Below are positions 1 through 64,000 of a stretch of 64,000 nucleotides of DNA, piece by piece (positions within the stretch are counted from its first letter, which is position 1; each line of letters opens with the position of its first letter). Origin of the DNA: Stenotrophomonas sp. SAM-B (GTDB lineage: Bacteria > Pseudomonadota > Gammaproteobacteria > Xanthomonadales > Xanthomonadaceae); the NCBI RefSeq assembly GCF_013387485.1, contig NZ_JABBXB010000013.1, positions 1 through 64,000 of the forward strand, in the 5' to 3' direction. A program made the position numbers and the translations under genes. The notes below the pieces were generated by a model that saw nothing but the letters and a program-made list of their open reading frames with translations, did not search any database and was not told where the DNA came from.

Positions 1-197
1 CATGGATGGCGCGACATAAGCCTACACGGACGTACTTGCGGCGGGTCCCGCCAACCCACCCGTGCCCGCCCAAACCAGCACAAGCGCACCCCAAAGCGCC
101 CTTGCCGTTGCAGTTGCCGTTGCAGTTGCCGTTGCAGCTGCCGTTGCAGCTGCCGTTGCTGAAGCGATTGACGCACCCCAACGCACGAGCGCGAAAC
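1..197. other. Window edge, no gene recognised
   Basis: I see no convincing gene here. The only structure is the 12-bp tandem repeat at 102-161, which makes open frames on both strands look longer than they are. The frames through it read as alternating Ala/Val or Ala/Thr and do not look like real proteins. Confidence 0.5.
102..161. repeat. 12-bp tandem repeat, five copies
   Basis: Five head-to-tail copies of TTGCCGTTGCAG. The first three are identical, the fourth starts with C, and the fifth starts with C and ends in CTG. The array lies about 40 bp beyond the terminator of the glucosidase gene. Copy number could vary between strains. Confidence 0.85.
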
Positions 198-227
198 AAA
201 AAAAGGGCGAGGCACTCGGCCCCGCCC
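198..227 (-). terminator. Rho-independent terminator of the alpha-glucosidase gene
   Basis: Read on the minus strand, GGGCGGGGC and GCCTCGCCC form a 9-bp stem (one G-T pair) with a 5-nt loop, followed by seven Ts. It lies 23 bp past the glucosidase stop codon. Confidence 0.9.
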
Positions 228-250
228 TCTCAATACCACCGGAAATCGAA

Positions 251-1864
251 TCAGCCGCGTCGCGCGCAATACATCGACTGCGCAGGCAACACCAGCTCGC
301 CATCCACCACCTCGCCCACATCCGGACCCGGCACATGCATCGCCTGCCACGCCCCCACCGGCAGCGACACCCGAGCACGCTCAGCCGACAGATTGAACGC
401 CAACAGCAACGTCTCCTCCCCGTGCACCCGCTCGAACATCAACACCGGCTCGGCGGACTCGAGAAAACGAATATCTCCCACCAACAGCGTCGGCATCGTC
501 CGCCGCCACGCCAGGAACTGACGGAACGCGTTCAACACCGACTGCGGATCATGTTCCTGCGTCGCCACCGATGCGGCCTGATGCTCCGCCGGAATCGGCA
601 ACCACGGCTCACCGGTCGTGAACCCCGCCTTCGGCGCATCGAGCCACGGCATCGGCGTGCGGCAGCCATCGCGGCCCTTGAAGTTCGGCCAGAAGGTGAT
701 GCCATACGGATCCTGCAGCGCCTCGAACGGCACATCCGCTTCGCCCAGCCCCAGCTCCTCGCCCTGGTACAGGCAGATCGAACCGCGCAGCGAGCACAGC
801 ATCGCCACCAGCATCCGGGCCAGTCGCGGTTGGGCCGGATGACCGCCCCAGCGCGTCACCGCGCGCTCCACGTCGTGGTTGGAGATCGCCCAGCATGGCC
901 AGCCTTCGGTCATCGTCGCTTCCAGCCGCGACACGGTGTCGCGGATGTAACCGGCGCTGAAATCCTTCACCAGCAGCTCGAAGCTGTAGCCCATGTGCAG
1001 GCGGCCCGGCGCGGTGTACTCGGCCGTGGTCGCCAGCGAGTCTTCCGCGGAAATCTCGCCCAGGCTGACCGATCCCGGATACTCATCCAGCAGCACGCGC
1101 AGCCGCTCGATGAAGCCGATGTTCTCCGGCTGCGTATTGTTGTAGTAGTGGTACTGGTAAGCGTACGGGTTGTCCGCGCTGAAGCCACGGCCCAGGCGCT
1201 TCTCCAGCGGCTTGGCCGGATTGTCGCGCAGCTGGGCGTCGTGGAAACAGAAATTGATGGAGTCCAGGCGGAAGCCATCCACCCCACGGTCCAGCCAGAA
1301 CCGCACGTAATCCAGCGTGGCCTGCTGCACTGCCGGGTTGTGGAAGTTCAGGTCGGGCTGGTCAGCCAGGAAGTTGTGCAGGAAATACTGCTCGCGGCGC
1401 GGCTCCCACTGCCAGGCCACGCCACCGAAGATCGACATCCAGTTGTTGGGGGGGGTGCCGTCCTCGCGCGGATCGGCCCACACGTACCAGTCCGCCTTGG
1501 GATTGGTGCGGTCCTGCCGGCTCTCCTGGAACCAGGCGTGGTCGATCGAGGTATGGCTGAACACCTGGTCGATCATCACCTTCAGGCCCCGCGCATGCGC
1601 CTCGGCCAGCAGCCGGTCGAAATCGGCGAGCGTGCCGAACATCGGATCGACGTCGCGGTGGTCGGCGATGTCGTAGCCGAAGTCGGCCATCGGCGATTTG
1701 AAGAACGGCGAGACCCAGATCGCGTCGACGCCCAGGGCGGCGACATAGTCCAGGCGCTCGATGATGCCGGGCAGGTCGCCTACGCCATCGCCGTCGGCAT
1801 CCAGGAAACTGCGCGGGTAGATCTGATAGATGACGGCACCGCGCCACCATGGAGACTGCGACAT
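251..1864 (-). CDS. Alpha-glucosidase, glycoside hydrolase family 13
   Basis: A 537-residue GH13 enzyme of the oligo-1,6-glucosidase/alpha-glucosidase group. It opens with the typical WWRGAVIYQIYPRSF. The conserved regions are visible: DGFRLDS with the nucleophile Asp near residue 200, LGEIS with the acid/base Glu near 270, and ISNHDVERA with the third Asp near 331. No signal peptide is seen, so it is expected to act on imported malto- or isomalto-oligosaccharides in the cytoplasm. The start at 1864 was chosen because the family homology begins there; the longer open frame upstream is unlike any GH13 N-terminus. The ribosome-binding G-run lies inside an inverted repeat, and a near-palindromic ATACGTAT site lies about 95 bp upstream. 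Exact substrate is uncertain. Confidence 0.93.
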   Translation of the reverse strand: MSQSPWWRGAVIYQIYPRSFLDADGDGVGDLPGIIERLDYVAALGVDAIWVSPFFKSPMADFGYDIADHRDVDPMFGTLADFDRLLAEAHARGLKVMIDQVFSHTSIDHAWFQESRQDRTNPKADWYVWADPREDGTPPNNWMSIFGGVAWQWEPRREQYFLHNFLADQPDLNFHNPAVQQATLDYVRFWLDRGVDGFRLDSINFCFHDAQLRDNPAKPLEKRLGRGFSADNPYAYQYHYYNNTQPENIGFIERLRVLLDEYPGSVSLGEISAEDSLATTAEYTAPGRLHMGYSFELLVKDFSAGYIRDTVSRLEATMTEGWPCWAISNHDVERAVTRWGGHPAQPRLARMLVAMLCSLRGSICLYQGEELGLGEADVPFEALQDPYGITFWPNFKGRDGCRTPMPWLDAPKAGFTTGEPWLPIPAEHQAASVATQEHDPQSVLNAFRQFLAWRRTMPTLLVGDIRFLESAEPVLMFERVHGEETLLLAFNLSAERARVSLPVGAWQAMHVPGPDVGEVVDGELVLPAQSMYCARRG

Positions 1865-1867
1865 TGG

Positions 1868-1907
1868 GGCCCCCCTTCGGGCTTCCACGGCACCCACGAG
1901 GGGGGCC
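1868..1907 (-). promoter_or_regulatory. Inverted repeat covering the glucosidase ribosome-binding site
   Basis: GGCCCCCC (1868-1875) and GGGGGGCC (1900-1907) are perfect 8-bp inverted complements. On the glucosidase mRNA the G-run just before the start codon would be paired, so the ribosome-binding site could be hidden in a hairpin. The inverted repeat is seen in the sequence; the regulatory role is inference. Confidence 0.4.
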
Positions 1908-1957
1908 AGAAACGAACCCGACAAGCTTAGCTGCGTGCCTCCAGTGGTGGGGTTGCT

Positions 1958-1971
1958 TGCATACGTATTCA
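1958..1971. promoter_or_regulatory. Candidate LacI-type operator upstream of alpha-glucosidase
   Basis: TGCATACGTATTCA is palindromic at 12 of 14 positions around a central CG. LacI/GalR-family repressors commonly use palindromes of this size with a central CG, and sugar-hydrolase genes are typical targets. No LacI regulator gene lies in the window. Confidence 0.4.
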
Positions 1972-2147
1972 CGCCGGACGGGGCACTTCCCGGCGCAACT
2001 GCCCCCCGTGATGCGGCCGCCCGTCGCGCGTGGGACGGGGGGGGGCGGCCTCCCGGATTGGCACGGTTCCGCTCCGTCCGCCCGCGACCCTCCCCGTCGA
2101 TCCAGCGTCCCGGCGCGTCTTCGCGGGCGGAATACGACCGCACCGCC

Positions 2148-2153
2148 TATAAT
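2148..2153 (+). promoter_or_regulatory. -10 element of the ispB promoter
   Basis: A perfect TATAAT lies 27 bp before the ispB start codon. No good -35 box is seen 17 bp upstream, so only the -10 is claimed. Confidence 0.55.
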
Positions 2154-2180
2154 TCCGCCCAAGCCTGAAAGTCAGACCGC

Positions 2181-3179
2181 ATGACCATCACCGAAGACAC
2201 CCGCCCCGCGCTGGGCCTGCCCCAGATCCAGACGCTCGCCGCGCCCGACATGGACGCCGTCGATGCGCTGATTCGTCGCCGACTGTCCTCGGATGTCGTG
2301 CTGATCAACCAGATCGCCGACCACATCATCTCGGCGGGCGGCAAGCGTCTCCGGCCGATGCTGGTGATGCTGGCCGGCCACGCGGTCGGCCAGGCCGGAC
2401 CCGAACACCACCAGCTGGCGGCGATCATCGAGTTCATCCACACCTCGACCCTGCTGCATGACGACGTGGTGGATGAATCCAGCCTGCGGCGCGGCCGCAG
2501 CACCGCCAATGCGCTGTGGGGCAACGCCCCGAGCGTGCTGGTCGGCGATTTCCTTTACTCGCGCAGCTTCCAGCTGATGGTCGAGCTGGACCGCATGCCG
2601 GTCATGCGCATCCTTGCCGACACCACCAACCGGATCGCCGAGGGTGAGGTGCTGCAGCTGCTGCACGTCCACAACCCGGATACCGACGAGGCCGCCTACC
2701 TGCGCGTGATCGAGCGCAAGACCGCGGTGCTGTTCGCCGCTGGTACCCGTCTGGGCGCTTTGGCCAGTGGCGTCGATGAGGCCACCCAGCAGGCGCTGTA
2801 CGACTACGGCATGCACCTGGGCTACGCCTTCCAGATCGCCGACGACGTGCTGGACTACTCGGCCAATGCCGATGAGCTGGGCAAGAACCTGGGCGACGAC
2901 CTCGCCGAGGGCAAGGCCACGCTGCCGCTGATCCACGCGATGGCGCACTCGGATGCGACCACCCGCGAGCGCCTGCGCGAGATCGTGCAGAACGGCGATG
3001 CGACGGCGATGCCGGAAGTCCTGGCCGCCATCCACGCCACCGGCGGGCTGGATTACAGCCGCGCCCGAGCCGAGGAATACGCCGACGCCGCCGAGCGTGC
3101 GCTCGACGGCCTGGCCGACAACGATGCGGTCGCCGCCCTGCGCGGGCTGGCCCGTTACGCGGTGCAGCGCTCGCATTGA
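2181..3179 (+). CDS. ispB: Polyprenyl (octaprenyl) diphosphate synthase
   Basis: A 332-residue trans-prenyltransferase that extends farnesyl diphosphate with isopentenyl diphosphate to make the long side chain of ubiquinone. Both Mg-binding aspartate-rich motifs are present: DDVVDESSLRRG near residue 94 and DDVLDY near residue 220. GGKRLRPML, the substrate-binding segment, is at about residues 53-61. Length matches IspB of gamma-proteobacteria. The gene appears monocistronic, with its own TATAAT and SMAG repeats immediately downstream. The exact chain length (C40 is usual in this group) cannot be read from the sequence. Confidence 0.93.
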   Translation: MTITEDTRPALGLPQIQTLAAPDMDAVDALIRRRLSSDVVLINQIADHIISAGGKRLRPMLVMLAGHAVGQAGPEHHQLAAIIEFIHTSTLLHDDVVDESSLRRGRSTANALWGNAPSVLVGDFLYSRSFQLMVELDRMPVMRILADTTNRIAEGEVLQLLHVHNPDTDEAAYLRVIERKTAVLFAAGTRLGALASGVDEATQQALYDYGMHLGYAFQIADDVLDYSANADELGKNLGDDLAEGKATLPLIHAMAHSDATTRERLREIVQNGDATAMPEVLAAIHATGGLDYSRARAEEYADAAERALDGLADNDAVAALRGLARYAVQRSH

Positions 3180-3187
3180 TTGGAAGC

Positions 3188-3212
3188 GTGCCGACCAACG
3201 GTCGGCACCTAC
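3188..3212. repeat. SMAG-type palindrome (single unit)
   Basis: GTGCCGACC and GGTCGGCAC form a 9-bp stem with a short loop, followed by CTAC (GTAG on the other strand). This is the pattern of the SMAG repeats of Stenotrophomonas maltophilia. It starts 9 bp after the ispB stop and may help end or stabilise that transcript. Confidence 0.8.
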
Positions 3213-3243
3213 CGGGCGGATCGCCATTGACGCGCGCATTCCG

Positions 3244-3298
3244 GTAGTGCCGGCCGCTGGCCGGCTCCGCAGGGCTGCCGGCCAGCGGCCGGCACTAC
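3244..3298. repeat. SMAG-type palindrome dimer
   Basis: Two inverted SMAG units, GTAGTGCCGGCCGCTGGC and its mirror ending in GGCACTAC, separated by a few bases. The whole forms a large hairpin bounded by GTAG and CTAC. It lies between the convergent ispB and dienelactone hydrolase genes and could terminate both. Confidence 0.85.
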
Positions 3299-3337
3299 CC
3301 ACCGAGCGCTGGCCGATACCCCGCGTCTCATTACGTC

Positions 3338-4132
3338 TCAGCGCGTCTCGAACCGCTCGTCGAAGAACTCGTCCAGCGCCTTCCACGCGCGCTTGGCCGC
3401 GAGCGGGTTGTACAGGCAGCCCGGCGGGCTGTTGGCGTCCGATTCGGCGAAGCAGTGCACCGCGCCGCTGTAGTTGGTGAATTCCCAGTCGACCTTGGCC
3501 GCGTTCATTTCCTGCTCGAAGCTGGCGATGTCATCCTTGCTCACGCCCTTGTCGTCGGCGCCATTGAGCACCAGCACGGACGGATGCGTGCCACCGGCCT
3601 TGGCCGGCAGCGGCGAGCCCAGCCCGCCATGCAGGCTGACCACACCGGCCAGCGGCGCACCGGCGCGCGCCATCTCGAGCACGGTCGTGCCGCCGAAGCA
3701 GAAGCCAACCGCGCCGATCCGGCTGGCATCCAGCGGCGCCTTCCCCGCCTGGGCCTTGAGCACCTCGATCGCCTTCAGCGCACGCGCCCGCAGCACGGGA
3801 CGGTCATTGCGCAGCTTGGTCGCCACCGGCCCGGCCTCGGCATCGGTCTTCGGGCGCACGCCCTTGCCGTACACATCGGCAACCAGCACCACGTAGTCGT
3901 CGCCGGCCAGCTGCTTGGCCTTGGCGATCGCCGAGTCGTTGACGCCCTTCCAGTTGGGCACCATCACCAGCCCCGGACGCTTGTCGTTGTCTCCGTCGTC
4001 GTAGACCAGCACGCCGCTGAAGGTGGTGCCATCCTGGGTCCACTCCACCGGCTTGGCCTGCATCGCCGCCAGCGCGGGCAGCGCCGTCATCCCCAACAGC
4101 ACCGCCGCACCCCACCGCCATTGCCTGTTCAT
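3338..4132 (-). CDS. Dienelactone hydrolase family protein, exported
   Basis: A 264-residue alpha/beta hydrolase of the dienelactone hydrolase family. The start at 4132 gives a Sec signal peptide (about 22 residues, hydrophobic core AAVLLGMTALPALA). The Cys nucleophile is in GFCFGG near residue 146, the acid in the NGADDKG segment near 192, and the His in GAVHCF near 224. A periplasmic location is expected. The physiological substrate is unknown; members cleave lactones and various esters. A longer frame exists upstream but would bury the signal peptide. Confidence 0.85.
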   Translation of the reverse strand: MNRQWRWGAAVLLGMTALPALAAMQAKPVEWTQDGTTFSGVLVYDDGDNDKRPGLVMVPNWKGVNDSAIAKAKQLAGDDYVVLVADVYGKGVRPKTDAEAGPVATKLRNDRPVLRARALKAIEVLKAQAGKAPLDASRIGAVGFCFGGTTVLEMARAGAPLAGVVSLHGGLGSPLPAKAGGTHPSVLVLNGADDKGVSKDDIASFEQEMNAAKVDWEFTNYSGAVHCFAESDANSPPGCLYNPLAAKRAWKALDEFFDERFETR

Positions 4133-4256
4133 GCGTCTGCTCCCGACAGAAAGAGTCCCGAGTGTATGACGGCCGGTTGACGGGACCGTGTAGAAGCGCC
4201 GGGTCCACGTGCCCCCCGCCTCGTGATCCGGCAGGCCGGCCGCGCCCGACCTCATC

Positions 4257-4310
4257 TGAATTAACCACCTCCGTCCCTGTTATTGAATTAACTACCTCCG
4301 TCCCTGTTAT
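4257..4310. repeat. 27-bp tandem duplication
   Basis: Two adjacent 27-bp copies begin TGAATTAACCACCTCCGTCC and TGAATTAACTACCTCCGTCC and both end in CTGTTAT. They differ at one base. The unit is AT-richer than its surroundings. It lies 35 bp upstream of the SMI1/KNR4 gene and may hold a duplicated promoter element. Confidence 0.85.
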
Positions 4311-4345
4311 GGCAGGCTGGCCGGCCCCCGTGTACGGAACACTTC

Positions 4346-4942
4346 ATGAGTCTTGTCGACCGCTTCCTGTCCGGCCTGGTGCCGCGCCTGCCCGAAGACG
4401 ATGCGCGGATGTGGGCCTGGGTCGAAGGGGCCAGCGCCGCCGACCTGGCGCGCCTGCGCGAGCGCTGGCCGCAGGTGCCCGAGAGCCTGCTCGCGCTGCT
4501 GGCGCGGGTGGATGGCACGCATTTCCGCACCTACCCGGGTGGCGAGGTCGTGGTGCTGATGCTGGGCTCGGACGTCGAAGAGGGGCATTACCCCTACTAC
4601 CTGCGCTCGGTGAACCAGGTCTTCGAGGACAGCGCGCAGTGGGATGACAGCATCCGCTCGATCTACGAGGAATGGCTGGAGGAAGACCCGGAGATTCTCG
4701 GCGACGGCATCGATGCCGACCTGCCAATGGGCAAGCGCCTGTGCTTCTCGCACTGCATGAACAACGGCGGCAGCTCGATGCTGTACCTGGATTTCCATCC
4801 CGCGCCCGGTGGCACGGTCGGCCAGGTGGTGCGCTATCTGCACGATCCCGACAGCTACCGGGTGATCGCGCCGAGCTTCGATGCATACCTGCAGCAGCTC
4901 ATCGAAAACGACTACGCCTTCATCGATGAGGAAGAGGTCTGA
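4346..4942 (+). CDS. SMI1/KNR4 (SUKH) family protein
   Basis: A 198-residue soluble acidic protein. The pattern of an N-terminal helix (LARLRERWPQVPESLLALL), then VDGTHFRTYPGGEVVVLML and a C-terminal beta-rich part ending in an acidic tail fits the SMI1/KNR4 or SUKH fold. In bacteria these proteins often act as immunity proteins against secreted toxins, but many are housekeeping orphans. No toxin gene is adjacent, so an immunity role is not supported here. It converges with murD2, with 6 bp between the stop codons. Confidence 0.75.
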   Translation: MSLVDRFLSGLVPRLPEDDARMWAWVEGASAADLARLRERWPQVPESLLALLARVDGTHFRTYPGGEVVVLMLGSDVEEGHYPYYLRSVNQVFEDSAQWDDSIRSIYEEWLEEDPEILGDGIDADLPMGKRLCFSHCMNNGGSSMLYLDFHPAPGGTVGQVVRYLHDPDSYRVIAPSFDAYLQQLIENDYAFIDEEEV

Positions 4943-4948
4943 CGCGAC

Positions 4949-6358
4949 TCAGGCGATCCCGATCCCCGGGATCGCCGTGATCTGGTCCGGATCGAAGCCG
5001 GCCAGGTCAGCGAAGTGGCGGCCACGGGCGACGTAGTCGCGGTATACGCCATAGCTCGGCGCACCCGGCGACAGCAGCACGACCCCGCCCTCCCCGCCGA
5101 GCGCGGCCTGCGCCAGCCGCATGGCCTCGGGCAGGTCGGCAGCGGCATGCAGCCCGAAGCGGCCGGCATCGGCCAGTGGCTGCAGCAGCGCGTGGATGCG
5201 CGGCCCGTTGGCCCCCATGGTGACGATCTCCACCGGCGGCACGTCGTGCGCCATGTGCGCGACGAAGTCGTGCCAGTCCAGGCCACGATCATGTCCCCCC
5301 ACCAGCAGCGCGATGCGGCGCCCGGCGAAGCACTCCAGCGCGGCCAGGCTCGCGTGCGGCGTGGTGCTGATCGAATCGTTGACGAAGGTGATCCCGTCGC
5401 GCATGCCGATCGTCTGCAGGCGGTTGGGCAGCGGGCGGAAATCCTGCACCGCCGGGGCCAGCCTCACCGCGTCGAGGCCCAAGGCCTCGATCGCGGCCAG
5501 CACCGCGCACAGATTGCCGCGGTTGTGCCTGCCCGGCAGCGGCGTATGTGAGGTATCGAACACCGCCTGCTCACCGCGATGCACGACATCGCCACGCATA
5601 TGCCAGCCCTGCGGCTGGTTGAACCAGATGACCTCGCTCTCCGGCAGCGACAACTCTGCCAGGTGCGGGTCGGCGGCGTTGAGCACCGCGATCCGCGGCG
5701 CGGCCTCGGTGACCAGCCGCAGTTTGTCTTCGATGTAGCGTGCCTCGCTGCCGTGCCAGTCCAGGTGCTCGGGGAACAGGTTCAGCACGATGGCGACCTG
5801 CGGGTGCGCGCCACTGCGCGCGACCTCGCCGGTCTGGTAGCTGGAGAGCTCCACCGCCCAGTACTGCGGCACCGGCTGCGGGTCCAGCACTTCCAGCAGC
5901 GGCAGGCCGATGTTGCCGATCAGCCCGGTGCGCGCGCCCGAAGCACGTAGCAGATGCGCCAGCAGCGCGGTGGTGGTGCTCTTGCCCTTGGTGCCAGTCA
6001 CGCACACGGTGTCGTGCACGATGCCGTCGGCGGCGGCCTGTTCGGCGAACCACAGCGAGGTACCGCCGATGAACTGCGTGCCCTGCGCCGTGGCGTGCAA
6101 CGCAGCTTCGCCATACGGGCTGATGCCCGGCGACTTGATCACCACCTCGAACGCGGCCAGTGCCTCGCCGGTGACATCCGAACGGACCGTCAGCGCGCCG
6201 TGGGTTTCCTCGCGCGCACCGGCGGCCTCGGCCTCCGGGCAGAACAGGGTCAGCGGCAGCGATGGCAGCCGCTGCTGCAGGACGTGGAACGCCGCGCGTC
6301 CCTCACGTCCCCATCCCCACAACGCAACGCGCTTGCCTTCAAGCTGCGAAATTCGCAC
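4949..6358 (-). CDS. murD2: UDP-MurNAc-L-Ala:L-glutamate ligase (MurD2)
   Basis: A Mur-ligase of about 469 residues. It has the N-terminal dinucleotide-like fold ([15 protein letters not shown]), the ATP loop GTKGKSTTT near residue 124 and [11 protein letters not shown]. In Xanthomonas, MurD2 adds L-Glu instead of D-Glu to UDP-MurNAc-L-Ala and the next enzyme, MurL, inverts it. The direct neighbour here is murL, which supports this assignment over ordinary MurD. The GTG at 6358 was chosen because homology starts there; it lies inside the last 20 bases of murL, so translation is probably coupled. A GTG two codons earlier is possible. Confidence 0.9.
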
Positions 6359-7691
6359 GCAGACGCTCCCAGATCGCCGGCGGAATGCGGTGTTCGCCTT
6401 CCAGCGCAAGCAGCGGCTCGATCTGCAGTTCGGTGGCATCCAGCTGCGGGCGGATGTCGTGGACGAACCGCTTCACCAGCGCGTCTTCATTCCATTCCGG
6501 GCGCGCGGCCAGGGTCGCCATCGCGGCGCGCGATTCGCGGCCTTCGCCCACGCACTCGAACGGTTTGTGGTCCTGGAATTCCAGCAGTGCATCGAAGCCC
6601 GGGGCCTGCTCGATATCGTCGAGCAGGTTGCGGCCGAAGATGCCGACCAGGCGCATCTTGGGCATGAACGGGGCCAGCGCCAGGAACACGAAGTGGCACT
6701 TCGGGCAGACGCCGCACCAGCGGTTCACCGGGCGCTCGCCCAGGATGTGGAAATTGCGGTTGCAGCTGGAGAAATGCGCGTCGTAGACATCGCTCTTGGC
6801 GAACTGACGCGCCACCGCCAGCTCCGAGAGCGGGCGCAGCAGCGAGTAATAGTGCAGGTCTGCGGCGACGTGCCGTTCCAGATGCTCGCCGAAGGCCTGC
6901 TCGAACGCCCAGCCCTTCGACCACTGGTGATTGACCTCGCCCGTGCCCGGAATCTGGCTGCCATAACTGGCCGAGCGCTCGTTGGAGAACACGACCTGGT
7001 CCACGCCCTGCAGCAGCGCGGCCAGCACCATGATCGCCGAGTTCACCGCGGTGACCGGGATATGGCCGTTCCAGGCCCCCTGGCGGTTGAGCTCGAACAG
7101 CTCCGGGGCCAGCGTGCGGCCGATGTTGAGGATCGGCAGGCCGGTGCGCTCGGCGCAGGCACGGATCAGCTGCGAGCCGCCGATCCACGTGACCGTTTCG
7201 GCGATGCCCAGGCTGCGCAGCGCTTCGATGCTGACCAGCGAATCCTTGCCGCCGCCGATGGCGACCAGCGCGTGTTCGCGCAGGCCCAGCGCCGGCGCCG
7301 CGAAGGCCTCGCCGTCCACCGGCAGGCGGAAGCGGCCACGCAGGTTCAGGCCATTGCGGTAGGCGAATTCGCCCAGGCCGTTGAGGTACACGGTCTCGAC
7401 CAGCGCCGCGGTCGCCGCATCGATCGTGTAGCTGTCGATGCGCACCTGCTCGGGCACGCCGGCCTTGTAGTAGCTCACGCCGGCGATCAGGTGCAGCAGG
7501 CGCAGGGCGCGCTGCACCGCCTCGGCACGGTCACCCTCGAGCACGAACGGCGCGCCCGGGATGGTCACCGTCTCGATCAGCTCCGGGCCGTCATCGAAGG
7601 CGTAGACCAGCTGCGCCACGCCCGTGTCCGCAGCGAATTCGCAGCGGACGAAGCGGAAAACGGCAACCTGGTGTTTATCAAAAGCAGTCAT
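6339..7691 (-). CDS. murL: UDP-MurNAc-L-Ala-L-Glu epimerase (MurL)
   Basis: A 450-residue cytoplasmic enzyme. MurL epimerises the terminal L-Glu of UDP-MurNAc-L-Ala-L-Glu to D-Glu, in an ATP-dependent reaction first described in Xanthomonas oryzae. I recognise it by the N-terminal half ([25 protein letters not shown]), the glycine-rich [14 protein letters not shown] segment typical of ATP-pyrophosphatase-like enzymes, and the Cys-rich [15 protein letters not shown]. The start at 7691 has a GGA-type ribosome-binding site. It lies between lysAC (33 bp upstream) and murD2 (overlapping), so the DAP and D-Glu steps of peptidoglycan synthesis are co-transcribed. Confidence 0.92.
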
Positions 7692-7724
7692 GGTGTATCC
7701 GGTTTGGAAGGCGGCTGGCAGCAC

Positions 7725-10328
7725 TCAAGGACCATCATCGATGACGTCCTCGCGCGGCAGCTCGCGCTGGTTGTAGGTGTTGGCCATGACGTAGCCGTAC
7801 GCGCCCGCATCGGCGATCAGCATCACATCCTCCGGCGCGGTCGAGGCCGGCAGGCGGCGGCGCTTGCCGAACACATCGCTGGATTCGCAGATCGGCCCGA
7901 CCACATCGAACATCGCTTCGGAGTAGCCGCTCAGGCGGCTCAGGTTCTCGATGTCATGCCAGGCGTCGTACAGGGCCGGACGCATCAGCGTGTTCATGCC
8001 CGCATCCAGTCCGACACGGCGGATGCCGTCCTTCTCGACCACCTGGGTGGCCCGCGCCAGCAGCACGCCGGACTCGGCCACCAGGTAACGACCCGGCTCG
8101 ATCGCCAACCGGAACGCGGGGTGCACCGCCTTCACTTCGGCCAGGCCAACAGCCCAGGCCTCCAGATCGAACGGCTCGTCATCGGCGCTGTACGGGATCG
8201 GCAGGCCACCGCCGATGTCGATGGTCTCGACGCTGCCGATGCGGCGGGCGAACCCGGCCAGTTCATCGCACATCAGGCGCCAGTGCTGCGCGGTTTCCAC
8301 GCCGCTGCCCAGGTGCGCATGCAGGCCGACCACGCGGGTGCCCAGCTCGCCGGCGATGCGCACGAACTCATCCACGCGGGCGATCGGCAGGCCGAACTTG
8401 GAGTCCTTGCCACCGGTGCGGACCTTGGCATGGTGGCCTTCGCCACGGCCCAGGTCGACACGCAGCCACAACTCGCGGTTGCTGAACAGTTCCGGCCAGC
8501 GCTGCAGGGCTTCCACGTTGTCCAGGGTGACGGTCACGCCCAGCGCGAACGCGGCATCGTACTCGGCGTGCGGCGCGAAGCTGGGGGTGAACAGCACGCG
8601 CTTGGGCGACAGCGTCGGCAGCGTGTTGAACACATGCTTGAGCTCGCCGTGCGAGACGCACTCCAGGCCGAAGCCTTCCTGCTCCAGCACTTCCAGGATG
8701 GCCGGGTGCGAGTTGGCCTTGATCGCGTAGTAGCGCTGGTCGATCGCCTTGATCGCGTTCAGCGCGCGCGCACGCGCCCGCACCGTGGCCAGGTTGTAGA
8801 CGTAACGCGGCGTGCCGGCTTGGGCGAGGGTCAGCAGGTGCTCGCGCTGGCCGCGCCACCAGGCGGTTTCGCGCGGGCGGATGGTGCCCGCGATTTCGCG
8901 CCAGCGCGGGCCGAACACTTCACCCTCTTCCACCGGCATCGCGCCGCTGTCGATCAGCTCGGCGTGCAGGATCGGCAGCAGGCCGTCCGCATCGGCCTCG
9001 TCGATGACGAAGGTCAGGTTCAAGTCATTGGACGACTGCGAAATCATGTGCACGCGTTCGCGGCCGAAGGTAGCCCACACGTCCGAGAGCTTGTGCAGCA
9101 TCGAGCGCATGCCGCGGCCGACCAGGGTGATCGCCGCGCACGGCACGATGATCTTGACCTTGCAGATCTGCGACAGGTCGGCCGACAGCGCGGCCAGCAC
9201 ATCGGTGCTGACCAGGTTTTCGGACGGGTCGAGCGAGACGGTCACATTGGTTTCGGCCGAACCGATCAGGTCCACGGAGAGGCCATGCTTCTTGAACAGC
9301 CCGAAAACGTCGGCGAGGAAGCCGACCTGCTGCCACATGCCGATCCCTTCCATCGAGACCAGCACGATGCCGTTGCGGCGGCTGATCGCCTTCACGCCCG
9401 GTACCGCCGCGGCGTTGCCATCGATGCTGGTGCCCGGCAGCTCGGGGCGTTCGGTATCCAGGATCGCCATCGGCACGCCGGCATCGCGGCACGGCTTGAT
9501 CGAGCGCGGGTGCAGCACCTTGGCGCCGGTGGTCGCGATTTCCTGCGCTTCGTAATAGTCCAGGCGGGTCAGCAGGCGCGCATCCGGCACGTCCTTCGGG
9601 TTGGCGCTGAACATGCCCGGCACATCGGTCCAGATCTCCACGCGGCTCGCGCCGAGCAGTGCACCGAAGTACGCCGCGGACGTATCCGAACCGCCGCGAC
9701 CGAGGATGGCGGTGCCACCATCGGCGTGGCGCGAGATGAAGCCCTGGGTGATCAGCATGCGGGTCGGCTGGGCGCGGAAACGCGTGGCCCAGTCGGTCTC
9801 GGCACGCCACTGGCAATTCACCGAAAGGCGCTGCGACCACTCGCTCTGGCTGGGCTGCGGCGGCAGCGCATCGAGCCATTCGCGCGCGTCCATCCAGCCG
9901 AAATCCAGGCCGCTGGCGCGCAGGTAGGCGGCGCCAACGGTCGAGGACAGCAACTCGCCCTGGCCCAGCACCTCGGCCTGCCATTCCAGCGGCCGCCCGG
10001 CGGCACGCGGATCGTCCAGCAGCCCGGAAAGCGCGGCCAGGCGGACATCCAGCGCGGCGGCGTCCAGCTCGAGCTCGGTCAGGAATTCACGGTGGCGCGC
10101 GACCAGCGCGGCGACGCGGTCGCGGCTGTCGGCGGCGCCGTCGGCGATCGCGGTGAGTTCATTGGTCACCCCGGACAACGCCGACACCACCACCAGCACG
10201 CGCGAGCCCGTCTCTTCCGCCCGTTTTTTCGCCAGTTTGCCGATGGTGTCCCAGCGGTGACGACGCGACACGGAGGTGCCGCCGAACTTCAGTACGATCC
10301 AGCGATCGACAAGGGGGGAAGCTGACAT
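7725..10328 (-). CDS. lysAC: Bifunctional aspartate kinase / diaminopimelate decarboxylase
   Basis: An 867-residue natural fusion of the first and last enzymes of lysine synthesis. Residues 1 to about 480 are aspartokinase, with KFGGTSVS near the N-terminus, GRGGSDTSAA, and two ACT-type regulatory segments. From about residue 500 follows diaminopimelate decarboxylase, with the PLP lysine in YYAIKANSHP near 531, HLGSG near 673 and the catalytic GPICESSD near 812. Such fusions are known in Xanthomonas. One polypeptide would allow lysine feedback on both entry and exit, and would tune the DAP pool used for peptidoglycan. It heads the operon lysAC-murL-murD2. Confidence 0.95.
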   Translation of the reverse strand: MSASPLVDRWIVLKFGGTSVSRRHRWDTIGKLAKKRAEETGSRVLVVVSALSGVTNELTAIADGAADSRDRVAALVARHREFLTELELDAAALDVRLAALSGLLDDPRAAGRPLEWQAEVLGQGELLSSTVGAAYLRASGLDFGWMDAREWLDALPPQPSQSEWSQRLSVNCQWRAETDWATRFRAQPTRMLITQGFISRHADGGTAILGRGGSDTSAAYFGALLGASRVEIWTDVPGMFSANPKDVPDARLLTRLDYYEAQEIATTGAKVLHPRSIKPCRDAGVPMAILDTERPELPGTSIDGNAAAVPGVKAISRRNGIVLVSMEGIGMWQQVGFLADVFGLFKKHGLSVDLIGSAETNVTVSLDPSENLVSTDVLAALSADLSQICKVKIIVPCAAITLVGRGMRSMLHKLSDVWATFGRERVHMISQSSNDLNLTFVIDEADADGLLPILHAELIDSGAMPVEEGEVFGPRWREIAGTIRPRETAWWRGQREHLLTLAQAGTPRYVYNLATVRARARALNAIKAIDQRYYAIKANSHPAILEVLEQEGFGLECVSHGELKHVFNTLPTLSPKRVLFTPSFAPHAEYDAAFALGVTVTLDNVEALQRWPELFSNRELWLRVDLGRGEGHHAKVRTGGKDSKFGLPIARVDEFVRIAGELGTRVVGLHAHLGSGVETAQHWRLMCDELAGFARRIGSVETIDIGGGLPIPYSADDEPFDLEAWAVGLAEVKAVHPAFRLAIEPGRYLVAESGVLLARATQVVEKDGIRRVGLDAGMNTLMRPALYDAWHDIENLSRLSGYSEAMFDVVGPICESSDVFGKRRRLPASTAPEDVMLIADAGAYGYVMANTYNQRELPREDVIDDGP

Positions 10329-10532
10329 GGAGGTGGAGGTTTGGGTAGTGAGGGGGATCGCCCGGCACGCCGGGCCGAACCCCCGATTCTATGCCAAGCC
10401 TGGCCGTTGCAGGGCCCGGGCGGCGCAGGCGGGCCGGATTTGTGCCGACACCGGTCCACGCGCCGCCGTACACGGCCCGGGAGGCGGCGCCGGTTGGTAA
10501 GCTGCCCGCCCGTTTTCGTCGAGCGTACCGCC

Positions 10533-11408
10533 ATGACCTCCCGTCGTTTCCTGCAGCTGGATGTGTTCTCGCCCTACCCCGGCGCCGGCAACCCGTTGGC
10601 CGTGGTGCTCGATGCGCAGGGCCTGGACGAGGCGGCGATGCAGGCCATCGCCCGCTGGACCCGGCTGCCCGAGACCACCTTCGTGTTCCCACCGCAGGCC
10701 CCGGGCGCCAGCTACGGCATCCGCATGTTCAGTCCGCAGAAGGAAGTGCCGTTCGCCGGCCATCCCAGCGTGGGCACCGCCCATGCGGTGCTGGAACTGG
10801 GCGTGGCCGCGCCGGTAGAGGGCGTGCTGATCCAGGACGGCATCGCCGGGGCCCTGCCGCTGCGCGTGGACGGCAGCGGTGAGGCCCGCACCATCGCAAT
10901 CCGCACCCCGCGCGCCGCCGTGGCCGAAGTGACCACCGCCGCCGATCCCCGCCTGCAGGCCGTCCTGGCCGGTTGGCCACTGGGCAGCCTGCCGCCGGCG
11001 CGCATGGCCGGTGGCCGCAGCTGGTGGGTGGTGGAACTGGCTGACGAAGCCGCCCTGCGCGCGCTCACCCCCGACTGGGACGCCGTGGCAACGCTGGCCG
11101 AGGCGACCGACAGCATGGGTGTGTTCGCTTATGCGCGCAGCCAGGGCCAGGCCTGGGATCTCGCGGTCCGCGCCTTCGTCGGCAATGGCCGTCGCTTTGA
11201 AGATGCTGCCTCCGGTGCGGCCAATGCCGTGCTCGCCGCCTGGCTGGACAGCCGCGACGCGCTGCCGGGTACCGCGCACGGTTACGTGGTCAGCCAGGGC
11301 CGGGAAGTCGGCCACGATGCGCGCCTGACCCTGCGCATCGATGACCATGGTGACGTCTGGTCCGGCGGCCAGGTGCAGACCGTCATCCGCGGCACGCTGG
11401 ACTGGTAA
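10533..11408 (+). CDS. PhzF family isomerase/epimerase
   Basis: A 291-residue PhzF-like protein with the diaminopimelate-epimerase fold. Visible signatures are FLQLDVFSPYPGAGNPLAVV at the N-terminus, LPETTFVF with the likely catalytic Glu, FAGHPSVGTAH, and FEDAASGAANAVLAAW in the C-terminal half. PhzF itself isomerises dihydro-3-hydroxyanthranilate in phenazine synthesis, but there are no other phenazine genes nearby, so the substrate is unknown. The ATG at 10533 matches where homology begins. It is transcribed divergently from lysAC across a 204-bp gap. Confidence 0.88.
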   Translation: MTSRRFLQLDVFSPYPGAGNPLAVVLDAQGLDEAAMQAIARWTRLPETTFVFPPQAPGASYGIRMFSPQKEVPFAGHPSVGTAHAVLELGVAAPVEGVLIQDGIAGALPLRVDGSGEARTIAIRTPRAAVAEVTTAADPRLQAVLAGWPLGSLPPARMAGGRSWWVVELADEAALRALTPDWDAVATLAEATDSMGVFAYARSQGQAWDLAVRAFVGNGRRFEDAASGAANAVLAAWLDSRDALPGTAHGYVVSQGREVGHDARLTLRIDDHGDVWSGGQVQTVIRGTLDW

Positions 11409-11420
11409 ACCCGCGGCGCC

Positions 11421-13094
11421 TCAGCGCGCCGCCTCGTATACCGGTGCGCCATCGACCCAGGTCGAGCGCACCTGCAGGTCGGCCAGCCCGGCCGGCGGAA
11501 CGCTGAGCGGGTCGCGGTCGAGCACAACGAAGTCCGCGCGCAGTCCCGGCTGCAACCGGCCGACCTGGGCTTCGTCATGGCCCGCCCACGCCGCATCGGC
11601 GGTGAAACCGCGCAGCGCTTCCGCCGCCGTCAGGCGCTGATCGGGCTGCCAGCCCCCTGGCGGCTGGCCGGCACGGTCCTGGCGGGTAACCGCGGCATAC
11701 AGGCCCAGGCGTGGATCGACCTGCTCGACCGGGAAATCCGAGCCGAGCGCAAGCCGCGCACCGGAGGCCAGCATCCGTCGCCACGCATAGGCACCGCGGA
11801 TGCGCTCGGGACCGACCCGATCCTGCGCCCAGCCCATGTCCGACGTGGCGTGGGTGGGTTGCATCGAGGCGATCACGCCGAGCTGGGCGAAGCGCGGAAT
11901 GTCCTCCAGCGCGACCACCTGCGCATGCTCGATCCGCCAGCGGTGATCCGTGGCGCGACGCTTGCCCAGCACCTTCTGATAGGTGTCCAGTGCGATCCGG
12001 TTGCCACGATCCCCGATCGCATGCGTGGCGACCTGGACATGACAGGTATCGGCCCTGCGCACCGCCGTTTCAAAGTCGTCGGCTGAGGTCACCAGCAACC
12101 CACGGTTGTGCGGGTCGTCGCTGTAATCGGCCAACAGCGCGGCCCCGCGGCTGCCCAGCGCCCCATCCATGAACAGTTTCACCCCGCGCATCTCCAGGCG
12201 ACCACCGGCGTGCTGGTACGCGCCTTGGGCACAGAGATCCGCCAGGGCATCGCCATTGCCATCGGCATACGCATCGATGCGCAGAGGCAGCTTGCCGGCA
12301 TCGGCGAAGCGGCGCATCAGGGCCAGGTCGGCGCGCGATACGCCCATGTCGTGCACACCGGTCAGGCCCTGGCTGACCGCCTTGTCCAGCGCGCGGGCCA
12401 GCATCTGCTCGCGTGCGGCCTCGCTCGGTGCCGGGATCGCGGCCTGCACGAGCGACATCGCTTCATCGACGAACACCCCGCTCGGTTGCCCCTTGGCATC
12501 GCGCACGATGCGCCCGCCGGCCGGTTGCCAGCTGCCCTTCAATGCGCGTTGCCCGGGTTGCCGTGCGACGGCACGCAGTGCCGCGCTGTTGCCCCAGCCG
12601 GCATGGCCATCGATGCGGCCCAGCCAGACCGGCCGGTCCGGGAACGCCGCGTCGAGATCGGCCACGGTCGGGAACTGTTTGTCCGGCCAGCGATTCTGGT
12701 CCCAGCCGCTGCCCAGCAGCCAGCCCTCGGGATTGTCAGCCGCGAAACGCTGCAGGCGCGCGACGATGTCCCGGGTACTGGTCGCGCCGGTGAGGTCGGC
12801 CTGCATCAGGGTGCCGCCGAGGAACATCAGGTGGGCATGCGCGTCGATCAGGCCCGGAATCACGGTTGCCTGGCCGACGTCGGTCAATGCCGCGAGTGGA
12901 TACAGCGTGAGCATCGCCTGTCGGTCACCGACGGCAAGCACGCGTCCGGTATCGGTATCCCAGGCCAGCGCAGTGGCGGCCGGTGCGTCGGGATCGCCGG
13001 TATGGATCGTCGCAGCGGTCAGCAGGCGGACATCGGCCTGCGCGGTGCCGGCCAGCAGGCAGGCGATCAGGGCGGCAAGAGCGGTCGGACGCAT
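11421..13094 (-). CDS. Exported YtcJ-like amidohydrolase
   Basis: A 557-residue amidohydrolase-superfamily protein with a Sec signal peptide ([20 protein letters not shown]). The metal-binding [11 protein letters not shown] motif, the [14 protein letters not shown] segment and the C-terminal LGSDFPVE and [10 protein letters not shown] motifs fit the YtcJ/amidohydrolase-3 subfamily. These enzymes hydrolyse C-N bonds in varied amides; the substrate here is unknown and it would work in the periplasm. It converges with the PhzF-like gene, 12 bp away, and ends the minus-strand pair with osmC upstream. Confidence 0.88.
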
Positions 13095-13180
13095 GCAGAG
13101 ACCCCACAACAGGAAAGCGGCGACTATGCGGCCGCCGCTTTCCCATCACAATCTGCTGTGCACCAATCCGTCTGCGCGGA

Positions 13181-13615
13181 TCAGCCGGCCAGCTCGGCCT
13201 CGAGCGTGATCGGCACCGCGCTGAGTGCCTTGGACACCGGGCAGTTCTGCTTGGCGTCATCGGCGATGGCGCGGAACTGGGTGGCCTCGATGTTCGGCAC
13301 CACGGCCTTCACCTTCAACGTGATCTGCGACAGCTGCGGGCCGCCCTCCATCGAGAGGTCGACCTTGGCTTCGGTATCCAGCGAAGTGGGCACGAAACCG
13401 GCCTCGGTGAGCTTGGCCGAGAGTGCCATGGTGAAGCACCCGGCGTGCGCGGCGGCGATCAGTTCTTCCGGGTTGGTGCCCTTCTCATCGCCGAAGCGGC
13501 TGCTGAAGGCATAGCGGGTTTTGTCCATCAAGCCGCTCTGGGGCGTACTCAATTGTCCCTTGCCTGTCTTGAGGTCACCTTCCCAATGCGCGGTGGCATG
13601 ACGCGAAATACCCAT
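13181..13615 (-). CDS. osmC: OsmC family peroxiredoxin
   Basis: A 144-residue OsmC-type thiol peroxidase that reduces organic hydroperoxides. The two redox cysteines are visible, in [12 protein letters not shown] near residue 60 and QNCPVSKAL near 124, and the catalytic Glu is in [11 protein letters not shown]. The start at 13615 has a strong AGGAG site 8 bases upstream and gives the typical [14 protein letters not shown]-terminus. The [12 protein letters not shown]-terminus is complete. It is probably stress-induced, but no regulatory site is obvious. Confidence 0.92.
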
Positions 13616-13979
13616 CGTTGATCTCCTGCGGGATGAATGGCCTGGCCAGCCTAGACCGGTCCGCGTTAGCACCGTGTCTGGCTGCCGTCAGGCAATCGGC
13701 AGGCGCCGCCCCCAGCTGAATCGGATCTCAAGACGGATGCTGTTTTCAAGTGGTTTTCGTGCGACAGTCGGGGTGCGACGGTCCATGACCGATGGCCTCC
13801 GCCGCGAGGGCGGACCCTGTTTTTTGGCTATGACCTGATGCACTGCGGTAACGAAGGGCGTGGAAATCACGAATTTTTATGCGTTTGCCTATTGGCGGCG
13901 CCCCATAGTTGCCCTACATTTCGCTTGCCGACGGGGTTCGGCGCGACCAAACAACCAACCGTTCACGGAACAGGAAACC
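13616..13979. other. Intergenic region, 364 bp, upstream of the HU-like gene
   Basis: No gene is supported here. The right end should hold the promoter of the HU-like gene: TTGGCG at 13893-13898 and TACATT at 13915-13920 are spaced by 16 bp. A weak hairpin near 13799-13815 precedes a T-run (13819-13825). Base composition is lower in GC than the surrounding genes. Confidence 0.45.
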
Positions 13980-14378
13980 ATGGCAAAGACCGCTAAGAAG
14001 GCTGCCCCGAAGAAGGCAGTAAAGAAAGTCGCTACGAAGGCAGCCGCGAAGCCGGCCGCTCCCAAGCCGATCAAGGAAGTGCTGAGCAAGTCTGGTCTGG
14101 TTGCACACATCGTTGAAGCGTCCGGCGTTGTCGCCAAGGACGTGCGCGCCGTGCTCGCCTCGCTGGAAGGCGCCGTCGCCGCTTCGGTGCACAAGAAGGG
14201 CGCTGGCAGCTTCACGCTGCCGGGCCTGCTGAAGATCTCCACCGTCAGCGTGCCGGCCAAGCCGAAGCGCAAGGGCATCAACCCGTTCACCAAGGAAGAG
14301 CAGTGGTTCGCCGCCAAGCCGGCCTCCACCAAGCTGAAGGTGCGTCCGCTCAAGAAGCTCAAGGACGCTGCGCTCTAA
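13980..14378 (+). CDS. Histone-like HU-family protein with lysine/alanine-rich tail
   Basis: A 132-residue nucleoid protein. Residues 1 to about 30 are a Lys/Ala/Pro tail (AKTAKKAAPKKAVKKVATKA) resembling a eukaryotic H1 or core-histone tail. The rest is a diverged HU/IHF fold (KSGLVAHIVEASGVVAKDVRAVLASLE, then GAGSFTLPGLLKI and a basic arm around KPKRKGINPF). It should bind DNA without strong sequence preference. AGGAAACC precedes the ATG. It is a single gene followed by a strong terminator, consistent with abundant expression. The tail is rich in residues that could be acetylated or methylated, and a SET-domain gene lies 2.3 kb away. Confidence 0.85.
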   Translation: MAKTAKKAAPKKAVKKVATKAAAKPAAPKPIKEVLSKSGLVAHIVEASGVVAKDVRAVLASLEGAVAASVHKKGAGSFTLPGLLKISTVSVPAKPKRKGINPFTKEEQWFAAKPASTKLKVRPLKKLKDAAL

Positions 14379-14402
14379 TCCGCGCGCTTCCTGCAGCACC
14401 CG

Positions 14403-14436
14403 GACGGGACGGCTCACGCCGTCCCGTCTTTTTTTT
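14403..14436 (+). terminator. Rho-independent terminator of the HU-like gene
   Basis: GACGGGACGGC and GCCGTCCCGTC form a perfect 11-bp stem with loop TCAC, followed by eight Ts. Confidence 0.97.
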
Positions 14437-14669
14437 GATTTTGCGAGGGACCTGCCGGTCGCTGCGGGGCTCGGCGTGCGCAGCGAAACACAGCGTTTCC
14501 GAACACGCGTCGGGGGAGCAAAGCGCACGGAAACACCTGTCCTGCCGCGATCCACGGCATGGCAGAACCGACCGGAACGCACAGGGTGGAACACTGCGTG
14601 CGACCGCGCCTGTCGTCGCGGTACGGATCGCAGCCTATGGTGGCCTTGTCCCCCACCGTGCAGGCAGCC

Positions 14670-14981
14670 ATGGCCAGCTCTTCTTCCCAGCGTTACCGCA
14701 TCACCGTCACCCCGATCGAAAAGGACGGCCTGCAGTGCAGCGGGCGCTGCACCATCGAGCTGGAACATCGCGCGCAGCAGGACTGGATGCGCCTGCTGGA
14801 AACCGCGCGGCGCACCACCGGGCTCAGCGGTGACGAGCGTGCCGCGGCGATCGTCGCCACCCAGTTGCTGCGCGATCTCGCCCGGCGTCACGCCGACGAA
14901 CCCGACCATCCGTTGACCGTGCTGCAGCCACAGCTGGACGAGGTGCTGGCCGCGCTGGAATTGATCCAGGGCGCGCCCTGA
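14670..14981 (+). CDS. DUF3861 family protein
   Basis: A 103-residue small soluble protein. RYRITVTPIEKDGLQCSGRC, the ELEHRAQQDWMRLLE segment and GLSGDERAAAIVATQLL match my memory of the DUF3861 family, whose function is unknown. Start at 14670 (MASSSSQRYRIT) is preferred by homology; an in-frame start at 14637 would add 11 residues. The stop overlaps the presumed CTG start of the next small gene. Confidence 0.7.
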   Translation: MASSSSQRYRITVTPIEKDGLQCSGRCTIELEHRAQQDWMRLLETARRTTGLSGDERAAAIVATQLLRDLARRHADEPDHPLTVLQPQLDEVLAALELIQGAP

Positions 14982-15259
14982 ACCAGGCGCCCGCCTGGAC
15001 CGGTGGCGGACCGGGCAGTCATCCCGACGATGCGGTCCTGCGCGCACTGCCCGGGTTCTGCGGGCTGCGCATCACGACCCAGGCGCCGATCGCCCGCGAC
15101 ACGGCGACGCCCTCCCGACTGCGCGAAGTCCCGGTCCAGATCCGGGTCGGCACGGCGTGCGGCACGCTGCGCTTCGAGGGCTGGTATCGACTGCAGCCCC
15201 GCGTGGATGGCAGTGGCTGGGAAATCCATGGCGCCTCGATCCAGCCGGTGATGAACTGA
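14978..15259 (+). CDS. Small unknown protein, possible CTG start
   Basis: A 93-codon open frame with almost every codon ending in G or C, which strongly suggests coding. It contains PGFCGLRITTQAPIARDTA and ends in GWEIHGASIQPVMN. There is no ATG, GTG or TTG start in the open stretch (14834-15259). The best candidate is the CTG at 14978, which overlaps the upstream stop as CTGA and follows AGGG at a proper distance. Alternatives are a -1 shift out of the DUF3861 gene or a sequencing error. I do not recognise the family. Confidence 0.5.
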   Translation: MNQAPAWTGGGPGSHPDDAVLRALPGFCGLRITTQAPIARDTATPSRLREVPVQIRVGTACGTLRFEGWYRLQPRVDGSGWEIHGASIQPVMN

Positions 15260-15357
15260 CCGCAGCGGAAAGGACGTTGATCTGCGTGCGCGTACGTCAA
15301 AGCTGGATTCAGCCGCACGCGCTATTGTTGGCCTCTCACTCCCCACGGCCTGCCGCC

Positions 15358-15954
15358 ATGAATGTTCGCCCGCTGTTGTCCCGCCTCGCCGCCTGCACCG
15401 TGTTGCTCGCCGCCGCCATCGGCGCGCAGGCCGCACCCAGCGTGTCCGGCCGCCAGTTGTCGGTCGGTGCCACCGATGTGCAGCAGTATCTCGATGGCAG
15501 CTTCCCGCGTACCCAGAACGCGCTGGGCGGGTTGATCGCGATGACGATGAGTCACCCGCAGCTGACCCTGCCGCAGGGCAGCCGACTGGACCTGGGCTTC
15601 GATGTGGCCATGGCCACCGCCGGCGGCACTCCGGCACCACTGGGCAAGGTGAAGCTCAGCAGCGGCCTGCGCTATGACGCGCAGACCCAGGGCTTCCATC
15701 TGCAGGAGCCGACGGTGGATGACTTCACCCCGGCCAACAACGGCGGCAAGCTGGATTCACGCACGCGCAGCCTGCTCAACGCCTGGCTCGCCGATTACGC
15801 CCAGCGCGAGCCGATCTACAAGATCGACCCGAGCGTGGGCGCCCTGCTCGGCGCGCTGCAGGTGCAGTCGGCCCAAGTGGAGAACGGCAAGCTGGTGGTC
15901 ACCTTCAACCAGGATCTCGGCGCACTCGTGCCGGCCGGGGTGCTGGGCAAATAA
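15358..15954 (+). CDS. DUF1439 family exported protein
   Basis: A 198-residue protein with a signal peptide (RLAACTVLLAAAIGAQAAP) and no lipobox Cys at the cleavage site. The mature part (SVSGRQLSVGATDVQQYLDG, then LDLGFDVAMA and KLSSGLRYDAQT) resembles the DUF1439/YceB family, whose members are periplasmic or lipid-anchored with a lipid-binding-like fold. Function is unknown. A SMAG palindrome begins 8 bp after the stop. Confidence 0.75.
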   Translation: MNVRPLLSRLAACTVLLAAAIGAQAAPSVSGRQLSVGATDVQQYLDGSFPRTQNALGGLIAMTMSHPQLTLPQGSRLDLGFDVAMATAGGTPAPLGKVKLSSGLRYDAQTQGFHLQEPTVDDFTPANNGGKLDSRTRSLLNAWLADYAQREPIYKIDPSVGALLGALQVQSAQVENGKLVVTFNQDLGALVPAGVLGK

Positions 15955-15961
15955 CCGGGAT

Positions 15962-15987
15962 GGCACCGACCAACGGTCGGTGCCTAC
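15962..15987. repeat. SMAG-type palindrome
   Basis: GGCACCGACC and GGTCGGTGCC form a 10-bp stem, followed by CTAC. It lies between the convergent DUF1439 and PfpI genes. Confidence 0.75.
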
Positions 15988-16034
15988 ACGCTAAATCGGT
16001 GCCTGCACGCTCAACGGGTGTCTACAGGCTCAAC
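15979..16034. repeat. Three degenerate 18-19 bp direct repeats
   Basis: GGTGCCTACACGCTAAATC, GGTGCCTGCACGCTCAAC and GGGTGTCTACAGGCTCAAC follow one another. The first shares its left end with the SMAG unit and the last runs into the stop codon of the PfpI gene. They may be decayed copies of a SMAG end. Confidence 0.6.
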
Positions 16035-16572
16035 CGGCCAACGCCTTGGCCACCGCATCGGCGAACGCCGGGATGTCACCCGGCTTGCGGCTGGTGATCA
16101 GGCCACCATCCACGACAACCTCGGCATCGGTCCATTCGGCGCCGGCATTACCCAGATCGGTCTTCAGCGAAGGCCAGGACGTGACCTTGCGGCCCTTGGC
16201 CAGGCCCGACTCGACCAGCAGCCACGGGCCGTGGCAGATCGCCGCGACCGGCTTGCCTGCCGCCCCGAATGCCTTGATCAGGGCGACCGCGTCGGTGTCG
16301 ATGCGCAGCTTGTCGGGATTGATCACACCGCCGGGCAGCACCAGCGCGTCGTAATCGTCGGCCTTGGCGCCCTTCAGCGGCGCATCGACCTTCACGTTCT
16401 CACCCCAGTCCTTGTCTTTCCAGCCGCGGATCTGGCTGGCATCGCCGGGCGCGATCACCTTCACCGAGGCCCCCCAGGATTCCAGCAGGCGCTTGGGTTC
16501 CTGCAGCTCGGACTGTTCGAAACCATCGGTGGCGAGGATCGCGATGTACTTGCCGTTGAGTGCGTGTGCCAT
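16030..16572 (-). CDS. DJ-1/PfpI family protein
   Basis: A 180-residue cytoplasmic protein of the type-1 glutamine amidotransferase-like superfamily. The nucleophile elbow is AICHGPWLLVES with Cys near residue 106, preceded by ALVLPGGVINPD. Closest in feel to PfpI/YhbO, which are reported as proteases, deglycases or chaperones for glycated proteins. The start at 16572 gives MAHALNGKYIAILATDGFE, the usual N-terminus. It follows the SET-domain gene on the same strand after a 12-bp-stem hairpin. Confidence 0.88.
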   Translation of the reverse strand: MAHALNGKYIAILATDGFEQSELQEPKRLLESWGASVKVIAPGDASQIRGWKDKDWGENVKVDAPLKGAKADDYDALVLPGGVINPDKLRIDTDAVALIKAFGAAGKPVAAICHGPWLLVESGLAKGRKVTSWPSLKTDLGNAGAEWTDAEVVVDGGLITSRKPGDIPAFADAVAKALAG

Positions 16573-16656
16573 GGAGCGGCTCCAGTAAGTGGGAGCGCCC
16601 AGTGTGGCCACGTGCGCATTGGGCGACGGTGACCACGATGTGCACAGCGTGTCGGC

Positions 16657-16685
16657 GCAACCACCGACCCTCAGTCGGTGGTTGC
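16657..16685. repeat. Perfect 12-bp-stem hairpin
   Basis: GCAACCACCGAC and GTCGGTGGTTGC flank a 5-nt loop. It lies 8 bp past the SET-domain stop codon. There is no T-run. It resembles SMAG palindromes but lacks GTAG. Confidence 0.7.
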
Positions 16686-16693
16686 CAACGGTA

Positions 16694-17161
16694 TCAGCGC
16701 TTGGGCTGCAGCATGGTGCCGGTGCACTTCTTCGAGCCGCAGCGGCATTCCCAGATCTTCTTCAGGCGCGCGGTGTGACGCTCGGCCAGCGTGATGCCGT
16801 AGTTGTAGGTCAGTTCATCGCCCGGCTTGATGTCCTTGATCGCCTCGATGAAGACCTTGTCCTCGCGCCGGTTGTCGCCCTCGGCTTCCTCGATCACGGC
16901 CTCGCAGTTCGGATCGCAGCTGTGGTTGAGCCAGCGCGCGTCGTTGCCCTTGTAGTTCGCATCGATGACGTAGTCGTCATTGAGGGTGAACAGGAAGGTA
17001 TGACCGCTCTCCACATCCCCGGTGTCGTCGGCATCCACGTCAGCGTGGCTGCGCAGCAGACCCTTGTACTGGATGACCCGCTCGCCCTTCTTGATCGGCG
17101 CCAGCGCGAACACGCCATTGCCATGGATGGTGGACTTGCGGGCCTGGATCTTCTTGGGCAT
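16694..17161 (-). CDS. SET-domain protein lysine methyltransferase
   Basis: A 155-residue protein that is essentially one SET domain. Motifs in order: STIHGNGVFA (S-adenosylmethionine binding), the DANYKGNDARWLNHSCDPNC core with the NHSC signature, GDELTYNYG with the catalytic Tyr, and a post-SET zinc motif CRCGSKKCTG. It has all the parts of an active protein lysine methyltransferase. SET proteins are mainly eukaryotic but occur in some bacteria; in Chlamydia one modifies histone-like proteins. The start at 17161 begins MPKKIQARKS. The target here is unknown; the lysine-tailed HU-like protein 2.3 kb away is an attractive candidate (inference). Confidence 0.9.
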   Translation of the reverse strand: MPKKIQARKSTIHGNGVFALAPIKKGERVIQYKGLLRSHADVDADDTGDVESGHTFLFTLNDDYVIDANYKGNDARWLNHSCDPNCEAVIEEAEGDNRREDKVFIEAIKDIKPGDELTYNYGITLAERHTARLKKIWECRCGSKKCTGTMLQPKR

Positions 17162-17274
17162 CTGGCTGACCGTTGCGGTGGGAAGCCCCGATTCTCGCTT
17201 AATCTTTGTGATTGCCAAAGCGATGCGGCGCAATAGGCGTCCAAGGCCGCCCTGCGGGCGCCTGAACGGGCGGG

Positions 17275-17303
17275 TTGGATGCCGCCGGAGAAAAGCGTAC
17301 AAT
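17275..17303 (+). promoter_or_regulatory. Promoter of the suf operon
   Basis: TTGGAT (17275-17280) and TACAAT (17298-17303) are separated by exactly 17 bp and lie 32 bp before the rrf2 start codon. The Rrf2 regulator probably acts at or near this site to control its own operon. Confidence 0.65.
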
Positions 17304-17334
17304 TTCAGTCCGCTTTATGGTTCTGCACCCCACC

Positions 17335-17787
17335 ATGCTCCGCGTCACCAAGCTTACCGATTACGCCACCGTCGTGTTGACCGTGCTCGCCGCCCGTCCG
17401 GGCGAGGTGCTCAGTGCGACTGAACTGGCCGAGTTTGCCCGTCTGGAACCGCCGACTGTCAGCAAACTGCTCAAGCCGCTGGCCCAGGCCGGTCTGGTCG
17501 AGGGCCTGCGCGGCGTCCGCGGCGGCTACCGGCTGACCCGCGCGGCGGACCAGATCACGCTGTTCGAGATCGTGGAAGCCATGGAAGGGCCGCTTGGCCT
17601 GACCGAGTGCGCCCACGACCACAGCCAGTGCGGCCGCGAGCTGCAGTGTGGCGCGCGCAGCAGCTGGCGGATGATCAACGACGTGGTGTCCGAAGCGCTG
17701 CGCGCGGTCACCCTGGCGCAGATCCTGCCCCCTCTTCCCCTTGTTGACGCCCACCGCCGCGCGATCGCGGCGGATGTCGTCTCCTGA
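17335..17787 (+). CDS. Rrf2-family regulator of the SUF operon
   Basis: A 150-residue winged-helix regulator. The DNA-binding half is [16 protein letters not shown] through [15 protein letters not shown], and [10 protein letters not shown] forms the wing. Three cysteines at about 92, 99 and 105 ([14 protein letters not shown]) match the Fe-S ligand positions 92, 98 and 104 of IscR, so it likely senses Fe-S status. It is the first gene of the operon, 13 bp before sufB. Start at 17335 ([12 protein letters not shown]) is the family start; a longer in-frame extension is unlikely. Confidence 0.92.
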
Positions 17788-17800
17788 TCAGGCAGCCCCC

Positions 17801-19272
<1,472 letters not shown>

Positions 19273-19276
<4 letters not shown>

Positions 19277-19680
19277 AGCGCCTGCTCACCCTGGCCGTGC
19301 TGCTGTGCGCGGCGGCACCGGCGTTCGCGCAGGACGTGGTGTGCAATCCCGGCGGCAATCAGCTCGAACTCAATGCCTGCGCCGACCAGGAGTTCAAGAA
19401 GGCCGATGCCGAATTGAATGCCGTCTACCGCCAGATCGTGACCCGGCTTGCCGGCGAGCCCGTGGCGCTGGCGAAGGTGAAAGCGGCACAGCGGCTGTGG
19501 GTGCAGCTGCGTGACGCCGACCTGGAAGCGCGCTACCCGGTGGGCGCGGATGAGAATCCGCGTTTCCTGTACGGCTCGATGTACCCGATGCTGTACTCCG
19601 GCGCCAAGGCGGCATTGACCACCACGCGTACCGCTTACCTGCGCAACGAATTCCTCGAGCGCAGCGAATACGACCTCTGA
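19273..19680 (+). CDS. Exported LprI/DUF1311-like protein inside the suf operon
   Basis: A 135-residue secreted protein with signal peptide [20 protein letters not shown]. The mature part ([18 protein letters not shown], then [12 protein letters not shown] and [20 protein letters not shown]) is the DUF1311/LprI N-terminal pattern; M. tuberculosis LprI inhibits lysozyme. Cysteines at about residues 24 and 36 may form a disulfide. It begins in an ATGA overlap with sufB and ends 45 bp before sufC, so it is co-translated with the cluster-assembly genes. No link between such proteins and Fe-S assembly is known to me. Confidence 0.85.
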
Positions 19681-19725
19681 GTCGCGCTGCCTCCAGTTCC
19701 CCTATCTGACAAGACGATTATCGAC

Positions 19726-20490
19726 ATGTTGAAGATCGACAACCTCCACGCACGCATCGGCGAAAAAGACATCCTGAAGGGCCTCTCGCTCGACGTGAAG
19801 CCGGGCCAGGTGCACGCCATCATGGGCCCTAACGGCGCCGGCAAGTCCACCTTGGGCAATGTCCTGGCCGGCCGCGAAGGCTATGACGTCAGCGAAGGCA
19901 GCGTGCAGTTCGAAGGCAAGGATCTGCTCGATCTGGCCCCGGAAGAACGCGCCGCCGCCGGCCTGTTCCTGGCCTTCCAGTACCCGGTGGAAATCCCCGG
20001 GGTGAACAACACCTACTTCCTGCGCGCCGCGCTCAACGCCCAGCGCAAGGCGCGCGGCGAAGAGGAACTGGATTCGATGCAGTTCCTCAAGCTGGTCCGC
20101 CAGAAGCTGGCCGTGCTGCACCTGAAAGACGAGCTGCTGCACCGTGGCGTCAACGAAGGCTTCTCCGGTGGCGAGAAGAAGCGCAACGAGATCTTCCAGC
20201 TGGCCGTGCTCGAGCCGAAGCTGGCGATCCTGGATGAAACCGACTCCGGCCTGGACATCGATGCGCTCAAGAGCGTGGCCGACGGCGTCAACGCGCTGCG
20301 TTCGCCGGACCGTTCGTTCATCGTGATCACCCATTACCAGCGCCTGCTCGACTACATCAAGCCGGACGTGGTGCATGTGCTGGCCGACGGCAGGATCGTG
20401 CAGAGCGGCGGCCCGGAACTGGCCCTGGAACTGGAAGCCCACGGCTACCACTTCCTGAAGGACCGCGTGGTGCCGGAGGCAGCGGTCTGA
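19726..20490 (+). CDS. sufC: Fe-S assembly ATPase SufC
   Basis: A 254-residue ABC-type ATPase of the SufBC2D scaffold. Walker A is GPNGAGKST near residues 34-42, the ABC signature is FSGGEKKRNEI and Walker B is LAILDETDSGLD; the ETDSGLD form (not DEPT) is typical of SufC. It powers remodelling of SufB-SufD. It overlaps sufD by one base (TGATG), so the two are translationally coupled. Confidence 0.96.
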   Translation: MLKIDNLHARIGEKDILKGLSLDVKPGQVHAIMGPNGAGKSTLGNVLAGREGYDVSEGSVQFEGKDLLDLAPEERAAAGLFLAFQYPVEIPGVNNTYFLRAALNAQRKARGEEELDSMQFLKLVRQKLAVLHLKDELLHRGVNEGFSGGEKKRNEIFQLAVLEPKLAILDETDSGLDIDALKSVADGVNALRSPDRSFIVITHYQRLLDYIKPDVVHVLADGRIVQSGGPELALELEAHGYHFLKDRVVPEAAV

Positions 20491-21752
20491 TGAGCGCCCT
20501 GCTCGATTCCCTCGCCAGCGGCTTCTGCGGCAGCGATGCACGTCGCGCCGAGCTGGACGCCGCCCTGCAGGCCGGCCTGCCCGGCCCGCGTACCGAAGCC
20601 TGGAAATACACCTCGCTGCGCCAGCTGGAGCGCCGCAGCTTCCAGCCCGCCCCGCTCGCCCCGGCCTTGGTCGACGCCGCCCTGCTGGCCGACATCCCGT
20701 CGCCGCGGCTGGTGTTCGTCAACGGCCGTCCGTCCGGCGCGCTGAGCGATGTCGCGGCAGTGCCGGCCGGCGTACAGCTGGCCACGTTGTCCTCGGCGCT
20801 GGCCGCCGGCGATGAAGCCGCGCGCTTCCTTGGGCGCCGATTCGAGCGCAGCGAGGAAGTGTTCGCCCGCCTCAACGCCGCGCTTGCCGATGAAGGCGTG
20901 CTGCTGCGCGTGGAGGAAGGCGTGCAGGTCGAGGCGCCGCTGCAGCTGGTCTTCATCAGCGTGGCCGGCGATACCGATCTGTCCTGGCACCACCGCCACC
21001 TGATCGAACTGCGCAGCGGTGCCGCGCTGGGCGTGGTCGAGCATCACCTGCATGTCGGGGATGCCGCACACCTGGACAACACCCTGGTGCACGTCCACCT
21101 CGCGCAGGACGCCGTGCTCTCGCATGCCCGCGTGCAGGCCGATGCCGCCCGCGCCACCTCGCTGCTGCGCACCGACGCCGTGCTGGCCCGCAACGCGCGA
21201 TACCGCCGTGTCGATCTGGAGCTGGGCGCCGCGCTGAGCCGCCATGAGCTCAACGTCCGCCTGGAAGGCGACAACGCCCAGCTGACCGCCAACGGCGTGC
21301 TGCTCGGCAACGGCCGTCGCCATGTCGACACCCGCCTGGGCATCGAGCACATCGCGCGCGATACGAGCTCGGAAATGGTCTGGCGTGGCGTGGCGGCCAA
21401 CCGCAGCCGCGTGGTCTTCCACGGCGGCATCCACATCCGCGAAGGCGCCGATGGCACCGACGCCAACCTGTCCAACAAGAACCTGCTGCTCTCCGCCGAT
21501 GCCGAGATCGATACCCAGCCGACGCTGGTGATCGATGCCGACGAAGTGAAGGCCGCGCACGGCGCCACGGTCGGCCAGCTCGATGCGAATGCGCTGTTCT
21601 ACCTGCGCTCGCGTGGCCTGCCGGCCGATCGCGCGCAGCAGCTGCTGAGCGCGGCGTTCTGCCATGAACCGCTGAACGTCCTTGACGCACGCCTGACCGA
21701 GCAGCTCACCGCCCAGCTCACCCGAGCGCTGGCCCTGGCGGGCGTCGCATGA
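20490..21752 (+). CDS. sufD: Fe-S assembly protein SufD
   Basis: A 420-residue SufB paralogue. The N-terminal TEAWKYTSLRQLE motif is the usual SufD signature, and the C-terminal half (MVWRGVAANRSRVVFHGGI, NLLLSADAEIDTQPTLVIDA, KAAHGATVGQLDANALFYLR) is the conserved beta-helix, including the HGAT motif. It pairs with SufB and helps deliver iron. The gene overlaps sufC and sufS at either end. Confidence 0.96.
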   Translation: MSALLDSLASGFCGSDARRAELDAALQAGLPGPRTEAWKYTSLRQLERRSFQPAPLAPALVDAALLADIPSPRLVFVNGRPSGALSDVAAVPAGVQLATLSSALAAGDEAARFLGRRFERSEEVFARLNAALADEGVLLRVEEGVQVEAPLQLVFISVAGDTDLSWHHRHLIELRSGAALGVVEHHLHVGDAAHLDNTLVHVHLAQDAVLSHARVQADAARATSLLRTDAVLARNARYRRVDLELGAALSRHELNVRLEGDNAQLTANGVLLGNGRRHVDTRLGIEHIARDTSSEMVWRGVAANRSRVVFHGGIHIREGADGTDANLSNKNLLLSADAEIDTQPTLVIDADEVKAAHGATVGQLDANALFYLRSRGLPADRAQQLLSAAFCHEPLNVLDARLTEQLTAQLTRALALAGVA

Positions 21753-23005
21753 ACCTGTCCACGCCGCGCCCGGTCGCCGATACCGGCGCCGCGCCCGACT
21801 GGGATCGCGTGCGCCTGGACTTCCCGCTGTTGATGCGCGAAGTGCATGGCAAGCCGCTGGTGTACTTCGACAACGCCAACACCGGCCAGAAGCCGGTGCA
21901 GGTGATCGGCGCGGTGGACGAGTTCTACCGCCGCTACAACGCCAACGTCAGCCGCGCGGTGCATGCGCTCGGCACCGAAGCGACCGATGCCTACGAGGGC
22001 GCGCGCAACAAGCTGGCGCGCTTCCTCAACGTGCGCGCCAGCGAGCTGGTGCTGTGCAGCGGCACCACCTTCGCGATCAACCTGGTGGCGTATTCGTGGG
22101 CGCTGCCGCGGCTGAAGGCCGGCGATGTCATCCTGGTTTCGCGCATGGAGCACCATGCCAACATCGTGCCGTGGCAGCTGGTTGCCCAGCGCACCGGCGC
22201 GACCCTCCGCGTGGCCGAGATCACCCCGGACGGCGCGCTGGACCTGGACGCGCTGCGCAGGGCCATGACCCCCGAGGTCAAGCTGCTCGCAGTCGCCCAC
22301 GTGTCCAACGTCCTGGGCACGGTCAACCCGGTCCGGGAGATCTGCCGCGAGGCCCGCAAGCGCGGCATCATCACCGTGGTCGACGGCTCGCAGGCCGTCC
22401 CGCACCGCAAGGTCGACATCCCCGCGATCGGCTGCGACTTCTACGCCATCACCGGCCACAAGATGTGCGGCCCGACCGGCACCGGTGCGCTGTGGGCCAG
22501 GCGCGAGCACCTGGACGCCATGCCGCCGTTCCTCGGCGGGGGGGAGATGATCAAGGAAGTCAGCTTCGAGGGCACCGTGTTCAACGAAGCCCCGCACAAG
22601 TTCGAAGCCGGCACCCCGAACATCGCCGGCTTCATCGGGCTGGGCGTGGCGGTGGACTACCTGGAGTCGCTGGGCCTGGACCACGTGGAAGCCCGCGAAG
22701 GCGAGCTGCTGGCGCACTTCACCGAAGAGCTGAACAAAATCGACGGCCTGCGCATCTTCGGCACCACGCCGGACAAGGCGGCGGTGGTCTCCTTCCTGGT
22801 GGACGGCGCGCATTCGCACGACCTGGCCACCCTGCTCGATCTGGAAGGCGTCGCCGTCCGCTCCGGCCAGCACTGCGCGCACCCGCTGCTGCAGTACTAC
22901 GGCGTCGCCGCGACCTGCCGTGCGTCGCTGGCGTTCTACAACACGCATGAAGAAATCGAACGCTTCATCGTGGCGCTGAACAAGGTGCGCAAGCTGCTGA
23001 GCTGA
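21749..23005 (+). CDS. sufS: Cysteine desulfurase SufS
   Basis: A 418-residue PLP enzyme that takes sulfur from cysteine for cluster assembly. The PLP lysine is in ITGHKMCGPTG near residue 238 and the persulfide-forming Cys in RSGQHCAHPLL near 376. The N-terminal loop reads YFDNANTGQKP where most SufS have DNAATTQKP. No sufE, sufA or sufT gene follows in the window, so the sulfur-accepting partner is encoded elsewhere. It overlaps sufD as ATGA and is followed by a strong terminator. Confidence 0.96.
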   Translation: MNLSTPRPVADTGAAPDWDRVRLDFPLLMREVHGKPLVYFDNANTGQKPVQVIGAVDEFYRRYNANVSRAVHALGTEATDAYEGARNKLARFLNVRASELVLCSGTTFAINLVAYSWALPRLKAGDVILVSRMEHHANIVPWQLVAQRTGATLRVAEITPDGALDLDALRRAMTPEVKLLAVAHVSNVLGTVNPVREICREARKRGIITVVDGSQAVPHRKVDIPAIGCDFYAITGHKMCGPTGTGALWARREHLDAMPPFLGGGEMIKEVSFEGTVFNEAPHKFEAGTPNIAGFIGLGVAVDYLESLGLDHVEAREGELLAHFTEELNKIDGLRIFGTTPDKAAVVSFLVDGAHSHDLATLLDLEGVAVRSGQHCAHPLLQYYGVAATCRASLAFYNTHEEIERFIVALNKVRKLLS

Positions 23006-23030
23006 GCCTGCCCCGCCTGCGCCCCACCGG

Positions 23031-23057
23031 AACGCCGTGGCCTGCCACGGCGTTTTT
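23031..23057 (+). terminator. Rho-independent terminator of the suf operon
   Basis: AACGCCGTGG and CCACGGCGTT form a 10-bp stem with loop CCTG, running into a T-tract. It lies 25 bp after the sufS stop. Confidence 0.95.
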
Positions 23058-23111
23058 CGTTGCCGCCGGAGGTCGTTTCCGTCCGGGCCCCAGCCAGCCT
23101 AAAATGGCGGC

Positions 23112-23648
23112 ATGAGCACCCTGACCTACCGCGCCGCCACGCCGGCCGACATCCCCGCCCTGATCACCCTTGTCACCTCCGCCTACCGGGGCGATGCCAG
23201 CCGCGCCGGCTGGACCACCGAGGCCGACATCCTCGATGGCGCCCGTATCGACGCGCAGGGCCTGCAGACCGACCTCGAGCGCCCGCGCAGCACCATCCTG
23301 CTCGCCGAGCGCGACGGCCAGCTGCTGGCCTGCGCGCACGTGGCCGATGACCAGGGCAAGGGGTACTTCGGGATGTTCTCGGTGGATCCGGCCCAGCAGG
23401 GCGGCGGCATCGGCAAGCAGGTGATGCTGGCGGCCGAGGCCCACGCCGCACGCGAGTGGGGCGTATCGGTCATGCAGATGACGGTGATCGACATCCGCGA
23501 CGAGCTGATCGCCTTCTACGAGCGCCGGGGCTACCTGCGCACGGGGATCAAGAAGCCCTTCCCCTACGGCGACGAGCGCTTCGGCATTCCCAAGCGCGAC
23601 GATCTGCGCTTCGAGATCCTGGAAAAGCCGCTGGTGGTGCCCGCGTGA
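23112..23648 (+). CDS. GNAT family N-acetyltransferase
   Basis: A 178-residue acetyl-CoA-dependent acetyltransferase. The acetyl-CoA loop is visible in GMFSVDPAQQGGGIGKQVM, and FYERRGYLRTG is the typical C-terminal motif B. The substrate cannot be inferred. It overlaps the next gene as GTGA, so it is co-translated with the Rieske protein. It lies just beyond the suf terminator and probably has its own promoter. Confidence 0.9.
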   Translation: MSTLTYRAATPADIPALITLVTSAYRGDASRAGWTTEADILDGARIDAQGLQTDLERPRSTILLAERDGQLLACAHVADDQGKGYFGMFSVDPAQQGGGIGKQVMLAAEAHAAREWGVSVMQMTVIDIRDELIAFYERRGYLRTGIKKPFPYGDERFGIPKRDDLRFEILEKPLVVPA

Positions 23649-23977
23649 GCGAAACCTGGACCTTCGTCTGCGCCAGCGCCGAGCTGCTGCCCGGCGAAAT
23701 GAAGAGCACCTTCGATGAAGTGACCGGCACGCCGATCGTGGTGTTCAACCTGGACGGCGAGCTGTACGCGCTGGAAGACCAGTGCACCCACGACGAGTTC
23801 GAGCTGTCCTCGGGCACCTTCGATACCGGCGAGGCCAGCATCGAGTGCGTCCTGCACGGAGCCCGCTTCGACATCCGCGACGGCGCCGCGCTGTGCGCGC
23901 CGGCCTACTCACCGGTGGCGAAGTTCCCGGTCAAGCGGGAACACGACGCCGTCTGGGCCCGCGACGATCGCGACTGA
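23645..23977 (+). CDS. Rieske-type [2Fe-2S] ferredoxin
   Basis: A 110-residue soluble Rieske protein of the non-haem-oxygenase ferredoxin type. The cluster ligands are complete: CTHDEFELSSG (Cys-x-His) and CVLHGARFD (Cys-x2-His). The start is a GTG that overlaps the stop of the GNAT gene. Rieske ferredoxins of this kind often occur at the end of suf loci, where their role is unclear. No oxygenase or reductase partner is adjacent. Confidence 0.92.
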   Translation: MSETWTFVCASAELLPGEMKSTFDEVTGTPIVVFNLDGELYALEDQCTHDEFELSSGTFDTGEASIECVLHGARFDIRDGAALCAPAYSPVAKFPVKREHDAVWARDDRD

Positions 23978-23998
23978 CCCGGGCTGAACGCCGGCGTT

Positions 23999-24027
23999 TT
24001 GAAAACGCGAATTGTTCCTATTACGAT
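23999..24027 (+). promoter_or_regulatory. Promoter with Fur box, upstream of the Fiu-like receptor
   Basis: TTGAAA (23999-24004) and TACGAT (24022-24027) are 17 bp apart. The 19-bp Fur-like sequence GCGAATTGTTCCTATTACG (24007-24025) covers the spacer and -10. The same core, GCRAATYRTTCYYAT, recurs at 27680 and 30874. Confidence 0.7.
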
Positions 24028-24066
24028 AGGCATTGCGGCCAGCCGGTCGCGCCTGTCCGGTAACCC

Positions 24067-24447
24067 GTGTCCGCCCACCGCTCTCTTCTTGGTGCTCTCG
24101 CCCTGTGGGCCACGCTCTGCGTGGTGCTGCTGGCGTGCCGCGGGCTGAACGGAACGCAGGTCGGCGCTGAGCCAGGCAACGCGCCGGCACGGACCTCGCT
24201 GGCTTGGGAGCTCTCGCCGACGGCGACCGCCCCGGATACGCCGCTGCCCGAACTCCCGGCGGCAGAGCCCTTGTCGGCCACCGAGTCCGGCCCCGATCCC
24301 GAACTCGGCCATGTCGGCCTGCCTCTGCGTCAGCGGCGTACCGCCTGGACGGCACTGGTCCCGTTGTGGCCGTCCGATGCGCTGCGGCGGCAGCGGCTGG
24401 AACCTTCGCTGCGGCTCAACCCCGGCCACGCGCCTCCCTACGCCTGA
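24067..24447 (+). CDS. Small proline-rich lipoprotein-like leader protein
   Basis: A 126-residue protein with GTG start. The N-terminal hydrophobic stretch LLGALALWATLCVVLLAC ends in a lipobox-like LLAC. The rest is Pro/Ala-rich (TAPDTPLPELPAAEP) and ends HAPPYA. It starts 60 bp after the Fur-type promoter and 146 bp before the receptor start. I do not recognise the family. A similar protein precedes the second TonB receptor (27813-28211), and both genes share the downstream sequence ATTCCGGCCCC right after the stop codon, which suggests duplication of the leader region. Confidence 0.5.
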   Translation: MSAHRSLLGALALWATLCVVLLACRGLNGTQVGAEPGNAPARTSLAWELSPTATAPDTPLPELPAAEPLSATESGPDPELGHVGLPLRQRRTAWTALVPLWPSDALRRQRLEPSLRLNPGHAPPYA

Positions 24448-24593
24448 TTCCGGCCCCGCGCACCGCGTGGGGCGTGCCGTGCCTGCGCCTGTGCGCAGTG
24501 CGAACGGCTTCGCGTGCCCGCTTCTCCATTGCCAGCCGCTGTGCCCCGCGCACACCGCGCCGCCCGTCTTTCCCTTCCCGGATCGTCCACACC

Positions 24594-26915
24594 ATGATCA
24601 AGAGCCGCAAGCATTCTTCCTTTCCGCGCACCGTTGCCGGCCGCGCCACTGCCGGCCTGGTCACCGGGCTGAGCCTGGCTGTCCTGCCAGTCATCGCGCA
24701 CGCACAGTCCAGCGGCAACACGCCGCAGACCCTGGATCAGATCGATGTGCGCGGCGTGCGCGGCTTCAAGGCCGACAAGGTCGCTTCCCCGAAGTTCACC
24801 CAGTCGCTGCAGGACACCCCGCAGACGATCCAGGTGATCACCAGCGACCTGTTCAACCAGCAGGGTGCGACCACGCTGACCGATGCGCTGCGCAACAGCC
24901 CGGGGGTGGGTACGTTCTACGTGGGTGAGAACGGCAACACCAACACCGGCGACAGCATTTTCATGCGCGGCTTCGACACCTCCAGCAGCATCTTCGTCGA
25001 TGGCGTGCGCGACCTCGGCTCGATCTCGCGGGATGTGTTCAATACCGAGCAGGTGGAGGTGGCCAAGGGCCCGGCCGGCACCGACAACGGCCGCTCGGCA
25101 CCGACGGGTGCGATCAACATGGTCAGCAAACAGGCCAACCTGCACAACGCCGTGTCGGGCACAGTCTCGGCCGGTACCGACAGCCAGCAGCGCGGCACCG
25201 CCGATTGGAACCAGGCGCTCGGCGCGACCAGTGCGCTGCGCGTGAATGCGATGTGGCAGGACAGCGACCCGCCCGGCCGCGACCACGTCAACAACAGCCG
25301 CTGGGGCATCGCACCGTCGTTGGCGTTCGGCCTCGGCACCAGTACCCGCTATTTCCTCAACCTGCTCTACGTGGACCAGGACAACGTGCCCGACGGCGGC
25401 GTGCCGACCCTGGGCCTGCCGGGCTGGACGCCGCAGCCCAGCCTGGAGCGGCTGGCCGGGCAGCCGGTCGATCCGGAGAATTTCTACGGCACCCGCGCCG
25501 ACCACGACGATGTCACCGCGAAGATGGCGACGTTCCGCATCGAGCACGACGTCAACGACGCCGTGCGCGTGACCAACACCGCCCGCTGGGGCCGCACCGA
25601 CCAGGATTACCTGCTGACCGCGTTCATGGGTACCGGCACGCGCGGTGCCAATGGCGCACCGACCGGCAACATCCGCTTCACCAACCCGGCCGATCCAGCC
25701 ACCTACACCATCGCGCGCAGCCTGCCGACCTTCAAGGACCAGCAGAACACGATCCTGACCGACCAGCTCAACCTGCGCGCGGACATCACCACCGGGGCGA
25801 TCGTGCACAACCTGAGCGCCGGCCTGGAATTCACCCGCGAGGAGCTCAAGAGCTTCGGCCAGGCCGCCACCGGTGGCACCACCTGGTCGCCGGCCAACCT
25901 GTATGCCCCGGACTGGAACGCGACCGGACTGACCTGGGCACACAACGGTGCCGACAGCCACGGCAAGACCACCACCTCCTCGGTCTATCTGTTCGACACC
26001 CTCAACTTCGGCGAAAGCCTGCTGGTCACCGCGGGCCTGCGCGCCGACCACTACACGACCGAGTACCAGAGTGCATCGGTGTGCGGCGGCCGTGGTCCGG
26101 CCTGTGGCGCCAACCCGGTCGGCACGGTGATCGCCAATCCCTCGCTTGAACATTCGGACACCCTGCTCAACTGGAAGCTTGGCGCGGTCTACAAGGTCGA
26201 TGACATCGTCAGCCTGTACGCCAACTACGCCCTCTCCCAGCAGCCGCCGGGCGGCAGCAACTTCCAGCTGAGCACCTCCGCCAGCAGCGCCGACAACCCG
26301 AGCCTGGATCCGCAGAAGGCCAGGACCGTCGAAGTGGGGACCAAGTGGGCCTTCCTCGATGACGCACTCGCCTTCAACGTGGCGCTGTTCAAGACCGAGG
26401 TCAGCAACGAGATCAACACGCAGGTCCTGGACGATGCAGGCAACCCGACCCAGACCGGCAAGAAGTCGGTGCAGGGCATCGAGGTCTCCACCGTGGGCCG
26501 CATCACCGACAACTGGTCGGTTTCGGCGGGCTACAGCCATCTGGATACCGAGGTGGATGAAGGCGCCAACGTCGCCGCCGACGGCACCCGCAACCTGACC
26601 TACACCCCGGGCGACACCTTCACCAGCTGGACCAGCTATGCCTTCCCGTCCGGCCTGACGATCGGCGGCGGCGTGCGCTACGCCGGCCAGATGCATCGCG
26701 GCACGGACGGTGCGGTCGGTACCCCGGCCTTCACCAAGTCCTACACGGTCTACGATGCGGTGGCTTCGTATGCGATCAACGAGCATCTGGTGCTGCGCTT
26801 GAACGCATACAACCTGTTCGACAAGCAGTACGTGGCTGCGATCAACAAGAGCGGCTACCGTTACACCCCGGGTGCCCCGCGCACCGTCCTGTTCAGTGCG
26901 GACTTCCGCTTCTGA
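24594..26915 (+). CDS. TonB-dependent catecholate siderophore receptor (Fiu/PiuA-like)
   Basis: A 773-residue outer-membrane receptor. The signal peptide is cleaved after about residue 38 (VLPVIAHAQS), then LDQIDVRGV serves as TonB box, then the plug (QDTPQTIQVITSDLFNQQGA, FMRGFDTSSSIFVDGVRD, and VEVAKGPAGTDNGRSAPTGA) and a 22-strand barrel ending in VLFSADFRF with terminal Phe. It resembles Fiu of E. coli and PiuA of Pseudomonas, which import catechol-iron complexes. The next gene is piuC, the same pairing as fiu-ybiX. Under Fur control. Confidence 0.9.
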   Translation: MIKSRKHSSFPRTVAGRATAGLVTGLSLAVLPVIAHAQSSGNTPQTLDQIDVRGVRGFKADKVASPKFTQSLQDTPQTIQVITSDLFNQQGATTLTDALRNSPGVGTFYVGENGNTNTGDSIFMRGFDTSSSIFVDGVRDLGSISRDVFNTEQVEVAKGPAGTDNGRSAPTGAINMVSKQANLHNAVSGTVSAGTDSQQRGTADWNQALGATSALRVNAMWQDSDPPGRDHVNNSRWGIAPSLAFGLGTSTRYFLNLLYVDQDNVPDGGVPTLGLPGWTPQPSLERLAGQPVDPENFYGTRADHDDVTAKMATFRIEHDVNDAVRVTNTARWGRTDQDYLLTAFMGTGTRGANGAPTGNIRFTNPADPATYTIARSLPTFKDQQNTILTDQLNLRADITTGAIVHNLSAGLEFTREELKSFGQAATGGTTWSPANLYAPDWNATGLTWAHNGADSHGKTTTSSVYLFDTLNFGESLLVTAGLRADHYTTEYQSASVCGGRGPACGANPVGTVIANPSLEHSDTLLNWKLGAVYKVDDIVSLYANYALSQQPPGGSNFQLSTSASSADNPSLDPQKARTVEVGTKWAFLDDALAFNVALFKTEVSNEINTQVLDDAGNPTQTGKKSVQGIEVSTVGRITDNWSVSAGYSHLDTEVDEGANVAADGTRNLTYTPGDTFTSWTSYAFPSGLTIGGGVRYAGQMHRGTDGAVGTPAFTKSYTVYDAVASYAINEHLVLRLNAYNLFDKQYVAAINKSGYRYTPGAPRTVLFSADFRF

Positions 26916-26926
26916 CCACCGGCCGG

Positions 26927-26948
26927 CGCAGGGGAGCCCTCCCCTGCG
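26927..26948. repeat. Hairpin between receptor and piuC
   Basis: CGCAGGGGAG and CTCCCCTGCG form a 10-bp stem with a 2-nt loop and no T-run. It may stabilise the receptor mRNA or reduce read-through into piuC. Confidence 0.6.
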
Positions 26949-26966
26949 TCGTACAAGGACCCTGTC

Positions 26967-27653
26967 ATGTTGCTGCATGTTCCCGACGTACTGAGCGCCG
27001 ATGAACTGGCCCACCTCCAGCGCGCGCTGGCCGAGGCGGCATGGGCCGATGGGCGCGAGACCGTCGGCGCGCAGGGCGCGCAGGTCAAGCGCAATGAACA
27101 ACTGCCCGACGCCTCGCCGCTGAAGGCCGAGCTGGGCCGGATCGTACTGGTCGCCCTGGACCGGCATCCGCTGTTCTTCGCGGCGGCATTGCCGCTGCGG
27201 ATTCTGCCGCCCCGCTTCAACCGCTACCAGGGCGGCGGCGAGTACGGCTTCCACGTGGATGGGGCGGTGATGATCACCCCGCTGGACGGACAGCGCAGCC
27301 ATCTGCGTTCGGACGTATCGTGCACGCTGTTCCTCACCGCGCCGGAGGACTATGACGGCGGCGAGCTGGTGATCAGCGATACCTACGGCGAGCACGAGGT
27401 GAAGCTCCCCGCCGGCGATCTGGTGCTGTATCCCTCGAGCAGCCTGCACCGCGTCAACCCGGTCACCCGTGGGTCGCGGTTGGCCTCATTCTTCTGGGTG
27501 CAGAGTATGGTGCGCGATGACAGCGCGCGGCGCACGCTGCTGGAGATGGACAGTGCGATCGAAACGCTGCGCTCCACCGGTGCCGACAGCGCGGCCGTAC
27601 TGCAGCTGACCGGCGTGTATCACAATCTCCTGCGACGCTGGAGCGAGATCTGA
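26967..27653 (+). CDS. piuC: Fe(II)/2-oxoglutarate-dependent PKHD-type hydroxylase
   Basis: A 228-residue dioxygenase of the PiuC/YbiX group. Iron ligands are visible in [12 protein letters not shown] (His-x-Asp) and in [15 protein letters not shown] (distal His and the 2-oxoglutarate-binding Arg). It follows its usual partner, a Fiu/PiuA-like receptor, 51 bp downstream. The reaction is unknown; involvement in siderophore use is supported by gene pairing and Fur control in other bacteria. It probably acts in the cytoplasm, since no signal peptide is seen. Confidence 0.93.
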
Positions 27654-27679
27654 GCCTGGCGCCATAGGCTTTCGTAATC

Positions 27680-27723
27680 GCAAATCATTCCCATTTGCGC
27701 TTGGGAACATATCTCACTACAAT
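27680..27723 (+). promoter_or_regulatory. Promoter with Fur box, upstream of the second TonB receptor
   Basis: TTGCGC (27695-27700) and TACAAT (27718-27723) are 17 bp apart. The Fur box GCAAATCATTCCCATTTGC (27680-27698) is a near-palindrome overlapping the -35. Confidence 0.75.
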
Positions 27724-27812
27724 CTCGGCGCGTTGCGAACCGGACATCCGGTCCGCCGCTACCGGGCCTCCTTTTGCGCCACCCTCACCGCCATCGCAGC
27801 TTCGCCACCGCC

Positions 27813-28211
27813 ATGCGCGGGCAACGCCCTGCGCTGCCCGTGGTGCTGGCGTGGCTCGCAGTGCTGGCGATGCTCTTTACCGGCCTGCCGGTGCTGGAAC
27901 GGGCAGCCCCCGGCAGCACCGTCATGGTCCTGCAGATGCCGATGGACGAGCGCCCGGCCGGCGGTGGGGAAACCACGCCGCAGGAAGAAGCCCCGGCCAA
28001 ACCGCGCCGGGTCGCCAGCGCGCGCCCTGCCGCGACGCCGCCGCAGCTGCCTTCACTGCCGCCGGTCGTGGAATCCCTGGATTCGCTGATGGCCACCCTG
28101 GTGGCACAGCCGCCGCGGATCGTGCCCGCCATCGATTCGGCACCGGCCACGCCGCTGCCTGCCGCACCCGGGCTGCGCGTCCAGCGCGGCCAAGCCCCAC
28201 CGCAGGGCTAA
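27813..28211 (+). CDS. Small proline-rich membrane-anchored leader protein
   Basis: A 132-residue protein: an N-terminal hydrophobic segment (ALPVVLAWLAVLAMLFTGLP), then a Pro-rich tail (QLPSLPPVVESLDSLMATLV) ending QAPPQG. A TTG start at 27774 would add 13 residues. It lies between the Fur promoter and the second TonB receptor. It is not clearly homologous in sequence to the leader at 24067, but has the same layout, size and position and the same ATTCCGGCCCC just after the stop. Function unknown; a periplasm-spanning role next to the receptor is a guess. Confidence 0.5.
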   Translation: MRGQRPALPVVLAWLAVLAMLFTGLPVLERAAPGSTVMVLQMPMDERPAGGGETTPQEEAPAKPRRVASARPAATPPQLPSLPPVVESLDSLMATLVAQPPRIVPAIDSAPATPLPAAPGLRVQRGQAPPQG

Positions 28212-28352
28212 TTCCGGCCCCCGGCAGCGCCATCGCGCCCCGCCTCCGGTCCTGCGTGTTGCGCCCGCCCCGGGCGTCCCTGATACCTGCGCGTGCTGCC
28301 GCCCTGCGGCCTGCCACGTCGCGTCCGTTTTCTCCTTACCGAGGTTGCCCCC

Positions 28353-30776
28353 ATGGCCCAGCGCCATCGTCGTCGCACGTCCCTGTCCCGCTGCACCCTG
28401 TCCCTCGCCCTGCTCGGTGCGCTGAGCGCCCCGGCCTTCGCCAACGGCGACGCCGCCGGTCCGACCACTCTGGACAAGGTGGTGGTCACCGCCGCCGGCT
28501 TCGAGCAGAAGATCGCCGATGCCCCGGCCAGCATCAGCGTGATCAGCCGCGAAGAATTGAGCAAGCGCCCGTACACCAGCCTGGTGGATGCGCTGCGCGA
28601 CGTGGAGGGCATCGACGTGGGCATGGAGCCGACCGACAAGAACGGCCGCGCCACCATCTCCATGCGGGGCATGCCGTCTGACTACACCCTGGTGCTGATC
28701 GACGGTCGCCGCCAGAGCAACGCCGGCAACCTGTATCCGAACAACTTCGGCGGCGGCCAGTTCTCGTACATGCCGCCGCTGGATGCGATCGAACGCATCG
28801 AAGTGGTGCGCGGCCCGATGTCGACCCTGTACGGCTCGGATGCGATGGGCGGGGTGATCAACATCATCACCCGTCGCAACCAGACCGAGTGGCATGGCGC
28901 GGTCACCCAGGGCTTCACCCTGCAGCAGGACGACCAGTTCGGTGACGCGCGCAGCACCGATGTCTACCTGAGCGGCCCGTTGATCAAGGACCGACTGGGC
29001 CTGTCGGTGCGCGGCAGCTACTACGACGCCAAAGCCTCCAACCCGGAATGGGACGACCTCCAGCTGCCCGACGGCACGATGTGGTCGCGCAGCATCGGCT
29101 TCGGTGGCGGCGGCAAGGCGGTAGCCAACACCAACTGGAACACCGGCCTGCGCCTGAACTTCATCGTCAACGACGACCACGAGCTGTGGCTGGACTACGA
29201 CGTGTCGCGCCAGAAGTACGACAACAGCGAAGGCCAGACCGGCACCCTGGACAGCCTCGCCAGCCTGTGGCGCGTCGGCAACGCGACGATCCCCAACCCG
29301 AACGGCACCGGCACCGTCAGCCGCCGCGTGGTGCAGCCGCGCGTGGGCTACACCGCCTACCAGCGCTACGAGCGCGACCAGTTGGCGCTGACCCACCAGG
29401 GCCGCTATGAATTCGGCACCTGGCAGACCACGCTGACCCACATCACCAGCAACAACCTCGGCCGCTCGCTGCCGCTGACGCTGGACGAGCGCGCGGATCT
29501 GCAGGGCCTGTGGAACGACGTCTGCCGCCGCACCGGCGCCGCCGCCAACTGCGCGGCCGGCGCGCGCAACGGGCTGGGTGCGCTCAACGCCGCCGAGCTG
29601 GCGCGCCTGCAGGCCTTCCTGCCGCGCCCGCTGCGCACCATGGAACTGAAGGGCAACGTGCTGGACACGATGCTCGACCTGACCTTCGGCGCGCACAAGC
29701 TGACCGTCGGCGGCCAGTACAACGACACCGACATGGTCGATGGCGTGTTCGGCATGGACGGCAACGGCTACAAGACCAACGTCAAGCAGCAGCACCGCAT
29801 GTGGGCGCTGTTCGCCGAGGACAACTGGTCGCTGACCGACACCCTGACCGCCACCGTCGGCGTGCGCTATGACGACCACAACATCTTCGGCAGCCACGTC
29901 AGCCCGCGTGCCTACCTGGTATGGAACGCCAACGATGCCTGGACCCTCAAGGGCGGCGTCAGCACCGGCTACAAGACCCCGCGTCCGGACCAGCTGTTCC
30001 CGGGCATCGTCGGCTTCGGTGGCCAGGGCGTGACCCCGCTGGTCGGCTCGCCCAACCTGAAGCCGGAAACCAGCACCAACTACGAAATCGCCGCGTACTA
30101 CGAGGGCGATCGCTGGGGTTTCAACGTCACCGGCTTCCTCAACAAGTTCGATGACAAGATCGCCAGCGGCGGCACCTTCGCCAACTGCGAAGTCGCCCCG
30201 GACGATGGCAGCTACTGCGTGGACATCGGCCCGGGCTGGGCCGAGCTGGGCTACAGCACCTTCGGCCAGAGCGTGAACATCGACAAGGCCGAAACCCGCG
30301 GCGTGGAAGCGGCTGCCCAGGTCGATCTGCTCGACACCCTCCAGCTGCGCGGCAACTACACCTGGACCAGGAGCGAGCAGACCAGCGGCACCGGCAAGGG
30401 CCTGCCCATCACCGGCAACCCGGCCAGGCACATGGCCAATGCCAGCCTGAACTGGCAGATCAACGAAGCGGTCAGCCTGTCGCTGATCGGCGAAGGCCGC
30501 TACGACCGCTACCGCGACACGCTGGTCAGCAACGTCGGCGGCGTGAGCAGCTCGCAGACCCGCTACTACGAGGACTACACGATCTTCCACCTCGGCGGCA
30601 GCTGGGACATCAACACCTGGCTGACGGTCAACGCGCGGGTCAACAATCTGTTCGACAAGGACTTCGTCTCGCAGTCCTGCGTGCTGATCAGCGACAGCGA
30701 ATTCAACTGCGTGGACGACTACGCCACCAAGGACCAGCGTCGCAGCTACTGGATTTCAGTGAACGCCAAGTTCTGA
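28353..30776 (+). CDS. TonB-dependent receptor, CirA/FepA-like
   Basis: An 807-residue outer-membrane receptor. The signal peptide ([15 protein letters not shown]) is followed by TonB box TLDKVVVTA, the plug domain ([59 protein letters not shown], and [10 protein letters not shown]) and a barrel ending in YWISVNAKF. The plug resembles catecholate/enterobactin receptors (CirA, FepA). A loop Cys pair near the C-terminus (QSCVLI, FNCVDD) probably forms a disulfide. Fur box upstream and strong terminator downstream make it a separate unit from the redox cassette that follows. Confidence 0.88.
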
Positions 30777-30781
30777 GGCAC

Positions 30782-30815
30782 CCCGTGGCGGCGTCCCGAG
30801 TGACGCCGCCACGGG
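30782..30815. repeat. Perfect 14-bp-stem hairpin after the second receptor
   Basis: CCCGTGGCGGCGTC and GACGCCGCCACGGG flank a 6-nt loop, 5 bp after the receptor stop. It lacks a T-run, but a true terminator follows at 30826. Confidence 0.8.
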
Positions 30816-30825
30816 CCTTGACCTC

Positions 30826-30862
30826 GGGCAGCGCGCAGGCAACGGTTCGCTGCCCTTTTTTT
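30826..30862 (+). terminator. Rho-independent terminator of the second TonB receptor
   Basis: GGGCAGCG and CGCTGCCC form an 8-bp stem around a 14-nt loop, followed by seven Ts. Confidence 0.9.
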
Positions 30863-30871
30863 GCCCACAAA

Positions 30872-30900
30872 TTGCGAATCATTCTCATCAATGGTGTAAT
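30872..30900 (+). promoter_or_regulatory. Promoter with Fur box of the redox cassette
   Basis: TTGCGA (30872-30877) and TGTAAT (30895-30900) are 17 bp apart. The Fur box GCGAATCATTCTCATCAAT (30874-30892) lies across the -35 and spacer. It directly follows a terminator, so the PepSY-to-reductase genes should be an independent iron-repressed unit. Confidence 0.75.
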
Positions 30901-30928
30901 TCGCCCCTCAGCACTTCCTCCTGCGACC

Positions 30929-31567
30929 GTGGCCACCAGCGCTCCCTCTTCCAGCGTGCAACAACAACGCCGCGGCTTCTGGCTGCGCACGCTGCACCAG
31001 TGGCACTGGATCAGCTCCGCGGTGTGCCTGATCGGCATGCTGCTGTTCGCCGCGACCGGCATCACCTTGAACCACGCATCCAGGATCGAAGCCAAGCCGG
31101 AGGTGGTCAGCCGCCAGCTGGAGCTGCCTGTCGACCTGCTCGGCAAGCTCGGCGAGCGCGCCGATGGCCACGCACCGATTCCCCGCGTGGCCACCCGCTG
31201 GCTGGATGCGCAGCTCGGCATCTCGATCGGGCGCCGCCCGGCCGAATGGTCCGATGGCGAAATCTACCTGTCCCTGCCCAGCCCGGGGGCCGATGCCTGG
31301 TTGAGCATCGACCGCGAATCGGGCGCCGTGGAGTACGAATCCACCGCGCGCGGCTGGGTGTCCTATTTCAACGATCTGCATAAAGGGCGCAATGCCGGGC
31401 CCGCCTGGGGCTGGTTCCTGGATATCTTCGCCGTGGCCTGCCTGGTGTTCTGCATCACCGGCCTGTTCCTGCTGCACCTGCATGCCCGCCAGCGCCGCAT
31501 GACCTGGCCGCTGGTCGGCCTGGGCCTGCTGATCCCGCTGCTGATCGCCCTGATCCTCATCCACTGA
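30929..31567 (+). CDS. PepSY-associated transmembrane protein
   Basis: A 212-residue inner-membrane protein, GTG start. Three hydrophobic segments are seen: [40 protein letters not shown] and [18 protein letters not shown], with a periplasmic domain between the first two ([20 protein letters not shown] is PepSY-like). Histidines LHQWHW and LNH near the first helix and LHLHAR after the second could bind haem, as in PepSY/ferric-reductase-like proteins. It is the first gene after a Fur-type promoter and probably passes electrons across the membrane to the flavoprotein encoded next. That role is inference from the cassette. Confidence 0.8.
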
Positions 31568-31592
31568 CCTTCCCTTCCCGGAGCCGCACACC

Positions 31593-32111
31593 ATGCGCGT
31601 CACCCTGACCATCGCCCTGAGCGGCCTGCTGGCCACCTCGCCGGCCTACGCCACCACCCTGGACATCAATGTCGAGGTGCCCAAGCTCAACGTGGCCGAG
31701 TACCACCGCCCGTATGTGGCCGTGTGGCTGGAAGGTGCCGACCAGAAGGTCGCCGCCAACCTGTCGGTCTGGTACCAGCAGACCGGCAACAGCGAAGGCC
31801 ATGGCACCAAGTGGCTGCCTGACCTGCGCCAGTGGTGGCGCAAGAGCGGCCGCACCCTGGAGGTGCCGGTGGACGGCGTGACCGGTCCGACCCGCCCGGT
31901 CGGCAAGCATGCGCTGTCGTTCAACGACAAGCAGCCGGCGCTCAAGGCACTCGCGCCGGGCAACTACACCCTCGTGGTGGAAGCGGTGCGCGAAGTCGGC
32001 GGCCGCGAACTGCTCAAAATCCCCTTCACCTGGCCGGTCACGGCCGCACAGACGGGCAAGGCCCAGGGCGCGACCGAACTCGGTCTGGTCACCCTGTCCG
32101 CCAAGCCCTGA
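31593..32111 (+). CDS. DUF2271 periplasmic protein, likely FMN-carrying
   Basis: A 172-residue exported protein (signal peptide to about Ala20, SPAYA). The family is recognised by [32 protein letters not shown] and [15 protein letters not shown]. Residues 94-100 read DGVTGPT, which matches the ApbE flavinylation pattern D-G-x-T-G-A-T except for Pro in place of Ala; Thr100 would carry the FMN. An apbE gene lies in the same cluster. It likely works as a periplasmic flavin carrier between the PepSY membrane protein and an iron substrate (inference). DUF2271 proteins have been linked to flavinylation systems. Confidence 0.82.
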
Positions 32112-32136
32112 TACCCCATCCACCTGGAGTTTTTCG

Positions 32137-32943
32137 ATGAAGCGCACGCTCGTCCTCGCCGCCGCCATGGCCGCCGCACTTCCGTTCTCCGCCCTGGCCC
32201 ACAAGGCCTGGCTGCAGCCCTCGCAGACCGTGATCGCGGGCACCAACCCGTGGATCACCGTCGATGCGGCGGTCTCCAACGACCTGTTCTACTTCAACCA
32301 CGTGCCGCTGCGCCTGGACAACCTGATCATCACCGCGCCCGATGGCAGCACCGTGCAGCCGCAGAACGCGGCGACCGGCAAGTTCCGCAGCGTGTTCGAT
32401 GTCGAGCTGACCCAGCAGGGCACCTACCGCCTGGCCACGATCAACAACGGCCTGTCGGCCAGCTGGGAAGAAGACGGCAAGCCCAAGCGCTGGCGTGGTA
32501 CCCCGGCCACCTTCGCCACCGAGGTGCCGAAGAACGCGAAGAACCTGCAGGTCTCGCAGTCGGTCGGCCGCGTGGAGACCTTCGTCACCAACGGCACCCC
32601 GAACGACACCGCGCTCAAGCCGACCAACCAGGGCATCGAGATGATCGCGCTGGCCCACCCGAACGATCTGGTCGCCGGTGAAGCCGCGCGCTTCCGCGTG
32701 CTGGTCGACGGCAAGCCGACCGCCGGCCTGGCGTTCGAGATCACCCGCGGCGGCACCCGGTACCGCAACGCGCAGGACGAGATCAAGGTCAGCACCGATG
32801 CCAAGGGCGAGTTCGCCGTCACCTGGCCGGAAGCGGGCATGTACTGGCTGGAAACCGGCACCGAGGACAGCAAGACCTCGATCAAGGAAGCCAAGAAGCG
32901 TCGCCTGAGCTACGTGGCCACGCTGGAAGTGCTGCCGGAGTAA
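32137..32943 (+). CDS. DUF4198 periplasmic protein
   Basis: A 268-residue exported protein with signal peptide [21 protein letters not shown]. The mature protein begins with HKAWLQPS, a common feature of the DUF4198 family that may serve as an N-terminal metal site, and has two beta-rich parts ([14 protein letters not shown] and [15 protein letters not shown], carboxypeptidase-regulatory-like). DUF4198 genes recur next to DUF2271 and TonB receptors and are thought to help metal handling. It follows DUF2271 after 25 bp. Possible terminator-like stem at 32985-33010 before apbE. Confidence 0.85.
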
Positions 32944-32984
32944 CCGCCTGCGGCGCAGGCGCTGCACGCGCCCTCCACCTCACC

Positions 32985-33010
32985 CGCCCCCCTCGACACG
33001 ACGGGGGCTT
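32985..33010 (+). terminator. Weak terminator-like stem between DUF4198 and apbE genes
   Basis: GCCCCC and GGGGGC pair around an 11-nt loop, followed by TTTC. The stem is short and the T-run poor, so it may only attenuate read-through. Confidence 0.4.
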
Positions 33011-33052
33011 TCACCCGACGCAGTCCGGCCATCGGGCTTACTAGGCCCCGAC

Positions 33053-34045
33053 GTGCCCACCTCCATGAACAACCCGGATCTCGACATCGCCAGCCTCGGC
33101 GGCCACACCATGGGCACCACGTGGCAGGTAAAGCTGGCCGTGGCACGCAGCCGCGACCTGCATCCGCTGCACGCCGGCATCCAGGCGCAGCTGGACGCCA
33201 TCGTGGCGCAGATGAGCACGTGGGAAGCCGACAGCGATATCGCGCGTTTCAACCGGGCGCCCGCCGGTGAATGGCAGGCGTTGCCGCCGTTGTTCGACAC
33301 GGTGCTGCAGTGCGCGCTGGAGATCGCACAGCGCAGTGGCGGCGCCTTCGATCCGACCGTGGGTCCGCTGGTGGCGCTGTGGGGGTTCGGCGCGCAGGCG
33401 CAGGCCCGGCAGATTCCCGATGCGGCCGCCCTCGCCGCGACCCGTGCGCGGTGTGGCTGGCAACGCCTGCAGTGGCAGCCCGGTCGCCTGCGGCAACCCG
33501 GTGGGCTGGCGCTGGATCTCTCGGCGATCGCCAAGGGCTTTGGCGTCGACCAGGTCAGCGCGTGGCTGCGCCAGAACGGTGTGCAGGCAGCGCTGGTGGA
33601 AGTCGGCGGCGAGCTGCACGGGTTCGGACGCAAGCCCGACAGTCAGCCGTGGCGCGTGCTGGTGGAATCCGCTCCGGAAGACGATGCGCAGGCAGACCAT
33701 CCGCCGCGCGTGCTCGCGCTGACGGAGCGTGCGGTCGCCACCTCCGGTGATCGTTGGCACCATTTCGAGCACGGCGGTGAGCAGTACAGCCATACCCTGG
33801 ATCCGCGCATCGGTGCGCCGGTCACACGCGCCGCGGCCGCGGTCACCGTGGTTGCCGACAGCGCCATGCAGGCCGATGCCTGGGCCACCGCATTGACGGT
33901 GATGGGCGCCGACGACGGCATGGCATTTGCGCGCACCCATGCGCTGGCCGCACGCTTTGTCAGCCGGGGGACGCACGGTATCGAGGAACACATGAGTCCC
34001 GCATTCGAACACCTGCTCGCCGACGACCGCGTGGACGCGGCATGA
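33053..34045 (+). CDS. apbE: FAD:protein FMN transferase (ApbE)
   Basis: A 330-residue ApbE that attaches FMN to Thr/Ser of target proteins. Signatures: HTMGTTWQVKLA, MSTWEADSDIARFNR, SGGAFDPTVGPLVALWGFG, the LDLSAIAKGFGVDQVSAWL core and HTLDPRIGAPV. GTG at 33053 or ATG at 33065 may be the start. No signal peptide or lipobox is seen with either start, nor in the open frame upstream, although most ApbE proteins are exported. The likely substrate is the exported DUF2271 protein in this cluster. The gene overlaps the reductase as ATGA. Confidence 0.93.
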   Translation: MPTSMNNPDLDIASLGGHTMGTTWQVKLAVARSRDLHPLHAGIQAQLDAIVAQMSTWEADSDIARFNRAPAGEWQALPPLFDTVLQCALEIAQRSGGAFDPTVGPLVALWGFGAQAQARQIPDAAALAATRARCGWQRLQWQPGRLRQPGGLALDLSAIAKGFGVDQVSAWLRQNGVQAALVEVGGELHGFGRKPDSQPWRVLVESAPEDDAQADHPPRVLALTERAVATSGDRWHHFEHGGEQYSHTLDPRIGAPVTRAAAAVTVVADSAMQADAWATALTVMGADDGMAFARTHALAARFVSRGTHGIEEHMSPAFEHLLADDRVDAA

Positions 34046-35655
34046 GTCTGCGTCCTTCCCGTGCGTGGCTGGGCAACCTGGCGGTGATTCTGGTGCTGGC
34101 GGCCATCGCCTGGGCGCTGCTGCGCCTGCATCTGGGTGAAGCGTGGTGGCAGAGCGCACCCCTGGCCGCGCAGTGGCGCTGGGCCGCCGGCAGCCTGCTG
34201 CTTTATGCGGCGTTCTGCGCGCTGATCTGGTGGCGTGGACGACCGCGCGAGGCGCGCGTGGCCGATGACGGACCCGCCCCCATCCTGCTGGTCTGGGCGA
34301 GCCAGACCGGCTTCGCGCAGCAGCTGTGCGAACGCAGTGCGGACGCGTTGCGCGCTGCCGGACTGCCGGTCCGCATCCGCGCGCTGCATGCGGTGACGGC
34401 CGAGCTTCTGCAGCGCAGCGGGCAGGTGTTGTTCGTGGTCAGCACCACCGGCGAAGGCGATGCGCCGGATCATGCGCTGCCCTTCCTGCGCAACGTGATG
34501 CCGCAGTCGCTGGCCCTGCCACAACTGCAGTACGGCGTGCTGGCGCTGGGCGACCGCAGCTATGGGCACTTCTGCGCGTTCGGCCACCAGCTCGATGCGT
34601 GGCTGCGCCAGCACGGCGCGCATCCGCTGTTCGACACGGTCGAGGTGGACAACGCCGATCCCGGCGCACTGCGCCACTGGCAGCAACTGCTCGGCCAGCT
34701 GGGCGGTGAAGCCACCGAACTGCCGGACTGGGCGCCGGCCGACTATCTGCCGTGGCAACTGCAGGCGCGGCACCTGGAAAACCCGGGCAGCCCGGGCGCG
34801 CCGACCTACCGCATCACGCTGGTGCCGGCCGACGGCGTGCTGCCGCTGTGGCAGGCCGGCGACGTCGTCGAGATCGGACCGCAGCATGCACCGGCCGAGG
34901 TCGAGGCCTGGCTGCGTGATACCGCGTGGGAGGGCGATGCGGACATCGATGGACGGCCGCTGCGTGCGCATCTCGCGCGGGCGCACCTCCCGGATGCCGA
35001 CGAAATTCCGGCATCGGCCGACACGACCGCACTGGTGGCCGCACTCCGTCCGCTTCCGCACCGCGAGTACTCGATCGCCAGCCTGCCTGCCGAAGGCCAG
35101 GTGCAGCTGCTGCTGCGCCGCCAGCTGCGTCCGGATGGGACGCCGGGGCTGGGCAGCGGGTGGCTGTGCGATCACGCCGCGCTGGAGGGGCAGATCGATC
35201 TGCGCTTCCGCAGCAACCCGAATTTCCACGGTGTCGCCGCCGCGACGCCGCTGATCCTGATCGGCAACGGCACCGGCATCGCCGGCCTGCGCGCCCACCT
35301 GCGCGAGCGCATCAGCGCCGGCGCGCGCCGCAACTGGCTGCTGTTCGGCGAACGCACGGCCGCGCACGACTTCTTCTTCGGCGACGACCTGCGCGCCTGG
35401 CTGCGCGATGGCTGGATCGCGCGGCTGGATACGGTGTTCAGTCGCGATGGTGGCGAGCATCACTACATCCAGGACCGTCTGCAGGCGCACATCGGCGAAC
35501 TGCAGCAGTGGGTGCATGACGGGGCCACCATCCTGGTCTGCGGCAGCCTGCAGGGCATGGCGCCGACGGTGGATGCGGTGATCGAGCAGGCGCTGGGTCG
35601 CGACGGCAAAGAAGCGCTGATCGTGGCCGGTCGCTACCGGCGCGACGTGTACTGA
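34042..35655 (+). CDS. Membrane-anchored flavodoxin/NADPH reductase (CPR/SiR-FP type)
   Basis: A 537-residue diflavin reductase. Two N-terminal transmembrane helices (LAVILVLAAIAWALLRLHL and AAGSLLLYAAFCALIWW) precede a flavodoxin domain (WASQTGFAQQL, STTGEGDAPDH, LGDRSYGHFCAFG) and a ferredoxin-NADP reductase domain (REYSIAS for FAD, GNGTGIAGLRAHL for NADPH, GERTAAHDFFF, CGSLQGMA). It should pass electrons from NADPH via FAD and FMN to the membrane. With the PepSY, DUF2271 and ApbE proteins it makes a plausible electron path to the periplasm for ferric iron reduction. Confidence 0.9.
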   Translation: MSLRPSRAWLGNLAVILVLAAIAWALLRLHLGEAWWQSAPLAAQWRWAAGSLLLYAAFCALIWWRGRPREARVADDGPAPILLVWASQTGFAQQLCERSADALRAAGLPVRIRALHAVTAELLQRSGQVLFVVSTTGEGDAPDHALPFLRNVMPQSLALPQLQYGVLALGDRSYGHFCAFGHQLDAWLRQHGAHPLFDTVEVDNADPGALRHWQQLLGQLGGEATELPDWAPADYLPWQLQARHLENPGSPGAPTYRITLVPADGVLPLWQAGDVVEIGPQHAPAEVEAWLRDTAWEGDADIDGRPLRAHLARAHLPDADEIPASADTTALVAALRPLPHREYSIASLPAEGQVQLLLRRQLRPDGTPGLGSGWLCDHAALEGQIDLRFRSNPNFHGVAAATPLILIGNGTGIAGLRAHLRERISAGARRNWLLFGERTAAHDFFFGDDLRAWLRDGWIARLDTVFSRDGGEHHYIQDRLQAHIGELQQWVHDGATILVCGSLQGMAPTVDAVIEQALGRDGKEALIVAGRYRRDVY

Positions 35656-35671
35656 GGTTACGTGCCGCTGC

Positions 35672-36283
35672 TCACGCAGCGCGGCCGCCCGCACTCACGC
35701 GGATCGCCAGCAACTCGCCGCCGCCATGCAATGCAAACCGTCGGCGCTCACCGGCCGCCAACCAGGCGGTATCACCGGCGGCCAGCGGTGCCAGCGACGG
35801 CTCGCCCTCGAATTCGGCCTGACCGGCAAGCAGATGAATCGCCCACGCCGCCTCCGGCTCGGTGAAGAAGAACATGCTGCCCACCAGCGGCCGGTGCAGC
35901 AGCTCGGCCTGCACGGCATCGCGCCGCCACATCAGATTGAAATCGTGGGTCACGCCATCGACCAGTTCGCCGGTGACCTGCGCTTCACCGGCGAAGCGCA
36001 GGCGCTCATGCGGCGGCATCAGTGTGTGCACGGCGCCGTCGGCGAAGCGCAGGCGCAGGCCTTCGCCACGCAGCAGCACCAGTTCGCGGTCGATGCCGGG
36101 AAACGCGGAGAACGCGGCGTCCTGTTCGATCTCGGCGATCGACAGGCGCACCTGCCAGTTGTCGTTGTCGGGCAGGCGCAGGATCTCGCGGGTCCAGCCG
36201 AGGCCATTGCGCCAGCGTTCGCGGCGGTACTCGAAGGAGGGAATGACGCGGCTGGCCGCGCCCAGGACGGTATCGGTCGACAT
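35672..36283 (-). CDS. HutD/Ves family cupin protein
   Basis: A 203-residue cytoplasmic protein of the HutD/Ves family. Typical features are RRERWRNGLGWTREI near the N-terminus, RLSIAEIEQDAAFSAFPGID, LVDGVTHDFNLMWRRD and a C-terminal cupin half. HutD is associated with histidine utilisation in some bacteria, but no hut genes are present here. It converges with the reductase gene, 16 bp apart. Confidence 0.87.
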   Translation of the reverse strand: MSTDTVLGAASRVIPSFEYRRERWRNGLGWTREILRLPDNDNWQVRLSIAEIEQDAAFSAFPGIDRELVLLRGEGLRLRFADGAVHTLMPPHERLRFAGEAQVTGELVDGVTHDFNLMWRRDAVQAELLHRPLVGSMFFFTEPEAAWAIHLLAGQAEFEGEPSLAPLAAGDTAWLAAGERRRFALHGGGELLAIRVSAGGRAA

Positions 36284-36319
36284 GCGCCTAGTGTGCCTGA
36301 GCGGCGCACCGCAGTGCGC

Positions 36320-37027
36320 TCAGGACGCGCCGCCGCAATCGGGTTCGAGCAGGCGCGAACGCGCCAGCCAGTCTTTGTCGGGGTAATACGCGAACACCAT
36401 CGTGCCGCCGCGCAGGCTGTCGATCAGCGGCCGGGCCACGGACAGGCGCACCGCCGGGCAGCCCAGGCTGCGGCCCAGGCGCCCCTGCAGGCGCGCGATC
36501 GCAGGATTCACGTACGGCGCGCCGTGGATGACGATCGCGCGGTCGCGGGCGTGGTCGTTGAAGCCCGGTTCCAGTCCTTCCAGCCGCAGCGAATAGCCGT
36601 TGCCGCCCATGTAGGTTTCCTTGGCGGTGAACGCACCCAGGCTGGACATGAAGCTGCCGTCCTTGTTGGAGAAATGCTGGGTGCGGTTGTCGCCACTGTT
36701 GCGGCCATGCGCGACCCACTCCTCGAACAGCAGCCGCTGGCGGGTCAGATCAAAAATCCACATGCGCGGTTCGGTCGAGGGTCGCGAGTAATCGATCACG
36801 CTCAGTTTGCCCGGGTCGATGCCGAGTTCCGGACGACGCAGCGCGCAGTGCATCGCACGGGCCGCCAGCTGCAGCACCTGCTTATCCGCGGCCGGCGCGG
36901 CCTTGGCCAGCATCTCGGCCATCTGCACCGGGCTGGCGGTCGGGGCCGGCGCAGGGCTGGCCGCGCCGGCCGTGGCGGACGCGATCAGGCCGCAGAACGC
37001 GGCAGGCAGCAATTTCACAACGGACAT
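36320..37027 (-). CDS. Murein L,D-transpeptidase catalytic domain protein
   Basis: A 235-residue exported protein (signal peptide VVKLLPAAFCGLIASATAGA). The catalytic segment is VIHGAPYVNPAIARLQGRLG followed by RSLGCPAVR, with the nucleophilic Cys, as in the YkuD-related murein L,D-transpeptidase family. It would form 3-3 crosslinks or attach proteins to peptidoglycan in the periplasm. It lies next to a second L,D-transpeptidase on the same strand, with 27 bp between the genes. Confidence 0.88.
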   Translation of the reverse strand: MSVVKLLPAAFCGLIASATAGAASPAPAPTASPVQMAEMLAKAAPAADKQVLQLAARAMHCALRRPELGIDPGKLSVIDYSRPSTEPRMWIFDLTRQRLLFEEWVAHGRNSGDNRTQHFSNKDGSFMSSLGAFTAKETYMGGNGYSLRLEGLEPGFNDHARDRAIVIHGAPYVNPAIARLQGRLGRSLGCPAVRLSVARPLIDSLRGGTMVFAYYPDKDWLARSRLLEPDCGGAS

Positions 37028-37054
37028 GGGCAGCACGCCAACCGGAGGCAACCC

Positions 37055-38116
37055 TTACAAAGTGGACCCACCGGCGTCCGATTCCAAGACAGGCTGCAGG
37101 TTCTGTTCATCGGCCACCGGGCGTACCGCCGGCAGGCTGGTGACCAGCAGCGTGGTGCCAGGCACCAGCACGCTGTACAGCTGCTCGGCGAATTCCGGCG
37201 GCAGCGCCATCGGCAGGCTGGGCGTGGCGAGCAGGTCCGGCGTCGCATTGGCGGCGGTCTGGCCCAGCAGCGGATAGGCGGTCCAGCGGTGCAGCGGGCG
37301 GTGCGGGTCCAGCGGGCTGGGGTTGTCCTGGTAGCCCTGGCCCATCACGAACAGGGTCGTCCCCTCGAAGGCCGGCAGGGCCTTGGCTTCCAACCGCGAC
37401 TCGCCGATCAGCACGCCGTCGCGCAGCACGTACAGGCGCTGGTCGTGCAGGCTGACCAGGATGCCCACCTGGCCGGCCGGGGCCGCCGCATCGTTCCAGT
37501 AATGCGCCGGGGCGTCGGTGCTCTCGACCAGCGGTTTGCCGGTGCTGCTGACCGGTGCCAGCACCGCCGGATAGGCCAGCGTCATCGGTGCGCTCTTGGC
37601 ATCGGCCACCACCACGGTATCGCCACGATGGGTCTCACCGAACAGTTTCTGCGCGAACGCCTGCGGCAGCCGCACGCAACCGTGCGAGGCCGGATGCCCG
37701 GGCAGGCTGCCGCCGTGCAGCGCAATGCCATCCCAGGTCAGGCGCTGCATGTAAGGCATCGGCGCGCTGTTGTAGAGGTTGGACTTGTGGTCCTTGTCCT
37801 TCTGCAGGATCGTGAACACACCGGTCGGCGTTTCATGCCCGGTCTTGCCCGAGCTGATCGTGCTCATGCCGATCGCGATGCCGTTGCGGTAGACGTAGGC
37901 GCGCTGCTCATCCAGGCTGACCACCAGCACGATCGGACCGGCCGGAGAAATCTCGGGGTGCCAGAGGAATTCGCCGGGCTTGAGATCGGTCGGGCCGCGC
38001 GGGGCCTCGGTGGTCTTGGTGGCCGTCGGCGCAGTGTTGGCGGCGGTGGCGGGAAGCATCCCGGTCGCCAGCAGCGTCCCGAGCGCCAGACTCAACAGCG
38101 TGCTGCGTACTGCCAT
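37055..38116 (-). CDS. L,D-transpeptidase (YkuD)
   Basis: A 353-residue exported enzyme with signal peptide LLSLALGTLLATGMLPATA. The YkuD domain begins IVLVVSLDEQRAYVYRNG and carries the catalytic HGGSLPGHPASHGCVRLP with Cys. A C-terminal region repeats the YkuD-like start (ILVSLHDQRLYVLRDG) but lacks the SHGC motif, so it looks like a partial second copy. It remodels peptidoglycan crosslinks. An alternative start 9 bases upstream (38125) adds MHD. A much longer open frame continues upstream but is only a shadow of the M20 peptidase gene. Confidence 0.9.
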   Translation of the reverse strand: MAVRSTLLSLALGTLLATGMLPATAANTAPTATKTTEAPRGPTDLKPGEFLWHPEISPAGPIVLVVSLDEQRAYVYRNGIAIGMSTISSGKTGHETPTGVFTILQKDKDHKSNLYNSAPMPYMQRLTWDGIALHGGSLPGHPASHGCVRLPQAFAQKLFGETHRGDTVVVADAKSAPMTLAYPAVLAPVSSTGKPLVESTDAPAHYWNDAAAPAGQVGILVSLHDQRLYVLRDGVLIGESRLEAKALPAFEGTTLFVMGQGYQDNPSPLDPHRPLHRWTAYPLLGQTAANATPDLLATPSLPMALPPEFAEQLYSVLVPGTTLLVTSLPAVRPVADEQNLQPVLESDAGGSTL

Positions 38117-38499
38117 GTCGTGCATCCATTCGAAGAGATGCCGCCACGCTACACGAAGTGCCTGCATGCGTTCGCGAAAACAAGGGAGCACAAAAAGTAA
38201 TTGCCCGGCCACACATCCCTGTGCAGACCGGGCAATCGATACATCCTTGTCGGCATCCCGCCTTCCCCCTGTGCATCCTGCCCAGTCTGGGTGCCGGCCA
38301 TGCTCCGTGCACTCGGCCGTATATGCTTCCGCCATCTCAGCCCTTCCCGGGGTCTGGATGCCACCGTCCTGGTGGGTCCGCGCCAATCCTTCCGCGCCGC
38401 TTCCGTGCGTGCTGCGTCCTGCAGCTGTCGGTGCCGCCGCGGCCTCCTGCCGTGGCGACCAGTGACCGGCGTCCTGCCTGTCCCGACCCGTCCTGTTGT
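38117..38499. other. Intergenic region, 383 bp
   Basis: This lies between comEA and the L,D-transpeptidase, both on the minus strand. It holds a terminator-like hairpin at 38192-38235. The remaining 264 bp next to comEA show no recognisable protein, although frames stay open because of high GC. Confidence 0.5.
38192..38235 (-). terminator. Probable terminator downstream of comEA
   Basis: TTGCCCGG (minus strand) and CCGGGCAA form an 8-bp stem with a long loop, followed by TTAC and five Ts. It is 265 bp past the comEA stop. Confidence 0.55.
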
Positions 38500-38829
38500 T
38501 CAGCGCCTCGGTACGGAGGCCGGCGCTGCCCTCCTGGGCGGTGCCTCGACCGGTGCCTGCCTGGCGCCGGTCGTCATCCGTTGTCGATTCCGTTCGACGG
38601 TCGCTGTCCCTATCCCCTTCACCCGCGCCAGATCCTCGACGTGTTCGAAGGGTCCGTGTTGTCGCCGGTACGCGACGATCGCTTCGGCCTTCATCGGCCC
38701 CACGTTCGCCAATCCCTGCTGCAGCGTCGACGCATCCGCCGTATTGATGTTGATCCGATCGGCCGCGAAGGCCATTCCGCTCAACAGCAGTCCCAGCACC
38801 AGCGCCCTGCACGAAAACCAAGGTCCCAC
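38500..38829 (-). CDS. comEA: ComEA-like helix-hairpin-helix DNA-binding protein
   Basis: A 109-residue exported protein. The GTG at 38829 has an ideal AAGGAG seven bases upstream and gives a signal peptide (CRALVLGLLLSGMAFA). The mature part has the ComEA pattern: ININTADASTLQQGLANVGP, then KAEAIVAYRRQHGPF and VKGIGTATVERNR, a helix-hairpin-helix pair. ComEA binds incoming DNA in the periplasm during natural transformation. The C-terminal tail is Pro/Arg-rich. No other competence gene is near. An upstream ATG exists but lacks a ribosome-binding site. Confidence 0.88.
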   Translation of the reverse strand: MGPWFSCRALVLGLLLSGMAFAADRININTADASTLQQGLANVGPMKAEAIVAYRRQHGPFEHVEDLARVKGIGTATVERNRQRMTTGARQAPVEAPPRRAAPASVPRR

Positions 38830-39028
38830 TGTGTAACTCCTTGTGGCTCGGAACCGGCCCCTGCCGGCAATCCTGTCGAAGGTTCCAGCGTCCCTCGCCA
38901 CATACACACAGCCTATCGTCCACGGCACCTTCACACAGCAGGCCTAACACCCGAAGTGGTGTAGGGAAATACCTACCCCAGCGCAGGCGTAGAATGGCGG
39001 GACTTGTCAAAAGCACTCCGGAGTTCAG

Positions 39029-40522
39029 ATGGACAGCGCCAAGCTCGGCCAATTCGTCAGTGAAAAGTGGGACAACGAGATCGTCCCGCAATTGGTCGAT
39101 TACATCCGTATCCCCAACAAATCGCCGATGTTCGACGCCGATTGGGTCGCCAACGGCTACATGGAACAGGCCGTCACCCTGATGGAAACCTGGGCCAAGG
39201 CTCAGAAGCTGCCGGGCCTGACCGTCGAGGTCGTGCGCCTGGAAGGCCGCACCCCGCTGCTGCTGCTGGAAATCCCGGCCTCCGGCGCCGAGACCGGCGA
39301 CGACACCATCCTGCTCTACGGTCACCTGGACAAGCAGCCGGAAATGACCGGCTGGGACGACGATCTCGGCCCGTGGAACCCGGTGCTGCGCGGCGACAAG
39401 CTGTATGGCCGCGGCGGCGCCGATGACGGCTACGCGATGTTCGGTTCGCTGGCGGCCGTGCTGGCGCTGCAGGAACAGGGCCTGCCGCACGCACGCTGCG
39501 TGATCCTGATCGAAGCCTGCGAAGAATCCGGCAGCTACGACCTGCCCGCCTATGTCGACCACCTGGCCGACCGCATCGGCAAGCCGTCGCTGGTCGTCTG
39601 TCTGGATTCGGGCTGCGCCAACTATGACCAGCTGTGGTGCACCACCTCGCTGCGCGGCCTGACCGGCGGCAACTTCTCGGTCAAGGTGCTCAACGAAGGC
39701 GTGCATTCCGGCGATGCCTCCGGCGTGATCCCGTCCAGCTTCCGCCTGCTGCGCCAGCTGATCTCGCGCATCGAGGACGAGAACACCGGCCGCATCCTGA
39801 TCGACGGCATGAACGTCGAGATCCCGGCCGAGCGCCAGGAACAGGCCAAGCGTGCCGCCGAAGTGGTGGACACCGCGATCTTCGAGAAATTCCCGATGGT
39901 CGACGGCCTGCGGCCGATGAACGACGACCTGGCCGAACTGGTGCTCAACCGCACCTGGCGCCCGGCGCTGTCGGTCACCGGTGTGGACGGCCTGCCGCCG
40001 CTGGCGTCTGCCGGCAACGTGCTGCGTCCGCATACCGCGGTGAAGCTGTCGCTGCGCCTGCCGCCGACCGCGGACGGCAAGGCCTGCGGCGAGCTGCTCA
40101 AGGAAGCCCTGCTGCGCGATCCGCCGAACGGTGCGGAAGTGAAGCTGGACCTGGAAAAGGCCTCCAGCGGCTGGAACGCTCCGGCGATGGCGCCGTGGCT
40201 GACCCAGGCGATCGACGATGCCAGCCAGACCTTCTTCGGCAAGCCGGCGATGTACATGGGCGAAGGCGGCTCGATCCCGTTCATGGGCATGCTCGGCGAG
40301 AAGTTCCCGGGCGCGCAGTTCATGATCACCGGTGTGCTCGGCCCGCACTCCAATGCACACGGCCCGAACGAGTTCCTGCACATCCCGATGGGCAAGCGCG
40401 TGACCTCGTGCGTGTCCAAGGTGATCAGCGAGCATTACGCGGCCAGCCTGCGTGGCGAGACCAGCGGTTCGCCGGTCGCCGCCGACAGCGGCACCCGTCA
40501 CGGCGGCCACGGCTGCTGCTGA
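39029..40522 (+). CDS. M20 family metallopeptidase (dipeptidase-like)
   Basis: A 497-residue zinc peptidase. Zinc ligands are seen in YGHLDKQPEMTGW (His, catalytic Asp), GRGGADDGYA (bridging Asp), EACEESGSYD (catalytic and ligand Glu) and near the C-terminus GVLGPHSNAHGPNEF (His). It resembles the M20 peptidases acting on di- and tripeptides, with a lid/dimer domain in the middle. The C-terminus is unusual: HGGHGCC, a His/Cys tail that might bind metal. CCGGAG precedes the ATG. Cytoplasmic. Confidence 0.92.
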   Translation: MDSAKLGQFVSEKWDNEIVPQLVDYIRIPNKSPMFDADWVANGYMEQAVTLMETWAKAQKLPGLTVEVVRLEGRTPLLLLEIPASGAETGDDTILLYGHLDKQPEMTGWDDDLGPWNPVLRGDKLYGRGGADDGYAMFGSLAAVLALQEQGLPHARCVILIEACEESGSYDLPAYVDHLADRIGKPSLVVCLDSGCANYDQLWCTTSLRGLTGGNFSVKVLNEGVHSGDASGVIPSSFRLLRQLISRIEDENTGRILIDGMNVEIPAERQEQAKRAAEVVDTAIFEKFPMVDGLRPMNDDLAELVLNRTWRPALSVTGVDGLPPLASAGNVLRPHTAVKLSLRLPPTADGKACGELLKEALLRDPPNGAEVKLDLEKASSGWNAPAMAPWLTQAIDDASQTFFGKPAMYMGEGGSIPFMGMLGEKFPGAQFMITGVLGPHSNAHGPNEFLHIPMGKRVTSCVSKVISEHYAASLRGETSGSPVAADSGTRHGGHGCC

Positions 40523-40529
40523 CGTTGGC

Positions 40530-40560
40530 GGACGCAGCCTGGCCTTGCTAGGCTGCGTCC
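40530..40560. repeat. Hairpin after the M20 peptidase
   Basis: GGACGCAGCCT and AGGCTGCGTCC form an 11-bp stem with a 9-nt loop, 7 bp after the stop codon. No T-run follows. Confidence 0.6.
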
Positions 40561-40582
40561 ACCCTCTACTGACGTCTTTGGC

Positions 40583-40852
40583 ATGAACGGACTGTTTGGC
40601 AGCACCAGCTGGCTCTACATCATCCTGGTCGGCTTCGTCGTCGGTCTGCTCGGGCGTTTCTTCATGCCCGGCAACAACCGCATGGGCTGCCTGCTGACCA
40701 TCGTGCTCGGCATCGTCGGCGCCCTGCTGGCCGGCTGGTTCGGCCAGTACATGGGCTGGTATGCGCGCGGCGAGCCCGCCGGGTTCATCGGCGCCATCCT
40801 CGGTGCGGTCGTGGTCCTGGCCGTGCTTCGGCTGTTCAGCAGCAAGCGCTGA
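40583..40852 (+). CDS. GlsB/YeaQ/YmgE family membrane protein
   Basis: An 89-residue membrane protein with three hydrophobic helices (LYIILVGFVVGLLGRFF, LLTIVLGIVGALLAGWF, FIGAILGAVVVLAVLRLF). FMPGNNRMGCLLTIVLGIVG is typical of the transglycosylase-associated GlsB/YeaQ/YmgE family, which is induced by general stress in several bacteria. Function is unknown. It lies between the M20 peptidase and amgK, all on the plus strand. Confidence 0.9.
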   Translation: MNGLFGSTSWLYIILVGFVVGLLGRFFMPGNNRMGCLLTIVLGIVGALLAGWFGQYMGWYARGEPAGFIGAILGAVVVLAVLRLFSSKR

Positions 40853-40910
40853 GCACCGCCCCTCTCTTCTTTCCCGCGCGCCCCCCGGCGCCGCTTCGAC
40901 GTACCCGTCC

Positions 40911-42637
<1,727 letters not shown>

Positions 42638-42645
42638 CCCTGCCC

Positions 42646-43356
42646 TTACAACAGGTGCGGACCGTCTTCCAGAACCTGCCGCAGGAAGGGCACGGTGATG
42701 CGGCGTTGCGCCGCCAGTGATTCGCGGTCCAGCCAGTCCAGCAGGCTGACCAGGCTGCCCAGCTCGCGGCCGGTGCGGGTCAGCAGCCATTCGATCGCCG
42801 CCTCATCGATCGCCAGTCCACGTCGCGCCGCACGCTCGCGCAGCACCGCCGCGCGGCCTTCGTCGTCCAGCGGCTGCAGCACCACCCGCACACACTGCTG
42901 CAGGCGTGAACGCAGGTCCGGCAACACCAGCCCGAGCTGGTCCGGTGCGTGCTGCGCGGTGTACAGCAGGGTGATCCCCGTCGCGCGCGCACGGTTGTGG
43001 AAATCGAACAACGCCACTTCGTCGTCGCGCTGCCCGGCCACGGCATCCAGCCCATCCAGCGCGACCAGGTCGCGGCCTTCCAGTGATTCCAGCGCGGCGC
43101 GCGTGCGCCCCACCACCGCCTTCAGCGGCAAGTAGGTCGGCTGGCGGCCGGCCTGTTCGGCCAGCGAGCACATCGCCAGCGCCTGATGGGTCTTGCCGGT
43201 GCCCGGCGCGCCCTCCAGGTACACCCAGTCATGCGCGGCGCCCACGGCAATGGCGCGCAGCTGCGCCAGCGCACCATCCGGCGCACCGATGAACGTCTCC
43301 AACCGCTCGTCCTGCGGGTAGCGCAGGGCAAGCGGCAACTGCGGAACGACACTCAC
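42646..43356 (-). CDS. hda: DnaA regulatory inactivator Hda
   Basis: A 236-residue AAA+ protein related to DnaA. The N-terminal QLPLALR is the sliding-clamp-binding motif; LEGAPGTGKTHQALA is Walker A and LVALDGLDAVAG is Walker B. Together with the DNA-loaded clamp, Hda stimulates hydrolysis of DnaA-bound ATP and prevents over-initiation. It overlaps the upstream permease gene by four bases on the minus strand. Confidence 0.93.
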   Translation of the reverse strand: MSVVPQLPLALRYPQDERLETFIGAPDGALAQLRAIAVGAAHDWVYLEGAPGTGKTHQALAMCSLAEQAGRQPTYLPLKAVVGRTRAALESLEGRDLVALDGLDAVAGQRDDEVALFDFHNRARATGITLLYTAQHAPDQLGLVLPDLRSRLQQCVRVVLQPLDDEGRAAVLRERAARRGLAIDEAAIEWLLTRTGRELGSLVSLLDWLDRESLAAQRRITVPFLRQVLEDGPHLL

Positions 43357-44525
43357 TGCGCGTCCGGCCCCTTCGGGTTGCCCACGATCACGATCTCGGG
43401 CTTGTCGACATACGCATCGAGCACGATCGCCGACTTCTCACCGGCATACAGATCGCTCTGGCGATAGCGCTGGTGCGCGTAACGCAGCAGCACGTTGCTG
43501 ACCGCCGCCACCGGCAGTGCCAGCAGCATGCCGAGGAAGCCGAACAGCTGGCCGCCGGCCATCACCGCGAAGATCACCGCCACCGGGTGCAGGCCGATCT
43601 TGTCGCCGACGATGCGCGGGGTCAGCACGTAGCTTTCCAGCAGCTGGCCCACGGTGAACACCACGCCGACCAGGATCAGCAGTTTCAGATCGAAGCCCTG
43701 TGCCTGTACCAGCGCCGCCGCCACCGCCATCACGATGCCGGTGGTCGCGCCCAGATACGGGATGAAGCTGATCAGGCCGGCAACCAGGCCGATCAACAGG
43801 CCCAGCTTCAGGCCGACCAGCGACAGGCCCGCGGCGTACACCACGCCCAGCGCGATCATCACCAGGAACTGGCCACGGATGAACGCACCCAGCACCTCGT
43901 CCGACTCACGCGCCAGCTTGGTGATGGTGCCGACATGGTTGCGCGGAATCATCGAGGCCACGCGCTCGACCAGCTTGTCCCAGTCGCGCAGGAAGTAGAA
44001 CGCCAGGATCGGCAGCAGCAGGATGTTGACCACCCATGTGACCATGGTGAAGCCCGAGCGCTGCACGTAGCCGAAGAAGGTCTTGGCGAACCCGCCGGCC
44101 TGCTGCCAGTGGCTGCGCACCCATTCGATCAGGCGGTCCGGGTCCATCCACTGCATGATCTCGAGCCCGGTCTTCTGCTCGAACCACGGGATGCCCTTTT
44201 CCATCAGCCACTGCTGCGCCTGCGGGATCGCCGCCACCAAGGTGGCGACCTGGCGTTCGATCATCGGCACCAGGATCAGCAGCGCGGCGGTGATCAGCAG
44301 GATCATGGCCACGAACACCAGCACCACGCCGGTGTTGCGCGAGCGGCCGGTCGCTTCGATCCGGTCGACCAGCGGGTCGCCCAGCCAGGCCAGCGCCAAC
44401 GCCAGCACGAACGGGGTCAGGATCGGGCCGAGCAGCCAGATCACCCAGCCGGCGAAAAGCGCCACCAGTACGAATTTCAACCGTCGGAGGAACTGCGCGA
44501 TTTCTGCTTCGGGGGTGAGGATCAT
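43353..44525 (-). CDS. AI-2E family transporter (PerM-like)
   Basis: A 390-residue inner-membrane protein with about eight hydrophobic segments (for example LVALFAGWVIWLLGPILTPF, ILLITAALLILVPMI, LLLPILAFYFLRDW and LFGFLGMLLALPVAAV). The family includes TqsA (autoinducer-2 export) and sodium/proton antiporters, so the substrate is open. PerM is often a neighbour of hda or purM, as here. It overlaps genes on both sides, forming an operon DUF2066-permease-hda. Confidence 0.9.
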   Translation of the reverse strand: MILTPEAEIAQFLRRLKFVLVALFAGWVIWLLGPILTPFVLALALAWLGDPLVDRIEATGRSRNTGVVLVFVAMILLITAALLILVPMIERQVATLVAAIPQAQQWLMEKGIPWFEQKTGLEIMQWMDPDRLIEWVRSHWQQAGGFAKTFFGYVQRSGFTMVTWVVNILLLPILAFYFLRDWDKLVERVASMIPRNHVGTITKLARESDEVLGAFIRGQFLVMIALGVVYAAGLSLVGLKLGLLIGLVAGLISFIPYLGATTGIVMAVAAALVQAQGFDLKLLILVGVVFTVGQLLESYVLTPRIVGDKIGLHPVAVIFAVMAGGQLFGFLGMLLALPVAAVSNVLLRYAHQRYRQSDLYAGEKSAIVLDAYVDKPEIVIVGNPKGPDAQ

Positions 44526-45640
44526 CGCAGGCGATACTCGTTGCTGGCAGGCGGCGGCAGGGCCGAGGGACTGGTTTCATCGATCGGCACCGGCAGCGGC
44601 GCGGTCGGCGCGATCACGCCGTTGTCGCCCAGCATGCGGTTCAGGCCGGCCAGGCCGGTGGTCATCTCCAGCGACAGCTCCAGGCGGTCGCCCGAGGCGC
44701 GCACCGGGGTGACGTTGCGGACCACGGCGGTCTCGCGCAGGCCGGCGGCCAGGCGCATGTAGTCCTCGGCGCTGTTCAGGCCCAGCACCACGATGGTGTA
44801 CGTGCCGGCGGCACCGGTGGCGGCACCGGCCTTGGCGTACCGGCGCACCAGCGCATCGGCGGCACCATCGGCGCCACTGGCCATGGCGCGACGGGCGTCG
44901 CTGTCCTTGGTGGTCCACTTGTTGAGCTCTTTGCCACCGTCGACGAACACCCAGTCGGCCACCCAGCCGCTGCCATCGCGGTAGAGCTTGCCGATCAGCT
45001 GCATCGGCGGGGCATAGCGCGCCGAGGCGCGGGCCACGGACGCGGTGTCCTGGCGCCAGATCGCGCCGACCAGCGCCTGCTCGGCCGCGCTGCCCGAGGG
45101 CAGGCCCAGCTTGTAGCCGCGCTCGATGGCGCGATTCAGCAGCGGGCGGGCCGCATTGGCCTGCTGGACGGTCACCAGGCGCGGGCCGGAGCCGTCGTCG
45201 ATGGCCAGCCAGATCACCGGCTTGGGACGCGGCTGCGGCCACAGCGGCAGGCCGAGGGCCGAGATCAGGCCATCGACGTCATCCTCGCGGAACCGGGCGA
45301 CCAGGATCGTGCGGTAGCTCGGCGCGCCACCGGCCGAGGTGCTCTGGTCCTGGCGGTAGTCATAGCTGGCCACGTAATCCTTGGCATTGCGCAGGGCCTG
45401 CATCACGCCGGGGCGGCTCATCACGCTGCGGTCGCCCGACAGTTTGGCCAGCACATTGCCCAGCGCCCTGGCCAGGGCACCGTTGCGGTCCGAATCGGCC
45501 TGGCTGTTGACCGGGACCTCGGCCTCGTAAGCGCCACTGGCACTGGCCACATCGCCTTCGGTGCGCAGGCCGCTCTGGGCCATCGAGGCCACCGGCAGGC
45601 ACAACGCGAGGAACATCATGAAAAAGAGGCTGCGGCGCAT
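44522..45640 (-). CDS. DUF2066 family exported protein
   Basis: A 373-residue protein with a signal peptide (SLFFMMFLALCLPVASMA). The body (EAEVPVNSQADSDRNGALAR, the ALGNVLAKLSGDRSV segment and PVIWLAIDDGSGPRLV) fits DUF2066, a family commonly found beside purM in gamma-proteobacteria. Function unknown; periplasmic location expected. The start at 45640 has GGAAG seven bases upstream; a longer start at 45652 has none. Divergent from purM. Confidence 0.85.
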   Translation of the reverse strand: MRRSLFFMMFLALCLPVASMAQSGLRTEGDVASASGAYEAEVPVNSQADSDRNGALARALGNVLAKLSGDRSVMSRPGVMQALRNAKDYVASYDYRQDQSTSAGGAPSYRTILVARFREDDVDGLISALGLPLWPQPRPKPVIWLAIDDGSGPRLVTVQQANAARPLLNRAIERGYKLGLPSGSAAEQALVGAIWRQDTASVARASARYAPPMQLIGKLYRDGSGWVADWVFVDGGKELNKWTTKDSDARRAMASGADGAADALVRRYAKAGAATGAAGTYTIVVLGLNSAEDYMRLAAGLRETAVVRNVTPVRASGDRLELSLEMTTGLAGLNRMLGDNGVIAPTAPLPVPIDETSPSALPPPASNEYRLR

Positions 45641-45707
45641 CAGGACTTCCATTGAGCGTATCCGGGGGGAATTGTTGCCCGAATAGGGCCTGCGCGCCAA
45701 CGTGGCC

Positions 45708-45716
45708 TGTTAAAAT
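45708..45716 (+). promoter_or_regulatory. Extended -10 promoter of purM
   Basis: TGTTAAAAT gives an extended -10 (TG, one base, TAAAAT) 32 bp before the purM start. No clear -35 is seen, which extended -10 promoters do not require. Confidence 0.6.
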
Positions 45717-45748
45717 CGCGCTTTCACCCCAGCGCAGCGCCGACGCCC

Positions 45749-46804
45749 GTGACCAATTCCCCGTCCCATCCCTCTCCCCTGACCTATCGCGACGCCGGTG
45801 TCGACATCGACGCGGGCAATGAGCTGGTCGAGCGCATCAAGCCGCTGGTGAAGCGCAGTTTCCGCCCGGAAGTCATGGGCGGGCTGGGTGGCTTCGGCGC
45901 CCTGTTCGACCTCTCCAACAAGTACCGCGAGCCGGTCCTGGTCTCGGGTACGGATGGCGTGGGCACCAAGCTGAAGCTTGCACAACAGCTGGGCCGCCAC
46001 GATACGATCGGCATCGATCTGGTCGCCATGTGCGTGAACGACGTGCTGGTGCAGGGCGCCGAGCCGCTGTTCTTCCTGGATTATTTCGCCACCGGCAAGC
46101 TGGACATCGACACCGCTGCGGCGGTCGTGGGCGGCATCGCCAACGGCTGCACCGAGGCCGGTTGCGCGCTGATCGGCGGTGAAACCGCGGAAATGCCGGA
46201 CATGTATGCCCCGGGCGAGTACGACCTGGCCGGCTTCACCGTCGCCGGCGTCGAGAAGAGCGAGCTGAAGGACGGCGCCAGCGTGGCCGCCGGCGACGTG
46301 CTGATCGGCATCGCCTCCTCCGGCCCGCACTCCAACGGCTACTCGCTGGTGCGCCGCATCTACGACCGCGCCGGCCAGCCGGCCGAGCTGGAACTGGAGG
46401 GCGGGGTCAAGCTGGTCGATGCGCTGATGGCGCCGACCCGCCTGTACGTCAAGCCGATCCTGGCGCTGCTGAAGACCCACGGCGCGGCGATCCACGGCAT
46501 GGCCCACATCACCGGTGGCGGCCTGACCGAGAACATCATCCGCGTGGTGCCCGACGGCCTGGGCCTGGACATCAAGGCCGATGCCTGGACCCTGCCGCCG
46601 GTGTTCCAGTGGCTGCAGAAGGAAGGCGCCGTGGCCGACAGCGAAATGTGGCGCACCTTCAACTGCGGCATCGGCTTCGTGCTGATCGTGGCCGCCGACC
46701 AGGTCGCCGCGGTCAGTGCGGCCGTGGCCGCGCAGGGCCTGGAGCACTGGACCATCGGTGAAGTGACCACCGCCGACGGCGCCGAACGCGTCAAGATCGG
46801 CTGA
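45749..46804 (+). CDS. purM: Phosphoribosylformylglycinamidine cyclo-ligase
   Basis: A 351-residue PurM that closes the imidazole ring in purine synthesis. Characteristic segments are [69 protein letters not shown] and [13 protein letters not shown]. The start is GTG, set by homology. It begins an operon with an unknown membrane protein and purN. Confidence 0.96.
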
Positions 46805-46812
46805 GCCCGGCC

Positions 46813-47295
46813 ATGGAGCCCCGCCCGGAGGCCGCTGCTCAACCGCCGTCGCTGCCCGTCGCAGCGGCGCCGGCCCTGCCGGCCACCGCGGGTGACACCT
46901 CGCAGCTGCAGTTGCTGTCGGTCTTCCACTATGTCGTGGCTGGCCTGACCGCCCTGTTCTCGCTGTTCCCGCTGATCTACCTGCTGATGGGGGTGGCGGT
47001 GATCTTCGCCGCGCCGACGCCGCTGGCGCCCGGTGAGGCGCCGCCGCCGTTCGATCCGCGCCTGATCGGCTGGGTGTTCGTGCTGATCGGCGGCCTCGGC
47101 TGCGCGGCCGGACTGGTCCTGGCCGGCTACATGGCCTACGCCGGGCGGTGCCTGGCGCAGCGCCGACGCTACCTGTTGTGCATGGTCGTGGCTGGCATCG
47201 CCTGCATCTTCATGCCGTTCGGCACCGCGCTGGGTGTGTTCACCCTGGTGGTGCTGTCACGCCCGGCAGTCAAGGCGGCCTTCGAAACCGCATGA
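46813..47295 (+). CDS. Unknown membrane protein between purM and purN
   Basis: A 160-residue protein: an Ala/Pro-rich N-terminus of about 30 residues, then helices VFHYVVAGLTALFSLFPLIY, LLMGVAVIFAA, VFVLIGGLGCAAGLVLAGYM and MVVAGIACIFMPFGTALGVF. The last part resembles small integral membrane proteins of unknown function with a central basic loop (CLAQRRRY). It starts 8 bp after purM and overlaps purN (ATGA). No link with purine synthesis is known to me. Confidence 0.75.
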   Translation: MEPRPEAAAQPPSLPVAAAPALPATAGDTSQLQLLSVFHYVVAGLTALFSLFPLIYLLMGVAVIFAAPTPLAPGEAPPPFDPRLIGWVFVLIGGLGCAAGLVLAGYMAYAGRCLAQRRRYLLCMVVAGIACIFMPFGTALGVFTLVVLSRPAVKAAFETA

Positions 47296-47945
47296 GCAGC
47301 CGTATCGCCGTACTCGCCTCCGGCCGGGGCAGCAATCTCCAGGCCATCCTCGATGCCATCGCCGCGCAGCGGCTGGATGCGCAGGTTGTGGCCGTGCTCT
47401 CGGACAAACCCGAGGCCTCGGCCCTGCTCAAGGTCGGCCCGGGGCAGCGCTGGGCACGCTCGCCCAGGGACTTCGCCGACCGCGCCGCCTTCGACGCCGC
47501 GATGGCGGAGGCGCTGGAGGCCTTCGCCCCGGACTGGATCGTCTGCGCCGGTTACATGCGCATCCTCGGCCCGGCCTTCGTGGCGCGGTTCGACGGGCGC
47601 CTGGTCAATATCCACCCCTCGTTGCTGCCGCTGTACAAAGGCCTGCACACCCATGCCCGCGCGCTCGAGGCCGGTGATGCCGAGCACGGCGCCAGCGTGC
47701 ACTTCGTGGTGCCCGAACTGGATGCCGGCACCGTGCTCGCCCAGGCCCGGGTGCCCGTGCAGGCCGGCGACACCGCCGAGACGCTGGCGCTGCGGGTGCT
47801 GGCGGTGGAGCATCCGCTGCTGATCGCCAGCCTCTCGCTGCTGGTCAGCGGCCGCGTAACTGAACAGGCAGGTCAGCTCCAGCTCGATGGTCACCCCCTG
47901 TTTAGCCCGCTGCGCCTAGATTGCGCCGGACAGCTGAACCGATAA
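47292..47945 (+). CDS. purN: Phosphoribosylglycinamide formyltransferase
   Basis: A 217-residue PurN that transfers a formyl group from 10-formyl-tetrahydrofolate to GAR. The phosphate-binding VLASGRGSNLQAI opens the protein, and the active-site segment VNIHPSLLPLYKGLHTHARA (Asn and His) with GASVHFV and the ELDAGTVLAQ segment (Asp) is intact. It is coupled to the preceding membrane protein. C-terminus LRLDCAGQLNR is slightly longer than the family minimum. Confidence 0.95.
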   Translation: MSSRIAVLASGRGSNLQAILDAIAAQRLDAQVVAVLSDKPEASALLKVGPGQRWARSPRDFADRAAFDAAMAEALEAFAPDWIVCAGYMRILGPAFVARFDGRLVNIHPSLLPLYKGLHTHARALEAGDAEHGASVHFVVPELDAGTVLAQARVPVQAGDTAETLALRVLAVEHPLLIASLSLLVSGRVTEQAGQLQLDGHPLFSPLRLDCAGQLNR

Positions 47946-48013
47946 GCGCCGCGCACACGCGCCGCTGATCCGGGCGCTGGCATTCTTTCCCCTTTCTCCA
48001 ACGACCGGCCCGC

Positions 48014-48790
48014 ATGAGAACGCCTGTGTTCAAGCCCGTGCTGCTGATGGCATCCCTGCTGTGCACCGCTGCTCTTGCCCACGCGCAGGAGACGCCCACG
48101 CCACCGCTGCCCGCGTTGCCTGCCATGGACTGGGAGGCGCCGCCGCTGCAGCCCTTCACCGCCACCTACCAGGCCCTCTACAAGGGCAAGCAGGCCGGCG
48201 ATGCGACCATGCGCGTCACCCACACCGGGGGCGACCAGTGGCGCGTGGACATGCAGGTGGTCGGCCGCAGTGGCTTTGCCAGTGTGCTCGGGCTGAACCT
48301 GGAACAGAGCACGGTGTTCGAGAACCGCAACGGCACCTATGTGCCGTTGAGCCAGAGCACGGTGCGCAAAGGCCTGTTCCTCGGCAAGAAGGTCACCGGC
48401 ACCTACGACTGGAAGGCCGGCACCGCGCAGTGGCTGGGCGACCTGAAGAAGGAGCGCCGCCAGCCGATTCCGCTGCAGCCCGGCGACCAGAGCGCGCTGC
48501 TGCTGAACCTGGCGATCATGCGCGACGCCCGCCCCGGTGGGCAGATGCATTACCGCTATGTGGACGTGGGCCGCGTCCGCCAGCACGACTACCAGGCCGC
48601 GCCGGACACCGAGAACGTGCCGGTCGGCGATCTGTCCTACAACGCGCTGCGGGTGTATCGCACCAACGGCGGCAATGACGAAACCATCCTCTGGATCGCC
48701 AACGGTGTCCCCACGCCGGTGCGCATCCTGCAACGCGAAGACGGCGAAGATCGGATTGATCTGCGCCTGATCGAATACCAAGGAGTCTGA
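48014..48790 (+). CDS. DUF3108 family exported protein
   Basis: A 258-residue protein with signal peptide (VLLMASLLCTAALAHA), a Pro-rich linker, then LQPFTATYQALYKGKQAGDA and TYDWKAGTAQWLGDLKKER, ending VRILQREDGEDRIDLRL. These are DUF3108 features: a periplasmic all-beta domain of unknown function often near purN. The following gene is a paralogue 2 bp downstream, aligning over its full mature length. Confidence 0.85.
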   Translation: MRTPVFKPVLLMASLLCTAALAHAQETPTPPLPALPAMDWEAPPLQPFTATYQALYKGKQAGDATMRVTHTGGDQWRVDMQVVGRSGFASVLGLNLEQSTVFENRNGTYVPLSQSTVRKGLFLGKKVTGTYDWKAGTAQWLGDLKKERRQPIPLQPGDQSALLLNLAIMRDARPGGQMHYRYVDVGRVRQHDYQAAPDTENVPVGDLSYNALRVYRTNGGNDETILWIANGVPTPVRILQREDGEDRIDLRLIEYQGV

Positions 48791-48792
48791 GC

Positions 48793-49476
48793 ATGACCAC
48801 ACTGAACCGTCCGCTGACCTGGATCGCCGCCGGCGCGCTTGCCGTGGTGAGCCTGCCCGCGATGGCACTGCAGCCGTTCAAGGCCGATTACCAGGCCAGC
48901 TACATGGGCATGCAGGCCAACGGCACCATGACCCTCACCAGCGAAGGCGCCAATAAGTGGCGTTACAGCCTCAACGTCAAGAACCAGCTGGCCGATCTCA
49001 GCCAGAACACCGTGTTCGAGGAAGCCAACGGCCGCCTCCGCCCGCTGAGCAGCAACGACCGCTCGGTGCTGCTGGTCAAGAAGCGCAACGTGGATGCCAC
49101 CTACAACTGGAGCAGCAACCAGGCCACCTGGACCGGCGACGTGAAGCCGGACCGCCGTGGTCCGGTCGCGCTCAAGGCCGGTGACATGGATGCCCTGCTG
49201 ATCAACCTGGCGATCGCGCGCGACCTGGCCGCCGGCAAGCCGCTGAATTACCGCATGGTCGACGAAGGCCGGATCAAGCCGATGTCCTACAAGGTGGTCG
49301 GCAAGGAAAAGATCACGGTGGGCGGCAAGTCCTACGACGCGACCAAGGTCTCGCGCGTGGATGGCAACAAGGAACTGATCGCCTGGATCGTGCCGGAGTT
49401 CCCGGTGCCGGCGCGCCTGCTGCAGCGTGAGAGCGGCAAGGATGCGCTGGATCTGACGATCAAAGGGATGAATTGA
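48793..49476 (+). CDS. DUF3108 family exported protein, paralogue
   Basis: A 227-residue exported protein with signal peptide (TWIAAGALAVVSLPAMA). LQPFKADYQASYMGMQANGT, ATYNWSSNQATWTGDVK and PVPARLLQRESGKDALDLTI line up with the previous gene, so the two arose by tandem duplication. The linker region of the first copy is missing here. Function unknown. A bidirectional terminator follows at once. Confidence 0.87.
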   Translation: MTTLNRPLTWIAAGALAVVSLPAMALQPFKADYQASYMGMQANGTMTLTSEGANKWRYSLNVKNQLADLSQNTVFEEANGRLRPLSSNDRSVLLVKKRNVDATYNWSSNQATWTGDVKPDRRGPVALKAGDMDALLINLAIARDLAAGKPLNYRMVDEGRIKPMSYKVVGKEKITVGGKSYDATKVSRVDGNKELIAWIVPEFPVPARLLQRESGKDALDLTIKGMN

Positions 49477-49481
49477 CCAAG

Positions 49482-49509
49482 AAAAACGCCCGCTTGCGCG
49501 GGCGTTTTT

Positions 49510-49510
<1 letters not shown>
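49482..49510. terminator. Bidirectional terminator
   Basis: AAAAACGCCCGC and GCGGGCGTTTTTT pair around loop TTGC. With As on the left and Ts on the right it can end both the DUF3108 transcript and the minus-strand murA operon. Confidence 0.95.
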
Positions 49511-51134
<1,624 letters not shown>

Positions 51135-51368
51135 TTACCGACCCGCTTCGGCCGGGGTGACGGTCTTCAGCGCCAGCGCGTGGATCGCCCCGCCCATCAG
51201 ATCGCCCAGGGTCGCGTAGACCATGCGGTGGCGCGCCAGCGGCATTTTGCCGGCAAAGGCGTCGCAGACCACGGTGGCCTCGAAGTGCACGCCGTCGTCA
51301 CCCTGCACGTCCGCGCGGGCGCCAGGCAGGCCGGTTTCGATCAGATTGCGGATGGTCTCGGCGTCCAA
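51135..51368 (-). CDS. ibaG: BolA family protein IbaG
   Basis: A 77-residue BolA-like protein. The pattern DAETIRNLIETGLPGARADV, then HFEATVVCDAFAGKMPLARH and RMVYATLGDLMGG is typical, with the conserved Cys and His that bind Fe-S clusters together with monothiol glutaredoxin. Position directly upstream of murA supports IbaG rather than BolA. Divergent from kdsD. Confidence 0.92.
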   Translation of the reverse strand: MDAETIRNLIETGLPGARADVQGDDGVHFEATVVCDAFAGKMPLARHRMVYATLGDLMGGAIHALALKTVTPAEAGR

Positions 51369-51421
51369 CGGGCTTTCCTAATAAAATGAGCGCTCATTCT
51401 ACTCTTCCACGTGGCGCTCGC

Positions 51422-52423
51422 ATGGCTGTCTCGCCCCAACTCCCCCATCCGGCCGACGCTGCGGCACTGGTCGCCAGCGGCCGCCGCGTGTTCGAGATCG
51501 AGCGCGATGCGCTGGGCGCGGTCGCCGACCGGCTGGGCGAAGCGTTCAGCCAGGCCTGCCAGCTGATGCTGCAGAGCAAGGGCCGCGTGGTCGCCACCGG
51601 GATGGGCAAGTCCGGCCACGTGGCGCGCAAGATCGCCGCCACGCTGGCCTCGACCGGGACCCCGGCCTTCTACGTGCATCCCGGTGAAGCCGGGCATGGC
51701 GACCTGGGCATGATCACCAGCGCCGACGTGGTGCTGGCGCTGTCCTACTCGGGCGAGTCCGACGAACTGCTGATGCTGCTGCCGGTGCTCAAGCGCCAGG
51801 GCAACCGCCTGATCGCGATGACCGGGCGGCCGCAGTCCAGCCTGGCCACCGCGGCCGACGTTCACCTGGATGTCAGCGTGCCGGCCGAGGCCTGCCCGCT
51901 GGCCCTGGCCCCCACCTCCAGCACCACCGCCTCGCTGGCCATGGGTGATGCGCTGGCCGTGGCCCTGCTGGATGCCCGCGGCTTCACCGCCGACGATTTC
52001 GCCCGCTCGCACCCGGCCGGCAGCCTGGGCCGCCGCCTGCTGCTGCACATCACCGATGTCATGCACAGCGGCGATGAGCTGCCGCGCGTGGGCGTCGATG
52101 CCAGCCTCAGCGAGGCCTTGGTGGAAATGAGCCGCAAGCGCCTGGGCATGACCGCCGTGGTGGATGCCGACAACCGGCTGATCGGCCTGTTCACCGACGG
52201 CGACCTGCGCCGCGCGCTGGATACCGACCTGGACGTCCGCAGCGCGCGGATCGCCGATGTGATGACCCGTGGCCCGCGCACGATCGGCGCCGATCAGCTG
52301 GCGGCCGAGGCCGCGCAGCTGATGGAAGCCCACAAGATCACCGGCCTGCTGGTGGTCGATGCGGAGGGTCACCTGGTCGGCGCACTCAACATTCATGACC
52401 TGTTGCGGGCCCGGGTGGTTTAA
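51422..52423 (+). CDS. kdsD: Arabinose-5-phosphate isomerase
   Basis: A 333-residue isomerase (SIS domain plus two CBS domains) that makes arabinose 5-phosphate for Kdo. The SIS motif is VVATGMGKSGHVARKIAATL, then HPGEAGHGDLGMI and ALSYSGESDELLML; the CBS repeats start near residue 210. The start at 51422 aligns with E. coli KdsD. An in-frame ATG at 51386 is less likely because TAATAAAAT around it looks like a -10 element. First gene of the kdsD-kdsC-lptCAB run. Confidence 0.95.
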   Translation: MAVSPQLPHPADAAALVASGRRVFEIERDALGAVADRLGEAFSQACQLMLQSKGRVVATGMGKSGHVARKIAATLASTGTPAFYVHPGEAGHGDLGMITSADVVLALSYSGESDELLMLLPVLKRQGNRLIAMTGRPQSSLATAADVHLDVSVPAEACPLALAPTSSTTASLAMGDALAVALLDARGFTADDFARSHPAGSLGRRLLLHITDVMHSGDELPRVGVDASLSEALVEMSRKRLGMTAVVDADNRLIGLFTDGDLRRALDTDLDVRSARIADVMTRGPRTIGADQLAAEAAQLMEAHKITGLLVVDAEGHLVGALNIHDLLRARVV

Positions 52424-52466
52424 ACCACAGTTGCCTTCCTCCATTCAGCTGAGCTCCCCCCAGACG

Positions 52467-53015
52467 ATGCCTTACTCCCCGTTGCCCGGTTTCCCGTCCC
52501 ACCTGCATGCCGCCGCCGGCCGTATCCGGCTGGCCTGCTTCGACGTGGACGGCACGCTCACCGACGGTCGGCTCTACTACGACAAGGACGGCAACGAGAG
52601 CAAGGCGTATTACGTGCAGGACGGACTCGGCCTGAAACTACTGCAGCAGCATGGTATCCACCCGGTGCTGATCACCGCGCGCAACAGCCAGTCCGCGCTC
52701 CGGCGCGGCGCGGACCTGGGCATCGATACCCAGATCGCGGTCGGCGACAAGCTGGCCAGCGTCAAGGCGCTGTGCGGGCAGCACGGCATCGGCCTGGACC
52801 AGGTGGCCTTCATGGGCGATGACCTGCCCGACCTGGCCCCGCTGTGCGCGGTCGGCCTGGCGGTCGCCCCGGCCAACGCCCACCCGTGGATCGCCGAACG
52901 CGTGCACTGGCAGACCCGCAGTGACGGCGGCCAGGGCGCGGCGCGCGAGCTCTGCGATGTGCTGCTGGCCGCGCAGGGCCATGTGGACGCGGTGCTGGCG
53001 AGGTTCGGCGCATGA
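52467..53015 (+). CDS. kdsC: 3-deoxy-manno-octulosonate-8-phosphatase
   Basis: A 182-residue HAD-type phosphatase that removes phosphate from Kdo-8-P. Motif I is LACFDVDGTLTDGRLYYD, motif II is LITARNSQSALRRGADLG, and motif IV is VAFMGDDLPDLAPL. Length and order after kdsD are as in other gamma-proteobacteria. It overlaps lptC by ATGA. Confidence 0.96.
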   Translation: MPYSPLPGFPSHLHAAAGRIRLACFDVDGTLTDGRLYYDKDGNESKAYYVQDGLGLKLLQQHGIHPVLITARNSQSALRRGADLGIDTQIAVGDKLASVKALCGQHGIGLDQVAFMGDDLPDLAPLCAVGLAVAPANAHPWIAERVHWQTRSDGGQGAARELCDVLLAAQGHVDAVLARFGA

Positions 53016-53578
53016 ACATGCGTACCGCCATCGGGGGCCTGCTGCTGGCCGCCGCCCTGCTGACCGGCTGGCTGGCCCTGCACCATCGCGGCAAAGCCCC
53101 GGCGGCCGAGGGCGAAGATGCCACCAAGGATTACGTGCTGCACGATTTCCAGATCGTGGCGCTGGACGAACAGGGCAAGGAATCCACCACCCTGCGCGCC
53201 CCGCTGCTGGAACGCGCGCGCAGCGATGAGACGATGACCCTGACCACCCCGGTGTTCCTGCTGCCCGACCAGGACGGCAACCACTGGGAAATGCGCGGCG
53301 ACAGCGGTTGGGTCAGCGCCAAGGGCGACCAGCTCAAGCTCACCGGCAACGTCAGCGGCGACAGCCCCAAGGTTGCCGGCACGCCGCCCACCACCTTCCG
53401 CACCGATCACCTGGACGTGTTCCCGAAAGAGAACCGTGCCAAGACCGATGCCCGGGTCACCATGACCCGCCCGGGCCTGTCGCAGACAGGCGTCGGCTTC
53501 GAAGCCGACATGAAAACCCGGCAGTACAAACTCCTTTCACAGGTCAAGACCCGCTATGAACCGAACGCTGCCCGCTAA
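53012..53578 (+). CDS. lptC: LPS export protein LptC
   Basis: A 188-residue single-span inner-membrane protein with a periplasmic beta-jellyroll. The N-terminal helix is AIGGLLLAAALLTGWLALHH; the body DYVLHDFQIVALDEQGKEST, FRTDHLDVFPKENRAKTDA and VTMTRPGLSQTGVGFEADM is typical of LptC. It takes LPS from LptBFG and hands it to LptA. It overlaps lptA by 23 bases. Confidence 0.94.
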   Translation: MNMRTAIGGLLLAAALLTGWLALHHRGKAPAAEGEDATKDYVLHDFQIVALDEQGKESTTLRAPLLERARSDETMTLTTPVFLLPDQDGNHWEMRGDSGWVSAKGDQLKLTGNVSGDSPKVAGTPPTTFRTDHLDVFPKENRAKTDARVTMTRPGLSQTGVGFEADMKTRQYKLLSQVKTRYEPNAAR

Positions 53579-54131
53579 GCTCGCGCTGCTCGCCCTGCTG
53601 CTGCCCGGCGTGGCGCTGGCCAAGTCGTCCGACCGCAACCAGCCGATGGACCTGGAATCCAACAGCAACGACTGCAACCTGACCGATGATGCGGGCAAGT
53701 GCACGTTCACCGGCAACGTGGTGATCACCCAGGGCACCCTGGTGATCCACGCCGCCAACGCCGATCTGTTCCGCAAGAACGGCGATATCGAACGCGTCGT
53801 GCTGACCGGCAAGCAGGCCACGCTGGAACAGGAAATGGATGACGGCTCCAAGATGAATGCCTGGGCCGACAACATGGATTACAACGTCAACAGCGAAGTG
53901 ATCATCCTCACCGGCAACTACAAGGTCGAATCGCCGCGCGGCACCAACAGCGGCCAGAAGATGACCTACAACACCCGCACCGGCAACATGCAGAGCGGTG
54001 GCGACGGCACGCGCGTGCGCACGGTGATCCAGCCCAAGAACAAGGGCGCCGCACCGGCTGCCCCGGCCGCCAAACCGGCCACGCCGGCGGCCAAGCCTGC
54101 CGCCGCGCCGGCCACCGGGAGCAAGAAGTAA
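53556..54131 (+). CDS. lptA: LPS transport protein LptA
   Basis: A 191-residue periplasmic bridge protein with signal peptide ([14 protein letters not shown]). The OstA-type domain is clear: [61 protein letters not shown] low-complexity Ala/Pro/Lys tail of about 30 residues at the C-terminus is absent from E. coli LptA. It overlaps lptC at the start and lptB by one base. Confidence 0.94.
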
Positions 54132-54850
54132 TGCTCGTCGCCAAAGGCCTGCGCAAGCGCTACAAGCAGCGTGAAGTCGTCAAGGATTTCGGGCTGACCC
54201 TGGAGGCCGGTGAAGTGGTCGGCCTGCTCGGCCCCAACGGTGCCGGCAAGACCACCTGCTTCTACATGATCGTCGGCCTGGTCGAGACCGACGCCGGCAG
54301 CATCGTGCTGGACGGCAAGGACATCACCAGCGACCCGATGTATACCCGCGCCAAGCAGGGCGTGGGCTACCTGCCGCAGGAACCCTCGGTGTTCCGCAAG
54401 CTGACCGTGGCCGACAACCTGCGCCTGGTGCTGGAACTGCGCGAAGACCTGGACAAGGCCGGCCGCGAAAAGGAACTGGCCGGCCTGCTGGACGAGCTGC
54501 AGATCAACCACGTGGCCGACCAGCTGGGCGCGAGCCTGTCCGGTGGTGAGCGCCGCCGCTGTGAAATCGCCCGCGCGCTGGCCGCCAAGCCGCGCCTGAT
54601 CCTGCTCGATGAACCGTTTGCCGGCGTCGACCCGATCTCGGTCGGTGAAATCCAGCGCATCGTCACCCACCTCAAGCAGCGCGGGATCGGGGTGCTGATC
54701 ACCGACCACAATGTCCGCGAAACCTTGGGAATCTGCGACCGCGCGTATATCCTCAACGAGGGCAGCGTGCTGGCACAGGGCGCGCCGGACGAGATCCTGG
54801 CCAACGCCGACGTCCGCCGCGTCTACCTTGGGGACACCTTCAAGCTCTGA
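54131..54850 (+). CDS. lptB: LPS export ATPase LptB
   Basis: A 239-residue ABC ATPase that powers LPS extraction with LptF/LptG (not in this window). Walker A is [16 protein letters not shown], the signature is [15 protein letters not shown], Walker B is [16 protein letters not shown] and the switch His is in LITDHNVRE. Lies between lptA and rpoN, the common gamma-proteobacterial order. Confidence 0.96.
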
Positions 54851-54892
54851 TCCAGCGGCCGCCGCAACGCCTTCCTTCCGTTCGGCACAGGC

Positions 54893-56332
54893 ATGAAAGC
54901 ACGGCTGCAGACATCGATGGGGCAACACCTGGTCATGACGCCGCAGCTGCGTCAGGCGATCAAGCTGTTGCAGATGTCCAGCGCCGAGCTGGAGCTGGAA
55001 ATCAACGAGGCGGTGGAGACCAACCCGCTGCTGGACTGGGCCGAGAACGCTGAACCGGCGCTCGACGCCAGCCCCGGCGAGGACGCGCCGCCGCCCGCCC
55101 CCACCGATACCCACGCCGACGGCGAACACCAGGTTTCGGCCAGCGATGACTGGTCGCCCGGTGAAGGCGACTGGACCAGCGGCAGCAGCGGCGGCTCGTT
55201 CGACGATGACGACAACGGCAGCGCCGCCGAGCGCGTGGCCGAGACCGAATCGCTGGCCGACCACCTGCTCTGGCAGCTGCACCTGTCCCACCTCTCGGCC
55301 CGGGACCGCAGCATCGGCGCGGCCCTGATCGACGCCTTCGAAGACGACGGCTACCTGCGCGAGCCGCTGGCGGCCATCGCCGAGACCCTGCGTCCGGGCA
55401 TCCAGGCCGACGAGGCCGAAATCCTGACCGTCCTGCACCAGATCCAGCGTTTCGACCCGGTCGGGGTCGGTGCGCGCTCGCTGGGCGAATGCCTGGACCT
55501 GCAGCTGCTGGTGCTGCCCGCCGACACCCCCGGGCTGGCCCTGGCCCGGCGCATCGCCGATGGGCCGCTGGAGCGCCTGCCGCGCAGCGGCGTTGCGGGC
55601 ATCGCCCACGAGCTGCGCGAGCCGGTGGCCGAGGTCGAGGTCGCCGTGCAGCTGCTGCGCTCGCTGGACCCGCGCCCGGGCACCCAGATCGGCGAGCTCT
55701 CCCACGACAGCTACGTGGTGCCGGACTGCGTGGTCTGGCGCCAGAACGGCGTCTGGCGCGCGGCCCTGGCCGGCCATGCCGGGCCCCGGGTGGTCATCCA
55801 CCGGGGCTATGAACAGATGATCCGCCGCTGCGGAGAAGCCGACGCCGGTTACATGCGCGCTCACCTGCAGGAGGCGCGCTGGCTGCTCAAGGGCCTGGAG
55901 GCCCGCGGCGAGACCCTGCTGCGGGTCATGCGCTGCCTGCTCGACCAGCAGGCCGCCTTCCTGGAGTTCGGCGAACAGGCGCTGCGCCCTCTGACCCTGC
56001 GTGAAGTGGCCGGCGAGCTCGGCCTGCACGAATCGACCATTTCCCGGGCGATCGCCCGCAAGTACGTGCGCACGCCGCGCGGGACCCTGCCGCTGCGCGG
56101 GTTCTTCGCCTCGGGCATCGATACCGACAGCGGTGGCGAAGCCTCCAGTACCGCCATCCAGGCCATGCTGCGCCGCCTGATCGATGACGAGAACCCGCGC
56201 AAGCCGCTTTCTGACGCCAAGCTGGCTGACCTGCTCAAGACCTCGGGAATACCGGTGGCGCGACGCACCGTGGCGAAGTATCGTGAAGCCATGAACATTT
56301 CCGCCTCGCACGAAAGGGTAAGAATCGTCTGA
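54893..56332 (+). CDS. rpoN: RNA polymerase sigma-54 factor
   Basis: A 479-residue sigma-54. Region I is Gln/Leu-rich (LVMTPQLRQAIKLLQMSSAE), region II is acidic (SPGEDAPPPAP through SFDDDDNGSAAE), the core-binding region follows, and the C-terminus has the HTH (HESTISRAIARKYVRTPRGT) and the RpoN box ARRTVAKYRE. It drives activator-dependent -24/-12 promoters. Followed by hpf and the PTS-Ntr genes as in many proteobacteria. Confidence 0.97.
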   Translation: MKARLQTSMGQHLVMTPQLRQAIKLLQMSSAELELEINEAVETNPLLDWAENAEPALDASPGEDAPPPAPTDTHADGEHQVSASDDWSPGEGDWTSGSSGGSFDDDDNGSAAERVAETESLADHLLWQLHLSHLSARDRSIGAALIDAFEDDGYLREPLAAIAETLRPGIQADEAEILTVLHQIQRFDPVGVGARSLGECLDLQLLVLPADTPGLALARRIADGPLERLPRSGVAGIAHELREPVAEVEVAVQLLRSLDPRPGTQIGELSHDSYVVPDCVVWRQNGVWRAALAGHAGPRVVIHRGYEQMIRRCGEADAGYMRAHLQEARWLLKGLEARGETLLRVMRCLLDQQAAFLEFGEQALRPLTLREVAGELGLHESTISRAIARKYVRTPRGTLPLRGFFASGIDTDSGGEASSTAIQAMLRRLIDDENPRKPLSDAKLADLLKTSGIPVARRTVAKYREAMNISASHERVRIV

Positions 56333-56390
56333 CGCTCCACCGCGCCCGGCGGGAAGGTTCATTGGCACATCCGAACAAAGGAGAAACCCG

Positions 56391-56717
56391 ATGCACATCG
56401 AGACGTTTGGCAAGGACCACCTTGAGATCACCCCGGCTCTGAACGAGTACGTGGAGACCAAGCTGGAACGGCTGAGGAAGCACTTCGACCAGCACTGCGA
56501 GGTTCGCGTGCAACTGTCGATCCGCAAGCCGGAGCACCATGCCGATGCGAGTGTGAATGTTCCCGGGCAGACTCTGCACGCGGACGCCAGCGGCCCCACC
56601 ATGTACGCCGCGATCGACATCCTGGCCGACAAGCTCGACCGCCTGGTCATCAAGCACAAAGAGAAAAAGCAGCAGCACGCACCGCAACCGCTGCCGGTGG
56701 GCGACAATGAGGGCTGA
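56391..56717 (+). CDS. hpf: Ribosome hibernation promoting factor (short HPF)
   Basis: A 108-residue S30AE-type ribosome-binding protein of the short HPF/YhbH class. MHIETFGKDHLEITPALNEY, VETKLERLRKHFDQHCEVRV and AAIDILADKLDRLVIKHKEK are diagnostic. It inactivates ribosomes in stationary phase. AAGGAG lies upstream of the ATG. The C-terminal extension domain of long HPF is absent. Confidence 0.95.
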   Translation: MHIETFGKDHLEITPALNEYVETKLERLRKHFDQHCEVRVQLSIRKPEHHADASVNVPGQTLHADASGPTMYAAIDILADKLDRLVIKHKEKKQQHAPQPLPVGDNEG

Positions 56718-56738
56718 TGCCCTCGTTTCCACCCCGAC

Positions 56739-57191
56739 ATGCCTCTGACTGATCTTCTGGCGGCCGTCCGCACGCAAGTGCTGCCGGCCGCCGATCGCGA
56801 CAGCGTGCTGAAGGCCGCAGCCCGCCTGCTGGCCTGCCGCGAAGCCAACGCCGAGCTGCTGTACCAGAACCTGTGCCAGCGCGAGACGCTGGGCAGCACC
56901 GCCATCGGCCATGGCATCGCCATCCCGCACGGCCGTGCGCCCCTGCTCGAACGCCCCCGCGGCGCGCTGCTGCGGCTGGAGTCGCCGGTGGAGTTCGGCG
57001 GCGATGAGCCGGTGGACCTGGTCTTCGCGATTGCCGTTCCCGCGCATTACACCCATCAACACCTGATGCTGCTGTCCGAGCTGGCCGAGCTGTTCTCCGA
57101 GCCGGCCATCCGCCAGGCGCTGCGCGAAGCGCGCGACGGCGACGAACTGCGTCGGGTCATCGAATTTCCCCCGCCGGCGAGTGCCGCATGA
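56739..57191 (+). CDS. ptsN: Nitrogen-related PTS protein EIIA-Ntr
   Basis: A 150-residue EIIA of the nitrogen PTS. The phosphorylated His is His64 in [16 protein letters not shown]. It receives phosphate from HPr and acts as a regulator, not in sugar uptake. It lies 21 bp after hpf and overlaps hprK by four bases (ATGA). C-terminal part [19 protein letters not shown] is normal for the family. Confidence 0.96.
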
Positions 57192-58138
57192 ATACCAGCA
57201 TCACCGCGCGCGAACTGTTCGAACAGCAGCGCGACCGTCTCGCCCTGCGCTGGATCGCGGGGCAGAAAGGCGAGCGCCGTGAGCTGGAAGCCGGCAACAA
57301 GGTCTCGCGCCGCCCCTCGTTGGCCGGTTACCTCAACGCGATCTACCCGAACAAGGTGCAGATCCTGGGCACCGAAGAGCTGTCCTGGCTGGACTCGCTG
57401 GACTCGCGCCAGCGCTGGGAGACCATCGAGCGGATCATGCAGTCGCATCCGCTGGCACTGGTGATCACCCGCAACCAGTCCTGTCCGGAAGACCTGCGCG
57501 CGGCCGCGGACGAATCGCAGACGCCCCTGTGGATCTCGCCCAAGCGCGGTCATGAGCTGCTCAACCACCTGTCCTACCACCTGGCGCGCACGCTCGCGCC
57601 GCGGGTGATCCTGCATGGCGTGTTCATGGAGATCTACTCGATCGGCGTGCTGATCACCGGCGAGGCGGGCTCGGGCAAGAGCGAGCTGGCGCTGGAACTG
57701 CTCAGCCGCGGCCACCGGCTGGTCGCCGACGATGCCCCCGAGTTCACCCAGATCGCCCCGGACGTGCTCGACGGCACTTGCCCGGAGCTGCTGCAGGACC
57801 TGCTGGAAGTCCGCGGCCTGGGCGTGCTCAACGTGCGCGAGATGTTCGGTGATACCGCTGTAAAGAAGAACAAGTACCTTCGGCTGATCGTCCACCTGAC
57901 CAAGCCGATGACCGAGCCCACCCCCTACGGCTATGAGCGCCTGACCGGCGACTCGGGTACCCGCCACGTGCTGGACCTGGACGTGCCGCTGATCACCCTG
58001 CCGGTGATGCCCGGCCGCAACCTGGCCGTGCTGACCGAAGCCGCCACGCGCCTGCACATCCTGCGGACCAAGGGCATCGACCCGGCCGCGATGTTCATCG
58101 CCCGCCACAGCAACATGTTGGAACGCCGCACGCCATGA
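57188..58138 (+). CDS. hprK: HPr kinase/phosphorylase
   Basis: A 316-residue HPr kinase/phosphorylase that adds or removes phosphate on Ser46 of HPr. The Walker A is [19 protein letters not shown] near residue 158, followed by [11 protein letters not shown], and the signature [20 protein letters not shown] is intact. In Gram-negative bacteria hprK couples PTS state to other pathways since no sugar-PTS control is needed. Overlaps both ptsN and rapZ. Confidence 0.96.
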
Positions 58139-59031
58139 ACACCCCCGCCCCCGCCTCCGCCCCGACCGCCGCCACCCTGATCATCGTCAGTGGCCTGTCC
58201 GGTTCCGGCAAGACGGTCGCGCTGAAGACCTTCGAAGACCTCGACTACTACTGCTCGGACAACCTGCCGATCGACCTGCTGCCGGATTTCGTGCGCAGCC
58301 TGCTCGGTGATCCCGGCCGCGAAGCCCCGCGACGGCTCGCGGTCGGCATCGACGTACGCGCGCAGAGCGACCTGACCCAGCTCTCGCACTGGCGCGAAGA
58401 TGCCAAGGCCGCCGGCCTGGATGCGCAGCTGCTGTTCTTCGATGCCACCGATGAAAGCCTGCTCAAGCGCTACGCCGACACCCGTCGCCGCCATCCGCTG
58501 AGCCAGCTTGGCCTGTCGCTGCCCGAAGCGATCGCCCGCGAACGCGAACTCACCGCGCCGCTGCGCCGCGCCGCCGATGCGGTGATCGATACCACCAGCC
58601 TCAACGTGCACCAGCTGCGCCGCAAGGTCGTGACCGAATTCGCGCTCGCCTACGGCAACAAACTGTCGCTGCTGTTCGAATCGTTCGCCTACAAGCGCGG
58701 CGTCCCGGCCGAAGCCGACTTCGTGTTCGACGTGCGCGTGCTGCCCAATCCACACTGGGACCCGGAGCTGCGCCCGCTGTCCGGCCGCGATGCCGGCGTG
58801 CGCGAGCATCTGGACGAACAGCCCGATGTGCAGCGCTACGCGGCCCAGCTCGTCGATTTCCTCGATACCTGGCTGCCGCGGCTGGGCAATGACACCCGCA
58901 GCTACGTCACCGTCGCCTTCGGCTGCACCGGCGGCAAGCACCGCTCGGTCTACATGGCCGAACGCATGGCCCGCCATGCCCGCGACCAGGGCTGGCCCGA
59001 AGTGGCCACCTTCCACCGGGAACTGGACTGA
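58135..59031 (+). CDS. rapZ: RNase adapter protein RapZ
   Basis: A 298-residue RapZ. The P-loop is [20 protein letters not shown] near residues 16-30 and the C-terminal domain holds the diagnostic [18 protein letters not shown] and the [19 protein letters not shown] segment. In E. coli RapZ senses glucosamine-6-phosphate and directs RNase E to GlmZ, controlling GlmS, the supply of amino sugar to peptidoglycan and LPS. The small RNA partner was not found here. Overlaps hprK. Confidence 0.95.
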
Positions 59032-59159
59032 ACGCGGCACTTCCGGACCGCCCTGTCCTGCCCCGACCCGGGACAGGCCATCGGCACGCTGAACCGCGGA
59101 ACACAGCAGTCTTTCACGCGTGCTATCGCCAATTCATGTTGACCTGTTAACGTTCGGGA

Positions 59160-59552
59160 ATGACCTGTGGCATTCTCCTCGTAACTCATCCCGGTGTCGG
59201 CACGGCCCTGCTGGACGTGGCGACACGGCTGCTGCGGCACCTGCCGCTGAAGACCGAAGCTTTCGAAGTACCGTTCGACGCAGATATGGACGTCCTGCTC
59301 CCGCTCGCCTCGGCCGCTTTGCGCCGGGTGGACAGTGGACAGGGCGTGCTGATCCTGACCGACCTGTACGGCGCCAGCCCCAGCAATCTGGCCGGGCAAC
59401 TGGCGCGTCTGGGCACCCCCGCACGCCGGGTTTCGGCGCTGAGCCTGCCGATGTTGATGCGGGTGATGAATTATCCGGAACAGGGACTGGATCAACTGCC
59501 TGCCACAGCCGCGGCAGGCACTCGCAATGGAGCGATTGTCGACGATGCTTGA
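59160..59552 (+). CDS. PTS EIIA component, mannose/fructose type
   Basis: A 130-residue EIIA-Man fold protein. The phosphorylated His is His10 in MTCGILLVTHPGVGTALLDV; VLILTDLYGASPSNLAGQLA is also typical. No EIIB, EIIC or EIID permease subunits are encoded nearby, so it is probably regulatory. A 128-bp gap with an imperfect hairpin (59052-59077) separates it from rapZ, so it may have its own promoter. Overlaps the HPr gene by 8 bases. Confidence 0.92.
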   Translation: MTCGILLVTHPGVGTALLDVATRLLRHLPLKTEAFEVPFDADMDVLLPLASAALRRVDSGQGVLILTDLYGASPSNLAGQLARLGTPARRVSALSLPMLMRVMNYPEQGLDQLPATAAAGTRNGAIVDDA

Positions 59553-59814
59553 ACGTGAACTCACCGTATCCAACCGCCTGGGCCTGCATGCCCGCGCCAC
59601 TGCCAAGCTGGTGCAGGAGCTGGCGCCGTTCCGCTGCAACGTGACCATGGCCGCCAAAGGCCGTGAGATCAATGCCAAGAGCATCATGGGCGTCATGCTG
59701 CTGGCCGCCGGCCAGGGCACCCCGGTCACCGTACGCATCGACGGCGAAGACGAAGCCGCCGCGATGGACGCGGTGGTGGCCCTGTTCGAACGGCGTTTCG
59801 ACGAGGACAACTGA
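59545..59814 (+). CDS. ptsH: Phosphocarrier protein HPr
   Basis: An 89-residue HPr. His15 in SNRLGLHARATAK is the site phosphorylated by EI and Ser46 in EINAKSIMGVMLL is the site for HPr kinase; both positions fit exactly when the start is taken at 59545. An upstream in-frame start would add six residues and shift these numbers. It links EI to EIIA-Ntr and the mannose-type EIIA. Confidence 0.96.
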   Translation: MLERELTVSNRLGLHARATAKLVQELAPFRCNVTMAAKGREINAKSIMGVMLLAAGQGTPVTVRIDGEDEAAAMDAVVALFERRFDEDN

Positions 59815-59816
59815 GC

Positions 59817-61592
59817 ATGGGGGGGCAACCGCGATCGGGATCTTCCGCACCGGCCCGGACCGCGTCCGGGGCGATGCTGTTGTCCGGCCACGGTGCCTCG
59901 CGCGGCAATGCCCTGGGCCGTGCCCGGGTGCGCCTGCCGCATGCCCTGGAAGTCGCCGAGCAGCGCATTCCGCCGTCCAAGATCGACGCCGAACTGACGC
60001 GCCTGCATGTGGCCGTGGAAGCGGCACGCGGCGAAATGCACGATCTGCGGCAGCGCCTGCATGGCGCGCTCAACCAGGAGGTCGGCGAGTTCCTCGACCT
60101 GCATGCCCTGCTGCTCGATGACCCGGAGCTGCTGTTCGGGCTGGACGAGCTGATCCGAAGTGGCCCGTACAGCGCCGGCTATGCCCTGCGCGTGCAGCGC
60201 GATCGCCTGGCCAAGGTCTTCGATGGCATGGACGATGCCTACCTGAAGAGCCGCATGGACGACCTGGACCATGTGATCGGGCGCATCCATGCCTTCCTGC
60301 AGAAGCGCCCGCCGGACGTCAAAGGCATGGCCGGCGAGATCCTGATCTGCGACAACATCGCGCCCTCCGAGCTGGCCCAGCTGCAGGCCCACGGCGTGGT
60401 CGGCATCGTCACCGCCGGCGGCAGCGCACTGTCGCACAGCGCGATCCTGGCGCGCAGCCTGCACCTGCCCTTGATCGTCAACGTCCCGAACGTGCTGCAG
60501 AAGGTCGCCGACGGCGACGTGCTGATCATGGACGGCAGCGACGGCACGGTCACCATCAACCCGCAGGCACCGGACCTGCGCGATTACCGCGTGCGGCTGC
60601 GCGAACACGCGCGCGAACAGCGCGAGCTCGGCCGCCTGCGCACCAAGCCGAGCCGCACCCGCGACAACGTCGACATCGCCCTGCTGGCCAATGCCGAATC
60701 CAGCGAAGACGTCACCCAGGCGCATGCGCTGGGCGCACACGGGCTGGGCCTGTACCGCACCGAATTCCTGTTCCTGCAGCGCAACGAGCTGCCGGACGAG
60801 CAGGAACAGTTCGAGACCTACCGCGATGCCGCGCTCGGCATGAGCGGGCGGCCGGTCACCATCCGCACCCTGGACCTGGGCGCGGACAAGGCCGACCGCA
60901 CCGGGCTGACCCTGAGCAACGAAGAAAATCCCGCGCTGGGCCTGCGCGGCGTGCGGCTGTCGCTGGCCCGGCCGAAAGTGGCCGACACCCAGCTGCGCGC
61001 GATCCTGCGTGCGTCGGCCTACGGCAAGCTGCGCATCCTGATCCCGATGGTCAGCACCCGCGAGGAAATCCTCGCCGTGCGCCGGCGCCTGCACAAGCAG
61101 GCCGAGCTGCTGCGCGCCGAGGGCCACGAAGTCGCCGAGCACATCCCGTTCGGCGCGATGATCGAAGTCCCGGCCGCGGCGATCGCGCTGGAGAGCTTCA
61201 TCGACCTGGTCGACTTCCTCTCCATCGGCACCAACGATCTGGTCCAGTACCTGCTCGCCGCCGACCGCAACAACGAAGCCGTGGGCGAGCTGTATTCGCC
61301 GCTGCACCCGGCGGTGGTGCGGCTGCTGGCGCATATCCTGCGCACCGGCCAGGCCTACGACATCCCGGTGGCGGTCTGTGGCGAGATCGCGGGCGACCCG
61401 ATGATGACGCGCCTGCTGCTCGCGCTGGGCCTGACGGAATTCAGCCTGCACCCGGGCACGCTGCTGGAAGTGCGCCGCGCGGTGCGCGACAGCGACCTGT
61501 CCGTGCTGCAGGCGATGGCGCCCAAGCTGCTGCAGGCGCGCGACCGCCGCGGCATCGAACGCTGGATCGAGAAGGCCAGCCTGGACCGGTAG
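59817..61592 (+). CDS. ptsI: Phosphoenolpyruvate-protein phosphotransferase (EI)
   Basis: A 591-residue Enzyme I. The phosphohistidine is in TAGGSALSHSAILARSLHLP near residue 206; this loop has SAL where E. coli EI has RT. The PEP-binding domain shows LYRTEFLFLQRNELPDEQEQ, LDLGADKADRTG and IGTNDLVQYLLAADRNN. There is no N-terminal GAF domain, so it is EI rather than EI-Ntr (PtsP), although it probably feeds the regulatory EIIAs here. The start at 59817 gives a 19-residue extension; Met20 at 59874 is closer to the usual N-terminus. Confidence 0.94.
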   Translation: MGGQPRSGSSAPARTASGAMLLSGHGASRGNALGRARVRLPHALEVAEQRIPPSKIDAELTRLHVAVEAARGEMHDLRQRLHGALNQEVGEFLDLHALLLDDPELLFGLDELIRSGPYSAGYALRVQRDRLAKVFDGMDDAYLKSRMDDLDHVIGRIHAFLQKRPPDVKGMAGEILICDNIAPSELAQLQAHGVVGIVTAGGSALSHSAILARSLHLPLIVNVPNVLQKVADGDVLIMDGSDGTVTINPQAPDLRDYRVRLREHAREQRELGRLRTKPSRTRDNVDIALLANAESSEDVTQAHALGAHGLGLYRTEFLFLQRNELPDEQEQFETYRDAALGMSGRPVTIRTLDLGADKADRTGLTLSNEENPALGLRGVRLSLARPKVADTQLRAILRASAYGKLRILIPMVSTREEILAVRRRLHKQAELLRAEGHEVAEHIPFGAMIEVPAAAIALESFIDLVDFLSIGTNDLVQYLLAADRNNEAVGELYSPLHPAVVRLLAHILRTGQAYDIPVAVCGEIAGDPMMTRLLLALGLTEFSLHPGTLLEVRRAVRDSDLSVLQAMAPKLLQARDRRGIERWIEKASLDR

Positions 61593-61665
61593 TGCCGGCC
61601 GCTGGCCGGCTCCGCATGAACCTTCGGATCGGTATGCGTGGTTGCCGGCCAGCGGCCGGCACTAC
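61589..61665. repeat. SMAG-type palindrome dimer
   Basis: GTAGTGCCGGCCGCTGGCCG at the left and its mirror ending in GGCACTAC at the right, with about 32 bases between the arms. It starts within the ptsI stop codon and probably closes that transcript. Same family as 3244-3298. Confidence 0.85.
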
Positions 61666-61766
61666 CGGAGCGCTCCGTCCGATGCATGCATCCGCCCATC
61701 GCAACGGTCGTGCCCTACCCGATTGACACACAAGCACGCGATAATGACGCGGTGACCACCGCCCAT

Positions 61767-61802
61767 GCCGCATCCTCGACCGGATAGCGGCCTTTTTCTT
61801 TT
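61767..61802 (+). promoter_or_regulatory. Terminator-like hairpin in the mgtE leader
   Basis: GCCGCATCC and GGAT-A-GCGGC form a nine-pair stem with one bulged base and loop TCGACC, followed by CTTTTTCTTTTC. It lies 16 bp before the mgtE start codon. TTGACA at 61723 and TAATGA near 61742 lie upstream, but their spacing is not ideal. Either it attenuates mgtE or it ends an upstream transcript. Confidence 0.5.
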
Positions 61803-61818
61803 CCCGCAGGAGCTGTGC

Positions 61819-63180
61819 ATGGCCGAAGCCGTACGCCACGACAAGACGGCACGCCAGCTGCGGCTGTTGTCCGATGCTCTGGACAGCGGGCGACTGGGTC
61901 CGGTGCGCCGGCTGGTCAATACCCTGGCGCCGGCGGAGATCGGCAACCTGCTCGAATCGCTGCCCCCGGGCAAGCGCGAAATTGTCTGGGGCCTGGTCGA
62001 TCCGGAAGACGATGGCGAGGTACTGGTCCACGTCGGCGAGGAAGTGCGCGAAAGCCTGCTGGCCGACATGGACCCGGACGAGATCATCGCCGCGGTCGAA
62101 GACCTGGACATCGATGACCTTGCCGACCTGGTCGAAGACCTGCCGGACACGGTCATCGATGAAGTGCTCAAGTCGATGGACCGCGAGAACCGCGAGCGGC
62201 TCGAGCAGGTGCTCTCCTATCCCGAGGACAGCGCCGGCCGCCTGATGAACCCGGACGTGGTGACCGTGCGCGCCGACGTCAACGTCGATGTGGTGCTGCG
62301 TTATCTGCGCCTGCGCGGCGAACTGCCGGACCACACCGATCACCTGTTCGTGGTCAGCCGCCGCCATCAGTACCTCGGCCGGCTGTCGCTGGCCGCGCTG
62401 GTGACGCACGAGGACAACACCCCGATCAACCGCCTGATCGATGACGAACAGCCGGCGATCGACGTCGGCGAGAGCGCCGAGGAAGTCGCGCGCCAGTTCT
62501 CCGATCATGACTGGGTCTCCGCCCCGGTGGTGGACGACAACAACATCCTGCTCGGCCGCATCACCATCGATGACGTGGTCGACATCATCCGGTCGCAGGC
62601 CGAGCACCAGGCGCTGGGCGCGGCCGGTCTGGACGAAGAAGAAGATCTGTTCTCGCCGATCAAGCGCGCCGTGCGCGGTCGCGTGGTCTGGCTCGGCATC
62701 AACCTGTGCACCGCGTTCCTGGCGGCCAGCGTGATCGGCCAGTTCGAGCTGACCCTGCAGAAGGTGGTCGCCCTCGCCGTGCTGATGCCGATCGTCGCCG
62801 GCGTCGGCGGCAATGCGGCCGTGCAGGTACTGACCCTGATGGTGCGCGGCATCGCGCTGGGCCAGGTCGGCCAGAGCAACGCGCGCATCCTGCTGTGGAA
62901 GGAATCGCGGGTCGCGCTGATCAACGGCACCCTGATCGGCACCGTGGTCGGCATCATCGCCTACCTCTGGTTCCACAGCTTCCTGCTCTCGCTGGTGATC
63001 ACGATGGCGCTGATCATCAACTTCTGCGCGGCCGCCCTGGCCGGCGTCCTGCTGCCGCTGCTGCTCAAGCGCATGAATGTCGATCCGGCCGTGGCCGGCA
63101 CCGTGGTGGTCACCGCCGTCACCGACGTCATGGGCTTCTTCAGCTTCCTTGGCCTGGCCAGCCTGATCCTGCTGCACTGA
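61819..63180 (+). CDS. mgtE: Magnesium transporter MgtE
   Basis: A 453-residue Mg channel/transporter. The N-terminal acidic superhelical domain (ALDSGRLGPVRRLVNTLAPA to DDLADLVEDLPD) and a CBS pair (around PVVDDNNILLGRITIDDVVD) sense Mg; five C-terminal helices follow (LVTLxLxCTAF-like LGINLCTAFLAASVIGQF, PIVAGVGGNAAVQ with the selectivity-loop GGNAA, LIGTVVGIIAYLWF, LVITMALIINFCAAALAGV and VTDVMGFFSFLGLASLI). A strong AGGAG lies before the ATG at 61819. Not overlapping ptsI; a SMAG dimer and a hairpin lie between. Confidence 0.95.
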   Translation: MAEAVRHDKTARQLRLLSDALDSGRLGPVRRLVNTLAPAEIGNLLESLPPGKREIVWGLVDPEDDGEVLVHVGEEVRESLLADMDPDEIIAAVEDLDIDDLADLVEDLPDTVIDEVLKSMDRENRERLEQVLSYPEDSAGRLMNPDVVTVRADVNVDVVLRYLRLRGELPDHTDHLFVVSRRHQYLGRLSLAALVTHEDNTPINRLIDDEQPAIDVGESAEEVARQFSDHDWVSAPVVDDNNILLGRITIDDVVDIIRSQAEHQALGAAGLDEEEDLFSPIKRAVRGRVVWLGINLCTAFLAASVIGQFELTLQKVVALAVLMPIVAGVGGNAAVQVLTLMVRGIALGQVGQSNARILLWKESRVALINGTLIGTVVGIIAYLWFHSFLLSLVITMALIINFCAAALAGVLLPLLLKRMNVDPAVAGTVVVTAVTDVMGFFSFLGLASLILLH

Positions 63181-63194
63181 CCCTGGACTCCCGC

Positions 63195-63461
63195 ATGGCC
63201 GTGACCCTCGACAATTACTTCGTCCCCGGCTGGCGCGACGCGACCTATACATGCGCCGCCTGCGAATGGCAGGGCAGCGCGCGGCAGATGCCGATGGAGC
63301 TGCACGAAGACGAAGCGCAGTTCGACTGCCCGCAGTGCGAGAACCCGATCCTGCTGGTGGTGCACCCCAGCCTGGCCCAGGTGCAGGCCGCCGCCGCCGA
63401 GGGCCACCCCGAGGCGATCGAACAGCTGGACATCCTCGCCTCGGTACCGCGCCCGCACTGA
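63195..63461 (+). CDS. Small zinc-ribbon protein
   Basis: An 88-residue soluble protein with two Cys pairs, TCAACEWQG and DCPQCENP, spaced like a zinc ribbon. A C-terminal helix (QVQAAAAEGHPEAIEQLDIL) follows. I do not recognise a named family with certainty. It lies 14 bp after mgtE and is probably co-transcribed with it. Confidence 0.75.
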   Translation: MAVTLDNYFVPGWRDATYTCAACEWQGSARQMPMELHEDEAQFDCPQCENPILLVVHPSLAQVQAAAAEGHPEAIEQLDILASVPRPH

Positions 63462-63500
63462 TGCACTGCAAGATGCCCCGGCGCGCCACCGGGCCTAGAC

Positions 63501-63514
63501 TGAAATCGATTTCA
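63501..63514. promoter_or_regulatory. Candidate LacI-type operator upstream of the esterase
   Basis: TGAAATCGATTTCA is a perfect 14-bp palindrome with central CG, 15 bp before the start codon of the esterase gene. LacI/GalR repressors often bind such sites. Confidence 0.5.
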
Positions 63515-63528
63515 ATCAAGGCACGGCA

Positions 63529-64000
63529 ATGGCGCGACGCTGGGGTGGATGGCTGCTGTGGACGGTGGCGATGATGACGGTGGCCGGCTGTGCGAGCAGC
63601 CCCGATACGTCGGGTGGCCGGTTTGTCGGCCGCGCGGTCAAGGTCGATGGCCAGACCGCCTACTACCAGGTGTTCGTACCGCGCACCGCAGCCGCCTCGC
63701 GCGGCGACCTGCCAGTGGTGCTGTTCCTGCATGGCTCCGGCGAACGGGGTCGCGACGGCCGCCGGCAGACCCAGGCCGGTCTCGGGCCTTACCTGCGCCA
63801 GCACGCCGCCACCTTCCCCGCGTTGGTCGTGCTGCCGCAGACCCCGGACGACCAGGAATGGTCGGGCGGGAACAACCGCATCGCGCTGGCCGCGCTGGAT
63901 GCCGCCATCGCCGAATTCGGTGCTGATCCGCGGCGGCAGTACCTGACCGGCATGTCGATGGGCGGCTACGGCAGCTGGAACATCGCGCTGGACGCGCCAC
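63529..64000 (+). CDS. Lipoprotein alpha/beta-hydrolase (esterase), cut off by the window end
   Basis: The first 157 residues of a protein that continues past the window. The signal peptide ends in a lipobox (MTVAGCASSP), so the protein should be lipid-anchored at the envelope. LPVVLFLHGSGERG is the oxyanion segment and LTGMSMGGYGSW is the nucleophile elbow with the catalytic Ser, as in the phospholipase/carboxylesterase, PHB-depolymerase-like group. The acid and His lie beyond the end. A palindrome just upstream suggests sugar-responsive control. Confidence 0.85.
   Translation, partial: MARRWGGWLLWTVAMMTVAGCASSPDTSGGRFVGRAVKVDGQTAYYQVFVPRTAAASRGDLPVVLFLHGSGERGRDGRRQTQAGLGPYLRQHAATFPALVVLPQTPDDQEWSGGNNRIALAALDAAIAEFGADPRRQYLTGMSMGGYGSWNIALDAP

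Follow-up and report, generated by a model that had tools for sequence, protein, structure and literature searches.

The window, a stretch of 64 kb of DNA from Stenotrophomonas sp. SAM-B, contains a cassette of five plus-strand genes, which encode, in this order, a PepSY transmembrane protein, a DUF2271 protein, a DUF4198 protein, an ApbE flavin transferase and a membrane-anchored diflavin reductase (Table 1). All five reading frames are open and their Pfam matches agree with this order (30929-35655), as a first-pass annotation had claimed. The apbE and reductase genes overlap by 4 bp (34042-34045). The same annotation had placed the cassette at 30872 to 35655. The end is exact, but 30872 lies inside a Fur-type site, and the first gene begins with the GTG at about 30929. 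The proposed upstream neighbours, a PiuC-type dioxygenase and two TonB-dependent receptors, were confirmed on the same strand by family matches. For the second receptor, none among the 25 NCBIfam matches listed attained its own cut-off.

Table 1. Features of the five-gene cassette and its upstream region in the 64-kb window
Feature	Position	Strand	Characteristics
Weak Fur-type site	24001..24019	.	upstream of first receptor
TonB-dependent receptor, Fiu type	24594..26915, start approximate	+	NF007349 1023.5 bits, cut-off 686
PiuC/YbiX-type Fe(II) dioxygenase	26967..27653	+	NF003975 344.5 bits, cut-off 180
Second Fur-type site	27680..27698	.	between piuC and second receptor
Second TonB-dependent receptor, CirA/FepA-like	28353..30776	+	PF00593 and PF07715
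Fur-type operator	30868..30886	.	overlapping second register 30874-30892; fronts cassette
PepSY_TM_like_2 inner-membrane protein	30929..31567	+	212 aa, GTG start; PF16357 E 1.8e-83, PF03929 E 1.1e-10
DUF2271	31593..32111	+	172 aa, signal peptide; PF10029 E 2.8e-50
Predicted flavin-attachment motif DGVTGPT (DUF2271)	31872..31892	+	residues 94-100
DUF4198	32137..32943	+	268 aa, signal peptide; PF10670 E 9.1e-59
His22 codon of DUF4198	32200..32202	+	expected N-terminal residue after maturation
ApbE flavin transferase	33053..34045	+	330 aa, GTG 33053 or ATG 33068; PF02424 E 1.4e-83
Membrane-anchored CysJ-like diflavin reductase	34042..35655	+	537 aa; PF00258, PF00175

The Fur-type site that had been proposed ahead of the five genes is the best of the window by two measures. 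With a 19-bp Fur consensus, it was the single best match of the 64 kb (13 of 19 positions), and 20 first-order Markov simulations put the expected number of sites with at least 13 matching positions at 0.35. When PepSY promoters, with this genus left out, were used to train a weight matrix, the top three separate sites lay at 30868, 27680 and 24001; the cassette and the two receptor units are each preceded by one of them. The site at 30868 scored 21.02, while the best scores in 30 Markov simulations had a mean of 13.1 and reached 22.96 in one case. The site at 24001 scored 12.1, which is under this mean, and it is weak when taken alone. In the accessible part of a RegPrecise-based table for S. 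maltophilia, piuC, a pepSY gene and an adjoining gene are assigned to the Fur regulon. Judging only from the closeness of the locus tags and the labels, these entries may represent the same locus.

The five-gene set is real and widespread. Its order, counted from domain positions in fetched loci, was kept in 59 of 60 loci of the same family, in 14 of 40 "other phylum" loci and in 64 of 80 named loci. Such a system is already known, and two precedents rule out the view that the set is categorically novel. The first is CC_3059-3063 (CCNA_03155-03159) of Caulobacter crescentus, which comprises the identical five genes in the identical order and for which Fur control is reported on the basis of lacZ fusions and a gel shift (PMC3751524). 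The available text of a further study terms the set a predicted operon, proposes that it aids periplasmic ferric reduction, and reports that insertions reduce fitness in EDTA (PMC12004947). The second is the PepSY-like flavinylation class, which was described in 2021 and linked to iron (PMC8238504). That the complete set comes with a diflavin reductase of its own, presented by the first-pass annotation as its own inference, is already in print for Caulobacter, including a "sulfite reductase flavoprotein". One difference is the neighbourhood: here PiuC and two TonB receptors immediately precede the cassette, whereas the Caulobacter PiuC/receptor pair CCNA_00027/00028 has distant locus tags. The result adds a Stenotrophomonas-like genome to the carriers of this known operon, which is under Fur control and probably reduces ferric iron, and shows it linked to PiuC and receptor genes.

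PepSY, DUF2271, DUF4198 and ApbE are also common to the cassette and the PepSY-like clusters of Meheust et al. 2021. According to the available text, these clusters required a PF03929 or PF16357 protein at most five genes from ApbE or DUF2271, and here the PF16357, PF10029 and PF02424 genes lie within this distance. At least one flavinylation gene with a signal peptide was also demanded; here it is DUF2271, not ApbE, that carries it. The cassette differs from the clusters, as they are described there, in the lack of a signal peptide on ApbE and in a GPT attachment site. In addition, NAD-binding domains were counted on PepSY-like genes in that study, whereas here a separate reductase is the putative donor.

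The PepSY protein is probably a di-heme transmembrane electron carrier. His26 and His151 were conserved in 97/97 rows, His49 in 93/97, His212 in 90/95 and His185 in 82/97, and the predicted model (pLDDT 91.7) has long helices at residues 8-48, 158-186 and 192-211. The invariant histidines make a heme protein probable, and therefore, the electron path would not be flavin-only. A PepSY transmembrane protein with conserved histidines and a link to siderophore iron are shared with the PepSY siderophore reductases FoxB and HiuB, as far as these are described in the available texts. In contrast to them, the protein here is of the short PF16357 type and is accompanied by a separate, presumably periplasmic flavoprotein. 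For the FoxB fold, which has two bis-His heme sites, a Foldseek comparison yielded no match under E 0.001, and nothing relevant emerged when PDB sequences were searched with a profile.

The reductase consists of a flavodoxin half joined to an FAD/NADPH half, the arrangement of CysJ-type diflavin reductases. PF00258 (87.2 bits, cut-off 25) and PF00175 (32 bits, cut-off 22) were the only Pfam matches, an FAD-binding linker family was not matched in Pfam, and residues 80-215 and 322-521 aligned to CysJ 6efv. Because the protein remained under the NCBIfam cut-off of the CysJ equivalog (217 of 668 bits), it is regarded as CysJ-like, not as CysJ.

DUF2271 is probably a periplasmic FMN-bearing electron carrier. 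Its leader ends in a small-residue cleavage site, and Asp94 and Thr100 were 98% and 99% conserved, respectively, in 98 rows. From the sequence, FMN would be expected on Thr100. The published rule for flavin attachment is [S/T]GA[S/T], in which Ala precedes the modified residue, and an exchange of this Ala for Val cut flavinylation to about half (PMC12052999). TGPT replaces this motif here, and thus, the protein is a DUF2271 with a variant site, which widens the motif for future searches. The residue before the predicted attachment site was Pro in 47 of 80 rows and Ala in the other 33, and S/TSAT variants were found in cassettes both with and without apbE. A search for phage relatives of DUF2271 yielded no match.

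The residues Ser231, His247 and Asp275 of ApbE were invariant (80/80 rows), and their spacing (16, 28) equals that of the triad Ser241/His257/Asp285 of V. cholerae ApbE (PMC12052999). The signal peptide of secreted ApbEs is absent from the apbE gene of the window, and its upstream frame is rich in Arg and Pro, without a hydrophobic stretch. Judged by a hydrophobicity test, not by a trained predictor, 131 of 151 cassette ApbEs have no signal peptide and 20 have leaders. The signal-less ApbE was the sole ApbE in 55 of 66 such genomes, and neither FMN_bind nor NqrB/RnfD was found in these 55. The genome under study also has a single ApbE and a single DUF2271, and no FMN_bind or NqrB/RnfD. With regard to the idea that the motif degenerates in cassettes without apbE, 19 genomes were searched (17 with an apbE-less stretch, and G092 and G237), and 18 of them have an ApbE elsewhere or nearby. 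A rival notion is that a DUF2271 with GPT is not flavinylated and has another role, while ApbE acts on an unseen substrate. Such a situation might be suggested by the lack of the published Ala, by the effect of the Val exchange, and by GPT without apbE in the fetched stretches of L093 (contig end), L189 and L190. It is nevertheless highly improbable, as Asp94 and Thr100 remain conserved, GPT adjoins apbE in 47 of 80 rows, and the 55 single-ApbE genomes are devoid of FMN_bind and NqrB/RnfD.

The lack of an export signal, the status as sole ApbE and the absence of FMN_bind and NqrB/RnfD together point to flavin loading in the cytosol. For this organism, we tentatively propose that FMN is loaded onto the DUF2271 precursor before Sec export. 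In general terms, a signal-less, usually sole ApbE might flavinylate the Sec precursor of DUF2271 in the cytosol of most cassette-bearing bacteria, and the flavin would cross the Sec channel; we give this a chance slightly short of even. Export of ApbE by an unseen route (an unusual leader, another start or leaderless) and periplasmic loading within the same module seem rather unlikely. The well-studied ApbEs are secreted (PMC12052999), and a cytosolic ApbE version gave no complementation in one older study, as cited in the available text of that review. Some alpha- and betaproteobacterial ApbE N-termini (R-V-L-I-P, then AxA) faintly resemble short leaders, and the 20 of 151 cassette ApbEs with leaders indicate that the same partners are compatible with either state. 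However, the leader scores are split by a gap between 1.86 and 2.15, the upstream frame of apbE offers no hydrophobic stretch, and Klebsiella has a signal-less cytosolic ApbE (PMC12052999). If cytosolic loading is true, the periplasm would need no FAD, and most ApbEs of the PepSY-like/DUF2271 class would be overlooked by filters that demand secretion. The route of FAD to periplasmic ApbE has been described as unresolved (PMC4767422), and if ApbE stays in the cytosol while its substrate is exported, this would be another answer, open to a direct and cheap test.

In DUF4198, Ala21-His22 was invariant (97/97), and His22 directly follows the signal peptide. The fold resembles those of the metal-binding Zcp (9MHI and related entries) and of Ni-bound IsDUF4198 (9GCB), which also has an N-terminal His after its signal peptide. 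The invariant N-terminal His and this fold suggest that DUF4198 handles metal, and it is probably a periplasmic metal-binding partner. It differs from both in sequence (15-19% identity). In precursor numbering, its other conserved histidines are His55 and His174, and a counterpart of His18 is not evident. Of the five proteins, DUF4198 is the one understood least, and the N-terminal His offers a testable job for it.

On balance, we favor the interpretation that the five genes form a module for extracytosolic metal reduction that is repressed by Fur and belongs to the PepSY-like/DUF2271 class, with assimilatory ferric reduction as its most likely task, and this applies to the proposed path as a whole. 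Electrons would pass from NADPH to FAD and FMN of the reductase anchored in the inner membrane, then to the putative PepSY hemes and across the membrane, and from there to the FMN presumed to be covalently bound to Thr100 of periplasmic DUF2271, which would have been loaded by ApbE. The DUF2271 flavin may reduce Fe(III), free or bound to siderophores or chelates, that is imported by the TonB receptors. The N-terminal His of DUF4198 could bind divalent metal that is labile or has just been reduced and hand it on, e.g. to FeoB, which is encoded in the genome (FeoB_C was found). The electron path of the first-pass annotation fits the anchored CysJ-like reductase, the PepSY protein, the signal-bearing DUF2271 with its motif, the catalytic residues of ApbE and the Fur-type site; it had left out the probable PepSY heme and the role of DUF4198 as a probable metal binder.

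The electron path could also be right with a main substrate other than iron, either another metal or repair or other periplasmic oxidoreduction under iron starvation. IsDUF4198, a relative of DUF4198, binds Ni best, NikR-type regulators are among the family neighbours, and the titles of Zcp entries name zinc, copper and cobalt. Nevertheless, another substrate is improbable in view of the Fur control and the EDTA phenotype in Caulobacter, the Fur-type site, TonB receptors and PiuC next to the cassette, and the iron reductase activity of the PepSY-like VciB (as cited in PMC8238504).

In raw counts, ApbE leaders were associated with the DUF2271 motif (leader/Ala 13, leader/Pro 0, none/Ala 20, none/Pro 47; Fisher p 2e-6). 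Shared ancestry suffices for this association, and a functional tie between signal loss and GPT was rejected because the tree gives no support (3 independent pairs with well-supported branches, 5 with all). Nor was use made of the idea that the DUF2271 leader is unusually constrained in the same-family clade with signal-less ApbEs. In this clade, leader identity was 0.63 for DUF2271 and 0.51 for DUF4198 (at 70–80% mature identity), and in the group with ApbE leaders it was 0.45 for DUF2271. In other Pseudomonadota, however, the sign was reversed, with values of 0.35–0.40 for DUF2271 leaders and 0.44–0.49 for DUF4198 leaders.

All five genes named in the first-pass annotation were present in the window, and the two TonB receptors and PiuC that it placed ahead of them were likewise recovered by family matches, all on the same strand. 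The genome comprises 4.25 Mb in 65 contigs (completeness given as 100). The closest named row for its DUF2271 was Stenotrophomonas sp. PD6 (95%), with further rows up to 99%. In Caulobacter, the same gene set occurs in identical order as CC_3059-3063 (table entries of 12 to 51 across two columns) and is upregulated under iron limitation and in a fur mutant; lacZ fusions and a gel shift bore this out (PMC3751524). Meheust et al. described 3220 PepSY-like clusters, with DUF2271 in 2833 and DUF4198 in 1500 (PMC8238504), and DUF4198/DUF2271 pairs adjoining iron-responsive receptors were reported for Alteromonas in 2020 (PMC7190382). In a Stenotrophomonas review (PMC6240677), the Fur regulon based on RegPrecise includes piuC (SMLT_RS05555), pepSY (RS05540), RS05535, and the receptor gene RS05565; judged from locus tags and labels, SMLT_RS05535-RS05565 would be the same locus as that of the window. 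The cassette thus belongs to a known type. It is an ordinary representative of a known, partly characterized system, and the first-pass interpretation was largely right.

DUF2271 scored above the cut-off in 76 of 149 sampled Xanthomonadaceae genomes and in 65 of 398 Pseudomonadota genomes. One stretch was fetched from each of 60 of the 76 genomes, together with 40 further phylum matches; mostly the best-scoring matches were chosen, and therefore the sample is biased to close relatives. The named loci were 80 of 374 confirmed stretches from a single scan limited to 80, and some of them repeat the same genomes (identical ApbE rows). The first-pass annotation had proposed a search for the five-gene order in other Xanthomonadaceae, and, by domain position, the strict order was found in 59 of the 60 loci; the stretch of the remaining one runs into a contig end. 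It was also found in 14 of the 40 phylum loci and 64 of the 80 named loci. In the phylum set, apbE was missing from the stretch in 8 loci, the reductase in 6, and both in 7; two loci had DUF2271-DUF4198 alone, two had ApbE-DUF2271 fusions, and one lacked DUF2271 by the profile used. Same-strand PiuC close to the cassette was found in 48 of the 60 same-family loci (L056-L115), which ties the PiuC/receptor pair to the module in Xanthomonadaceae, and in 4 of the 40 phylum and 33 of the 80 named loci. On four contigs (G060:C1, G053:C7, G001:C23, and G134:C1), a second copy of ApbE and a DUF2271 match overlap within one open frame or stretch.

The predicted Fur-type promoter ahead of the cassette coincides with the top site of the window. 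It matches the 19-bp Fur consensus at 13 of 19 positions, the best value in the window, and 0.35 sites with at least 13 matches were expected from 20 Markov simulations. A palindromic weight matrix was derived from PepSY promoters of other genera, of which 60 of 91 regions yielded a site. Its three top separate sites in the 64 kb, in the order 30868, 27680, and 24001, lie ahead of the cassette and of each receptor unit. The best scores of 30 simulations had a mean of 13.1 and a maximum of 23.0; thus, the site at 30868 (21.0) was surpassed once, and the site at 24001 (12.1) says little by itself. It is the joint placing of the three sequences that argues for Fur-type sites. Consensus scores of at least 12 occurred upstream of PepSY in 43 of 97 cassettes (window included), versus about 10% of random stretches from the same loci; in other cassettes, e.g., L061, L081, L087, and L102, the best score was 8-9, equal to background.

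Features of the iron locus and additional PepSY_TM genes
Feature	Position	Strand	Remarks
ORF resembling a SufS-type cysteine desulfurase	21749-23005	plus	upstream of iron locus; resemblance by eye
Fur-type site	24001		ahead of a receptor unit
Small ORF	24067-24447	plus	ahead of a receptor gene, directly behind Fur-type site; one N-terminal hydrophobic segment, then Pro-rich; no relatives among fetched loci at E 1e-3
Fur-type site	27680		ahead of a receptor unit
Small ORF	27774-28211	plus	placing and build as 24067-24447; 8 of the genus loci fetched hold relatives (lowest E 5e-21)
First receptor		same as cassette	upstream of cassette; Fiu type, 1023.5 bits (cut-off 686)
PiuC		same as cassette	upstream of cassette; 344.5 bits (cut-off 180)
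Second receptor		same as cassette	upstream of cassette; below every cut-off among the 25 matches listed
Fur-type site	30868-30886		ahead of cassette
PepSY_TM (L156)	G000:C4:953-2056		full-length
PepSY_TM (L157)	G000:C2:93383-94396		full-length
PepSY_TM (L158)	G000:C3:225249-226316		full-length

The cassette ApbEs were analyzed for a leader by hydrophobicity over 12 residues, with each possible start tried. A leader was present in 20 and absent from 131 of 151 proteins (window included; 145 different), with a minimum score of 2.15 with leader and a maximum of 1.86 without; the highest-scoring leaderless proteins open with a conserved R-V-L-I-P stretch. DUF2271 scores were 1.32-2.88 in this test (two fusions excluded), and thus a few fall within the signal-less range of ApbE. 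On the ApbE tree (FastTree), the trait changed at least five times. The signal-less cassette ApbE was the sole ApbE in 55 of 66 genomes, and 11 had two. The search for other substrates covered FMN_bind and NqrB/RnfD. FMN_bind was found in 5 of the 66 genomes, all among the 11, and NqrB/RnfD in none of 56 (the 55 and the window's genome). The latter contains one ApbE, one DUF2271, and no FMN_bind. Because the dedicated ApbE is signal-less while its substrate is exported, the sequences point to flavin attachment to DUF2271 before export. This compartment puzzle had no published description among the titles and abstract openings listed, most subscription papers being outside that search. In Klebsiella, a cytosolic ApbE serves a cytosolic fumarate reductase (PMC12052999).

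A conserved R-[VI]-[LA]-[VI]-P start is shared by a large number of the signal-less cassette ApbEs from beta- and alphaproteobacteria (loci L116, L117, L137, L141, L205-L208, L214, L217, L223, L225, L232, L234, L237, and L239). The ApbE-DUF2271 fusions at L152 and L154 carry a leader.

The predicted flavin-site sequence of the window's DUF2271 is DGVTGPT. Among the 80 rows in which the cassette apbE is a separate gene, Pro precedes the predicted modified Thr in 47 and Ala in 33; GPT without apbE within the fetched stretch occurred in three loci, L093 (contig end), L189, and L190. The motif in a flavinylation review is D-x-x-[S/T]-G-A-[S/T], exchange of its Ala for Val reduced flavinylation to about half, and the word "proline" is absent from the main text (PMC12052999).

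The cassette reductase can be aligned to CysJ (6efv) across both halves. Among 100 cassettes including the window (7 without the motif by the pattern used, 17 without a separate reductase ORF), the 95 residues ahead of the FMN motif contained two hydrophobic segments in 50, one in 24, and none in 2. In PepSY, all 97 rows have His26 and His151; His49 is conserved in 93 of 97, His212 in 90 of 95, and His185 in 82 of 97. The structure model (pLDDT 91.7) has long helices and would place His26/His185 towards the cytosolic and His49/His151/His212 towards the periplasmic face, the arrangement that two hemes would require. For FoxB, conserved His pairs at two heme sites have been described (PMC11334425). 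The three additional PepSY_TM proteins of the window's genome are possible siderophore reductases.
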